Shown: positions 1-64,000 of the stretch, piece by piece
How positions within the stretch are numbered: position 1 is the first letter of the stretch
How the letters are laid out: every line of letters begins with the position of its first letter
DNA from: Larus michahellis
Lineage: Eukaryota; Chordata; Aves; Charadriiformes; Laridae
Direction: 5' to 3'
Length of the DNA stretch: 64,000 nt
NCBI RefSeq assembly: GCF_964199755.1
Contig: NC_133917.1
Location: 5,647,967 to 5,711,966, forward strand
Notes under the pieces: model-generated
Seen by the model: the letters and a program-made list of their open reading frames with translations, nothing else
What the model was told of the DNA's origin: nothing
Databases searched by the model: none
Program-made: the position numbers and the translations under genes

Positions 1-59
1 GGGCCCCGCGACCGCGACCGGGACCGGGCCGGGGCCGCCTCGCCCCGCCGCGGCGGGAG

Positions 60-110
60 TTCTGTGTTCGGTGAATTAAACCTGCTCTTTTATTTTGGTA
101 ACCGCTCGCG
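60..110 (+). terminator. Possible 3' end of an upstream gene
   Basis: An ATTAAA hexamer (75-80) followed by a T-rich stretch stands out in otherwise GC-saturated sequence and looks like a poly(A) signal on the + strand. In mammals a + oriented neighbour (MIP in the human order) would lie here, but no coding exon of it is visible in the first 60 bases, so the identity of the gene is open. Confidence 0.25.
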
Positions 111-289
111 GCCGTGACCGGGACGGGTGGCGAAGGGGGGGGGGGGGGGGGGGCGACATCGGAGGAAACCGCGGGACACCGGGGGAACCGGGGCCGCGTC
201 GCCCCGGCAACCGCGCGGGAGCTGCCGGGAGGCGCCGGCCGCGGCCGCCCGTTCCCGTTCCCGCGCCCGCGGGGGAGGCCCCGCCCCGG

Positions 290-1012
290 GGGGAGGGGCT
301 GCGCCGCGCTTAAAAGGGCAACGCCGCGCCCGGGTCCTCCCTCCCCGCAGTGGGACCCGCGGGGGAGGCGGGGGGAGGGCGTTCTCCCCGCAGCGGAGGG
401 GTGCGGTGAGCGAGGGGAGGGGGCTGCGGGGCATCGTACCGCCGGTCGGTGCCCGCGGGTGGGCGGCGGGGCTCCGGGGGGAGGGGTTGGTCACCTCGGA
501 CGGGAGTTGCCGCTTGAAGTCGGCGGGGGGGGGCGGGGCCTCTCGCCGCGGGAACTGGGGCGGTTGTGTAAGGCCGCCCCCGCGCCCGGTCCCGGGCGCT
601 CGGCCGCGAGGGCGGCGGAGACGGTGCTGCCGGTGAGCGGGGACCGGGACCGGGGGGGTCCGGGTCCGGTGGGGTGGAGCTCCGGTATCGAGGGGGGCTG
701 GTGCCCGGGGGGTGGCGGGGGCACCGGGACCGACCGACGCTCCGGTATCGGGGCGGGGGGGTGGGGGTTGGTGCCCGGGGAGCAGCGGGGGTGGCGGGGG
801 CACCGCGACCGGCCGACGCTCCGGTATCGATGGCGCGGGGGGGGGGGGGGGGGGGGGCGGGGGGCGGATCGGTCCAGTGTCCCGGGAAGGGGAATCCCCC
901 CCGGGACCGGCTGGTGCCCCGGGGCCGGTGGTGGCGGGGTCGGGGGGGAACGACGGCCCCGGAGCGGGGAGGCGGGGGACAGGCGGCGGAGGCGCTGACG
1001 GCCGTCTCGCAG
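290..1012 (+). promoter_or_regulatory. TIMELESS: CpG-island promoter, 5' UTR exon and first intron of TIMELESS
   Basis: GC-saturated sequence with a TTAAAAG box (310-316) and a good donor after 631 (CCG|GTGAGC). It pairs with an acceptor ending at 1012 (CTCGCAG), so the likely non-coding first exon ends at 631 and the intron is about 380 bp. The intron carries near-identical degenerate units containing 'GACGCTCCGGTATCG' (near 734, 818) and a run of more than 20 G around 838-860. The transcription start cannot be placed from sequence alone. Confidence 0.45.
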
Positions 1013-1047
1013 AAGGTTCCCGGTCCCCAGCGCCCCCCCCGCGCTGC

Positions 1048-4000
1048 ATGGACTGGTACATGATGAACTGCGAGCTGCTGGCCACCTGCAGCGCCCTGGG
1101 CTACCTGGAAGGCGACGTCTACCACCGGGAGCCCGACTGCCTGGGTAGGTGGGGGGCGACGGGGGGGTGGCGGGGAACGGGGGCGGCGGGGGGCTCAAGG
1201 CCACGGTCCCCCTCCCCCAGAGAGCGTCAAGGACCTGATCCGGTACCTGCGCCATGAGGATGAGACCCGGGACGTGCGGCAGCAGCTGGGGGCGGCCCAG
1301 ATCCTGCAGAACGACCTCCTGCCCATCCTGGTCCAGTACCCGCAGGAGAAGGTGCTCTTCGACGCCGTCGTCAGGTACCGGGGGGGGCCAGGGGGGCTCA
1401 AGGAGGGTTTCCCCACGGAGCAGCGGTCTCACACGCCCCCTCTTTGCCCGCTCGCAGGCTGACGGTGAACCTGACGCAGCCGGCTCTGCTCTGCTTCGGC
1501 AAAGTGCCAGCAGATGCCACCTCCCGGCACCACTTTCTCCAGGTCCTGTCCTACCTCCAGGCCTACAAAGAGGTGAGTCCGCCCGGGGAGGGGCCCCTGG
1601 GCCGGGGGGGGGGGGGGGGTGATGGCGGGCTCTGCCCGTACCCCCCTCGCTCACGCAGGGGTTTCCGCAGGCTTTCGCCAGTGAGAAGGTTTTTGGGGTG
1701 CTCAGCGAGAAGCTCTACGACCTGCTGCAGCTGGTGAGTCCTGTGTCCCCGCGTGGCTCCCGGGGACAGCGGGGTCCGTCCCCGCCGAGCGGGGTCGGGG
1801 TCCCCGCGGGTGCTGCGGGGACCCCTCACGGCTCCGTGGCCGCAGGACTGGGAGCAGCGGCAGGAGGAGGACACGCTGCTGATCGAGAGGATCTTGCTGC
1901 TGGTGCGCAACGTGCTGCACATCCCCCCGGACCCCACGGAGGAGCAGGTACCGGGACAGGACCCTTCTCTGAGGCCATGGTGGCTCCCCGGGGACCCCGA
2001 CACCCTGCTTGCTGAGCGCCCCCCACCTGTCATCCCCCCCCCCCAGGGTGTGGATGGCGACGCCAGCGTGCATGACCGGGTGCTGTGGGCGCTGCACATC
2101 AGCGGGATGGACGACCTGCTCAAATTCCTGGCCAGCGCCCAGGCGGAGCAGCAGTGGGCCCTGCACGTCCTGGAGATCATCTCCCTCATGTTCCGCGACC
2201 AGGTGAGGCAGGGCAGGGGGACGGTGGGTCAGGGGACGCCCCCCCCTTCCCCGGAACCCCCCCTTCCCCGCAGCACTGACGGTGCTGCCCGCAGAGCCCG
2301 GAGGAGCTGGCGGCGCTGGGGCAGGGGCAGGCGGCCGCCGAGCACGGGGAGGACACGCGGGAGCTGGAGACCCTGCGGCAGCGGGAGCTGGCGGAGCGGA
2401 GGGCGCGAGCGCTGCAGCGCCCATCCAGGTGAGGGAGGGGGGACGGGACGACAGACCCCCACGGCAGGGCTGGGACCCCTGTGGCGGGGCCGGCACCGCT
2501 CAGCCCCTGTCCCCCTGCCCCAGGCACTCCCGCTTCGGTGGCTCCTACGTCCTGCAGGGCCTGAAGGCCATCGGGGACCGGGATGTCGTCTTCCACAAGG
2601 GGCTGCACAACGTGAGTGGGGGGACGGGGACGTGGCGGGGCGGGGAAGGGGGGGGGGGGGCACAGGGGTGACCTGGGGACACGAGTCCGGCTGCTCCCTG
2701 CTTGTCCCCTGCAGCTGAAGAGCTACAGCCACGACCTGGGCAAGGAGACGCGGCGCGTGCCCCGGCAGCGCCAGGCGGCCCCCGAGGGTGAGCCCCCGCG
2801 TCGTTCCGCCCGCAACGTCCGGCTTTTCCTGCGCTGCTTCTGCCAGGATTTCCTGGAGGGCTGTTACAACCGCCTGATGCTGCTGGTCAAGGTGAGGGGC
2901 TGGGGGGGCAGTGACACCCTCCCTGGGCTGGGGGACGGACCCCTGCTGAGCCCCCCCCCCCCCACCTCCTTCATTGCTCCTAGGACCAGCTGGTGCGGGA
3001 GAAGGCTCAGCAGCACGACGAGACCTACTACCTGTGGGCCACCGCCTTCTTCATGGCCTTCAACCGCCGCCGGGGCTTCCGCCCCGAGCTGGTGTCGGAG
3101 ACGGTGGGCGTCCGCGCCTTCCACTTCATCGAGCAGAACCTCACCACCTACTACGAGATGGCGCTGATGGACAAGAAGGAGGCGGTGACCTGGTCCCGCC
3201 GGTGGGCGCCTGGGACCCCCCCCTCAACCCCGGCCACTTGGGACCCTCCCCCGCTGGGGTGGGAGTGGGGGGGGTCCCTGCCCTGACGCTGCCTTGTCCC
3301 CAGGATGCACCTGGCCCTGAAGGCGTACCAGGAGCTGCTGCGGACGCTGCAGGAGATGGACCGGTCCCCGGAGCAGGCGGTGCGGGACAGCAGCCAGGTC
3401 ATCAAGAGTGAGTCCATCTGTCCCTCCGCCCAACCCTGGAGGATGGGGGGGGGTGTCTGACTTCAGCATCCCCCCCCCCCCCCCGCCGCTGTCGGCTGAC
3501 CCCCTCCTCCCCAGGCAACATCTTCTACCTGATGGAGTACCGGGAGCTCTTCCTCGCCCTCTTCCGCAAGTTCGACGAGACCAAGCAGCCGCGCAGCTTC
3601 TTGCGGGACCTGGTGGAGACGGCCCACCTCTTCCTCCGCATGCTGGAGCGCTTCTGCCGGGGCCGCGCCGGCCTCGTGGTGCAGGTGGGATGCGGCTCCC
3701 CCCCCGCCGGGGGTGGTGGGGGGTGGTGGGTCCTTGGGGGGAGGCCAGGTGGGGCCCTCCTGACACCCGCCGTCCTCGCCCCCCCAGAGCAAGCGCGTGC
3801 GGAGGAGGAAGAAGCCGCGGGCGGCCCCATCCCCGGCCCCGCAGCCGCCCAGCGCCGAGGAGCTGGAGATGCTGTGGGCAGGGTTGGCCCCGCAGCTCCA
3901 GGCCTGCCTGCAGGTAAGGCAACGGTGGGGGGGGTTCCGACCCTGTGGGGGGGGACACACCAGGGTGTCTTGGTGGGGCGCAGGGTGACGGTGTCCCGCC

Positions 4001-7000
4001 CCAGGGCGAGGTGGCCCTCCCTGAGGACGTGGTGCCCTTCGACGCCGCCTCGGAGACGCCGGTGGAGGAGCAGCGCGCGGAGGCTCTGCTGCGGATCCAG
4101 GGGTGCCTGCGGGACGCCCAGGTCCCCCAGGCCCTGCGGCTGCTCCGCTCCGCCAGGTACCGGCACCTCAGTTCCCATCCCGCAGCCGGGCTGGGACGTG
4201 GGGACGCGGTGCCAGCCTGTCCCCCCCCTCTCCCCAGGGACGTCTGGCCCGAAGGGGACGTGTTCGGACCCCCCGATGCGGGGCCGCCCGAGGAGACCCG
4301 GCTGCTGCGGGAGATTCTCTTCGCCCCCCTGCCCTGTGAGTCCCCGGCGGCACCGGCAGCGGCGGGATCTGGGCCGGGGTGTGCCGGACCCTCACCACCA
4401 TCCCGCCGCAGGGCACGCACCCCCCGAGGCCGAGGAACCGGAGGAAGAAGAAGAGGAGGATGAGGAAGAAGAAGAAGAAACCGTGCAGGTGTCAGAGAAG
4501 GAGTTCAACTTCCTCGACTACCTGAAACGGTGAGAGGCGGGGAGACGGGGGGGGTCTGGGGTGGCGGCTGCTCACCGGGGTGGCCACTGTTTGCCGGGAC
4601 GGCCGCGCTCACCGGGGCTGCCGGGGCAGGTTCGCCTGCGCCCCCGTGGTCCGGGCGCTCGTGCTGCTGCTGCGGGGTTACGCCCGCAACACCCCCCGCA
4701 CCAACCACTGCGCCGCCCGCCTGCTGCACCGCCTGGCCCGCGACCTGCGCATGGAGGCCCTGCTGTTCCAGCTCTCCCTCTTCTCCCTCTTCCACCGCCT
4801 CCTCAGCGACCCCGCTGCCGGCGCACACCAGGTCAGAGGGGTCCCGGCTACCCCCGCCCCCGGGAAGGGTCCGTCTCCCCCCCTCTCCCCGCTGCATCCC
4901 CCAGCCCCGTTCTCCCTCCCTCCGCCCGCAGGAGCTGGTGGCGTTGGCCAAGTTCATCCTGGGCAAGTTCTTTGCGCTGGCGGCCACTAACAAGAAGGCC
5001 TTCGTGGAGCTGCTCTTCTGGAAGAGCCCGGCGGCCGTCCGCGAGATGACCGAGGGCTACGGCTCCCTGCAGGAGGGAGAGGGGTGAGTGGGGCCCGAGA
5101 GGGGGCTGCCACCCTCCCCTCGCCTCCCCTCACCTCCCCTCCCCTCTGCCCAGGGCCAGCAGGAGACGGGGCCCCCCCTGGACCCCCCAGGAGGAGCAGG
5201 AGCTGCGGGAGCTGTACTGGAAGTACAAGGAGGTGGAAGGTACCGGGGCTCCCCGGGATGGGACGGGGCGGGGGGGCGGCGGCAGCGGGACCCCCCGGGG
5301 GGGCGGCGGGGGCTCCCTCCCTGCAGCCTCCTGCTCCTCCTGCAGGCGAGGATGTCATCGCCGCCATCCTGGCCCGTCTCCCGGGGCCCAGGCGGACGCG
5401 GAGGCAGGTGGTGAAGCAGCTGGTGCGGCTGGGGCTGGCCAGCAGCGCCAAGGACTTCCCGCGGGAAAGGTGGGTCAGAACCCCCCGTGGGACCCCCCCC
5501 CCGGCTCCTCCTGTTCCAGGGCAGGGACCCATGGCCGTGTCCCACCCCCCCCTCCCCAGGAAGGGCACCTGCATCGTGCTGTGGACGCAGGAGCAGGAGG
5601 AGGAGCTGACGCGGCTCTACGAGGAGTTCCAGGGCTCGGAGGGTGAGCGGGGGGCGACGCGGGCTCTAGGGGGGGAAAAAAAAACAGCCCCCCCTGCCTC
5701 CTGACGCCCCCTTCCCCGCAGACGTCCTGGGGAACATCATGAAGCACCTGACGGCGCGGCGGTCGCGGGCTCGTGTGGTGGAGAAGCTGCTGGGGCTGGG
5801 GCTGGTGGCGGAGCGCAAGGAGCTGTACAAGAAGCGCCGGAGGAAGGGCCACGGCCCTGGGCCGGTACCGGGGAAGGGCCGGGGGGGAGGGTGGTCCTGG
5901 GCTGTGCCCAGCGGGTGCTGCCCCATCACGGGCACCCACGCACCCCTGGTCCCCACAGGGTGCGGCAGGCGCCGCGGCGGTGCCGGCCCGGGACAGCTCA
6001 GCAGAGGATGGGGACAGCGAGGAGGAGGATGAGGAGGATGACGAAGCGGAGGAAGGCCCCATGGAGGAGCACTGGGTGTCCGAGGAAGGGGCCGGGCAGG
6101 GCCTGGGGCATCGTCTGCATCAGGAAGGTGGGCGAGGGGCTCCGAACCCCCCGGCCAGGTTTGGCTCCGGGGCCGTGTCCCCTCTCACCCTGCCCTTGTC
6201 CCCAGGTATGGCCGGGCCCCTGCGCTGGCTGGAGAACTGTCTGCGGAGGGCAGCTGGGGACCGTGAGGAGGACGGTGAGTGGTCCCGGGGGCCAGGGGCC
6301 GGGGTGGGGGGCCGGCTCCTCCGGGCTGACAGCGCTCTCCTCCCAGGCGTGTCCTACCCGGTACCGCTGGTGCCGCTCTCGGAGGAGAACGAGGATGCCA
6401 TGGAGGACCGGCGCTTCAAGGCCCTGCTGCGGCAGCTGGGGCTCCGTCCGCCCGCCAGCGAGCAGGTGAGGTCCCCATCCCTGTCCCCGTCTCCGTCCCC
6501 TGGGTCCCGGCACGGCCCTGCAGCGTCTCCCCTCTCCGCCCAGGAATCCTTCTGGCGCATCCCGGCTGCCCTCACCCCGCAGCAGCTCCGCCGTGCCGCC
6601 GCATCCATCGCCCACCACGGCCCCGATCTGCCGCCGCCCCCCCAGGGGCTGCTGGAGCCGCCCCAGTGCCCCCAGGCCCCCGATGCAGGTGAGGTGTGCG
6701 GGAGCTGGGCTGGGGTCCCCCGGCCGGGGGGCTGGCCCTGAGCCCCTCTTCTTGTGCCCCTCAGCAGAGCCGTCACCGGCGGGGCCGGCATCGGACTCGG
6801 AGAGGTGAGAACAGGTTCCCACCCCCGGGGGGGTCCCCTCCCTGACTCTGGGGGGGGTCTCTGGACCCCTGGATGTGGGTCTGAGCGGTGCCAACCCCTG
6901 TCCCCACTGCTGCAGCGAGGAGCCTGTCCCCGTCCCCAGCCCGGTGCAGCCGGGAACCAAGAGGCGACGGGCGCTCCACAGCGAGGACGACGACGACGGG

Positions 7001-7335
7001 AGCTCAGGTGGGTGCCACCCCCTCCCCTCTCTCCCGGGGGGCTGCGGGGTGTCACCGGGAGCTGGGCACGGGGCGCCGCTGGGTCACGCTCGACCTGTCC
7101 CCGGCCCCTTTGCCACCTCCCTGGAGCTGGGCAGATGGCGGGGGGACAGGGGTGTACCCCCACTCCCCGCATCCCGCCCCGGGGGGGCTCAGCATCCTCC
7201 CTGCTCCCTCCCCCCCCCCCAGGCACAGATCCGGCCCCCGCAGCCCCCCACTCACAGGGGGACGAGGACGAGGAGCCCCAGCCCCGGGGGAGGCGGAAGC
7301 GCATCCGCTGCCTGGAGGAGGAGGAGGATGACTGA
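1048..7335 (+). CDS. TIMELESS: Timeless, replication fork protection / circadian regulator
   Basis: This encodes the TIPIN partner of the replication fork protection complex, which keeps helicase and polymerase coupled and supports ATR-CHK1 signalling; it is nuclear. I read 29 coding exons: 1048-1144, 1221-1374, 1458-1572, 1671-1733, 1846-1947, 2047-2202, 2295-2428, 2524-2611, 2715-2891, 2994-3201, 3304-3407, 3515-3684, 3788-3913, 4005-4156, 4238-4335, 4412-4529, 4630-4831, 4932-5083, 5154-5239, 5346-5469, 5560-5642, 5722-5864, 5959-6127, 6206-6274, 6347-6475, 6544-6688, 6768-6804, 6916-7007, 7223-7335. They total 3606 nt (1201 aa; human about 1208). Recognisable landmarks are [18 protein letters not shown] at the N terminus, [20 protein letters not shown] after an acidic E/D run (about residues 657-670), the ELYKKRRRK basic patch, and the EEEEDD end. 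Introns are 70-215 bp. The penultimate region has a NAGNAG acceptor at 6764/6767. Start choice: first ATG after a plausible 5' UTR intron, matching the family N terminus. Confidence 0.96.
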
Positions 7336-7595
7336 GGGGGCTCCCCTTGCGTCCTGCATCCCCTCCCCCCTGCATCCTGGGCTGTTTTCTGGGGTTTCTG
7401 CAGGTTTTAAAGCCGTTTTTAAGGGTGCTGCGGAAGCGTGGGGCGGCTCCGCCCTGTCCGCTTCCCTGGTGGCTGTCCTGGTGTCTCCATGTCCCTGTTT
7501 TCCCCCTAAAACTTCCTGTTTTCCCTCAGCTGTTGATGTTTGGTGTTTTTTTTTTTTTTTTTCCCCTAACACCTTTAAAATCTGGAAATAGACCA

Positions 7596-7605
7596 AATAA
7601 ATAAA
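7596..7605 (+). terminator. TIMELESS: TIMELESS poly(A) signals
   Basis: Two overlapping AATAAA hexamers about 260 bp after the stop codon. A T-rich 3' UTR (T-run 7543-7562) precedes them. The APOF TATA box lies only about 130 bp further on. Confidence 0.8.
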
Positions 7606-7736
7606 CACGGCTCTCGCCTTTGCCTGGTGTGTGGGTCTGGCGTGGGACGGGTCCCTGGGGGGTGCCCTGTCCCCCTCCCCGCGCCGGGGGACGGAGCCAG
7701 GCCCCGCGTGTCGCAACAGCTCCTGATAAGGGTGGC

Positions 7737-7742
7737 TATAAA
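7737..7742 (+). promoter_or_regulatory. APOF: APOF TATA box
   Basis: TATAAA preceded by CTGATAAGGGTGGC, with a donor-like GCGG|GTGAGC at 7806 and an acceptor CTCCCCAG ending at 7890. This suggests a short 5' UTR exon of about 7768-7806 spliced to the ATG exon. A TATA box fits a tissue-restricted (liver) plasma protein gene and contrasts with the CpG promoters around it. Confidence 0.65.
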
Positions 7743-7910
7743 GGGACGGCGGGGGCGGCGGGGGCAGCGGCTGGACGGGGCAGGGGCCATCGGTGCCGGC
7801 GAGCGGGTGAGCCGGGGCGCTGGGGGTCGGCGGGGGGCTGCGGCCGCGGGGGGTGCTGACAGGGCTCTGCCCCTTCTCCTGCCTCCCCAGGCCCTGCTGG
7901 AGCTGCCGCC

Positions 7911-8861
7911 ATGCCCCAGGCTCTGCTCTTCCTCCTCTTCCTCTTCCTCCTCGGCCTGGGCACCAGCTCTGCCGCGCCGGCTGCCCACCGCGGGGCCGCG
8001 GCGCGGGCGCTGCTGGCGGAGCCGGCGGAGCAGATCCCGCCGCGGGCGCTGCCGGGGGCCGGGGTCTTGTGCCAGGACCTGCGTCCTGACGCCCTGCCCG
8101 GCTTCGCCCGGCTCCCGCCGCTGCCCCGTGCCCTGGCCCGTGCCGCCATGGCCCTGGCGCTGAGCGGGGCCGCCTGCGGGCCCCAGGCCGAGGAGGAGGT
8201 GCAGGGGCTGTCCCGGGAGCTGGGTCCCGCCACGGCCGCCGCGCTGCTGCGGGGGCTGGCGCGGCTGCGGGACACCCCGGCCCCCCAGGCCCTGCCGCTG
8301 CTCCTCAGCCTGGTGCGGCCGGGGGGCTCTGCCCCGCCATGGCCCTGCGCGGCCGCATCCCCCCAGCTCCGGCACCCTGCGGCCGGCACCCACCCCCCCT
8401 TAGCCGGGCTGCCGGCCACGGGACGCTCGGCCGAGAGGGTCCGGGGGGCCAGAGCCCACGCCTGGCTGCCTGCGTGCCGCCACGTCCCCCGGCAGCGGTC
8501 CCGGCGCCGGCGGGAGGATGAGGATGCCTGCAACCCGCCGGGGGAACGCGAGGCCCACGGGGTGATGGAGTGGGTGCCGGGCGTCAGCACCTTCTACAAC
8601 CTGGGCACCAGCCTCTACTACGCCTTCCAGGGCTGCGAGGCCCTGGCTTCCAGCCGGGCCCTGGAGGTGGCCGAGGACTTGGGCTACGCCGGCTTGTCCG
8701 CTCTCACCGCCGGCGCCGGCGGCCCCGTGGCCCTGGGGCTGCAGCTGGGGCTGCAGCCGGGGCTCAAGGCCGGGGTGCGGGCGCTCATCGGCTACTTCAC
8801 CTCGGAGGGGGAGCCCCCGCCGGCCCCCACCGCCCACAGCGGCCCCGTCCTCATCGTCTGA
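7911..8861 (+). CDS. APOF: Apolipoprotein F (lipid transfer inhibitor) preproprotein
   Basis: A secreted plasma protein that associates with lipoproteins and modulates CETP-mediated lipid transfer. The whole 316-aa CDS sits in one exon. The hydrophobic signal peptide (about residues 1-22, rich in L/F) is followed by an alanine/leucine-rich propeptide. A basic processing site SRRRR (near residue 201) releases a C-terminal chain of about 115 aa, starting EDEDACNPP and containing VPGVSTFYNLGTSLYYAFQ, the diagnostic conserved block of the family. This matches the known furin-type maturation of ApoF, although the mammalian mature chain is longer (about 160 aa). Start choice: first ATG of the exon, directly before the signal peptide. 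It lies between TIMELESS and STAT2 as in mammals. The stop codon shares its last base with the poly(A) signal. Confidence 0.93.
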   Translation: MPQALLFLLFLFLLGLGTSSAAPAAHRGAAARALLAEPAEQIPPRALPGAGVLCQDLRPDALPGFARLPPLPRALARAAMALALSGAACGPQAEEEVQGLSRELGPATAAALLRGLARLRDTPAPQALPLLLSLVRPGGSAPPWPCAAASPQLRHPAAGTHPPLAGLPATGRSAERVRGARAHAWLPACRHVPRQRSRRRREDEDACNPPGEREAHGVMEWVPGVSTFYNLGTSLYYAFQGCEALASSRALEVAEDLGYAGLSALTAGAGGPVALGLQLGLQPGLKAGVRALIGYFTSEGEPPPAPTAHSGPVLIV

Positions 8862-8866
8862 ATAAA
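8861..8866 (+). terminator. APOF: APOF poly(A) signal overlapping the stop codon
   Basis: The sequence reads TGAATAAA: the last A of the TGA stop is the first A of AATAAA. The 3' UTR can therefore be only about 15-30 nt. A T/G-rich segment (TTCCGTGTGTCC) follows at about 8886, as expected for a downstream element. Confidence 0.75.
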
Positions 8867-9049
8867 GGCCCCGCGCGGCGGCTGCTTCCGTGTGTCCCCG
8901 TCCCTGTCTGGGGAGGCCGGCGCCAATCGATGCGGGGCCACCCTGTCCCGGGGCACGGGGACCTTGGCCCCACGGGGAGGCTTTGCCTGAGCCACGTGGT
9001 GGCCCAGCCCTGGTCGCCGTCCCTGTCCTTGTCCCGCCCTGCCTGGCTC

Positions 9050-9580
9050 TGGCTCCCGTAGCCCTGTCCCCGTAGCCCATCCCTACAGCCCCTAGCCCTG
9101 TCCCCACAGCCTGTCCCCATCCCAGGTGGCTGCAAAGCTTGTCCCCACAGGCTGTCCCTGTCCCCATGGCTCTGCCCCCTGTCCCCATGGCCTGTCCCTG
9201 AACCCATGGCTCTGTCCCCCTGCCCCACAGACTGTCCCCATGGCTCTTGTCCCCGCAGCCCGTCCCTGTCCTCATGGCTCTGTCCCCACGGGCTGTCCCT
9301 GTCCCCATGCCTCTGTCCCCGTGTCCCTGCAGCCTCTCCCTCTCCCCACAGCCCGTCCCTGACCCCATGCCTCTGTCCCCCTGCCCCACAGCCTGTCCCT
9401 GTCCCCATGGCTCTGTCTCTCTGCCCCACAGCCTGTCCCTGTCCCCATGGCCCTGTCCCCACGGCTCTGTCCCCACGGGCTGTCCCTGTCCCCATGGCTC
9501 TTGTCCCCGCAGCCCGTCCCTGTCCCCATGGCTCTGTCCCCATGGCTCTGCCCCGCAGCCCGTCCCTGTCCCCACGGCCC
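9050..9580 (+). repeat. Minisatellite between APOF and STAT2
   Basis: Degenerate tandem units built from CTGTCCCC, CATGGCTCTGTCCCC and CAC(A/G)GCCTGTCCCTGT, about 24-48 bp per higher unit. It fills most of the APOF-STAT2 gap. Reading frames stay open on both strands only because of the repeat, so they are not treated as genes. Confidence 0.85.
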
Positions 9581-9638
9581 GGCCCGGCCCGGCGCTGCCC
9601 CCCTCAGTCGCCGCTTCCCTCGCTGGCCCCGCCCCCTC

Positions 9639-9800
9639 TGACGTCATTTCGGGGAAGCCGGCAACCCCGCGGGCAGCCCGTCCTCGCCGCCGGGGGGGGG
9701 GCGTGGCCTCGCCGCCGCGCTCCGCCAATCGCCGCGCAGAGAGGGGAGGGGGCGTGGCCTGCGCGCCTTCCTGGTCCGGCAGCCGGGAGCGGCCGAGGTG
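9639..9800 (+). promoter_or_regulatory. STAT2: STAT2 promoter with CRE, GAS and non-coding exon 1
   Basis: A perfect CRE (TGACGTCA, 9639-9646) is followed after one base by a GAS-type STAT site TTCGGGGAA (9648-9656). GC boxes (GGGGCGTGGCC) and a CCAATCG motif (about 9725) follow. A donor after 9796 (GCCGAG|GTGGGA) probably ends the non-coding first exon, giving a 648-bp first intron to the acceptor at 10444. The motif readings are direct; function is inferred. Confidence 0.5.
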
Positions 9801-10445
9801 GGAGCGCGGCGGGGGCCGGGGGTCCCGGGGGGGGTCCCCCCTGCAGGTTCGGGTACGGGGAGCCCTGCTGGGGCCGGGGCCGGGGCGCAGGTAGGGGATC
9901 CCGGTCGGGGCACGCAGGGATCCCCCTGGGAGGGGGTCCCTTGGGGGTGTCCCCTGGGGCGGGGGGTGTTTAGGGGCACCCGCCCCCCTGGAGCCCTGCA
10001 GGGGGGACACTTGGGGTGCAGGGGACCTGCCTGGGGGGGTGCCTGTGGGGGTGCAAGGGGGGACCATGTCGGGGAGCCTCCGGGGAGGGGACCCATGGGG
10101 TGCGGGGGGCCCTCGGGGAAGGGGGGGGGGGGAGCGTGTGCCCCCAGCCCCTGCAGCTGGGGACAGCTCGGTCACCAGCACCGGGGCCCATGCGGGAAAC
10201 CTCCACCCCTGCTCAGCCCTTCTCCCGGCGCAGGACGGGGGCTGCTGGCCCGCGGCCAGCCCGAGTCGCAGCGCAGGGACCCCGTGGGACCAGGGGGCCG
10301 CAGGCAGGTGCGTGGGGGCGCAGGGCGGCCCGGGGACCGGGTTGAGCATCCTCCCGCCGTGCCGTGGCCGGGGGGGGGGGGGTGGGGTGGTCAGCAGGGA
10401 TGGCCTGACGCCTGACGCCCGCCCCCTTTCCCCATGCCCCCCAGC

Positions 10446-13400
10446 ATGGCGCAGTGGCAGGAGGTGCAGAGTCTGGCCAACGCCTGCCTGGAGCAGGTGC
10501 ACCAGCTGTACGCGGGGGCGGCGTTGCCCATGGTGGTGCGGCAGTGCCTGGCCTCCTGGATCGAGGACCAGAACTGGTAACAGGGCCGGAGGGGGGTGGG
10601 GGGTGTATGTACGTCTGGGTCTGGGTCTGGGGGGCTCAGTGCCGGACGGGGCGTGCCGTGCCGGCGCTGAGCCCGCGGTGCCGCAGGCGCCAGGCGGCCG
10701 AGCCGCTCTCTTCCCACGCCCGGATGCTCTTCCATTCCATGCTGGCGCTGCTGGGCGAGCACCTGGGCAGCCCGGGGCTGGGCGACGAGGACTTCATGCT
10801 GAAGCATAACCTGCGCAAGGCCTGCCGTGACCTCCAGGTGGGCAGGGGGGGCCGGGGCCGGGGGGGGAGGAGAGGGGGGCAACGAGGGTCTCTGCGCCCC
10901 GCTGACCCCCCCCAGCCCCTCCGCAGGCCGAGTTTGGGGAGTGCCCGGAGAAGTTTGCCAACCTGGTGGACAACCTGCTGCAGGAGGAGCGACGGATCCT
11001 GCGCCTGGGGCAGGCGGGAGGGCAGGTAGGCCGGGGTCTGTGTGTCCCCCCCCCCCACCCCCCAGCCCCACGGGACCCTGCCGGCCACTGCCCGACGCCC
11101 CATGTCTCCGCAGGGGGGGGCTGCCCCGGCACCTGTCGCACCCCCAGAGAGTGACCGGGAGCAGCAGATCCAGCGGCGCTTGGCCGAGTTCCACGTGGCC
11201 CTGCAGGTAACGGCCCCCCTGGGCGCCCCCCCGCAAGGACCCCAGGTGCTACCCATCCCCTCACCCCTCTCTGCCCCCCCAGGAGGCTGAACGTGCCTTC
11301 CGTCACCTGGAGGACCTGCAGGACACCTTTGACTTCTGCTACAAGGTGCACTACCAGCCGGGTAAGGACCGATCCTGCCCACACCGGGGGTAGACGTGGG
11401 ACAGCGCTGCCCTGCGCCCCCCCTAATCCCCCCCCGTGACCCCCTTCTCGCCCCCCTCCCGCAGGCGAGGCCAGGACCAGCGACCCCCAGTACACCCAGC
11501 AGGTCCAAGCCCTCCAGGCCAAGCTGCAGATCCTGGACCGGCAGCGGCGGGTGAGATGGGGACCGGGGTTGGGCTGGGGGGTGTCACAGCCACCCTGCAC
11601 CCCCCGGCTCAGGCACGTGTTTCCCCCCCCCCCTCCTCCCCCAGGAGGTGCTGGCGCAGATGCAGCAGCTCCTGGGGCGCAGCGAGACCCTGCGGGATTT
11701 CCTGCAGCAGGAGCTGGGGGCCTGGCGGGAGCGGCAGCAGCGCGCCTGCATGGGGGCCCCCGCCGACACCTCCCTGCGCCTGCTGGAGACCTGGTAGGGC
11801 CTGGATGGGACGGGGACGGGGACGAGGGACAACAGCTGGCCCCTGATGAACGCCCCCCCGGCCCGCTTCCCCCCCCCCCACCCACCCACCCCCGGCACCC
11901 GCAGGTTCACGGAGCTGGGCCAGGGGCTCTTCCAGCTGCGGCAGCTGCTGCGGGCGCTGGGGGAGCTGCGGCAGAAGGTGACGTATGAGAGGGACCCGTT
12001 GAGGGAAGAGACCCCCCTCCTGGAGCGGCGGCTGCAGGAGCTGCTCACCTACCTGCTGAAGAGGTGGGGGGGGGCTGGGGAGGGGTGTCGGGGTGTTTTG
12101 GGGTGGTGGGGTGGGGGGGGATGGTGGTCCAGGGGGCAGCCCTGACCCTCCCGCTGCCCCCAGCGCCTTCGTGGTGGAGCAGCAGCCCAGCATGCCCAAC
12201 GCCTGCAAGCGCCCGCTGGTCCTGCGCACCACCAGCAAGTTCTCGGCCCGCGCCCGCCTCCTCGTCCGCCTCCACGACCGCAACCACGGCATGGAGGCCA
12301 GCATCCACATCGACAGGTCGGGACCCCCCCCGGGGCTAACCACCCCCCCTCCTCTGCCCAGCCGTGGGGGTCCCGAGACCCCCCCGCTCCCCGCTGACGC
12401 CCTGTTGTCTCTTGCAGGGACCCCCCCAAGATAAAAGGGTGAGAGCCGAGCGAGCGCTGCGGGCAGGGCTGTACCCCACACACCCCCCCCCACCAGGGGG
12501 TCCCGGCCCCGCCGACCCCGCGGACCTCTCGCTGCCCCCGCAGGTTTCGCAAGTTCAACATCCTGACATCGAGCAGCAAAACCCTCCTGGCAGGGGACAG
12601 TCCCCAGGACGGGCTGGTCTGTGACTTCCAGTACCTGGTAGGGTCCCTCCCCCACACCCCAAGACCCTCATGTCCTCCATGGTGGGGGGGGGGGGGGGGG
12701 GTCAGGACCCCATCGTCCCCCCACCCCACCCTGGGCTGACCCTCTCCTGCCCCGCAGACGCTGAGGGAGCAGAAGGACAGCAGGTCGGGCAAGGGCGGCA
12801 AAGGCACCGGCGAGGTGGGTGCGGGGCTGGGGGGCGCGGGGGCGGCGGGTGCCACGCGGTGCCCCACGGTGCCACCTCCGCGCAGGGACCCCTGGTCGTG
12901 ACGGAGGAGCTGCACCTCATCACCTTCACGCTGGCGTACGCCTACTGCGGGCTGGAGCTGGAGCTGGAGGTGAGCTGGGGGGGACCGGGGGGCCTGGGGA
13001 AGGGCCGGAGGGGTTGGGGGCGGCTGGTCTGACCTGTCCCCCCCCCGCCCCACTCTCCCCACAGACCTCCACGCTGCCCTTCATCATCATCTCCAACAAC
13101 AACCAGCTCTCCAGCGCCTGGGCCTCCATCCTCTGGTTCAACGTGCTCAACAGCGTCACCAGCGACCGTATGGTGAGCGGGACCCCGCGCCCTCCCCGCT
13201 GCCCCCGCGGGCTCCGGGGGTCCCGTCCCCATCCCTGCTCCTCACCCGGTCTCCGTCCCTGTGTCCTGTCCCAGGTTCCTGGGCTCTGTCCCTGGTCTTC
13301 CCACCGTGCCCTGTCCCTTCTCCTGTCCCCAGTCCCTGCTCTGTCCTTGTCCCAGTTCCACCCCTGTCCCCTGCCCCTGTGCGTGTCCCCGTCCCCTGGT

Positions 13401-16400
13401 CCCTGTCCCATCCCCTGCCCTGGTGCATGTCACTGTCCCCTTGTCCCTGTCCCATTCCCATCCCTTGTGCGTGTCCCTGTTCCCTGGTCCCTGTCCCATC
13501 CCCATCCCCTGGTCCCTGTCCCATCCCTGTCCCCTGTGCAAGTCCCCGTCCCCTTGTCCCTGTCCCATCACCATCCCTTGCCCCTGTGTGTGTCCCTGTC
13601 CCCTGGTCTCTTTCCCATCCCCGTCCTCTGCCCCGGTGCGTGTCCCCGTCCCCTGCGGCGTGTCCCCGTCCCCGCTCACCCCGTCTCCCGCAGGACCAGC
13701 AGTTCTTCTCCAAGCCGCCCCCAGTGCCCTGGCCGCGGCTGGCCGAGGTTCTCAGCTGGCAGTTCGAGAGCGTGGCCGAGCGGGGCCTGAGCAGGGACCA
13801 CCTCCTCATGCTGGCCGAGAAGCTCTTCGGTAAGGCCGGGTGCCAGCCCCGAGACCCCCCGGGGCCGGGACAGGGGCCGTGCTGCCCCCCTCACCCTGCT
13901 CTCGCCTCCAAGGCTCAAAGCCGTCTCCGGAGAGCACCTTGACCTGGCCCAAGTTCTCCAAGGTGAGTGGTGCCCGTCCCCCCGTGGCCCCGTCCCAATG
14001 TCCCCCCGTTCTCCCGTAGCCCCGTCCCCCCCCAACTCACCCCCCCTCTCCCACAGGACGGCGCCTCCGGCTTCTCCTTCTGGGCCTGGCTGGACGGGAT
14101 CCTGGGGCTGCTCCAGGAGCAACTCAAGGAGCTCTGGAAGAATGGGTAGGAGCAGGGCCGGGGGGGCCGGGGGGGGGGCACCGGCAGCCGCTGGGGCTGA
14201 TGGTGCCTCCCCCAGGCTCATCCTGGGCTTCGTGAGCCGTAAACAAGAGAAGAAGCTGCTGAAGGGGAAGCGGACGGGGACGTTCCTGATCCGGTTCAGC
14301 GAGAGCGTGCTGGGGGGGGTCACTTGCACCTGGGTGGAGCACCCCGAGAGCGGTGAGCATGTTGTCGTCCCCCCCCCACCCCGCCACCACCGGGGTCGAG
14401 CCCCTCACCCGGGCCTCAGGCCTGCCCTGGGCACTGACTGGGGCTGTCCCCCTGCCCCGCAGGACGCCCCGCTTTCCGCTCGGTGGTTCCCTACACCGCG
14501 GCCGAGCTGGCGTCCCTGGCGCTGCCCGACATCATCCGCGACTACCAGCTGCTGGTGGAGGAGAACATCCCCGAGAACCCCCTCCAGTTCCTGTACCCCG
14601 ACACCCCCCGCGATGAGGCCTTCGGGCCCTACTACAGCCAGCGGGAGGAGGGTACGGCACGGTGCGGCGTGGCGCGGCACGGCACGGCGCGGGGGCAGTG
14701 CCCACCGCCCCCTCCGACCTCTCCTCTTGTCCCCAGGGAACCTGTTGGAGCAGAAGAGGTACCTGAACCGGCGCCTCATCCGCGTGTCCTCCAGGTGAGG
14801 CAGGGGGACGCCTTGGTCCCTCCGGAGGGAGGTCCCTCCCTCTTCCCCCGTGGGAAGAGGGACCCTCAGCCTTGTATCCTTGTACCCTCACCCTGACCCT
14901 GGCCCTGTCCTAACCCCAGACCCTGACCCTGACCCTGACCCTGACCCTGTCCTAATCCCAGACCCTCACAGAGACCCTGACCCTGACCCTGTCCTAACCC
15001 CAGACCCTGACCCAGACCCTGACCCTGTCCTAACCCCAGACCCTGACCTTGACCCTGTCCTAACCTCAGACCCTGACCCAGACCCTGACCCTGACCCTGT
15101 CCTAACCCCAGACCCTGACCTTGACCCTGTCCTAATCCCAGACCCAGACCCTCACAGAGACCCTCACAGAGACCCTGACCCTGACCCTCTCCTAACCCCA
15201 GACCTAGACCCAGACCTAGACCCAGACCCTGACCCTCTCCTAACCCCAGACCCAGACTCTGACCCTCACCCAGACCCTGACCCTGACCCTGTCCTAACCC
15301 CAGACCCTGACCCAGACCCTGACTCTGACCCTGTCCTAACCCCAGACCCTGACCCTGACCCTGTCCTAACCCCAGACCCAGACCCTGACCCTCACCCTGA
15401 CCCAGACCCTGACCCTGTCCTAACCCCAGACCCTGACCCAGACCCTGACTCTGACCCTGTCCTAACCCCAGACCCAGACCCTGACCCTCACCCTGACCCA
15501 GACCCTGACCCTGTCCTAACCCCAGACCCTGACCTTGACCCTGACCCTCACCCAGACCCTGACCCTGTCCTAACCCCAGACCCAGACCGTGACCCTCACC
15601 CAGACCCTGACCCAGACCGTGACCCACCGTCTCTCCCTGCAGGCAGGCAAATGAGTCGTGGCAGACAGAAGAAGAGTTGGTGGCTGCTACGGAAAACCTG
15701 GAGACGCTGCAGCTGCAGCCCGGTGGCCTGGGGACACAGCAGCCCGGTGGCCTGGGGACGCAGCAGCCCGGCAGGTCGGGGACATTGCAGGTCCCATCTG
15801 GGAACCTGGGGACGCAGCAAGCGATGGCTGTGAGCCCAGGGATGCCGCAGCCCCCGAGCTCAGGGACGCAGCAAGCAGTGGCCGGGAGCGCGGGGATGAT
15901 GCAGCCCGAGGGCTCGGGGACGCTGCAGCAGCCAGGGCCCCAAGGCCTGGGGCCACCGCGGCCACTGCAGGTGGGATCGGGGGTCTCGGAGATGCTGCAG
16001 GCAGGGATTGGGGACCTGGAGCCGCAGCTGGTGCTGCAGCGGGTCCCCGAGGGCCAGGGGACGGTGGCACCAGGGGGTGTGGGGACGCTGCCCGTGCTGC
16101 CCGAGGGGCTGGGGGTGCTGCCCGAGGTGGCCGGGAACGTGGGGATGCTGCAGCCAGTGGTGGGGGCTGTGGGGCCGCTGCTGGTCCCCGAGGACGAGGG
16201 GACGCTGCCACCGGAGCTGAGGGACCTGGAGCTGCTGCACAGGAGCCTGGACATGGAGGAGCTCCTGCAGACGCTGTCGGAGGGGCTGGAGCCGGGCTCG
16301 GGGACGCTGGAGACGATGGAGGCACCGGAGCTGATGCCCAACATGGCAGAGGCCACCGACGCGGTGGCAGAGGGGCTGGGCCCCGGGCTGGCGAGTGAGT

Positions 16401-16601
16401 GTCGGGGCTGAGGGGGGACACGGGGCGGGAGGGGGGGTCCCCTCGGCACTGACCTCTCCCCATCCCGCAGGCGCCCCCACGCTCCTGAATCCCCACGACC
16501 CGTTCCTGCCGCAGCTCGAGGACGCAGCCCTGTCCCCTGTCAGCTCCTTCTTCGCCACCGACTTCCCCCCGCTCCATATCGACGCCAACGACTTCCAGTG
16601 A
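10446..16601 (+). CDS. STAT2: STAT2, interferon signal transducer with expanded C-terminal domain
   Basis: Latent cytoplasmic factor that joins STAT1 and IRF9 as ISGF3 after type I/III interferon. Coding exons: 10446-10576, 10687-10837, 10927-11025, 11114-11206, 11283-11361, 11465-11550, 11645-11793, 11905-12063, 12164-12316, 12418-12438 (21-nt microexon), 12544-12637, 12758-12814, 12886-12969, 13065-13172, 13694-13829, 13913-13962, 14057-14145, 14216-14352, 14463-14651, 14737-14794, 15643-16394, 16471-16601. Total 3006 nt, 1001 aa (human 851). Order: N domain (MAQWQEVQSL, WIEDQNW), coiled coil, DNA-binding domain (FRKFNILTSSSKTL), linker, SH2 (GTFLIRFSES, pTyr-binding Arg606), the JAK-target tyrosine Tyr697 (KRYLNRRLI, equivalent of human Tyr690), then an activation domain of about 295 residues. 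That domain is roughly twice the human length and made of G/T/L/Q/P-rich repeats. It ends in an acidic aromatic tail. The paralogue STAT6 is less likely because of the N terminus and gene neighbours. Confidence 0.96.
13235..13682 (+). repeat. C-rich minisatellite in a STAT2 intron
   Basis: Irregular tandem CCCTGTCCC(A/C)TCCC units fill nearly all of the intron between coding exons 14 and 15 (521 bp, the longest intron of the DNA-binding/linker part). The opposite strand is GGGACAGGG-rich. Confidence 0.8.
14872..15635 (+). repeat. Telomere-like (CCCTGA/CCTAACCCC) array in STAT2 intron
   Basis: About 760 bp of CCCTGACCCTGACC hexamers punctuated by CCTAACCCCAGA (about a dozen exact CCTAACCCC plus variants such as CCTAATCCC and occasional CCCTCACAGAGACCC blocks). 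It occupies the intron right up to the acceptor of the activation-domain exon. The complementary strand reads GGGTCAGGGTCAGGG with interspersed GGTTAGG, a degenerate relative of the TTAGGG telomere repeat. The period is a multiple of three, so both strands carry long open frames (PDPDPD or GQGLGQ) that are not genes. Confidence 0.9.
15715..16260 (+). repeat. STAT2: In-frame coding minisatellite in the STAT2 activation domain
   Basis: Inside the 752-nt exon, the units GGGGACGCAGCAGCCC, GGGGACGCTGCAG and GGGGATGCTGCAGCC recur at irregular spacing. They give protein repeats of the type GGLGTQQP, GTLQ and GMLQP, grading into GTLPVLPEGLGVLPE. Other + frames are also free of stops across most of the exon, as expected for recent tandem expansion. 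Mammalian STAT2 has a different degenerate acidic LE/PE repeat at the same place. Confidence 0.75.
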
Positions 16602-16624
16602 CTCCCCCCCAACGCCCCCCCGTA

Positions 16625-16630
16625 AATAAA
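16625..16630 (+). terminator. STAT2: STAT2 poly(A) signal
   Basis: AATAAA 23 bp after the TGA stop, giving a very short 3' UTR. The convergent IL23A poly(A) signal begins only about 85 bp downstream. Confidence 0.85.
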
Positions 16631-16715
16631 CCTCTTCCCCACCCATCTGCCTGCGCTGCTTGCGGGCAGACCCGGGTTGTGCCATACGCGGGGAGCCGCT
16701 CGTCTCCTTCAGCCT

Positions 16716-16831
16716 TTTATTAGAAACTCATAAATACCCGAGATAAATAGGGAGCATCGCACATAAATAGCCCCTCGGGGCGGAGGGGAATAAATAGTCG
16801 GGGTGGGGGGGGGAAACACAGCCAGCCGGCC
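16716..16831 (-). promoter_or_regulatory. IL23A: IL23A 3' UTR with AU-rich elements and poly(A) signal
   Basis: Read on the minus strand, the 3' UTR (about 115 nt) contains four UAUUUA pentamer cores (complement of TAAATA at 16791-16796, 16764-16769, 16744-16749 and 16731-16736). It then has AAUAAA (complement of 16716-16721). Such AUUUA clusters are the classical cytokine mRNA instability signal bound by TTP/AUF1/HuR. They are conspicuous because the flanking sequence is almost pure G+C. Confidence 0.85.
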
Positions 16832-18458
16832 TCAGCGGGGGCTGGCGCTGGCGCTGTGGGTGAAGACGCGGCTCATGACGGCGGTGAAGGACTGGAGCCG
16901 CTGGAGCGCCAGGTGCCGCAGCAGCAGCCGGTCCCAGTTCCCGATGGGGGACATGGGGTGCGGGGGGGGGCGGCTGTGCTCCTGCTGCGGGGAGAGAGCG
17001 GGGTCAGGGGCGGGGGGAGCCCGAGGCTGCGGCCGATGGGCAGCCACTTCCCCGGCTGCGGGGGGAACAGGCTGCCACACAGACCCCCCCTCCCGCCCTC
17101 TCACCTGGACGTGGCCCAGCAGCTGGTCCAGCGCCGTCTCCAGCTGGGGCAGGCGGTGGGTGGTGAAGATTTCGGAACCCAGCAGGTCCTGGTAGCGCTG
17201 CAACCCTTGGCGGATGCGTTGCAGGCAGCGCTACGGGGAGCGGGGTGTGAGCTGGGCACCCCCCCACACCCTTCCTGGCACCCTGGAACCCCTGGGCACA
17301 TCCCTCAGCATCCCTGGGATCCCCGGGGACATCCCTCAGCTTCCTTGGGACCCCTGGGGCACCCCTGGAACCCCCGGGCACGTCCCTCAGCATCCCTGGG
17401 ACCCCTAGGGCACCCCTGGGACCCCTGGGCACGTACCTCAGCATCCCTGGGACCCCTGGGGCACCCCTGGGACCCCCGGGCACGTCCCTCAGCATCCCTG
17501 GGACCCCTAGGGCACCCCTGGGACCCCCGGGCACGTCCCTCAGCATCCCTGGGACCCCTGGGGCACCCCTGGAATGCCCGGGCACGTCCCTCAGCATCCC
17601 TGGGACCCCTGGCTACCCCCAGCACCCCTGGGAACCCCAAACACCTCCCTCAGCATCCCTGGCGACAAACAGGCACCCCTGAGAACGGACCCCCCCATGC
17701 GCATCCCTCAGCATCCCTGGGACCCCCCCCCCCTCCCCGGGCACCCCTGGAGACCCCAGGCACATCTCTCAATGTCCCTGGGACCCCCAGCACCCCTGGC
17801 TACCCCAGACGCAGCCCTCAGCATCCCTGAGGACAAACAGGCACCCCTGGGAACACCCAACATCTCTGGGACCCCCGTGCACATCCCTCAGCATCCCCAG
17901 GCGCCCCTGGGACCTTCCAGCACCCCTGGGACCCCCAGGCAACATCCCCCAGGCTCATCCCCCCCCAGGACGCCCTCAGGCTCCCTGCCCGCCCCGCCGC
18001 GGCCCCGCAACACCCCGTGTCCCCCGGTACCGTGTTGTTGGTGTCCAGCGTGGAGGGGTCGCAGGCGTCACTGCAGCGGATCCGGGGGGGCCAGTTCTCG
18101 GGGTCCTCCTCGCTCAGGTGCATCTCATCCTAGCAGCGGGGGGGTCAGCGGTGTCCCCAGGGCCCCCGCACCCCTCCGGCACCCCGCACCCTCGGGGCAC
18201 CCCTCCTGCCGCGATGCCCCGCACCTTCCAGCGCCCACAGCCCCCCGGCCGCCCCGGTTCCCCCCCGGCCGAGCCCCCCGCGCTCACCAGGATCGGGTGC
18301 GGCTCCTTCAGGGTCGCCAGCAGTCGCGACAGCTCCCGGGAGAGGCTCCTGCAGGCGGCCCAGTCGGTGCGGCGGTCCGGGACCGGGACCGGGGCCGCGG
18401 GTGGCGGGAGCAGCAGCGGGAGGCAGAGGCAGAGGAGGATGCAGCGGAGCGAGGCCAT
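16832..18458 (-). CDS. IL23A: Interleukin-23 subunit alpha (p19)
   Basis: A secreted four-helix cytokine that pairs with IL12B (p40) to form IL-23, driving Th17-type responses. Four exons on the minus strand: 18288-18458, 18031-18129, 17105-17230, 16832-16984. All introns are phase 0; total 549 nt, 182 aa (human 189). A signal peptide (leucine-rich, residues 2-22) precedes DWAACRSLSREL. Exon 2 has the IRCSDACDPSTLDTNN block equivalent to human IQCGDGCDPQ. Exon 3 gives RCLQRIRQGLQRYQDLLGSE (human [20 protein letters not shown]). Exon 4 gives the helix-D region NWDRLLLRHLALQRLQSF and AVMSRVFTH. The four cysteines of the family are present. Exon 4 has a CAGCAG tandem acceptor. Position between STAT2 and PAN2, in opposite orientation, matches mammals. 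p19 evolves fast, so the match is by pattern and synteny rather than high identity. Confidence 0.93.
17262..17965 (+). repeat. 51-bp minisatellite in IL23A intron 2
   Basis: Around ten or more copies of a unit of about 51 bp with core AGCATCCCTGGGACCCC, GGGCACCCCTGGGACCCC and CGGGCACGTCCCTC, decaying toward 17965. It fills the intron between exons 2 and 3 of IL23A. Because 51 is divisible by 3, frames stay open on both strands (+ frame from 17574 through 19589). Confidence 0.9.
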
Positions 18459-18504
18459 TGTCTGTCGGTCTGTCGGTGCCGCCACCGGCGCCGCCACCGG
18501 GCTC

Positions 18505-18534
18505 TTATGGGGCGGCGGCAGGTGGGGAATCCCC
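18505..18534 (-). promoter_or_regulatory. IL23A: IL23A core promoter: kappaB site and TATA-like box
   Basis: On the minus strand GGGGATTCCCC (complement of 18524-18534) matches the NF-kappaB consensus perfectly. It lies about 15 bp upstream of a weak TATA-like CATAAGAG (complement of about 18503-18510), itself about 45 bp before the ATG. NF-kappaB (c-Rel/p65) control of p19 is established in mammals. Assignment of this site to the bird gene is inference from position. Confidence 0.6.
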
Positions 18535-19304
18535 GGGGCAGGTGGCACCCGCCCCCCGTTACTGCGAAATCGCCGCCTCCCTCGAAAGCAGAACCGATAC
18601 CGGGCCGGGGTCCCCGGGCTGCGCCCCGCCGCGCCCGGCCCCGCGCCGCGACGGGACGAGACGGGACGGGCAGGAAAACCCGGGGCAGTTCCTGGCGGCT
18701 CCGCGCCCGGGGGCACCGGGACCGGGACACGGCGACCGCCCCGGGACCCCCCCGCCCGCCGCACCTGAGCAGCCCCGCCCGCCCCGCCGAGCGTACCGAG
18801 CCCCGCCGGGCGCCGGCCGTGTCTCCCCCGTGTCCCCCAAGTGTCCCCTTTGTGTCCCCTCGGTGCCCTCCCCGGTGTCCCCTCGATGTTTCCCCCAGTG
18901 TCCCCCGCTGCCCCCCGACCGCACCGGGACATCAGCCGGGGCGGCGGCGGCTGGCGGCTCCCCGGGGCCGCGGTGTCTCGGCGGGGCTTCCCCGTCCGCG
19001 GCCCCCCCGGGACCCCCGCAGTCCCCAGTCCCCGCCGGGCCGGGCCGGGTCGTGCTGCCCGCGGCGCCGCAATCTCGGCGGCCCCGACGGGGCGGCTCCG
19101 GCGCTTCCCGCTCCCGCCCGGCGGGGCTGCCCCCGGCCTTCCCCGGGCCCGCGGGCACGCACCGGCCGCGCTCAGGCACCGGCCCGCTCCGGGGGGCCGG
19201 GAAGAGCCGCCCCCCCATCCCCGTCCTGCCCGGGGCGTCGCGTCCCCTGGGAGTTTGGGAGGGGGAGGCCGGGGCCGGTGGGGCTCAGCACGACGCCCGG
19301 CCAC

Positions 19305-19705
19305 CGTGCCCTGCCCCGGGGCGCCGCGGGACACGGTGGGACTCCGTGGGATGCCAGGGGACCCCGTGGGACGCCAGTGGGACATGGTGGGACGCCAGGG
19401 AACAGCGTGGAACGTTGTGGGGCGTTTGGAGACACATTGGGACGCCATGGGGGGGACACGCTATGTGACACCAGCGGGCACGGTGAGACCCCCGTGGGGC
19501 GCGGAGGGACACTTGGGGACCCCGTGGGATGCCAGCGGACACGGTGGGACATCATGGGACGCTGTGGGGCACCCTCGGCCGCTGTGTGACACCGGTGGGC
19601 ACGGCGAGACCCCGCAGGGCGCTTTGGGGCACTTTGGGACCCCGTGGGATGCCAGAGGACACGCCGGGACGCTGGGTGACACCCGTGGGCCGCCGCGGGA
19701 GGCCG
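19305..19705 (+). repeat. Minisatellite between IL23A and PAN2
   Basis: Units with GTGGGA(C/T)GCCAG and GGACACGGTGGGAC, nested in a longer repeat of about 121 bp (TGTGACACC at 19464 and 19585 with similar flanks). The stretch 18535-19930 holds no gene I can support; besides this array it is GC-rich sequence with open but non-conserved frames. Confidence 0.7.
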
Positions 19706-19930
19706 CGGGATGGGGCGAGGCCACAGGTGCCGCAGCGGAGAGGCAGCTCCCGGGGGTCTGCGCGGTGCTGAGCGGGTCGGAGGGGGTCCCGGAGCGCTCC
19801 CCCCGTCCCCGGGCTCTCCCGGACCCGGGCGTCGCCCCGCCACGGCCGGTTTCAGTCCTTTTGTCCCCTCCGCCGCGCCGTCCGGCACGCTGCCCGCCGC
19901 GCCGCTTAGTCCCGCCTCGCTCAGGCGCTG

Positions 19931-20122
19931 ATTGGCCGGCGTCCGCGGCTCCGTGCTGCCATTGGTCCGCCGGCCCCGGGCGAGAGCGCGGGGGGTGGGT
20001 GGGTGGGGTGCCGTTGCCATAGCGACGGCGGGAGGGGCGGTGGCGGTCCCGGCCCGGCCCCGGCGGCGCGGCGGGACCGGCCCGGGAGCGCGGCCCCGGC
20101 GGGGCCCTGCCCGCGGCTGCTC
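19931..20122 (+). promoter_or_regulatory. PAN2: PAN2 promoter: two inverted CCAAT boxes, X-box-like motif, exon 1 donor
   Basis: Two ATTGG boxes (19931-19935 and 19961-19965; inverted CCAAT), then GTTGCCATAGCGAC (20013-20026), close to the RFX X-box consensus. A CpG-rich exon follows, with a donor after about 20122 (GCTCG|GTAACG). The acceptor before the start-codon exon is probably TTTCAAAG ending at 20802. Two or three GTGGGTA(A/G)CGGC units follow in the intron (about 20147-20220). Confidence 0.45.
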
Positions 20123-20822
20123 GGTAACGGCGGGCGCGGGACGCTGTGGGTAACGGCCGCCGCGGGGCGCGGGGCACTGTGGGATGCTTGGCCGGAGCGC
20201 GGGGGGTTGTGGGTAGCGGCCCCGGGCCCGCGGCGCGGCGGTGACAGCGGGGGCCCCGCGGCTCGGGCCGGGCCTGGGCCCCCCGCGCCCCGCCCTGCCA
20301 CGCCCGGCCCCGCCGCCAACGGCAGCGGTCCTGTGGCCGCCGATACCGCTGGTGCGTACGGTGTCGGTCTCCGGAGATAAAGGAGACGGGTGCGGAGCTG
20401 GCCCGGTGCCTCCCCGGCGGGGGGGGAGCCGGGCTGCGGCGGGGGAGGCTCGGGAGGGTCAGCGGGAGCCCGGGCGGTGCTCTGAGCTCCAGGAGCGTCC
20501 GGCGCCCGGTGGGGGTCCGGCTCCCGGGGGAAGCTGCCTGATGCACCGGGGCTGCTGCGGGCTCCCTCCCCCGGCGGCTCTCGGCCGTGACGGGGCTCTG
20601 ACTGTGTCCCGGGGAAGGGACTTTACCGTCCCGGCTGCCTGCGTAGGCCCGGTGCTGCCGGTGTCCCTGGCCCGAGCTCCGCACCTTACACTCCCTGGGG
20701 ATTCCAGCTGCCTTTTCCGTGCCCTGGAGTCACTGGGCCTTCTAGGAACCGGGGGGCCCTGGCGGTTCTCACTGACCGACTCAGTTCCTTCTCGGTTTCA
20801 AAGGGCGACGCTGGTTTTCACC

Positions 20823-23800
20823 ATGAATTTTGAAGGTCTCGACCCCTCCCTCGCTGAGTATGCACCCCCCCTGCACCCTGCGCTGGACCCCGTCTTGGAC
20901 CCCCATCTCAACCCCAGCTTGCTGCAGAACGTGGAGCTGGATGCCGAGGGGGTGCCGATAGAGGGGATCGCGGTGCCGGAGTCGGTGCACCTCATGGAGG
21001 GCATGTACAGCGAGCTGCACACCGCCGTCTCCGAAGTGGGGGTGCCCGTCTCCGTCTCTCATTTCGACTTGCATGAAGAGATGCTGTGGGTTGGGAACCA
21101 TGGGGTAGGTGCCCGCTCCGGCAGCAGGGCAGGGAGGGTCGCTGCCCCGAGCTGGACTGTCTGCGCCACTCCTGCTGCCCGCTGTGACCAGTGTGGGACA
21201 AACTGCCTCTGGGTGGAGAGCGGTTCAGCACAGGGCCGAGCTGGAGAGTCCTGCTGAAACCAGGGTTGTGCTGCGCCGGTGCAGAGCTTCTGCCCGGCGG
21301 TGGCTGATGCGTCTCAGAGCATGAGCCTCTTGGTGTTTGCCATGTATCTTTACTGCCCTGATGTGTGGGGCTGCTGGAGCTTTTGGTTCTTTACTTGTGT
21401 CTGCATGTATCTGCCCCAAAAGGAAAAGCAGTCTTCCACAGTTTGGGGCACACAGGGGGTGGGAAGCCCCACTGTGGGCTGGCTGAGGCCGTAAGGCAGC
21501 CGATAGCTGCCTCCCCTTGGGACAAAGTGGCGTTTGCCTGTGTCACATCCAAGTGAAGCTCAGGTGGGTCATGACGAACCTGTCCCCGGCTGGTTTTAGG
21601 GCCACGCCACCTCCTTCTTCGGCCCGACGCTGGAGCGATACTCCTCCTTCCAAGTGAACAGCAGTGATGACATCCGCCAGATCCAGAGCCTGGAGAACGG
21701 TGTCCTTTTCCTGACCAAAACCAACCTGAAGTACATGTCACGAGGAGGCCTCATCATTTTTGACTACCTGTGAGTGCCTTTCCCTGGCAGCAGGCGCACA
21801 CCTTTCTCTGGGGGTGCGCAGTGCCCCTCTGCTGGTGGTGTAAAAGCTACATCTGGGTGAGGGCGAATCCTCCGCCCTGTCCCTGCTGCCTCCCTGAGCT
21901 GGGCAGGAGCGCGAGGGCCATCCTCTCCCCCTCTCCCACAGCATGGATGAGTCCGAGGACATGCACAGTCTCCTGCTGACAGACAGCAGTACGCTGCTCG
22001 TTGGTGGGCTGCAGAACCACGTCATTGAGATAGACCTCAACACCGTCCAGGAGACGCAGAAGGTATGGCTGGGCTGGGGGCTGCTCCCTGCTGCCGGGAG
22101 GTGCTCTGTTCTGGAGCTCACCCCGCTCCTCTACCTCCTTCCCAGTACACCGTGGAGGTTCCCGGCATCACTATCATGAGGCAATCCAACCGCTTCTTTT
22201 TCTGTGGGCACACCTCAGGGAAGGTAACGCCAGCCCCGTCCTACCTGGCAGCCTTGCTGATGGCTGGCTTCCCTCCAGGGTACCCTGGAGTTGGTGTCCA
22301 GCTTCTCCCGGAGCCCGAGGGGCTCCCGAGTAGCCGGCAGCTGCCTGCGTGACCGCCAGCGTCCCCGTCTTACCCTTCCAGGTCTCTCTGCGCGACCTGC
22401 GCACATTTGTGGTGGAGCACGAATTCGACGCGTACTCGGGCAGCTTGTCTGATTTTGATGTCCACGGGAACCTGCTGGTGACCTGCGGTTTCTCCAGCCG
22501 AATGAACGGCCTCGCCTGCGACCGCTTCCTGAAGGTGTACGACCTGCGCATGATGCGGGCCACCACCCCGCTGCAGGTCCACATCGACCCCTTCTTCCTC
22601 CGCTTCATCCCCACCTACACCTCCCGCCTGGCCATCATCTCCCAGACAGGTGGGTGACGCTGCGTGTCCCCCCTGCCGACCGGGGTCTGCTCCCCTGGTG
22701 AGAGCGGGGCGACAGTCTCGGCACTCCTCAGGCTCAGGGTCAAATCCCAGTGGGATAGAGTTGTCCCCGTAAGCGAGATGTGTGCTGGGTCACCGTGTGC
22801 TAGCCCAGCTGAGTGCTCCCTGGTGTCACATCACTCCACGCGTCCCTCTCGCGCAGGTCAGTGCCAGTTCTGCGAGCCCACCGGCCTCGCCAACCCCGCT
22901 GACATCTTCCACGTGAACACCGTTGGGCCCCTGATCATGACCTTCGATGTCTCGGCCAGCAAGCAGGCCCTAGCCTTCGGCGACTCGGAGGGGTGCGTCC
23001 ACCTCTGGGCCGACTCCCCGGAGGTCACCTTCAACGCCTACTCCCGGGAGACCGACTTCGCCTTGCCCTGCATTGTGGACACGCTGCCCCACTTGGACTG
23101 GAACCAGGACCTCGTGCCGCTCTCGCTCATCCCCGTGCCGCTGACCAATGACACCCTGCTCTCCGACTGGCCCGCTGCCAACTCTGCCCCGGCACCCCGG
23201 TAATTTGCCAGTCTCTCCCAACGAAAACCAGCAGGGGAATTCTGGCCCCGGCAGAGTTCCTCTCCTTCCCTGGGTCTCGGCAGCAGGAGAGCGGCTCTGT
23301 TGCTCGCCCGTCTCGTGGCGGGCACTGCCCTTCCTCATCATGTGCCCTGGGAAAGGCAGGATAAGTTCCCTGTGGCGGAGCTTAACTGCTGGGGTGCAGT
23401 AACTGGGCAGGTCTGAGGATGGTAGGGTATGGCCAAACCTCTGTCTTCCTGGTGGGGAGATCCCGGTGGGATCCTGGCTGAGTTCCGCCTGTGTGGAAAC
23501 TTGTTTTTCCTCTGCCTGAGCCCTATCCCAAATGCGCCTGCGCTCAGCGCTGCTGCTGTGTTCTGCTGCAGCCCAGGTGTTTTGTTGGGACAGAAAATGA
23601 ACACTGAGGTCCAGGGGGAAGGACGAGCAGAGGGAACTCTCGTGACCCACTGATGGGTCCCCGAACACACCCAGCAAGGCCCTTGGTTAAACGATGCTGC
23701 CAAACAGAGCAGCCTCTGAGTCGTGGTGTATTTTGCAGGCGAGCCCCTCCGGTAGATCCCGAGATTTTGCGCACCATGAAGAAAGTGGGGTTCATCGGCT

Positions 23801-26800
23801 ACGCCCCAAACCCGAGGACCAAGCTCCGCAACCAGGTACCTCTTTTCAGGAGGGGATTGTGCGGGGCGTGGGGTACTTCTGCCGGCAGCGCAGGTCTGCA
23901 GTTCAGGGGAGGGATGGAACTCTCGCTGCTGAACCCCCTCAGAGCTTTCTGCAGGGCTCAGAACGGGGGCGAGGGATGAAGTTCTCTGGCTTGGGGTGTC
24001 TCAGGAGGCAGTTTTGAGGCTACAGGTTTTCTTCAGCAGTGTCAGTGGGTGAGCCAGCCCTGGGGCAGGGCTGGAGTCCCCCCCTCCCGGGGCCAGAAGC
24101 CCAGTTCTATTGACAACTCGCTCTGTGGTAGGAAAGGTTTGAGCTGTCCGGTTTGGAGGTTTATGGCATGTCCCTCGCCCTTGGGAAAACACTGCTGTGT
24201 TCCGCCCTTGCCCGCAGCGCCGCTGTAGTTTCCCACAGTGATAAGTCCCTTGCAAGAAGGAAGGTGTGGAGGCCTCGTGCAGGTTAAGGGAGGGCCCCAC
24301 TCCTTTCTGGTTTATTCCTTTGCTCATTCGGGGAGGCAGGAAAGCCCAGGAGTTGCTTGTTTCAGTACACGGTGCTTCGCTCCACCTCAGGGTTCAGCCG
24401 TTCTTCCCTTCTCTTCCCCCTCGCAGATTCCCTATCGGTTAAAAGAGACGGACAATGAGTTCGACAGCTTCAGCCAAGTCCCTGAGTCCCCCATTGGGCG
24501 AGAAGAGGAGCCGCACCTCTACATGGTGGCCAAGAAGTACAGGAAGGTAGCGGCCTTCTGGGGCACAGCACGGGGGGCTGGCTGGGAGTCCCCAGGCTGG
24601 GCTTGTCTGGGGCGAAGGACCCGCCTGGGCCCAAGCGGCCGCCCATGTCTCCGTGGGGAGCACCTACGTGTTTCGCCAGTGTCCCGTGGTGTGGGAAGGT
24701 GCGTGTTTAACGCATTGCGTCTCTACTCAGGTCACCATCAAATACTCCAAGCTGGGGCTGGAAGACTTTGACTTCAAACATTACAACAAGACCCTGTTTG
24801 CGGGCCTGGAGCCCCACATCCCCAACGCCTACTGCAACTGCATGATCCAGGTGGGAGATGCCCCAGCCCTGCCCAGACCCCCGCGGCCACCGGGACCTCC
24901 CCTGACTGCTCCGTCTCTGCCAGGTGCTGTATTTCTTGGAGCCGGTGCGCTGCCTGGTCCAGAACCACCTGTGCCAGAAGGAGTTCTGCCTGGGCTGCGA
25001 GCTGGGCTTGCTCTTCCATATGCTGGATCTGTCCCGAGGAGACCCCTGCCAGGTCCGTGGTGAGCCCAGCGTGACCTGAGGCCGGGTTGCCTGGGAGGGT
25101 CAGAGAGATCACAGAGGAGCCGGGTGGTGCCGAGTCCTCGGGTGATGGCATCAGTCAGGGTGGAAACTCCTGTCACTTGACCTCGGTGACATGCCACTCT
25201 TGCCCCATCCCCAGGGAAGCAACTTTTTGCGGGCTTTCCGCACAATCCCAGAGGCTTCGGCGCTGGGGCTGATCCTAGCTGACTCGGACGAAGCCACAGG
25301 GAAGGTGAACCTGGGGCGGCTGATTCAGAGCTGGAACCGTTTCATCCTTACTCAGCTGCACCAGGAAACCCAGGAGCAGGAGGGACCGCAGGCGTATCGA
25401 GGAGCTGGCAGCAGGTAAATTCCCTGCCCGGGGACAGGACAGGGAGTAACCGAACCAGGGAGGGGGTCTGGCTCCCGGAGGCCCCATCCATCGCTCAGGA
25501 AGGAGCTTTATTGCCACCCACGTCTGCCCTGAGGGAACACGCGGAGCCGCAGGCTGCCCCTACGGCAATGTATGAACCCTATGCTGAACCCCTGTCCCTC
25601 CTAAGCCTAAATCCCCTGCTCGATGGGTTGGGGCTGCGCAGAGGGCACTGGCTCCGGAAGCCTGATGGCCGGTTCCCCGAGAGCTGCTGGAATTTGGGTG
25701 CTGGCCCCAAACCACCCTTGTGCACCCTGAAATGTGTGGGTCCCTGGCGCTCAGCCCACTGTACCAGCCAGCCCCACGCTGCGGGAATTGCCGGGATCTT
25801 GCTAACCCTGGTGCTCTTTTTCTGCAGCAGCTTTGGGTCCTCGGGGGACTCTGTTATCGGGCAGTTGTTCAGCTGCGAGATGGAGAACTGCAGCATGTGT
25901 CGCTGTGGCAAGGAAACCGTCCGCCTGTCCTCCACGCTGCTCTTCACCCTCTCCTACCCCGAGAGCGCTGGTAACGGGCAGGGGCGGGCAGGGCAGGGTC
26001 TGGCATGTTTAACGCTGCTGCGTTTCCCCGTCCGGGTGGGGTTTGTTATCAGTACGGATGAGCCGTGACTTTTCCAGGTGACAAACACCTGCAGCAAGGA
26101 GCTGCTGGCCTGGGCTGCGGCAGACCCGGCAGCCAAGGTCTAGTGGCGGGTTTCCAACCAGCCAAGCTTTTGGCTACAGAAAGGTAGATTTGGGGGTTGG
26201 CTTTCTCGCTGGTGGCTGTGAGGAAAACCCCAGAGGTTTGGCTGAGCTAAATTGGTAAAGATTTGTGTGTTGGAAGGTGACGTTATTCTCCTTTCTCCCT
26301 CCAGAAAAGCCGGTCAAAGATTATGAGTTTGCCCAAATTTTAAAGCGAAGCATCTGCTTGGAGCAGAACACGCAAGCCTGGTGTGAGAACTGTGAGAAGT
26401 ATCAGCCCACGGTGAGCCTGGGCGCGGGGGGTGCGAGCACGTCGCGCCTCACGGGCTGCAAGGGGGTGTGGGAGAAGGGTGTGAGCACCCCGTGCCGCCG
26501 GCTGAGCGGGGGCAGTTTCTCCATTAGTCAGTGGGGAACCTCCTGAGCGGGTGCTGGAGATTCGGTTCCTGACCAGGATGGCAAGCCGGCGCGGCGTCGG
26601 GTATTTCCTGGGCTGTGCGAGAGCTGGAACGATGCGTCTCGCAGATCACGCGGATCCCAGCTGAATCCCCCCGGGACAGGGGGACAGAGGGAACCCCCCG
26701 TGAGCTGATCACGCCCGCTCGGAGGTGGCAGCCCGCTCCCCACCTCAGGTGCTCTTGCCGTGCCCCCCGGCTACCAGGAAACCGGCCAGGCAGTGGGGCA

Positions 26801-29800
26801 GAAGTTCTGCAGGAGGGAAGCATGTGCCAAATCCAGTTTTGAGCCTCCGCAGGGTTCTCGGTGCTGCCTGTCTTCCATCTCCTCCTCTCTCTGCAGGTCC
26901 AGACCCGGAACATCCGCTGCCTGCCGGACGTCCTGGTCATTAACTGTGAGGTGAACAGCTCCAAGGAGGCAGATTTCTGGAAGACACAGGCTGAGGTGGG
27001 GGAGACACTTTGGGGCAGAAGCAGGCTTGTTCTCCCTGGCACACGGGCTTTGCTGCGTGTCCAGTTCTGCGGAGGTGTTTTCACTCTGATCTCGCTGTCT
27101 CTAAGTCTCTCGCTCTCCACCCGAGCGTCACCCTACTTTGTTTGCAGAGGACGTGTTGGTATTTGGTCATGCTTGTAGCATGAGCCGTGCGTTCGGAGTT
27201 GGAAAAGACAAGATCTCCTGCCATGACAAAGCTGACGGGACTGCAGTAGAGTCACTCTTTCATTCCCCCAGTCCCCCAGGACCCAGGAGCAGCAAGGCAG
27301 TGCCCGCTTCCCAGAGCACGAGCCCAGCAGAGAGCGGGCGGACAGTTGGGGTTCCCTCGCTGTCTTTTTCCCTGTCACTGACTTTAAAGTCCCTGTCTTT
27401 TTTCCCCCCACTTCTGGCCTGGCTGTCGCCCACGTGTTCCCAAGCCCAGCCTGTTGCTCGGCGCTGACGCTTGCCTGTGTTTCGTTGCCAGTATGCCTTT
27501 CAGAGAGCCATGATGAAGAGAGGAGGCTTTGACATCACCAAAGGCAAAGAAATCTCTCTTGGAGAGTGGTAGGTGACCGTTCCTGGGCTGACCACTCTGA
27601 GCAGTGACGCCTGCTGGGTTGTTCTCCGGGCCTTGGGGAGCTCAGGGCCATTTCTCATTCTGATAATGATAATCTGATCATCTGCCCGTCTGTAGCTCCT
27701 GCTGGGCTCTGAACTGGAACAGTCTCACTGTTGCTCTCGAGACTGTGACCCTGTACGGGCGCCCTGCACCGCATCCCCTTCGGATACGCTTGTCATCCAA
27801 CTTGTGATCCACTTTTGAGCCCCCAGACCTCATTCCCCTTCCCTTTTCAGCCTGAAAAAAAGACCCAGGACTGTGTATTGGCCCTGTCTGGCAGATATTA
27901 GCCGACCACCTTTCCCAGGGGTCCCAGGACCCCTTTCCCAGGGTCCTGCTCTAAGGCAGCTGTGGGGATGTGATGCGGCTCTGGCTGCCCCGTCTGTCCT
28001 GCGGAAGGTTTAGGAACAGGCTGGCGTGTGGGGCGGTGGGCGTCCTGCCCCAGAGAGTTGGCCTCGATGACATCTTTGTGACTCCCTCCAACTTGGCCTT
28101 CCGTAATTCTCTGTGCAGGAAGGATCTGGGGAACCCCACCACAGGGCATTCGTATCCTTCCGTGGAGGAACTGAAGAACATTTGGATCCCCCACGCCATC
28201 AAGATGAGGCTGACCAAGAGCAAGGAGCTGGATGTCTGCAACTGGAGCGAGAGCGATGAGGTAAAGGCTGACGACATCCCTCTGGGGCTACGTGGTTGTG
28301 TGCACGTGGGGCTGCGGGAGCAGAACTGCCTCAGAACTGCTTTCTGCCGAGCGTGTGTGGTCGAGAGAGAATGAGGCTGTCTCAGAGACGCCTCGGGTGA
28401 GCGTGGAAACCTCTGGGACGGTGGTGAGATGAGCTCTGGGCTTTGGGTTGGAGGCCTGGGAGGTGCCTGGCAGACAGTCGGGGCTCAGATGTTTCCCCGG
28501 GGCCGGTTCCTCTTGCAGTTGAGCCCAACTGACGACCCGGAGTCAGTGTATATCTACGATCTAATGGCCACCGTCGTCCACATCCTGGATTCCCGCACTG
28601 GGGGCAGCCTGGTGGGGCACATCAAAGTGGGAGAGACCTACCACCAAAGGAAGGAGGTGAGAACCCTGCGGGACGGGTGCTCTCCCAGCCACAGGCTGCC
28701 CGAGAGCTCCCCGGGAGTCCTGCCTGGCCGAGGCATCCTTGCCCCATGGCTTGCTCAGGGCTCGGGCAGTTGAACAGACCCGTTCCTGGGTCTCGTGCAA
28801 GTGTTGAGCGTTTGGCTGGATGTACTGGGCAGCCCTAAAGCGCCAAGTGCTGCTGGGGCACCTTACGGGGAGGGAAGGGCCGAAGAAGCTCTTCCCACAC
28901 TTGGGCTAGTTCCTCCTGGTCGCGGGCACGTTGCCAGCAGGTCCTTATACTTCCAGGTAAGGGCTGGGACGTCATCTCCCTTCCCGAGGAAAGGGGGCTG
29001 GTCTGGGCAGTCCTGGTGTCTGGTGGAGATGCCCAAGCCAGGAATTCCCGGAGTGTGTCAAGGCTGCAGCCCTGGCTCTTATCTGTTGCATCTCCGTGGA
29101 GTTTTGGTTAGGAGTCGGCACAGACGGTGCCTGTCCAGCCCCAAGCGCTTCACATGCACATCGTCACCACCCAGGCCAGCAGGGATTTCCCCACGGTGTC
29201 CCAGGAAGGGCGGGAGTTCCCACATGGCATCGTCACACCCCTCTTTCCCTGGTAACTGGGTAGAGGAGTCATTGCGTTTGCCTGGGGGGGCCCCTAAGGC
29301 CGTGCCTGTGTCTCTCGCCCCAGGGAGTCACACACCAGCAGTGGTACCTCTTCAACGACTTCCTCATCGAGCCCGTGGACAAGGTGAGCGCTCGGGGCAG
29401 TGCCACCCTGCGTCGAGGCCAGACCATGGCTGCGGGGCCCCCGGGGAGGGGGGTTTCCCCCACGCCGGGCTGCCCCTGCACTGTCCCTCTCCCCCTGCAG
29501 TGTGAGGCGGTGCAGTTCGACATGAGCTGGAAGGTGCCGGCTATCCTGTACTACGCCCGGAGGAACCTCAACGCCAAATACAACCTCGTCAGTGAGTGTC
29601 TGGGGTGGAAGTGGCCGTGTGGCCAGCGACGCCGGCTGGCGGCTGATCTCCCTTCCTCTTTTGCCGCAGTCAAGAACCCCATCGAGGCCAGCGTGCTGCT
29701 GGCGGAGGCCTCCCTGGCTCGCAAGCAGCGCAAGTGCCACGCCACCTTCATCCCCCTCATGTTGAACGAGATGCCACAGGCAGGCGACCTGGTGGGGCTG

Positions 29801-31069
29801 GACGCCGAGTTTGTCACGCTGAACGAGGTCAGGCCTCCCTGCAGCGGGGGACAGGGGAACAGGGCAGCCCCTGTGGGTGCCCCCAGTCCCCAGAGACTTG
29901 CGGGAGCTGGCGGTCACCGCGCTTTCCTCTCGCCCGCCGCAGGAGGAGGCCGAGCTGCGCAGCGATGGGACCAAATCCACCATCAAGCCCAGCCAGATGT
30001 CGGTGGCCAGGATCACGTGCGTGCGCGGGCAGGGCCCTAACGAGGGCGTCCCCTTCATCGACGACTACATCTCCACCCAGGAGCAGGTATGGGGCTCCCG
30101 CCTGGCCTCGGGCAGCTCCCCAGCCCCGCAGGGAGGACATGGACCCACTCTGCCTCCCGCTCGATGGAGGGGCACCCGTGATGATGACAGCCCCCTCCCT
30201 GGGACAGTGGCAGGGGACTCCGGGAGGGCGCAGACCCCCCTGGCCGTCCCAGCCCGCCTCCACAGGCCTCGCTCTCCGCAGGTGGTGGATTACCTGACCC
30301 AGTACTCGGGGATCAAGCCGGGAGACCTGGATGCCAAGATCTCCTCCAAGCACCTCACCACTCTCAAATCCACCTACCTGAAGCTGCGCTTCCTCATCGA
30401 CGTGGGAGTCAAGTTTGTGGGCCACGGGCTGCAGAAGGACTTTCGTGTCATCAACCTGATGGTGACAGCACCGCGCCCCCCTCCCTCAGCCCGGGGTCTC
30501 GGTGGGGGGTGGTGCTGGGAGCTGGTGGCAGCACCGGGCTGCCCCTCCATGCCCTGTCAGCAGGACCCTCTCTTCTTTCCAGGTGCCCAAGGACCAGGTG
30601 ATCGACACCGTCTACCTGTTCCACATCCCGAGGAAGAGGATGATCTCCCTGCGCTTCCTCGCCTGGTATTTCCTGGGTCAGTGGCCAAAGCCTGGGACCT
30701 GCGGCAGGTTTTTCCCCCGCCTGGGGTCCCCACCAGCTTGACCAGGGCTGTCCCCACAGACCTGAAGATCCAGGGGGAGACCCACGACAGCATCGAGGAC
30801 GCGCGCACGGCGCTGCAGCTCTACCGCAAGTACCTGGAGCTGAGCCCGCAGGGCGCCGAGCCCGAGGAGTTCCGCAAGGTGCTCAAGGGGCTTTACGAGA
30901 AGGGACGCAAGATGGACTGGAAGGTGCCTGAGCCCGACAGCCAGAGCAGCCCCAAGCGTAAGGAGCCGCTGCCCCCCCTCCCGGTTCCCCCCCCTTGTCC
31001 CCCGCCGCCCCCTCACCCTGCTCTCTCTCGGCAGACGGGGCCGTGTACCCCCCGGTGCTGGCCCTCTGA
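20823..31069 (+). CDS. PAN2: PAN2, catalytic subunit of the PAN2-PAN3 poly(A) nuclease
   Basis: Cytoplasmic deadenylase that, with PAN3 and PABP, performs the first poly(A) shortening. 25 coding exons: 20823-21104, 21600-21769, 21942-22062, 22146-22223, 22382-22649, 22857-23199, 23739-23835, 24427-24546, 24731-24850, 24924-25052, 25215-25414, 25828-25970, 26305-26411, 26897-26995, 27492-27568, 28119-28260, 28519-28656, 29324-29383, 29501-29591, 29670-29827, 29943-30086, 30282-30461, 30583-30676, 30760-30957, 31035-31069; 3594 nt, 1197 aa (human 1202). Order: N-terminal WD40 propeller, PAN3-binding linker ([16 protein letters not shown]), inactive ubiquitin-hydrolase-like domain with Cys motifs, and DEDD exonuclease. 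Catalytic residues seen are Asp973 and Glu975 ([12 protein letters not shown]), Asp1082 (GLQKDF), His1129 and Asp1134 ([11 protein letters not shown]). The segment 27492-28200 is the most diverged from mammals. Exon 12 has a CAGCAG acceptor. Confidence 0.97.
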
Positions 31070-31277
31070 CTGGACCCCACCGAGGAGCAGCCCCGGGACC
31101 CCCCGAGGGAGGCGGACACGAGTGGAACTGGAACCAGCAGCGGGGACGGGGCTGTCCCCGACCCTGCCCGACCCTCCCGGGCGTCCCCCGGGGCCCGGTG
31201 CCCCGGGACTCCCTCTCCCTGCCGGTACCGGCAATCACCGCATCCCCCCGGCCCCTCGCCCGCCGGCTCGGGCGCCC

Positions 31278-31283
31278 TCATAA
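31278..31283 (+). terminator. PAN2: Possible non-canonical PAN2 poly(A) signal
   Basis: CATAAA (in CCTCATAAAGCAG) is the only poly(A)-signal-like hexamer within 300 bp of the PAN2 stop; no AATAAA or ATTAAA occurs before CNPY2. This assignment is weak. Confidence 0.35.
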
Positions 31284-31374
31284 AGCAGACTCGGACACCC
31301 GCGCCGCCGTCTCCTCCTTGGCTCCGGGGTTAGGGACTGGCAGCGGAGACACAGGCGGGAAGGACCCGGGCCCG

Positions 31375-31505
31375 GGCCGGGGCTGGCACCGGGGAGGCGG
31401 AGCGGAGGAGCCCGGTGCGGGGCCGGGGCTGGCACCGGGGAGGCGGAGCGGAGGAGCCCGGTGCGGGGCCGGGGCTGGCACCGGGGCTGGCACCGGGGAG
31501 GCGGG
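31375..31505 (+). repeat. Short tandem repeat (about 52 bp, 2-3 copies) downstream of PAN2
   Basis: GGGGCTGGCACCGGGGAGGC followed by GGAGCGGAGGAGCCCGGTGC is repeated from about 31379 to 31500. It lies in the CpG-rich gap between PAN2 and CNPY2. Confidence 0.7.
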
Positions 31506-31929
31506 GCCAGTGCAGGGGCGGGGCCGGGTCGGCCGTGGGGGCGGAGTCAGCGCAGGCCCCGCCTCCCCGGGGCCGAGCGCCACGCGGACCGGGCCCTGGC
31601 AGCGCCGGGGCCCTCGTCGCTCGTCCCGGGCTGCCCGCGGCGCTGCCTGCGCACGGGATGGACCCGCCCCGGCCGGTCCGACCGGCTTGGTCGCCTCGAC
31701 CCGTTCGGCCGCCCCGACCGGCTCGGCCGCCGCCGTCTCCGAGCGGTGTTCCGCCGCGGCGGGTCGGGCGGAGGGGGGCGGCGGGACAGGCGGCACCGAG
31801 GGCAGCCCCGGGGCAGCCGGCCGGGGCGGGGGGCGGTGGAGCGGGACGGGAGAGCGGAGGGTACTGGGGGCTCGGCCGGGCCCGCCGGGTGCGGGGCTGC
31901 GGGGGAGGCTGTGAGCGCCGCCCTGCAGG

Positions 31930-32345
31930 GGAGGGGGCTCTGGGGGAGCTGTGGACGCGGTCCTGTACGGGAGGGGGCTCTACAGGGGGCTCTGGGCTCG
32001 TCCCTATAGGGGAGGGGGCTCTATAGGGGGGCTCTGGGCTCGCCCCTGTAGGGGAGGGGGCTCTATAGGGGGGCTCTGGGCTCGCCCCTATAGGGGAGGG
32101 GGCTCTATAGGGGTCTCTGGACTCGTCCCTATAGGGGAGGGGGCTCTGTAGGGGGCTCTGGGCTCGTCCCTATAGGGGAGGGGGTCTACAGGAGACTCTG
32201 GGCTCGTCCCTATAGGGGAGGTGTCTCTACAGGGGTCTCTGGGCTCGACCCTATAGGGGAGGGGTTCTATAGGGGGGGTTCTACAGGGAGGTCTGGGCTC
32301 GATCTTATCAGGGAGCTTTATAGGGGCCACTGGACTCAATCTCGT
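31930..32345 (+). repeat. About 42-bp minisatellite in CNPY2 intron 1
   Basis: Units of the type GGGGAGGGGGCTCTATAGGG plus GGGCTCTGGGCTCG(C/T)CCCTATA. Roughly eight to nine copies, degenerating to the right. It lies just after a plausible CNPY2 exon 1 donor (31910|GTGAGC). Repeated CCCTATAGGG is palindromic. Confidence 0.85.
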
Positions 32346-32603
32346 AGGGGAGGTGTCCCTGTGGTCCCCAGGGCAGGGACGGGCCCTGCAGGGGACGGGG
32401 TTCAGTGGGGATCGGGGCGGGGGGCACACTGTGGACAAGACCCTATAGACAGCAGGGCTCTGTAGGGGACGAGGGGGCCCCAGAGGCTGAACAGAGCCCC
32501 GCCGAGGATGGAGCTGGGGGGTGACTGGGGGTGTGGGGACGCAGAGGCCGCCAGCCCTAGAGCCGCCCGTGCCCGCAGGTCGCCCTGCAGCGGAGCCGTG
32601 AGG

Positions 32604-34767
32604 ATGAGGGGCCGGATCCCACCTGCGCTCGGCCTGGCCCTGGCCATGGCTGCCCTGCTGCCCGCAGCCGGCGCCCGCCGGAGCCAGGACCTGCACTGCG
32701 GAGGTGCGGAGCGATGGGACGGGACGGACACAGGACGGGACGGTGGTGCGGGGACGAGGCGGCCGTTGGGACCTGCTCGTCCTGTGGCTGCTGCCACCCG
32801 TCCACACTTTCGCTGCCCGGGGACAGGCAGCCATTCCCAAAGGGCCACGGGGCACCCTGGGGACCCACTCCCTGCAGACCGGCCCTTCCCGTCTGCACCA
32901 GTTACACCAGTTACCCCCAGTGGCTCTGGGCAGCCGCGGGTCTGTCCGTGCCAGGGGCTGGTGTGGGGTCGGGCAGCGCCGTTTGCTCCGGTCCGCTGAC
33001 GCCCGCATCCCCCCGCAGCGTGCCGGGCGCTGGTGGACGAGCTGGAGTGGGAGATCGCCCAGGTCGACCCCAGGAAAACCATCCAGATGGGCTCGTTCCG
33101 CATCAACCCCGATGGCAGCCAGTCGGTGGTGGAGGTGAGGCGTCTCCCCGCGGGGGGAGGCTGCGGCAGAGCGGTGCTGGGGGAGCCCCATCTCCCCTTC
33201 CTTGCCTTCCGCCGCCTCCTGTCACCAGCGCAGCCCCACGGCGTTCCCAGGGCGTCCGTGGAGGTGTCTGGCCCGGCATTCCTGTTCCACCATCACGCTC
33301 AAAGGCCTGGCCCCGCTGATCCCTCGCTCGTGCCGCAGGTGCCCTACGCCCGGTCGGAGGCACATCTGACGGAGCTGCTGGAGCGGGTGTGCGAGAAGAT
33401 GAAGGAATACGGGGAAAAAGTGGATCCCTCCACCCACCGTAAGAGTTACGTCCGGGTGATCTCCCATGACGGGACCAAGATGGACCTTTCCGGGGTCAAA
33501 ATTGATGGAGACGTGGCTTCTAGCCTGAAGTTTGCGGTACGTGCGGGGACTGGGTCCTTGTGGTGGCTGTCGGGAGGTTTTGGGTGGTGGGACCCGCTGT
33601 GTCGGGCGGCCGAGGCCCTTCTAGGAATGAGCTGGTCCCACCGGCAGCTCCCGGCTGCTTCCCGTTGTCCTTCCTGGGGCTGAAGGGGAGGAGGCTGTTC
33701 CCGGGCTGGGCTGGGGGCGGCGGGGCCTGGCTCTGAGCTCCCCCCGGGTGCTCTCGGCGTCCCCTGTCCCCCCGCGGTCACTGGCTGACGCGCAGGCGGC
33801 TCCTGTTGCAGTGCGAGAGCATCGCCGAGGAGTACGAGGACGAACTCATCGAATTCCTCTCCCACGAGGCCGACAACGTCAAGGACCGGCTCTGCAGCAA
33901 GCGGACGGGTGAGCGGGGCCAGGCTCTCCAGGGGAGGGGACCCTCCTGCCGCCCCCAGGGGGGTCGTGGCTGCTCTGACAGCGCTGGGACGGGAGGAGCT
34001 GCGAGTCCTTCCCAAAATCCTCACATCCCTTAGCCCCGCTGCCTGCCCCGCGCCAGCCCACGCTGCCTGCGGCTTTTTTTGGAGGCTGTGCCCAGCCGGG
34101 GGCTGCCTGGGGCCGAGCCAGGGCAGCTGCCGCACCGGATCCATTGGCCGCTCCGGTGCAGGGTTCCCGGCGCAGCCAATGGCCGGGCGCCCGCACCCAC
34201 CGTCTCCCTTCCCGCAGGGCTATTTCCAGCTCGCAAACACCGGGGTCAGGCCACGCCGCGACCTTTGTGCTTCCCTATTAATGAATGTGGCCCATGTTCG
34301 TTACCGGCGCCGCAGGGCCGGGCCAGGGTGGGTCCCTGCTGGGCCTGGCACCTGCGCTGGGGGAAACGCTCCTTCCCCAGGGGGGGTCCCGTCGTGCTGC
34401 CGGCTGCTCCCGGGGCTCAGCCTGGCCCCAGCCGGGCACCCGCTGCCTGCTCCAGGCTGCCGGGGGGGCTGCGGGTGCCAGACACGGGGAAACGCCGTGG
34501 CGGCAGCTCTGTCCAAACAGCTGCATTTCTCATTAACCCCAGAAGAAAGCGAAGGGGAAGCGCAGGTGTCCCCTGGCGCAGGTGTCCCCTGGCGCAGGTC
34601 ACGGCTGCGCCCGGCCCCGGTGCTCCGCGCATGTTTGTCCCCATGCTCCAGGCAGGTGGCAGCCAGGGACGGGTCCCACGGGGTTCCTCTGTGTCCTGAG
34701 AGCGCTGCCCTTTGTCACCGCAGACCTGTGTGACCACGCGCTGCACATCCCGCACGACGAGCTGTGA
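32604..34767 (+). CDS. CNPY2: Canopy FGF signalling regulator 2 (ER saposin-like protein)
   Basis: ER-resident saposin-fold protein (MSAP/ZSIG9) linked to MYLIP/LDL-receptor turnover, neurite growth and the PERK branch of the unfolded protein response. Five coding exons: 32604-32703, 33019-33134, 33339-33536, 33812-33908, 34724-34767; 555 nt, 184 aa (human 182). A signal peptide (LGLALAMAALLPAAGA) leads to RRSQDLHCG, then ACRALVDELEWEIAQVDPRK, SFRINPDGSQSVVEVPYARS, DPSTHRKSYVRV and YEDELIEFLSHEADNVKDRL. The C terminus is the ER-retrieval signal HDEL. Cysteines of the saposin framework are present (HCGAC, VCE, FACES, LCS, LCD). Start choice: first ATG of the second exon, directly before the signal peptide. 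A non-coding first exon probably ends at 31910. Confidence 0.96.
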
Positions 34768-35187
34768 CACAGGAGGCCCCGGCTGCCGCCGGAGGATGGT
34801 GCCAGCCCGACCCGGCCACCTCGTGGGACCAGGATGACACCGGGCTCTGTCTGGATGTCCCCCTACCTCTTGGATTGCCTCGTCCGTCCCCCCCCGCCGG
34901 GCCGGGCAGCCGCGGAGCTGTGGCAGACCCCCCCTCGCCCGCTCCGATGCTCTTGTCCTATTTATTCCCTGTCCGTCCGCCGCCGCCACAGGGGCACCAG
35001 GACGCTGGCCCCGCTCCCCAATGAGGTGGCCACGGGGGCCGGAGCCGTGTCCTCATTTCCCAACGGGACATTTCACAGGTGGCTGCCAGCCCGGGACCTG
35101 CCGGGGGGACACCGCAGGGGACAGCGGGGCCCAGCTGCCCCCGTCGGGACGGGGCGTTCGGGCACCGGGGCCGGTTTTGCTGCAGGC

Positions 35188-35193
35188 AATAAA
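35188..35193 (+). terminator. CNPY2: CNPY2 poly(A) signal
   Basis: AATAAA about 420 bp after the stop codon. The 3' UTR between is GC-rich with no conserved feature I recognise. Confidence 0.75.
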
Positions 35194-35588
35194 GGGGCAT
35201 CGCGGTGGCCGCACCGCGGGCCCAGCCGAGGGCAGGTCTGGCTCCTGTGGGCGCGCGGAAGGCGGGGACGGGCCACCAGGCAGGGCTGGTGGCAGCCCCG
35301 TGTGTGTCCCCGTGTCCCCTCCGGTGACTCGGGCTCCCTCGTGGCCAGTGCCCACCTGGCGTGGCTCGGCCTGGCAGTGGGTGACCGTCCCCCAGCAGCC
35401 GCCAATGAGCCCTCGGCCCCACGTTACCCCCTCGGCCCTGTGTCACCCCTTGGGGACACCGGGGGGGTCCCGTCCCCGCCTGCCCCGGGGCCACCGCCCG
35501 TCCCTTGCCCCGGGGCCAGCGGGGCAATGGCCTGGGGTCAGCGGGGACGGTCACCCGCCGCCGGGCCACGCCCCTTGTCCCAGGCCCC

Positions 35589-35813
35589 TGACGTCACCGT
35601 CGACCGGGGCAATGTCACAGGGCGACCTCGAGCCCCCGCGGCTGAGCGTAGGGGTGACGTCATGGCCCTCGGTGATGTCATAGCACATGGCCGAGTGCCT
35701 GGTGAACGTCACGGGGCGGCCCTGCACCGCAGCCGAACAGCACCGACGCGCCCGGGGGGAGGGATGGTGGTGATGCAGCGTCGTGACGTCACGCACTGCA
35801 GCCGGTGACGTCA
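35589..35813 (+). promoter_or_regulatory. CS: Cluster of cAMP-response elements upstream of CS
   Basis: Four perfect TGACGTCA palindromes (35589-35596, 35655-35662, 35784-35791, 35806-35813) and one TGATGTCA variant (35673-35680) in 225 bp. They are followed by a CCAAT box (GGCCAATGG, about 35951) and GC boxes before the CS start at 36145. CREB/ATF binding is inferred from the motif; CREB control of mitochondrial genes is a known theme. The interval 35194-35588 holds nothing else I can name. Confidence 0.6.
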
Positions 35814-36144
35814 CGCGGGGGGGTGTGGGCGGAGCGTCGCCTCACCCCACCCCGGCCCCACGATCAGGCGAACGCGGCGGCCACCTATGGCCCGGCCCCA
35901 ACTTCGCCACCGCCTCATTTGCTTATCCCCGCCTTCCGCCGCGCCGCGCGGCCAATGGCGAACGGCTCGACCCCGGGGGGGCGGGCGGGGGCGGGGCTAT
36001 GCTAATAACCAGCGCCGCGCCCCGCCCCGCCCGCCGTGCCGAGGACCCCCGGCCGCCGCCGCCGCCGCTCGCTCCGGCCCCGCACCCGCCCGCTCCCGGC
36101 CCCGGCCCCGCTCCGTCCCGGCCCTCCCCGGTCCCGCCGCCGCC

Positions 36145-38576
36145 ATGACGCTCCTCGCCGCCGGCAGCCGGGCGGCCGCGCGCCTCCGCGGGCCCAAGGT
36201 GAGGGCGCCCGCCCCGGCCCCGCCGCGCCTTAAAGGGGCGACGCCGCGGCGAGGTGGGGGGGGGGGGAGGGGGGCCGGTTCTTAAAGGGGCGACGCGGGA
36301 GGGGGGTGGGGGGGGCGCTGCCTTAAAGCAGAGCGGGGGGTGGGGGGGGGGGCGCGCAGGGCCGCGCGCCGCAGCGGCTGCACGTGGTGGGCGCGGGCAC
36401 CGGCGCCGCCTCCGCTGGGAGCGCCGGTACCGAGCGATGGGGCGGGCTGCCTCCCCCCCGCCCCCATTCTGGGGATCCCCACCCCGCTGCAGTCGTTCCC
36501 CCCCCCCCCCCGGGGGATCGCTGCCCCCCCTTCCCCCCCCCACTGGGGGGTTGCGCTGCGGCGGGAGGGGGCCTACGCCAGCCCCGGGGGCTCCCTCCGG
36601 GCGGCACCGGTAGTGGGGGGGGGTTGGGGGTTCCCTTCCGCCCCCTCCCCCCCCCGGAGAGCCCAGTGCTGTAGAGGGCAAAGGGGTCACAGCGGGGGGG
36701 GACCCCCTGTCCGGTTCCGGGGCTGTGCTGGGGGGAGCAACGGTGCAGGGCTAGGGCGAGCCCGGTCCGTTCCGCCCCCCCCCCCCCCCCCCCCGCCCCG
36801 GTTTGCCTTGGCCGCGGCCCCGGCGTTTCATAACGGCCGCTGCGGCGTCTCTATCGACCGGGCGTTATTTTGGGAGCCGGGGCCCGGCCCGGCGTGTTGT
36901 CGTGCCCCACTTGGCCCCGTTCACCCGTGGGGGGGGGGGGGGGGACGGGACGGGACACACCGCCGCCCCCGCCGCTTGGGGCCACCCCGCCGACTCGCCC
37001 CTGCCGCCGCCCTCCCCCCCCCTCAAAACGGGGGGGGCCCCCCCCCATCTCCAAACGGCGGCGGGGGGGGGGGGCACCCGGGAGGGTCCCGGGGTGGCCG
37101 GGTCTGCCCCGTCCCCCTCCGCCGGTGCTCGGTGTCACCGCCAACACGTGTGACCTTGAGCCGGCGACACCTCCGGGACAGCCCGGCCCGGCCGGGACCA
37201 GCCCCTGCGGACGCCCGGTGAAACGGGGTGCGGGGCGGACACCCCCCACCCCCCCCCCCCCAAGAACCCCCGGGGCAGCGGCCGCCTTGACCTTGGGCTT
37301 CCCGCTGCCGCCTCCATTGTTCCCGCCGGCATTTTCCCCTCCCGGTGCCGCCTGTTGCAGGGGGGGACACGGTGCCGTGGCCGGTTCCAGCCCCACTGGG
37401 GGTATCGGGGTCCCCCTCCCCCCCGGTCCGGGTTGGGGGCTCGCTGCAGCGCTGTGTGTGTCCCCCCCCCCAGCCCCCCGCCACTCCGCGTCCCCTGGCA
37501 GCCGGTGGAAAAAGCGAGTCACGTTCTGGCTGCGCTCCCGGGGAAGGTGACGGCTCGGGATGGGATGTGGCCCCCCCACCATCACAGCGGTGGCCGCGGG
37601 CAGGCGATTCCCGGCCCCGCTTTGCCCACCCGGGTGTTTGCGGTGGGTGCCCTGCGGGCGAGCCCCCTCCCCGTGTCCCCCGCCGTGGGTCGGGCGCTGC
37701 CAGGCCCGGGCTCCCCGGCTGCGTCAGGGCGTTCCCGGCCGGAGTCCCCCCACCCACGCAACAAAGATCGGTTCCCACAACCCCGGTGCAGGAAAACGGC
37801 AGCGATGCCGGCCTGGCCGGGCTCCGGAAGCGGAACGCGGCCGGCAGCCTGCGTGATGGGAATGAGCGCGGTGCAGCACCGGGGACCCTGCGTTCCGTAC
37901 CCCCCCCCTCCTCCCCCAGCCCCCCCTAACCCTGCCCCGGCCGGCCCCGCTCAACCTGCCTGGCTCTGAGCTCCGGCAGGCGTGGGCGAGGGAAGCCACC
38001 GCCGCAGCTGCCGGGCGCAGCGTCCTTGTGAGACGGGACCTCGCCGGAGTCACGGGGTGGCTCCTGCCGTGGGAGCTGTGCCGGGGGCCGGGGGTGCTGT
38101 GGGGGGGCCATGCTGGGGCCTGGGGATGCTCTGGGGGGCTGTGCTGGGGCCCAGGGATGCTCTGGGGGGCTGCCCCAGGGGTCGGGGATACCCTGGGGGG
38201 CTGTGTGGGGGCTAGGTGTGGTGTGGGGGGCTGCGCTGCGGCCTGGGGATGCTCTGGGGGGGCTGTGCTGGGGGCTGGCGATGCTCTGGGGCGCTCTGCT
38301 GGAGCCTGGGGATGCTCTGGGGGGCTGCGCGGGGGCTAGGGGTACTCTGGGGGGCTCTGCTGGAGCCAGGGATGCTCTGGGGGGCTGCGCCGGGGGTTTG
38401 GGATGCTCTGGGGGGCTGCGCCGGGGGCTGGCGATGCTCTGGGGGGGGCTGCGCTGGGGCCTGGGATACTCTGGGGGGCTGCGCCGGGGGCTGGAGGACC
38501 AGGGCTGTGACGCGGTGCTGGGCTGTGCTGTGCTCCAGAGCTGGGAATGCTCCGGGGCTGGTGGCTGCTTGTATGG

Positions 38577-38618
<42 letters not shown>

Positions 38619-41211
38619 CCGCCCCCAAAACAGGGCGGCCGGGGTGCGCGGTGGGGCTCTCCCCGGGTAACACCGTGTCCCTGTGTCCGTTCTTCCCCAG
38701 AACGCGCCGTGCGTCCTCTTCGCCGCCCGTCACGCCAGCGCCGCCACGGTAAGAGGAGCCCCCGTTGCCGTCACCCTTCGCCGGCGCTGGTGGGGGGCAG
38801 CGTGTGCTCGACACCCCCGGCGCCTACCGGGGCTCACGACCCACCCCCACCCCCCCCTCCCCTCTTCCCAGAACCTGAAAGACGTCCTGGCCAGCATGAT
38901 CCCCAAGGAGCAGGCGAAAATCAAGAGCTTCAGGCAGCAGCACGGCAACACGGCCATCGGGCAGATCACGGTGGACATGGTGAATGGCGGGGGGTAGGGG
39001 GGGACACACACGCCGCGTCCCCGCCGGGCTGCACCGCAGCCGGTAACCGATTCTCCTTTCCACCCTCCCCCAGGTGTACGGCGGGATGAGGGGCATGAAG
39101 GGGCTGATCTACGAGACCTCCGTGCTGGACCCCGATGAGGTAGGGCCCGATCCTGCCCTGCGCGGGTGCCCGCCCGCCTCCCGCGGGTGACGCCGCAGCG
39201 GCTGACGCTGGTGCCGGGCTTTTTAGGGCATCCGCTTCCGCGGGTACAGCATCCCCGAGTGCCAGAAACTGCTGCCCAAAGCCGCGGGGGGAGAGGAGCC
39301 GCTGCCTGAGGGGCTCTTCTGGCTGCTGGTGACGGGAGAGGTGCCCACCCAGGAGCAGGTAATGCGTGGGGGGGGAGGGGGGGTGTCGGTTGTGGGGGGC
39401 GGCTGCTGGCCCCCTGTCGCCCCCCCTTCCTGCTCAGCGCCCTGCCCCGTGTCACCCACCGCAGGTGAGCTGGGTGTCGCGCGAGTGGGCCCGGCGCGCG
39501 GCGTTGCCCTCCCACGTGGTGACCATGTTGGACAACTTCCCCACCAACCTGCACCCCATGTCCCAGCTGAGCGCCGCCATCACCGCCCTCAACAGCGAGA
39601 GCAAGTTCGCTCGCGCCTACGCCGAGGGCATCCACCGCGCCAAGTACTGGGAGGTACGGGGAGGGGGGAACCGACGGGTCCCGGTGCAGCGCCGGTTGGG
39701 GGGGGGGTGCTCAAACACCCTGGCTCCGAGCACGGGCGCAGGTTTGGGCATGGGGCGTCAAGGGCTCGCACCCCCCGCCCCCGCCGGGGGAGAGCAGCCG
39801 CCCCCATCTTACCCCACTGGTCCCAGTTTGTCTACGAGGACGCCATGGACCTGATCGCCAAACTGCCTTGCGTCGCCGCAAAGATCTACCGCAACCTTTA
39901 CCGCGAGGGCAGCAGCATCGGGGCCATCGACCCCAACCTCGACTGGTCCCACAACTTCACCAACATGCTGGGCTACACCGACCCCCAGTTCATCGAGCTG
40001 ATGCGGCTCTACCTCACCATCCACAGGTACGGACGGGGCCGGCAGGAGCAGGCGGGGGGCTCGGCCCCGGAGCCAGGGATGGAGCCGGGTCCTGGGACGT
40101 GCCCGGGCTGCTCCGGGGGTGTCACCAGGCACACGGCGTGGGGCCACGGGCAGCCGCGGGGCAGGGTTGTGCCAGGCTGGGTACATCACGGGAGGGGGGG
40201 GTGTCAACTGTTGGGGGTGCCCCCGCGGCTGTGGGGGGCCCTGGGTAGGAAGGGGGGCGAGCTGACGTGCCCCCTCGCCCCTGCAGTGACCACGAGGGGG
40301 GAAACGTGAGCGCCCACACCAGCCACCTGGTCGGCAGCGCCCTCTCCGACCCCTACCTCGCCTTCGCTGCCGCCATGAACGGGCTGGCCGGGCCCCTGCA
40401 CGGCCTCGCCAACCAGGTGGGCACCTCCGCGCGTCCGTCTCTGTCCGTCTGTCCGTCCGTCCGTCCACGTACCGCTGTTCTCACCCCCTCCTCCGCTTGC
40501 CGTGCCCGCAGGAGGTGCTGCTCTGGCTGACGGACCTGCAGAAGGAGCTGGGCCAGGAGGTGTCGGACGAGAAGCTGCGGGATTTCATCTGGAACACGCT
40601 CAACTCGGGCAGGGTGAGTCCGGCTCTGGCCAGGGCGAGGGACGGGGGCCATGGCGGCGCCGGGCTCTGACCCCTCCTCGTTCCCCGTCCTTGCAGGTGG
40701 TGCCGGGGTACGGACACGCCGTGCTGCGGAAGACGGACCCCCGCTACACCTGCCAGCGGGAGTTCGCCCTCAAGCACTTGCCCAAGGACCCCATGTTCAA
40801 GCTGGTGGCCCAGCTCTACAAGATCGTCCCCAACGTGCTGCTGGAGCAGGGCAAGGCCAAGAACCCCTGGCCCAACGTGGACGCTCACAGCGGGGTCCTG
40901 CTGCAGGTGAGCCGGGGGTCCGGCGCCGCTCCCCGGGGGGCTGCTGAGGGCTCCTGGCTGCCCCCCTCCCTGGGGCTGCCGTGCCCTGACGCCTCTTTTT
41001 TCTTTTTTTTTTTTTTTTTTTTTTTCCCTCCCCCCGGCAGTACTACGGGATGAAGGAGATGAACTACTACACGGTGCTCTTCGGGGTCTCCCGGGCCCTG
41101 GGCGTCCTCTCGCAGCTCATCTGGAGCCGGGCGCTGGGTTTCCCCCTGGAGAGACCCAAGTCCATGAGCACGAAGGGCCTCATGCAGCTCGTGGGCTACA
41201 AATCTGGGTAA
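36145..41211 (+). CDS. CS: Citrate synthase, mitochondrial
   Basis: First enzyme of the citric acid cycle: condenses acetyl-CoA and oxaloacetate to citrate in the mitochondrial matrix. 11 exons: 36145-36198, 38701-38748, 38872-38979, 39074-39139, 39227-39358, 39465-39653, 39827-40026, 40287-40416, 40512-40613, 40697-40906, 41041-41211; 1410 nt, 469 aa (human precursor 466). An arginine/alanine-rich presequence ([14 protein letters not shown]) and the HASAAT cleavage region come first, then [36 protein letters not shown] and [20 protein letters not shown]. The catalytic triad is His304 (GPLHGLANQ), His350 ([16 protein letters not shown]) and Asp405 (WPNVDAHSG). Intron 1 is 2.5 kb and repeat-rich. 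The last intron ends in a 30-bp T-rich run. Confidence 0.97.
36228..36335 (+). repeat. Three CTTAAAGGGGCGACGC-type units at start of CS intron 1
   Basis: CTTAAAGGGGCGACGCCGCG at 36229-36248, CTTAAAGGGGCGACGCGGGA at 36280-36299 and a degenerate CTTAAAGCAGAGCGGG at 36322-36337, separated by G-runs. A near copy, CTTAAAAGGGCAACGCCGCG, occurs at 309-328 upstream of TIMELESS. Confidence 0.6.
38095..38500 (+). repeat. About 30-bp minisatellite in CS intron 1
   Basis: GATGCTCTGGGGGGCTG(C/T)GC(T/C)GGGGCCTGG recurs about 13 times. The rest of intron 1 (36340-38090) is GC-rich, with many homopolymer G and C runs and no gene I can support. Confidence 0.85.
38579..38616 (+). repeat. (AC)19 microsatellite
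   Basis: A pure AC dinucleotide run, about 85 bp before the CS exon 2 acceptor. Confidence 0.97.
40996..41025 (+). repeat. CS: T-run forming the polypyrimidine tract of the last CS intron
   Basis: About 28 T interrupted by a single C, followed by CCCTCCCCCCGGCAG. Its length probably varies between individuals, and it sits 15 bp from the exon 11 acceptor. Confidence 0.9.
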
Positions 41212-41873
41212 AGAAGGGACGCGGGGACAGGGCCGTGGCTCGCTGCTCCCCAGGGAACGCTGCCGCGCCGGGCCCCGGACACGCTCGGCACTGACCCCCC
41301 CCTCGGCACTGAACCCCCCACTCAGCACCGGCCGCGGGGCCCCCCCCCAGCCGCTCCTCTCCCCTCCCCGCTGCCCCGGGAGGGGGCAGAGGCAGCCCCG
41401 GGGGTCGCCCTGCCCCGCGCCCCCCCCCACCCCCCACCCCAGGCGAGGTTTGGGGGGGGACGGACTCCTGCGCCCCCTCCCCGCCCCAGCAGCACCGCGC
41501 ACACTGGGAGCCCCCCCCGGCTCCCCCGCTGCTGGGCACTGGGGGCACCCCCGCTGCCCTGCTGCAGCCCCCTCCCACCTCCCCCCCCCCCCCGAGAGGG
41601 GTTCAGTCCAGACTCGTGTCCGGTTTCCCCCCACCCCGCGCGGGGCAGCAGGTGAAGAATGAATGTCTCAGCCCCCCCCCGGCCCTCCCCACGCAGGGAC
41701 TCGATACACTCCTCCCCGGCCCGCGCCCCCGTGTTTGTGTGAATCCCCGTGTCCGATGCCCGCCGGTAGCCGGAGCTGGGGCCCCCCCCCCTTCACCCCC
41801 CCAACCCCACGCACCCCGGCCCCGGCCCCTCGCAGGTATCAGGCACTTCTGTACAAACAACAACAAAATGCAA

Positions 41874-41879
41874 AATAAA
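41874..41879 (+). terminator. CS: CS poly(A) signal
   Basis: AATAAA in an A-rich stretch (CAAAATGCAAAATAAATG) about 660 bp after the stop. The intervening C-rich 3' UTR has no other canonical signal. Confidence 0.85.
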
Positions 41880-42128
41880 TGTTTTTATTAACAAACCCGC
41901 AGCCTCCCTCCCTCCCAAACCCTGGGCTCTGCTTTGCTCCTGTAGGATTTAAGGGGGGGGGGGGCGGTCAGGGGGTGGTGCCCCCACCCGAGGGCTGTCC
42001 CCAGCTCCTGTTTTGTCCCTGCTGGGGCCGGCACGGTGGCACTTGGTCCCCCGGGACCTCGGCAAATGGCAGCGCTGGGCTCGGTGGCATCCGCAGGTAC
42101 CAGCTCAGTTGCAGGGGAGGGTGGGGGG

Positions 42129-42157
42129 GTGTATGTGTGTGTGTGTGTGTGTGTGTC
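42129..42157 (+). repeat. (GT)n microsatellite between CS and COQ10A
   Basis: About 13 GT units with one A interruption, in the roughly 370-bp gap between the two convergent gene ends. Confidence 0.9.
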
Positions 42158-42268
42158 TCAGCCCGTGGCGTGTTGTTGTTTCCCACCCCCCCACCCCCAG
42201 CCCCAGCTTCCCCCCTCCCGTGGCTGCCGAATGAGGACCAGGAGGCTGCGAACCCTTGGAAAATGCTC

Positions 42269-42274
42269 TTTATT
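42269..42274 (-). terminator. COQ10A: Candidate COQ10A poly(A) signal
   Basis: TTTATT on the + strand gives AATAAA for the minus-strand gene, about 1.05 kb past the stop at 43322. It is the best minus-strand canonical hexamer between COQ10A and CS. A shorter transcript ending in the T-rich minus-strand sequence near 43060-43100 is possible. The stretch 42275-43321 would then be 3' UTR; it contains no ORF with protein-family features. Confidence 0.6.
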
Positions 42275-43321
42275 GGCCTGTAAAAGCCCTTCCTCGGGCA
42301 GCAAGGCCATGGTGCCCTCGGTGACCGGGATGGAATTGGGGGGGGGGGGGGGGGCTGAGCCTGGGGGGGCGCTGGCGGTCAGGGAACCCCCCCACCACCA
42401 CCCCACCCCCATCACAGATGGACATTTTGGCTGAGTGGAGCTGGAGCCCCGCCACGTTCCCCCGCCAAAGGTAAGGAACAGTGAGCTGGAAGCGGAGGAA
42501 CATGGCGGGGGGGGGGCTGGGGGCAGAGGCCGGGGCCATCCTGGTCCCTGTGGCGCTGGCGCCTGGGCTGGTGCTGGGAGCTGGGGGTGGCAGTGGGGGG
42601 GGGGGGCAGCGCAGGCCGCCCCGTTCCCCCTCCCTGTGCGTGTAACTTGTGCAAAGTGTGCGACGGCGGGGCTGCCGGGGGGAGCGGGGGCTGCCTGGGG
42701 AATGGGGGGGGCAGGGGGGGTGTTCCTCGGCTCCGGTGCCTGGCCACGGCCCCCACCAGGGTTTCCTCCCGCCCCGTTCCCCTTCCCTTTCGCTCCTGGG
42801 GAGCCGGGGGCCCCGGCAGCTGGGCCCCTTCCTTCCCTGGGCACTCACTGCCTCTGCCCCCCCCCGCCTTGTGCTCCCCAGCAGGATCCGGCTGGGCTCC
42901 CCCCACTAGTGACCCCCCCATACCTTCCTCCCGCTCTCCCGGAGCGACGTGGTGGGGCCAGGCACAGCCGGCACCGGAGCTGCCCCCGCCACCGGGACCC
43001 TCTGGCCTTGCCAAGGAGATAAAAGGAACAAAACGGGGCTGGGGGCGGGGGGGGGGAAGAGCTCCCCAGAATAAAACAAAACTTAAAACCAAAATCAGCT
43101 ACAAAACCACGGAGTCCAGCGCTGGGACGCAGCTCCCGCAGTGGGGCCGGGGGCTCGTGGCAGCCCCCACGCTCGCAGGAGCGTCACCTCTGGCCCCCGG
43201 GGCCGGGAGGGAAGTCGAGGCGACGGCAGCAGAGATGCACTCAAATAAATATTTAGGCGGGTGGGCGCGGGCCGGGCGGCCCCCGGGGCCCTGGCACAGT
43301 CCGCGGTGGCCGGGGCCGTCC

Positions 43322-46141
43322 TCACGTCTGGTGGACCTCGTGGAACATGAGCTCCCGGGGGATGCGGGTCTCGGGCCCGAAGTTCTTGGCCGCCCGGTGC
43401 TCGAAGGCTGCCACCATCTGCTTGACCACCTCGTCAAAGAAGACGGTGGCCAGCTGGGAGTGGAGCAGGGAGCGAAACTCAAAGGAGATCTGGGGAGGAG
43501 AGGAGGGGGTGGCGTGAGTCCCCAGCGGGGACGGCGGCGGGTGGGCAACTCTCTGCAGCAGGAATCGTCTCCCCCCGGTTGCCCTGGGGAGGGGCGGGGC
43601 GGGGGGGATTCGTGCCCGGGAGCCACCCGGAGCAGGGTCTTACCGAGAAATCCACGGTGCTGGTGCGGGGGTAGCCAGGGATGCCGGGGCTGAAGCGCCA
43701 GTTCGTCTCCAGGTGGTTGAAGAGGCGCCCGTCCGTGCAGACGGCCTGGGGAGGGGGAGCAGCTGGTCGGGGGGGGGGCCCAAGGAGCCGGCCAGGATGC
43801 TGTGGCCTCCCCCCGCCATGCTGGGGCCACGCTCACCTTGACGAGATGGGGGCGGACGAGGGTGACGATGGAAGTGTAGCGCTCCACCACGGGCGGGAAG
43901 CCCACCTCCAGCTGGGCCTTGACGTGCCCCGTCCGCTTGGAGACCACCACCGACTTCTTGCACCAGGGCACGAAGTTCTTGTAGTCCTCCACGTTGGAGA
44001 CCACGTCGTACATCTCCTGCATGGAGTACCTGCGGGGCAGAGCGGCCGTGGCAGCCGGGGCCGTGGGGCTCTGCGCCGTCCGGCCAGCGGGGAACCCACC
44101 GCACCTACCCGATGATGCGCCGCTCCGAGTATTCCTTCCGCTTGTTGGTGAGGTTGAGGAAAGACCGGCTGGGCTGGGTCCGGGGCTCCCACTCGGCGCC
44201 ACTCGCCGCCCGGCCGAGCCGGCTGAGCCGGAGGCCGCCCAGGGCCGTGTGCCTGCGGGAGACGGGCGGTAGCGGGGCCAGCCAGCAGAGCCGCTGGGCC
44301 AAGCGGGGCAGCCCAGCCGTGATGTTGGGCCCCTTCCAGACCTGCCCAGGTCCCTCCCGGGGTGGGGATTGTCCCTAGGGGGTGTGTGGCGGGGGGGAAA
44401 TCAGGGACGAAGCAGGTGCCCGCGGCTGCCCCCAGCCACAGGGAAGTCCGAGCGCTGGTGCCAGGGCTGCTGTTGCACAAGAGGAGGAAGGCCGGGGAAG
44501 GGGAAACCCGACCTCAGGGACACCTAATCCGGACCGGCGGAGCAGGGACAACTGCCCGTTACCCCCCCGCCGCCCCTCCCCAGCTCTACCCCAGCCCCAC
44601 GCCGGGCTCCAGCGGCAGCACAGAGCCCTGCTCGGCCCAGACCTTCTCCCTCCTCCGCGTCCCACCCCGGCCCCGTCTCACCACTCAGGTGTGGGGCGGA
44701 TGGTGCGGGAGGGGACACAAGGATCGCCACCTCCTCGAGGAGAGGCCGAGCCCCGAGGGCACAGCTGGGTCCCGGGTGGCCAAGCCTGGGAGCAGGGTCC
44801 TCCCATCAGCTCCTTCGGCTTCGTTTCCACCCGCCCAAGCCCTGGCAGCTGGTCCCCACCAAACGCCGGGACGGCAATGGCTGGGGCGTCGCAGTGGGGG
44901 GCTGTAACCCAGAGCACCCCGGGGCCGGTGGGGCTGTGGGTCAGAGCTGGCCCCACCGGGCTCCCTCCCCGACAGCCGTGGCTGGCAGCCCTCGGTGCCC
45001 GCGGACAGGGCAGGTATTTTTAGCTGTGCCTCAGGCAGGTCACACCGGCTCTCCTCCAGGAGCGGTGGCCGAGGGGAGAAAGGTCCCGCTTCTCCCAGGA
45101 GCTGTGGAACGTTCCTGCGCCAAGAGGAGTCACCCGGGGAGCTTGGCAAGCCCCCGAGCTCCCAGAATAGCCGGGGCGACGTGGGGGGCCGGGCGGCGCG
45201 GCTGAGCCGTGCGAACCCGGGTTGTGGCCCTCGGCTGCGCAGTCCCCGGCAGCGCTGGGCCCCCACGGCCGCCCCCCGAGGCCATCGCCCCCCTCCTCGC
45301 TCACACCGCGGCCCTGCCCGGCAGCGCTCGGTGCCGTACGTTGCACCGTGACGGGGCCCAGCAGAGCCGGCTCAGAAACCGGCGCCACGGCACGCCGCCG
45401 CAGCTGTTCCCGTGCCGCTGACCCAGCCGGTGGAGGGGCTAGCGGCCCGGGGCTCGTGAGAGTCTCTCCGTCCCTGAGTGAATGGTAGCAGCCCCGAGCT
45501 GGCAAGTGACAGCGGCGCTGGCAGCGCGGCCGGGTGCAGAGGTCAGTGCCGGCGGGGGACACGGCGGGGTGGCCTGAGGTCTCCCGGACTCTCTGCTCTC
45601 CCGAGGAAACCAGCCAGCTCCCGACCCGCCGATGTCACTGGCCCAAGGAGGTGTTGGCACCTGCCCGCTCCCGGGATACGGCCCCCCCGGGGGTGGCCCT
45701 CGCCCCTACGCGGGGTCTGCCCCAAGGTCAGGCCCCAGCCGAGGCCCAGGGCTCCCTCTGAGTCCCCCCCTCCTGCCCGGGGGCCGTTGCCTGCGGCCCC
45801 TGGGCCAGCAGCGCCCCCGGGACCCCCGTTGCCGCCCCCGCCAGCGTCCCCTCGGTGTCCCCAAGGTCCCCCCGGCACCGCGGGGGGCCGGGACCGCAGG
45901 CCGCTCGCCCCGCGGGGTCCCCCCGTCCCCGATCGTCCCGCGAGGCTCGCCACGGCCCTGTCCCGCGGCGCTCGCCGGTGCCGCCAGCGCTCCGGGCCTC
46001 GGCCCCGCCCCGGCCCCGCCGCCCCCCGCCCGGTGCCGCCCCGGGGGCCGCAGGCGCTCACCTGCCGGGTGGGGCCGCCGCGGCCCGCAGCCGCTGCCGG
46101 GCCCCGAGCTGGAGGGCGCTGCGGAGCCGCCGGGCCGCCAT
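43322..46141 (-). CDS. COQ10A: Coenzyme Q-binding protein COQ10 homolog A, mitochondrial
   Basis: START/polyketide-cyclase-fold protein that binds ubiquinone in the inner mitochondrial membrane system and is needed for efficient Q function. Five exons on the minus strand: 46062-46141, 44109-44252, 43837-44029, 43644-43745, 43322-43489; 687 nt, 228 aa (human about 247). A basic N terminus without acidic residues ([17 protein letters not shown]) fits a mitochondrial presequence. The domain begins [20 protein letters not shown] and continues [40 protein letters not shown] and [20 protein letters not shown]. It ends [13 protein letters not shown], the shared COQ10 tail. COQ10B is excluded by the neighbours (CS and ANKRD52) rather than by the domain itself. 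Intron 1 (44253-46061) is 1.8 kb and holds nothing I recognise. Confidence 0.95.
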
Positions 46142-46300
46142 GACCGGGGCCGGGACGCGGCTCCGCTGCCCTCGCACCGGCGCCGCCGCCGCCGCCGTGA
46201 CCTCTCACCCCGCCCGCGACGTCACCGCGTCGCCATAGAGCCCGCTGGCGTCACGGCCCCGGGGGGCGGGGCGAGACAACGCCTCCCTCGCGGGGCACGA

Positions 46301-46349
46301 CGGGAGCTGTAGTCCGGCGCCGCGCGGGGGATGACGGGAACTGTAGTCC
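46301..46349 (-). promoter_or_regulatory. COQ10A: Twin ZNF143-like motifs upstream of COQ10A
   Basis: CGGGAGCTGTAGTCC (46301-46315) and CGGGAACTGTAGTCC (46335-46349) read on the minus strand as GGACTAC-AG(T/C)TCCCG. This resembles the ACTACAATTCCC part of the ZNF143/THAP11 promoter element. They lie 160-210 bp upstream of the COQ10A ATG, in the COQ10A-ANKRD52 divergent interval. The remainder (46350-47346) is GC-rich promoter sequence of ANKRD52 without a clear additional feature. Confidence 0.5.
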
Positions 46350-47346
46350 CGCCGGGCCCCAGGCCTGCACTCGCCCCGGGACCCTCCGGGCCGTGACACG
46401 GGCCCAACCGCGACCCCCGCCTCCCTCCGGGCCGGTACCGGGGCTCAGCCGGGACCCTGCGGGCCAGGCCCGGTACTCTCCACGTCCTCTCCATCCGGCG
46501 CCGGGATTTGGGTGCAGGGCCCAGCGGTGCCCGGGGGGCAGCCCAGCCCCGGTGGGGCTCACCAGCCCACGGCCCCGCCGCTCCCAGCAGCACCGGGGCA
46601 GGCAGCGGGCCTGTTCTCCCCGGCGGAGATATCCGCAGCTGCTCACGGGCTCCATCACGTCACCTCAGGCCCCCGGTTCAGCGTCAGGCCCAAACCGCTT
46701 CGGCGGGTCTGTGATTTAACATCATTCCCAAGCTGGGAGGGCCGCAGCTGGGCAGGCAGCGCCTGGAGCCTGCCAGGGTGCAGCGGGGAGCGATGGGGGA
46801 GCGGGTGAAGCGGTGTCCGATCCTGCGTCCCTCGGGCAGGCGTGGAGGCGGCAGCGGGGACGCGGGCAGGGAGCGGGCAGAGCTCTACCCCGGTACCGAG
46901 CCGCCCGGGTTGCACGGCGACGGCTGCGCACCTTCGACGCCCCAGTACCGGTGGCAGCCGCCTGGGAGGGGATGCGGTTCCAGACCCCACGGGCCAGGGC
47001 AGGGGTGGCTCCTGCCAGGCCCCCGAGCGGTGGCGGCGGGATGGGATGCTCGCCTGCCCGGTGCGGGGGCCGCGGGCTGGGCTTGCGCTGGTGGAAGCCC
47101 ACCGGGGTGTCCTGGCGGAGCAGGGGGAGGCCTGGGGATCCCCCGGGGGTCTCCGGAGAGCTCCCTCCCCCCAGCCGCGGCTCGGCGGTCCCGACGATGG
47201 CGGCCGGCGGCGGCGCTGCGGCCCGGCGGCGGCCGCTCCCCGGGCGGTGGGCGGGCCCAGCCGCTCCCCGCCCCGCCAGCCGCCCGAGCGGAGCCGCCGC
47301 GGCCGGAGCCCGATGCCGGGAGCTGGGCGCTGAGGGCGGCCCCGAG

Positions 47347-50300
47347 ATGGGGATTCTCAGCATCACGGACCAGGTAACCGCCGCCCCCCGCCCCGCTCCG
47401 CCCCGCCGCCCCCCGCGCCGCGCCCGCCCGCGCCGCCACGCCAGACCGGGGATGCGCGGCCTAGTCCGCCCCGCCGCCGCCCGCCACCGGGCCCGGCCCG
47501 GCCGCCGCCCCAGGCCGGGGCCCCCCGCCCGCCGCCTCACGGGGCCTCCCGGCCCGCTCTCGCCCGCAGCTGGGGCCCGCCGGGCCTCCCCCGCCGCCCC
47601 GGCCCGCCGCCGGGATCGCCGCGCTCCGCTCCGCCCGCAGCCGCCGGGGCCCGGCGGGGGCGGGATCCCCGGCCCGGTAAGGGCAGGGCCCCGGGACGGG
47701 ATCCCCCGCCGCCGCAGGGAGCGCAGACCCCCGGGGGGCAACCATCGGTCCCGGTAGCCCCGGGACGGGACCCCGGCCTACGCCGGGGCCGCTGCCGCCC
47801 GCTGCCGCCCCCGTCGTGTCCCCGGCGGGTTTTGGGGGCGCTCCTGGGCTACGGCGTTTCCCCAGCACGGTTTTGGGGACAATTCCGGGGCGCACAGTGT
47901 CCCCCTCGGGTTTTGGGGACACTTCTGGGGTGCAGGGTGTCCCCAGCATGGTTTTGGGGACACTCCTGGGGTGCAGAGTCTCCGCCTTGGGTTTTGGGGA
48001 ACACTCCTGGGTGGTGGGGTGTCCCCGCGGGGCTCTGGGGACGCTCCTGGGGCGTACAGTGTCCCCCTCGGGTTTTGGGGATGCTTCTGGGATGCAGGGT
48101 GGTCCCCAGTGCTGTTTTGGGGATGCCCTGGGGTGCAGGGTGTCCCCCTTGGGTTTTGGGGAACACTCTCCTGGTTGGTGGGGTGCCCTCGCTGGGCTTT
48201 GGGGACGCTCCTAGGGTGCACGGAGTCCCCCTTGGGTTTTGGGGACACCCCTGGGGTGCAGGATGTCCCCCTCGGGTTTTGGGGACACTCCTAGGGTGCA
48301 GGGTGTTCCCCTCAGGTTTTGGGGACAATTCTGGGGTGCGGAATGTCTCCAGCATGGTTTTGGGGACGCTCCCAGTGTGCACAGTGCCCCCCTCAGGTTT
48401 TGGGGATGCCCCTGGCGTGCAGGGTGTCCCCTTTGGGTTTTGGGGACACTCATGGGGTGCAGGGTGTCCCCAGCACAGTTTTGGGGACACTCCTGCGGTA
48501 CAGAGTCTCCCCTCAGGTTTTGTGGACAATTCCGGGGTGTGGAATGTCTCCAGCATGGTTTTGGGGACACTCCCGGTGTGCACAGTGTCCCCGTCACGTT
48601 TTGGGGATGCCCCTGGGGTGCAGGGTGTCCCCTTTGGGTTTTGGGGACACTCCTGAGGTGCAGGATGTCCCCTTCGGGTTTTGGGGACACTCCTGGGGTG
48701 CAGTGTCGGCAGTACGGTTTTGGGGACACTCCTGGGGTGCAGAGTCTCCCCCTCGGGTTTTGGGGACACTCGTGGCGTGCAGGATGTCCCCAGCATGGTT
48801 TTGGGGACAGTTCCAGGCTGCAGGGTGTCCCCAGCACGATTTTGGGGACACTCCTGGGGTGCAGGGTGTCTCCCCACCGGGTTCCAAGGCAGCCCCCACC
48901 CTGGTGTCACCAGCTCCTGGCCCGGCCCATCCCATCCCAGGGTCTCGCTTGGGACCCCCCCTCCATCCCCTCGCAGACCCCTCACCTTCTCCCGGCTTGT
49001 GGCTGCTGCCCCTACCCTGTCACCGGAGCAGTGGCCCCCGCTTGGACATCCACTCTCCCTCGCGCGTTTTACATAAACCGCCTTAATCCACCTCGATTCG
49101 GGGGCTGCTGGCCCCTCGAAACCAAATATTTACGCCTGTGTCCCTGTCCTGTGTCCCCCCCCCCCGCCCATTCCTGCGGTACGGTTAATACAGCGAGCGT
49201 TTGGAGCCTGGCAGGGTGGATGAAGGAGGGGAGGGGTGAGGACGAGGGATTGATCTGGGTTTTAAATAGAACTTTTTTTTTTTTTTTTTTTGGTAACCAA
49301 AACATTGAGCTTTCCCTGTGAATGGTGGGTGGGTGTGTCAGACCCAGCACTGCTGCAAACCGCGCGCCACTGAAGACTGCTCAGGGCATAATTATCGTCT
49401 GCGATTTTTTTATTTTTTTTATTTTTTTTTTTCCTAAAGCCTTTTTTTTTTTTTTTTAATGTCTTAACGAGTGATGCTGAGTCTGCTGCATTCCAGGGGA
49501 ATGACTCACGCGTTCCCTCTGACCCGGGATGTGTTCCCCCCTGTCTTTAACTGCTCTTACTTTGACGGTGGGGTGAGCAGATGAGCGGGAGGTCGGTGGG
49601 GCAGCGGGGAGGAGAAGGGATTGCCTTGAAAACGAAGCGCTGTTGTTCCTCCGAGACCTTGAGATAAGTGGGGCTCGCCGGTTGTGGCTGTTGGACCCAG
49701 CTGTTGGGGCGTACCGGGGCTGCTGGGGGTCACAGCACCCTGGGCTTAACGTGCGAAAAGCAGCAGCGTCTCGTCCGGCCGGAGCAGGGGAGCGTTGGAT
49801 TTGGCAGGATTGTGGGGTACCGAGTGCTGAATGGACCCAGAGCAGCCTCAGCCCCCGCCTCCGAGGAACCCTCAGCAGGAAAATGGTGTTTTCAGGCCTG
49901 AGAAATGGGGCGCAGAGTTTTCGGCCGATGTCCGGAGGTTGGGCAGCACCTCACCACCGACCGGCCTCGCCGCACCGACGGCTCGGGCAGCTCCAGTCCT
50001 GCAGCCCAGGGCACCAGCTGGCTCGGTGGCCTGGGCTCCGCTCCTGGCTTTCACCCAGGTCCGCTCCGTAACGTCTCTGAGATGTGGGCAGCAGGATACA
50101 GGAGGAGCTCCGGGCTGGGCTTTGCCGGGCTGGGCTTTGCCGGGCTCTTTGTGCCATCGGAGCCAGCGTGGCATCGTAGGTGTTACTCAAAAGACAGGAG
50201 AGCAGCAGTAAATTCACAGCCTTCTGCAGGAGAGCATGAGGCATCACCTAGTTGTGACAGGAAACCCGATTCACTGTCTGCAAAGATCTGTCTCGTACCC

Positions 50301-53300
50301 GGAGATTTCAGCCAGCTCAGAGGGAGGATTTTCTGGCCGTTGTGGCTAAAGCTTTAGGTAGCGGGAGCTGGACCTGCCTCCCCGTGGCCGGGTGCTGTGT
50401 GTGGCCAGCTAAGCCGTGCCACGGGCACACTGCTGGAGGCTCCGCAGGTGGGCTGCCGGGGCTGTGATCAGCGCTGCTCCTTAGACTCAGGAAGCGGGCA
50501 GGCTTTTCCAATGATTCCTTGGTCCGTTTGCCAACAAACAACTGAGAAAAGTACCTTTTCTGGCTTAAAAATCGGTCTCTGGTGCTGGTGGACGACGGAC
50601 GTGAGGAAGCTGCCGGGGGGCTTGTTCGTGGAGCGAGGTCCTGGCTGAATCGGGCTGGTGCAGTGTCTCTGAGACGTGCCGTGGTGGTGCTGGTTCTCCC
50701 CCCTGTCGCGTCCTCCACGTGGTGCCACCTTCACGACTTGCTTCTCTTTTCCTTTGTAGCCTCCTCTGGTCCAAGCCATCTTCAACCGCGATATAGAGGA
50801 GGTGCGGTCGTTGCTGAATCAGAAGGAGAACATTAATGTACTGGTGAGTCCTGCCCGGCCGTGCTCGCTCCCCTTCCCTCACCCAGCTCTCCCCATTCCC
50901 TTCCCTGCAGAGAGGAGGGCAGAGGCTCAGCTGGGTGAGATGTGGGTGCCGTCAAGGGCGGGGGGGACTCTTTTTGGCAAGGATGGTCAGAGCTGGCATT
51001 TTGAAACGAAAGATTTCTGGATTCTGCTCCTGGCTTGGCTGCCGTTTGCTCTGCAGCTTTGTCCGGTTGCCTCGACTTTGCCATCTGTAAAATGGGGCAA
51101 GTGGAAGACCAGGACTCCTGCTCCTCCCCAGGAGACAGTGTGAGCCTCCTAAAGCTCTCGGCCGTGCGGAGCATCTCTGAGAGGCTGTGGGGTGTCAGGG
51201 AGGAATTTTCACGGAGGCTCGGCTTAAACTGCCTTGCCAGTTTACGTTTTTCTGCTTTGGGATGGTGACCCAACATAGTTTGGCGTGAACGCAGCGGGTC
51301 TGCCTTGAGGTGCGGTCGTTCCCCTCAGGGGAAGGAGGATTTGAGCTGCTCGGCAAAGCCCAGCTCATCTCACCAGTGTCAGGAGGGGTTTCCGCTGCGC
51401 TTGTCCCTAAGCCTGATGGCGGAGGGTGGTTTTGACGGGGAGGCCGGGAGAGGCGGCCACCGTTCGGATACATCCCCCCGGGTCCCACGAGCGGCCGGGC
51501 TGGCTCCTGTGGGAGCAGCCCTCGGTAGCGCCAGTCTGGTGGTGACGAGCGTGGTCTGTCCTCACGTGGAACGTGGGGACCGGACTCCGGCGAGGGAAGG
51601 GGTGAAACCTGCCTGTGAGCGTTCCCGTCTGACCTGTCAGCGTGCCTTCCCTTGATCTGGTTTACGAGCTTCCCCGCTAACAAACCAGCGGCAGATGTGC
51701 AGATAAGGAACGCAGCCTGACATGATGGCACAGTTGGACTGGTGCCGGGTCAGCAATTCCTGCGCTCTCAGCCCAAAAGCCGGGCGAAATTGTGAGCTCT
51801 GGGCAAGAGCAGCCCGTTCTGGTTCACCGTCTCCTCTGAGCCGTGGCATTAAACCGGGGCTCTGGGCCGTGCCGCTCCCAGCTGTGCTGCCGGCGGCTGC
51901 CGGACTTTTGGCAGGTTCCTATTTGTTTCGCCGAGCCCTTCATCAGGGCGTTCGCCCGACCCAGCCTGCGGAGCCGGGGCCGGTGCACACCCAAGGCTCG
52001 TGGTGTTAAACCCCCGAGGTCAAGGGCGGACGCTGGCCGGCATCCCGGGAAGGTGAGGGCGGCCCGCGCTGGTGCCCGCGTGCCAGCGGGACTAACGATT
52101 CGATTGTATCTTTGCTTATTACACAGAGATAGCATGGGTTGTGGGTCGTTTTTTTTTTTTTTCCACGACTGCTTTGGTTGGGGAGCCGGCAGCTCTTCGT
52201 CCTCTCTTGTCCGGAGAGAGGATTGGGATTGTTTCGCTGAGCTCTCGCGCAGCTGCCGAAGGAATAAAACCACAATTGTTAACACTTAATTTCCTTTTTG
52301 TGTGCAGGTTTGGAAATGTTGTTGCTTGTTCAGTGACCTGCCAGCTGGGTTTCACTTTCACATCCTCCTGCCTGGTTGTGCAAGCACAAGTTGTGACCAA
52401 AAAAAAATAAATAATGAAACCACCACCATTTTCCAAACAGTTTTTAACCCAATGAAAAGCAATTACGTTTTGGTGGTTTTTTTTCCCGCCCCCCCAAGCA
52501 CAAAATATGGGGCTTGAAACTCTTCTGTCTCTTTCCGTGTTTGCTTCTTGGCTTTAGTACATGGCATGTTCCCCAAGGGAAGCCTGAACCAAACGCCCGG
52601 AGGCAGAGGTTACCCAGGGCCCAGCCCTGACTAAACAGAAGTGAACGGTATTTTTTCTTTGGCTCATCCAATCTAAGATCAGAGAGGGGCTTCTGCACCT
52701 TCCTGCCCTTCGGCAGCCGGCAGGTCTGGGTCGGGTGTTGGAGCTGTCTGTAATTCTGTGGGTTTTATTGTTGGCCGAGAGGATAAAAGCGTGCGGAATG
52801 GGGCAGCCTGTGCACTGGCGGAGCGCGGCCAGGCTTTCATCTGGGATCGCAGAGTGCTTTGCAGGCATTCATTAAGTCCGACAGCGCCGGAGCCGGGTCG
52901 GGTCGGTCTCCGGGGAGTCGGAGGGCAGATGAAACGAGCGACCAGAGCCCTCACAGCATCCCCATCTTGTCCTGGGCTTATGGCCAAGGTACCCTCTGCT
53001 CCGGCCACCCCAGCACCTGGGGAGCTCCGGAAGGGCAGCGCACCCCCGGAATGCCGCAGGAGGGTGCTGAGTTTAAGCGGTTTTCTCCCTGTCTCCCATC
53101 CCGAGATGCTGCACATGCTTACGGGAGGTGTTGGGGCAAACTGGAATGGAGGCATCTCCCTGCCCTCGAAGCTCACAGACGGTTTTTGTTTCTTACATCC
53201 CCGCTCAGGACCAAGAAAGACGAACGCCGCTGCATGCTGCTGCCTACATAGGAGATGTTGCAATCCTCGAGCTCCTAATACTGTCAGGTAAGGGCCAAGG

Positions 53301-56300
53301 CTCAGGGTACTCGGCTCGAGAGCTGGCGCTGCCTTTAAGGTGCTTTTCTGATCTCCTCTGGCCTTAGGGGTGCAGAGCAATAGTTTTTGGTCGCCTTCCA
53401 AGGAACCGTGTGCTCATGCTTAAGCCAGTGGGGTTGCAGCCAAGGGGGAGATTAGGAAACGTTGCCATAATCCTAAGAGGTTTGTTCAGACAGAGAAGCG
53501 CCTTGGAACTGAAATAGCAGAGGTGGAAACCAAGCCAGGAGGGGGATGTGTGCAAGGTGTTCGGCGTTAGAAGGAGGTACGAGGGGTCGCCTTGAACGCC
53601 AGACGCTCAGGGGAGCAGAGTTTCACTTGCTCGTGGAGAGGGGTCGGCTGAGAAACGGGGGATTTTGCTCGCTTTTGGCTTGTGTTACTTGGCGTAAAGC
53701 TGCCCTTCGGTTCCCTCCAGAGACCCTCAGCCCCGTGCCTGGGTCCTGCGCCCGTGCGGTGCAGACCGGGGAGTCTCCTCGTCTGCCGTTCGCCAGCGCA
53801 CACCTCGGGGCACCGTGGGCTTCGCAGCTGCTTGCCGCTGGTGTGGAGGAACCCCAAGGCCGGCCTGATCCTATGTGACCCGACAAGGAGAGACTTGGAG
53901 AAATCCTTTGCTGAGGGCTTGTTAAACAGGATCGGGGATGTTCGGCCCCGTCTGCAGAGCGTGGGGTGCCCTTATGTGCCCTGTGTTAAATTTTTTCGTG
54001 CCTGCGTGTTGAGTTCTCAGCAGCAAAGAAGGGCAGGGGCTTCAGGGGTCGTGGGACCTGAGTGCGTACCACAAATCTGGAGCTGGGGTGGCAGTAATCT
54101 CTCACCTTTCCTTCCTGATACGGAGGTGCAGCCCACAGCGACCGCAGCTCCCAGGAAATGCTCTGGTTTTCTGTCTCAAGTGGCCTTGTTTTAAAGCAAG
54201 GAGCACAACTGCTCGCTGGGTCTCGGATGTGTTTTTTTGGCTCAGCGGGGAAGCTGGCCCTCAGGGAGATGTCTCTTCAGCGTGTGCCCTGCCATCTCCC
54301 TTGCAGCGCACCAGCACGGTCTCCCCGGGGGTGTAGCTCGTTCCTCTCGCAGTTCACAGGGTCTGTCCCACCTACGGCTCAGTGCAAGGTCCCCTCTCGC
54401 AGCAGAACTGGCACTTTTGCCCGGTGGGCGCCTCAGAGGCGGCTGCAGACCTGTCCTGGGACGCTGGAAACGGGGCAGCCGGTCACTTGTCTGCCCCCTG
54501 ATCCCTCCTTTTGTTCCTCCTCAGGTGCTAACGTTAACGCGAAGGACACTGTTTGGCTCACCCCGTTACACCGCGCTGCGGCTTCTCGTAACGAGGTAGG
54601 TTCCCTCTGGCTCTGCCTGCTCCGTGCAGGGGGGCGCTGGGCGCTGGTGGGAGGAGGGGGCCATGCTTCTCCTTCTCTTTTCCATCTCGCCTGCTTTTGG
54701 CTGGGATGGGTGGTCTTGTTCGAGTGGAGAGGGGACGAAGGCATAATTCAGAGGCTGAAAATGGGAGCTGGAAAAAAAATCTCCTCGGTTCCCTTGCCTC
54801 CATCCTTCAGGAATTAGCATGTGTGTTTTCCCCACAACATCCTCCTCCCTGCCTTTCCGCCCTTCCCCAGGGCTTTGTCTAATCCAGCTTTACATTTCTT
54901 TGAGGGATGATGGGGCTCTCACCCTTTCTCTCGGGAGCTGATTCCAACGGATCTTGTTGGAAAGATTTCCTGACGTTTAACTTTTGTGGGCTTAACTTCA
55001 TCCCACTTAACTTTGTCCTGTTTTGAGTTGCCGGAGAGCAAGAAACTCTGCGGTCGTGTTGGTTGGAGCCAGGGGATCCGAAGCCCTGACTGACATCCAG
55101 GGCGAGTTACCACACATCAGCTGGTTGCACGAACTGTCTTAATCGGCAGCAGATGCGGGATGAAACACATTAGCGCAAACCTCTACTGAAGGCGTTTGCT
55201 GCGAACGTGTGTGGACAGTTACTGTGAGCCGCTAAAACGCGGGAGCTCGGCAAGCCGAGACTGTTTTCCTGTCAGGTCTGAAGTGCTGCTTGTCTGTGAA
55301 TTTGAGCACGCTCGGTTTCCTTCTCTGCCTCGGCTCAGATATGCTGGGGAGTCACCTCCCTCGCTCTCTTCTTCCCCGGGATGCTTGGCACAGGGCTCCG
55401 GCAGTGCCAGCTCCTGAGAGCAGCCTTCCCGAAATGCCTCTGTGCTTCGCCACTTCTCCTGCCTGGAGCCTGCTCCCTAGGATTCCTGGGTTTACGGACT
55501 GCCCGGCCGTTTCACGTGCTTCTCCCAGCCGGGAGTGGTATCGGTTAGCCCCGGGAGAAAGGAACAGAGCGTGAGCCGTGGGGCTGGGATCGTTGGAAGC
55601 GCTGCTGCGGTGCTGCGTGGAAGCGGGCAGCCTGCAAACCCTAGCAAGGAATACGTGGGGTTGCGGCAAACAGCCGCTACCAGCAACAAGGGGGAAATAA
55701 TTACCAAATATAGGTCAGTGGGTCACATTTGTCATCCCCCGGGCGCTTTGCACCTCATGAGTCACGGGCGAACGCTCACTTACAGGGAAATCGCGTGGCT
55801 CGGAGGTATTTCTCCCGTGCCGGTACCCCCGGGGAGCCGTTTCACAGCTGCACTCGGGTGGGATGAGCCCGGCTCGTTCGGGTCCCACACACCAAACTCC
55901 AGCCTGGAAGGAGCTGGAGCCGCCCAGCTGAAAGCTGGAGGATTTGTGTAGGGAAGATTCCTTTTCCCTGCTCGGTCTTGGAGCCTCTCTCACGCTGTCT
56001 TTACCTCTCTCACCCTCTCTCTGTGATAACATCCTGAAACACAGCCATAGTGGAGGCTTCAAAATGGTGTGGGGGACACAAAAGCAAACAAGTCCTTTCC
56101 TTTGGCGGGGTGGGGAGAAGCCGGACCTGAGTGTGCGGTGCAGTTTCAGCTCAGTCCCCTCTGGCTCTCGGGGTGGATCTGGGCGGCCCTGTGCATGCTG
56201 AAAGCATGAGGTGGACCGAGCCGCAGCTTCCCCGACCCGGCTGGAGGGCTCTGGGGGCTCCAGCGGGTTGGGTTCGAGCTCTGCTTTCCTCTGCTCCCGC

Positions 56301-59300
56301 CAGAAGGCACTTCACCTCCTCCTGAAGCACTCGGCAGATGTCAATGCCCGCGACAAGTATTGGCAAACGCCTCTGCACGTCGCCGCTGCCAACCGGGCCA
56401 CCAAGTGCGTGGAGGCCATCATCCCCCTGCTGAGCACTGTCAATGTCGCGGACCGCACGGGCCGCACGGCACTGCACCACGCCGTGCACAGCGGCCACCT
56501 CGAGGTAGGACAGGCGGGTTGGGCCACAGGGCACCCCACACGTGTCCCCCTTCCTGGGTCCGGGCTTCGCAGGTGGCGAAGGCACCTCTGTCTGTGCAAG
56601 CGGGGAGGAATTCAGCCTTGCCTCTCGCCGCTTCTCCCCGTCTAGATGGTGAACCTGCTGTTGAACAAAGGGGCCAGCCTGAGTACTTGCGACAAGAAGG
56701 ACCGCCAGCCCATCCACTGGGCAGCTTTCCTAGGTAGGTTTTCCCCACGGATGTCGGTCCGGTTTCTTCTCCCGTGTTGCTTGCTGGCTATGGGTTCACC
56801 ATTCAGGGTGGTGGGGCTCCCCAAAGGCCGCTGTTCCCAGGTCTCCGTTTTCTGGGGTCCCCTGGCTCTTACCGCTGTTTTCCGGACAGGGCATTTGGAG
56901 GTTCTGAAGCTGCTGGTGGCCCGAGGAGCCGATGTGATGTGTAAGGACAAGAAGGGCTACACCCTGCTGCACACCGCGGCGGCCAGCGGCCAGATCGAAG
57001 TCGTGCGTCACCTGCTGAGGCTGGGAGTCGAGGTAAGACGCCCACGGCTACGAGGAGGGTGGGCTTGGGTGCAGGCTAGTTTGGAGCCAGGAGCAGGAGA
57101 GGGTGCTGGGTGGCAGCAGGAGCCCTGGCTGGTTCTCAGCTGCCTTTTTTTTTTGTGTTTCTGAATCCCCAAATCCTCCGGGGTGTATTGCTCCCACAGA
57201 TCGATGAACCAAATTCCTTCGGTAACACTGCACTTCACATTGCCTGTTACATGGGCCAAGATGCCGTGGCCAACGAGCTGGTCAATTACGGCGCCAACGT
57301 CAATCAGCCTAACGAGAAGGGCTTCACCCCTCTGCACTTTGCTGCCGTCTCTACCAATGGGGCCCTGTGTCTAGAGCTCCTCGTCAACAATGGGGCCGAT
57401 GTCAACTTTCAGGTCTGGCACCGAGGGGATGGGGGGAGCAGGGACCCGCGGCCCAGTGGGAGAGCTCGGGGAAGGGTGGTGGGAAGCCTGATGCGACGTG
57501 GTTTTCTGCTCTCTGCAGAGTAAGGAAGGGAAGAGCCCTTTGCACATGGCTGCCATTCACGGACGGTTCACGCGTTCACAGATCCTCATTCAGAATGGTG
57601 AGTGGCTTCTTCCTCCGGCCCTGGGCTACCCCGGCCTTTTCTTGTGGCTTCTCAGCACCTGCCTCCAGGACCTCCCTGAGTGTTTGCTCGGAGCGTTTAG
57701 GAGCTCTACAGTTATCACTCAGATTCACTTCTGTGCTCTTGGGGCTGTTGCCGGTGGCCCTGTGCTGCTCGGGGGTGGCAGGGAATGTGCGTGCCCTTAA
57801 GGGCAGCGAAGTGTAAACCAGGGGACTGAAATTCCAGCTGGGTCAGAGCTGCAGCAGCCAAAGAGCATTCCCACCGCCACGTCCAGCCTGAAAGACAATA
57901 TTCTTGTAAGAAGGCTGCAGGCTTGGCAGACACCCCAGGGGTTCAGCTGGAGACCTCTGGGGCTGAATGCATCCCCTCCAGGGGCAAGGGGAGAGATCTA
58001 ATGCCCTGGGTTTGCAGGATACAAGCAAGCACTCGGCTCGGAGAGCAGCTTGCAGTTCTCCTGCTGCATGATGCTGAAAGGACTGGAGTTATTAGCTGTG
58101 TCCCTGAGACAGGGACGCGGCCGTCGGAACAGCCTGGGCTGCTCAGGACTAGAACGCAGAGACTCACTGGCAAAACACTTGGTTTTTCCTTTCCAGGCAG
58201 CGAGATTGACTGTGCTGACAAATACGGCAATACCCCCCTCCATGTTGCTGCTAGATATGGCCACGAGCTGCTAATTAGTACTTTGATGACGAATGGTGCT
58301 GACACTGCAAGGTAGGGAAAGGCTTTTCCTCCCTTCCCCTGCCCTGGGCTGGAGGATGCAGAAATGCTCCATCCTGACTCCCTTCTCGTCTCCCGGCAGG
58401 CGTGGGATCCACGACATGTTCCCTCTGCACTTAGCTGTTCTCTTTGGATTTTCAGACTGTTGCCGTAAGCTACTTTCCTCAGGTGAGTGGCTCGGCCGCC
58501 CCTCCTGCAGTGGGGGCACTCAGGGGACCCTTCAGCTTCCCCCTGACCCCCTGTCCCTCCTGTCCCCCCAGGTCAGTTGTACAGTATCGTCTCCTCGCTG
58601 AGCAATGAGCACGTGCTGTCTGCAGGCTTCGATATCAACACGCCTGACAACCTCGGGAGGACTTGCCTCCACGCTGCTGCTTCTGGAGGGTGAGCTGTTG
58701 CACGGGGCGCCGGTCCCACGCTGCCGCCAGGGAGGTCGCTGCCTGCCCCCCAACCCAAACCTCGGCTCCAGCATGGGCAGCCCAGCGCAGTGCTTTGGTC
58801 AGGGCTGGGAGTCGGACCCCTGGGTGCCGTTCCCGGCTGTGGGGGAGAGCGGAAACCTGTGTTTCAAGCAGGAATGAAAATGGAAACCTTTTGGCCCTGT
58901 TCTGTCGCTGACTCTGTGACTCATCCTGGGTCGCTCCCCTCCGTGGCTGTTTACCCTTCTTTAAAATGGGGCTAAGATGCTTCCTTGGCTGGGAGTTTGT
59001 AAAGGGCTTCACGAGCTGATGCCTAAAAAGCAGCAGGGATTTAGCTGGCTGCGTAAATGCCTCGTATTGTTTGCCAGGGAGTTTGATTTCACGCGGTGCG
59101 TTGAGGGGGAATGCGGCTGCAGCGATACGGCAGAGGCGTGGAGTCCCATGGAGGACCTCGTCTCCGTTACGTCTGTGCGATGCTTGAGAGCCGTCCCCGG
59201 AGCCGTCCCTCGGCATCGCAGCTCTCTTACCCTGCCTGAGCGGCGGGACCAGAGCACTGACGCAGAAGCCAGAAAACCTACATCTTTTTTGTAGCATAAA

Positions 59301-62300
59301 AATCCAGTGCGTCAGCTGCACTAATGCCATGGCTAATGTCTCTTGATAATTGCCTGCTTGTTTGAGAGCTCCGCGCGGTGCGGGATAGCGCCAGTAAGGC
59401 AGGAAGCATGAAGGGTTGTTTCACTGGAGAGCAGGGAAGAGCTTTGTGTACGCAGCATCCAGCCATGGCTGCGGCTCTTGCGCTGCCCAAAGATGAGAAG
59501 CCGAATTGAGCTTCGGCACGTCCGTGCGGGTGAGGAGCGGGGCTGTCTTGTCTGCAACAAGAAGGAGATCGCGTTCCTGCTGCGGTTCCTTCCGATCGGT
59601 GTCTAACTCATCTCCCTACCTCCCGTAGGAACGTTGAATGTCTTAATTTGCTGTTGAGCAGCGGTGCTGACTTGAGGAGGAGAGATAAATTTGGAAGGTA
59701 AGCGTGCTGTGGGTCTTGCAAGGGAGCGAGGGTGATTCCTCCAGTCCTAAAACAGCTGGAGCGCACCGAGCCTGGGTTTGGGTTGGGACATTCCTAAGAG
59801 CTTTGCTGCATTCGGTGTCTAAATCTGCTTCCTTCACCCCCTCTCACCCCAAGAGGTCCAGCTCTGGCTCTTCAGAAGGAGCTGCTGACCCAAACCTTTG
59901 AGCTCCCTCCTTCAGCAGCTGGGGGGGTGGCTGCCTCCCTGGGTCCTGCCTTGGTGCCAGGCGAGTTTCTCCATCTGTGTGACCGGCAGCGCTGCTAAAC
60001 CCCCTTCTCCTTTCCCCCCCTCCCCAGAACTCCACTGCACTACGCGGCTGCCAACGGCAGCTATCAGTGTACGGTGACGCTGGTCACGGCAGGAGCCAGT
60101 ATTAACGAGGCTGACTGTAAAGGCTGTACCGCCTTACACTATGCTGCTGCTTCGGATACGTACAGGAGGTGAGTGTCTCGGGGCGCCCGCGCCTCGCTGC
60201 TGGGGGCTGGAGACGATGGCGCACGGCTGGGCGGCCATGCTCTGCTGTTCCCTGGCCACCTCCCTGCTGCTGGCGCTCGGTGGTTTGCGCAGAGGGGAGC
60301 GCTTGGAGGAGCGTGGGTAGGAGGGGGACGGTCAGCGAACTGATGCAGGTCTCTGACCTTTCAGAGCAGAGACTCATTCAGGAAACAGCCATGACACTGA
60401 TGAGGAGCCACTGAAGGAGTCCAGGCTGAAGGAGGCATTCTTGTGAGTCCGCGCCACAGCTCCATCTGGCAGTTGTTTGTTGTTTACCCCTTTCCCAGAC
60501 CCCTGCATGCAGCCGCTAGAAATGCCTTGCTTCTGCTTAACGCTGAACTGAGCAGTGATGCCTTGGAGGAAACATCTGCTGATTTGATCCTGGAGGCAAA
60601 CCTGGCCATTGCTTCCCGGTCCCCGCTTCCCGTGCGCTTTGCATGTGCTCCATGTCTTGAGGGGATCAGTACAGCATCCGCTCTGGGATCAAAGCTGGGG
60701 GCGGGGGGGGGCAGGCCCGCAAAGCTCTGCCTCTCCAACCTCCCCTTTTTCTTCGTCTCCCCATTCTCTTGCTCGTCGCAGTTGTTTAGAGTTCTTGCTG
60801 GATAATGGTGCTGACCCATCCCTCCGGGACAAGCAGGGATATACCGCTGTCCACTATGCAGCTGCGTACGGCAACAGGCAGAACCTCGAACTGGTGAGTG
60901 AGCCCGAGAAAACCCTCTGTGCTGCCAGGAGAAGGGGGGGAAGCCCCCCCTAAGGAACACGTCAAGCCCTACGGTGTGGCTAAAGGACTCTGCCTGTTGT
61001 AGGCACGACGGTGTTAGGGCTTGTCCAGGAGGAAGGGAGATGTGCTGATTAAAAAGCACGGGGACTTTTGGGGAGCCATTGTGCTGGGAACATCATGGCG
61101 GGAAAGACCTGGGCCTGAGCGAGATGCCTGAGAGAAAGGAGCTTTGTTACCTGGCACAGGGGGACGTATGGATGTCTTGCTTAAATCCCTGGCAAATAGA
61201 GCAAGGCTGGGCTTTTAAAAGAAAGCCTGGAGACCCGTGCCAAGGAAGAACTCTTGCAGTACAGAAAATGCCTTGTAACTCTGAAGTGCCCGCGTTGTTA
61301 CGGGGTAAGCTCGCGGCCGTGTGGGCGTAGGAAATCATACGAGTAGTGGGGAGGCTTCGGGATAGCAGGGACTTGACCTGACTGACTGTGTAGGGCCCAA
61401 AGCCAGGTTAAGGAAGGTCCCGTCCTGAAATTCAGATTGCTCTGAAGCAGATGAGCAGCTTTTCGAACCCCTCTGCAGCCTGCTGCTGGACAGGGTGTCC
61501 GTCAAAGCCTCCGAGAGTCCGGGATCAGTTATGGTGTTGTGTTGTTGTCGTTGCAGCTCCTGGAAATGTCTTTTAACTGCCTGGAGGACGTGGAAAGCAC
61601 CATTCCAGTCAGCCCTTTGCACTTAGCTGTAAGTATGGCTGGCCCAACCCCGGGGTTGCGGAGGGCACTTGGCTGCCTGTGGGGTTCACGCTGAGCCCTG
61701 GAGAGGTGCCCGCTCCCAGGCAGCGCGGGCTGGGTCCCCGCAGCCGTCGGTGAGGAGTGGGGCAATGGAGGGAAGGTGCCGCTGGCTGGGGAACAGCTTT
61801 CCCTATAGGCCGTTGGTCAAAGTCCCTTCGATTTGTGTGTTAAACTCCTTGCTCTCTGCAGGGCTCAGAGAGCTGCTGTTTGGAGCCACCTCCTTTGTCT
61901 GAGTGTGGGCGGGAGTGGGCAAGGGCTTTGTGTGGGACCCAAGTGCAAACGAGAGGCAATGGCTGGGCAGGAGCTCACCTGGCTGGAGGGACCCAGGGCG
62001 CAGGAATTGTCCCAAGGTGGGGATTTCTGGATTCAGCCTCTCCAGGCACCGCTTTATCGTGCTCTGCTTTGTCCTCAGGCCTATAATGGTCACTGTGAAG
62101 CCCTAAAGACACTTGCCGAAACCCTCGTGAACCTCGACGTGCGGGACCACAAGGGGCGGACAGCGCTGTACCTCGCCACGGAGAGAGGCTCCACGGAGTG
62201 CGTGGAGGTGCTCACCAGCCACGGTGCGTCCGCCCTGGTGAAGGAGAGGAAGAGGAAGTGGACCCCTCTCCATGCTGCAGGTGACGGAGGGCAGATGGGG

Positions 62301-64000
62301 CAGGGGACGGTTGGGGGCAGCAAGGGAGTGTGTCCAGAGCCCTTCCAGCCGTCGGTGCCACCGCTGCCGAGGATGCCCGTTCACCCGGCTGCTGTCTGGG
62401 GAGAGGGAAGGTGCCGTGGTTCAGGATGATGCTTAGAGGCAGGATGGGGCCAGCGCAGCCTGCTGTGATGTGCCAGCAGAAGCCAAGGGACCAAGTGGCT
62501 CAGCAGCGGGTGGGAGAGACAACACCAGCAGCTTCTGCACACACACGTGTCTTCAGCTCAGCCCGTGCACGTGCTAATCAATCCTGTAGCCTGGCAACCA
62601 CCTAACGAATTTGCTCAGCCACGTGTGCCTGACTGCTGGGCACGAGCCCCTTCCTTTGGTTTGCGGCGGTGGCTGGAAGGAGGGGACCCGTCTGAACGCG
62701 TGTGTGATTCCTCCTTTCCTCCTGCGTTGTCTCCAGCTGCCAACGGGAACACCGATTCCCTGCACCTCCTGATAGACAGCGGGGAGCGGGCAGACATCAC
62801 CGACGTCATGGACATCCACGGCCAGTGAGTTTATTGGGATGTTTCTCTTGGGTTCTGTGTGGCACGGGGTCAGGCCCTTGCGGGGTGGCTGGGACAGGGG
62901 AGAGGGGGCAATGCTTGAACGTGGCTGATTTCCAAGCCCTGCTGCCTCTGCCCCCTGCAGAACCCCACTAATGCTGGCGATCATGAATGGCCACGTTGAC
63001 TGTGTCCACCTCCTGCTGGAGAAGGGATCCACAGCCGACGCAGCGGACAAGAGGGGAAGGACCGCCCTGCACCGAGGGGTGAGTACATCCCTGGGGCCGG
63101 GAAGAGCTTCTGCTCGTCGTCCTGCACAGAGGCTGCTTGGAGACCAAGCCGGTGGTTTCTTTTCGTTGCAAGAGTCCTCAGTGAAAGAGCCCATTTTCCC
63201 TTCCTGAGGTGCAGCGTTTGAGAAGGATGCTATGGAAGAAGGGGGTAGTTCTGTTGTTAAACGTTTGAAGGGTGAGATCTGACCTCCTGGTCCTCTTTCC
63301 TGGGCACAGGCTGTGACGGGCTGTGAGGACTGCCTGGCTGCCCTGCTGGACCACGATGCCTTCGTTCTGTGTCGGGATTTCAAAGGCCGGACCCCGATCC
63401 ACTTTGCGTCGGCGTGCGGGCACTTAGAAATCCTGAGGACCCTGCTGCAGGCAGCCCTCTCTACTGACCCTCTGGACTCTGTGGTGGACTACAGCGGTTA
63501 CTCACCGATGCACTGGGCTTCATACAGTGGTAAGGACCTGGGCTGGGCCCCCGCCCACCGCTGCTCCGGCTATCGATGGGGAGGAGGGAGCCAGGAAGAG
63601 CCAGGTTATCCCTTTGCTTTGGGAGCTGTCAGCCCAGTGGTGGAAAGGATGGCACGAATCTGGGAGGGAGGCAGGCAGGGAGTTTTTCTCCCCCTGCCAA
63701 GCTCCTTAAAAAAAGGAATGAAATATTGAAAACAGCTATTATGGAACAGCTGAGCCTGCTTCCTCCAGGACTGCTGGATTGATAGGATTACTTGGCCGTC
63801 ACCCTGGCTGCAGGGACTGGTGGGACTGATACGGCAACAGGAAGGGGAGTCTCAGCGTTTCAAAGGGAAGCTAGCAACATGGCTGTGAAGTCCTTCAGGA
63901 GGTGGTGTGGAATTAGAAACCTCCTGAAGTGCAGCAGCTTTGCTGCCGGAGAGGAAACAAAACAGCTGCCTCTGCTGGGAATGGGTTTGTTTGGGCGCTT
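47347..64000 (+). CDS. ANKRD52: ANKRD52, PP6 phosphatase ankyrin-repeat regulatory subunit C (5' part)
   Basis: Ankyrin-repeat scaffold that recruits PP6 catalytic subunit with SAPS partners; reported to act on AGO2 phosphorylation in the miRNA cycle. 21 coding exons are present: 47347-47373, 50760-50843, 53209-53287, 54525-54595, 56304-56504, 56646-56733, 56890-57032, 57200-57412, 57519-57597, 58197-58311, 58400-58482, 58572-58689, 59629-59697, 60028-60168, 60365-60442, 60782-60893, 61557-61628, 62079-62280, 62737-62824, 62961-63078, 63310-63529 (about 800 codons of some 1076). The rest lies beyond the window; 63530-64000 is intron. The start [19 protein letters not shown] is the family N terminus. 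Repeated ankyrin consensus (TPLHxAA) is seen as [55 protein letters not shown] and [13 protein letters not shown]. The paralogues ANKRD28 and ANKRD44 are less likely from [20 protein letters not shown] and the COQ10A/CS synteny. Confidence 0.96.
47815..48885 (+). repeat. 42-bp minisatellite in ANKRD52 intron 1
   Basis: About 25 copies of TTTTGGGGACACTCCTGGGG plus TGCAGGGTGTCCCC(A/C)(G/T)C variants. The 42-bp period equals 14 codons, so the minus strand stays open for about 380 codons with peptide units like [14 protein letters not shown]; this is not a gene. It begins about 440 bp after exon 1. Confidence 0.92.
49268..49460 (+). repeat. Group of long T-runs in ANKRD52 intron 1
   Basis: Three T homopolymer stretches (about 49273-49291, 49405-49432 with A interruptions, and 49442-49458). 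They mark the change from GC-saturated sequence to moderate composition. No SINE body or target-site duplication is evident next to them. Confidence 0.7.
51000..51175 (+). mobile_element. Ancient MIR-type CORE-SINE fragment (MIR1_Amn-like)
   Basis: GATTCTGCTCCTGGCTTGGC, then CTTTGTCCGGTTGCCTCGAC, then GCCATCTGTAAAATGGGG and GTGTGAGCCTCCTAAAGC. These follow the order of the amniote MIR body (decayed gattctattcccggct, ccatctgtaaaatgggg, gtgaggatt blocks). It is old and strongly diverged, and lies in ANKRD52 intron 2. Confidence 0.6.
53288..54524 (+). other. ANKRD52 intron 3, no recognisable feature
   Basis: 1.2 kb of unique-looking sequence of moderate GC content. No repeat family, RNA gene or conserved-protein frame could be recognised. 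The same holds for 51176-53208 (intron 2 after the SINE), 55031-56303, 57598-58196, 59023-59628, 60894-61556, 61629-62078, 62281-62736 and 63530-64000. Confidence 0.6.
54885..55030 (+). mobile_element. Diverged CR1-like LINE 3' fragment
   Basis: GATGGGGCTCTCACC, then TCTCGGGAGCTGATTCCAAC, GAAAGATTTCCTGACGTTTA, and CTTTGTCCTG follow the block order of avian CR1 3' ends (gatggggcctccacc, tctctgggcaacctgttcca, gaagaatttcttcctaatatc, ccttgtcct). Similarity is partial and read from memory of the consensus, so the family call is tentative. Confidence 0.45.
58799..59022 (+). mobile_element. Second MIR1_Amn-like SINE fragment
   Basis: GGGAGTCGGACCCCTGGGTG, TTCCCGGCTGTGG, CTGTCGCTGACTCTGTGACT, GGCTGTTTACCCTTCTTTAA, AAAATGGGGCTAAGATGCTT and GTTTGTAAAGGGCTTCACGA match, in order, the amniote MIR consensus. 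It is better preserved than the copy at 51 kb and lies in ANKRD52 intron 12. Confidence 0.7.

Follow-up and report, generated by a model that had tools for sequence, protein, structure and literature searches.

The gull Larus michahellis carries an ordinary and probably working STAT2 gene, in which an old in-frame minisatellite of high GC content has probably extended the C-terminal activation domain; the likely driver is mutation bias acting on a weakly constrained linker. The window analysed here is a stretch of 64,000 nt of contig NC_133917.1, and all positions refer to it. The tail of the predicted protein, beyond the SH2 domain, measured 294 residues, compared with approximately 150 in human when counted from the equivalent position (around residue 701 of 851); the first-pass annotation had given about 295 and 150. 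A tail about twice the human length and partly made of degenerate short DNA repeats appears largely real. Its enlargement by in-frame repeats of the minisatellite type, as the same annotation had proposed, was upheld by the open frame and by the excess of repetition over shuffled sequences.

The predicted STAT2 gene and its long exon

The predicted gene covered positions 10446–16601 on the plus strand, with 22 coding exons, GT-AG introns and a single terminal stop, for a protein of 1001 residues. The exon borders were picked by hand from the GT-AG junctions and one open frame. Exons 1 to 20 and their introns extended from 10446 to 14794 (+) and were delineated by the junctions and the open frame, together with Pfam and structure matches. 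Their 707 codons corresponded to the N-terminal, coiled-coil, DNA-binding, linker and SH2 domains, and Pfam found STAT_int, STAT_alpha, STAT_bind, STAT_linker and SH2 in that order. In the search of solved structures, the top match was human STAT2 with 683 bits, residues 1–735 of the prediction facing human residues 1–726. STAT2 chains followed at 682 and 648 bits, the latter being 7zn7_D, which we take to be rat STAT2, and the best STAT1 chain reached 560. The core length of about 707 residues put forward earlier agreed with the codon count before exon 21 and with the alignment to human STAT2. Judging from the sequence, the order of the STAT domains and the best match to STAT2 among the STATs identify the gene as STAT2.

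A search of the host assembly with the STAT_linker profile gave six places, one of which was this gene; the other five are presumably paralogues. A piece of 88 nt from the start of exon 21 had one match in the assembly, and a 226 nt piece of repeat block A (see below) was found at one place in the genome, in a search with stated limits on repeats. The genome appears to hold a single STAT2 locus.

Exon 21, located at 15643–16394 (+) and recognized by its open frame and splice sites, encoded amino acids 708–958, with which the C-terminal activation domain begins. It measured 752 nt between an AG acceptor and a GTGAGT donor and had no stop in the frame that the preceding exons impose; the coordinates and length assigned to it by the first-pass annotation were exact. 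As 752 is not divisible by three, a transcript lacking this exon would read the last one in a different frame. This last coding exon, at 16471–16601 (+), was placed by its frame and AG acceptor and carried the end of the tail, up to residue 1001, with the stop codon. The frame of exon 21 was open in five of 1000 dinucleotide shuffles; another frame of the plus strand had one stop and one frame of the minus strand had none. The openness of the frame, taken alone, is moderate evidence for coding. The GC content at the three codon positions had the same shape in exon 21 (0.79/0.49/0.86) and in the core (0.66/0.41/0.93).

Repeat blocks and composition of exon 21

Two blocks of degenerate repeats were delineated by TRF and by a listing of the units. 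Block A, at 15731–15985 (+, end approximate), corresponded to amino acids 738 to about 822, with units of 8, 10 or 11 codons that mostly started with G-[TM]-x-Q; the pattern G-T-x-Q recurred. The unit starts extended from amino acid 738 to 811 with spacings of 8, 8, 10, 10, 8, 10, 8 and 11 codons. Block B, at 16058–16228 (+, end approximate), corresponded to amino acids 847 to about 903, with units of 8–10 codons starting with G-[TVMP] and unit starts from amino acid 847 to 894, spaced by 8, 10, 10, 10 and 9 codons. The last start of block A and the first of block B were 36 codons apart, with non-repeat sequence between the two blocks. The starts were located with a regular expression designed once the protein had been inspected, and the spacings, equivalent to 24–33 nt, are whole codons by construction since they were read from the protein. 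In all 16 listed units, the first codon was GGG and the next residue Thr, Met, Val or Pro. One isolated unit-like start was present in the acidic end at amino acid 928, and a 17th match of the expression, at amino acid 954, was left off the list.

TRF accepted three arrays in the exon: 15715–15771, overlapping block A (24 nt × 2.4, 96% identity, 57 nt); 15809–15927, within block A (54 nt × 2.2, 80% identity); and 16087–16127, within block B (21 nt × 2.0, 85% identity). The arrays covered 217 of the 752 nt and the two blocks together approximately 426 nt, slightly more than half of its length. The last quarter, from about position 16208, was mostly unique and acidic. The earlier description of the exon as consisting of repeats was borne out for the two blocks, which exceeded the shuffles, but was too broad for the exon as a whole.

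The protein encoded by exon 21 had a self-similarity score of 51.2, compared with 28.7 for shuffles (SD 1.6; highest of 300, 33.9), and the self-match of the DNA was 30, where 60 codon shuffles gave no value above 17. Ten copies of the hexamer GGGGAC were present, whereas 200 dinucleotide shuffles averaged 1.44 copies and had no more than 5. The motifs were concentrated in one codon phase, with 11 of 12 starts for GGGGA, 9 of 10 for GGGGAC and 15 of 15 for CAGC, whereas in the core CAGC was divided between two phases (19 and 14 of 33). The core was also phased for other motifs, CTGCAG falling in a single phase in six of six cases and GCAG in 31 of 37, and the phasing in exon 21 is therefore partly a matter of codon usage. 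Taken together, the shuffles and the unit listing indicate that exon 21 holds a coding minisatellite, taken as tandem in-frame units of approximately 10 nt or more, beyond what is expected by chance.

The repeat part (168 amino acids) was rich in G (21%), P (14%), Q (13%), L (12%) and V (10%), with a net charge of −7, as compared to L (17%), P (15%) and E (15%) and a net charge of −24 in the human tail (144 amino acids), in agreement with the shift in composition relative to mammals announced by the first-pass annotation. The last 104 residues of gull STAT2 were acidic again, with a net charge of −18. Neighbouring copies were compared along the TRF arrays in four comparisons, one of which overran its array: 11 of 44 codons differed in residue and 7 of 44 silently, and the differences fell at all codon positions. 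A fifth comparison, at an offset of 54 nt (1 silent and 14 changed of 18 codons), was excluded as its register had no TRF support. These small numbers do not suggest a strong selection on the repeat residues and are such as would be expected of a weakly constrained linker. An AlphaFold model of the tail alone, made without an alignment, had a mean pLDDT of 42.8, with 241 of the 294 residues below 50; such a model is compatible with disorder and, made in this way, proves little. According to the available portions of two publications, the tail is where STAT2 diverges most between species (PMC8745392; PMC4215117).

The acidic end and other STAT2 tails

The acidic, leucine-rich end of exon 21, at 16208–16394 (+), overlapped the end of block B and might form an activation helix. 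AlphaFold placed low-confidence helices at tail residues 191–202 and 205–215, in the model of the tail alone, and a weak alignment with the mammalian tails was obtained: the score of 51 with the human tail was matched by 54 of 2000 shuffles, and that of 41 with the rat tail by 188 of 2000. In the human tail, the aligned segment was the Glu/Leu-rich stretch ahead of the CBP-binding piece, and the alignment may for this reason reflect composition. We take 2ka4 to be the CBP TAZ1 complex and 2ka4_B the TAZ1-binding piece of human STAT2. The Pfam family STAT2_C had no match up to an E value of 10, either in the last 105 residues or in the whole tail, the human control giving 2.5e-34. The STAT2_C profile presumably rests mainly on mammals, and with such a profile the missing match weakens the case for conservation of the CBP-binding segment and does not bear on the identity of the gene.

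The last exon was compared with the mammalian C-termini by local alignment, and the scores were not significant, being matched by 1613 of 2000 shuffles for human and 1713 of 2000 for rat. Anchoring at the end was again not significant: for human, 277 of 5000 shuffles scored as high over the final 38 residues and 316 of 5000 over the final 43, and the corresponding values for rat were 1569 and 1386 of 5000. Windows of the same protein scored as high in the end-anchored comparisons in 7 and 19 of 958 cases for human, and in 88 and 63 of 958 for rat. The human end-anchored score may lean toward similarity, a leaning and no more, and similarity is not claimed. A likeness of the last exon to mammalian C-termini, seen by eye (DP, S-F, TD-P-L, DF), was rejected as the alignments were not significant. 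Against human, the beginning of exon 21 and the repeat part scored no better than 1190 and 1110 of 2000 shuffles, respectively. The tail alone gave no family in Pfam and in the solved structures, where a match to Mediator subunit 8 (E 2.7) was judged compositional, and a scan of viral contigs for the tail gave no relative.

A minisatellite in STAT2 has a precedent in mouse, where the insertion is reported to lie in frame, in the tail. Farrar and colleagues reportedly described in 2000, going by the title, a loss of the interferon-induced activation of STAT4 that accompanies a minisatellite inserted into mouse Stat2, and Park and colleagues are said to have called murine Stat2 "uncharacteristically divergent" in the title of a 1999 article. 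The minisatellite is in the same gene in mouse and in gull, but in a different lineage. A functional effect, the loss of STAT4 activation, has been named for mouse, whereas the gull repeats are known from their sequence. With the mouse minisatellite already published, the gull case represents a further lineage and not a new kind of event. The human activation domain (6wcz_A, residues 702–851) occupies the same place in the protein, with internal repetition and an acidic composition; it differs from the gull tail in being Glu-rich and approximately 150 residues long, as compared to 294 residues with a Gly/Gln/Pro-rich repeat part, and in being matched by the STAT2_C profile. The self-similarity of the human tail was 31.2, compared with 21.5 for shuffles (SD 1.4; highest of 300, 26.6), whereas that of the rat tail, 22.9, was not above its shuffles (19.7; highest 23.1). 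The notion that both lineages have repeats at the same place is thus supported by the human tail and not by that of rat. The further suggestions of the first-pass annotation, that the domain was rebuilt and that the repeats turned over independently, find no support in this single species.

In salmon, STAT2 isoforms have divergent activation domains, which the available part of the article does not present as growth of a minisatellite (PMC4215117). As far as the accessible text goes, a contig of chicken STAT2 was one of those with the highest expression in an RNA-seq study of interferon and was absent from an older chicken assembly (PMC4974698). No mention of tail repeats was found in the accessible portions of the papers retrieved on chicken, duck, goose and avian STAT2, and a search for STAT2 with tandem repeats, birds and positive selection returned no paper. 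The first-pass annotation had placed the repeats in a domain targeted by pathogens. In the available part of the relevant article, the NS5 proteins of dengue and Zika viruses contact the N-terminal and coiled-coil domains of STAT2 (PMC8745392), which for these two viruses does not match that suggestion.

Repeat-dense surroundings and probable origin of the long tail

The intron preceding exon 21 was itself occupied by a minisatellite, with units of the CCCTGA/CCCAGA type, at 14890–15626 (+; TRF, for example period 30 × 24.5 and period 42 × 17.5). The array of 737 nt made up almost the whole of intron 20 and stopped 16 nt short of exon 21, and by inspection its unit differed from those of the exon. 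In all, 1128 of the 3150 nt of the STAT2 introns were in TRF arrays after merging by hand (1143 nt when one row of period 6 was counted whole). In the coding sequence, arrays were present in exon 21 only (217 of 3006 nt). The contig holds another STAT gene, presumably STAT6, and 9.9 kb of its region had three short TRF rows, none like this array, which suggests that the repeat density is local.

Further minisatellite arrays were detected by TRF within and near STAT2 and its neighbours, at 9096–9580, 13309–13655, 17277–17963, 31927–32276 and 38071–38494. The segment 19563–31373, mostly of lower GC content, was without any TRF row. At 47816–48883, a 40 nt minisatellite was present in 26 copies, its consensus unit holding the inverted pair GTGTCCCC and GGGGACAC in each copy. 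Directly upstream of STAT2, positions 8000–8861 contained the end of a coding region, which we take to resemble apolipoprotein F. A gene on the minus strand, at 16820–18459, adjoined STAT2 and is presumably IL23A by gene order. At 40697–41211 (+), two exon pieces closely matched chains of mitochondrial citrate synthase.

We propose that units of 8–11 codons multiplied in the exon for the stretch that links the SH2/phosphotyrosine segment to the acidic C-terminus. As the units would have multiplied in whole codons, the reading frame would have been kept. The likely consequence would be a longer flexible linker, rich in Gly, Pro and Gln, ahead of the acidic activation segment, and co-activator recruitment may have been kept by the acidic end and the last exon. 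The driver was likely a local mutation bias of this GC-rich, minisatellite-dense gene, and not a selection for variable length. In the simplest reading, a locally repeat-prone gene took up a minisatellite in its one weakly constrained coding stretch.

The repeat residues might instead constitute a selected activation or condensate-forming sequence, rich in Gln, Pro and Gly, that replaced the acidic repeats of mammals. The enrichment in Gln and Pro over the 168 residues and the recurrence of the G-T-x-Q pattern would fit such a role, but the copies changed residue at least as often as silently (11 compared with 7 of the 44 codons), and we consider this explanation unlikely. We give a clearly smaller chance to an artefact, by which exon 21 would be misassembled or would be in part an intronic repeat read as coding. 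Dense tandem repeats surround the exon, its frame is only moderately unlikely to be open in shuffles and is accompanied by an open frame on the minus strand, and the codon borders, free of TRF rows, were chosen by hand. Against this, the introns have GT-AG borders, the frame continues through to the stop that closes the final exon, the GC content by codon position is shaped like that of the core, and the units are, by inspection, unlike those of the intron array.

The first-pass annotation had suggested that the exon could be a length-variable tuner of interferon output. Allele length would then differ between individuals and would set that output, perhaps because the activation segment is carried further from the DNA-bound core. 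The array at 15715–15771, with its 96% identity, could gain or lose units of 8 residues. However, the exon start and the 226 nt piece of block A were each at one place in the assembly, and so represent a single allele, and the other two arrays, at 80–85% identity, are probably old and slow. With one assembled copy and a near-pure array of only 57 nt, such a tuner seems very improbable. We attribute a similarly slight probability to a wider version, in which the STAT2 linker of amniotes would be a recurrent nursery of minisatellites, in the gull lineage, in mouse and in the form of an older Glu/Pro repeat in human, and in which steps of 8 residues at 15715–15771 would still shift the reach of the activation segment from the DNA-bound complex and so the strength of the interferon response.

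The growth of an old minisatellite in a weakly constrained linker, which we favour, would make the gull the second lineage, beside mouse, with a minisatellite in STAT2, in line with a tolerance of the linker for changes in length. If the tail is built from repeats across the lineage, profiles such as Pfam STAT2_C would miss tails of this kind, and comparisons of STAT2 activation with mammals would have to allow for a doubled and differently composed domain.
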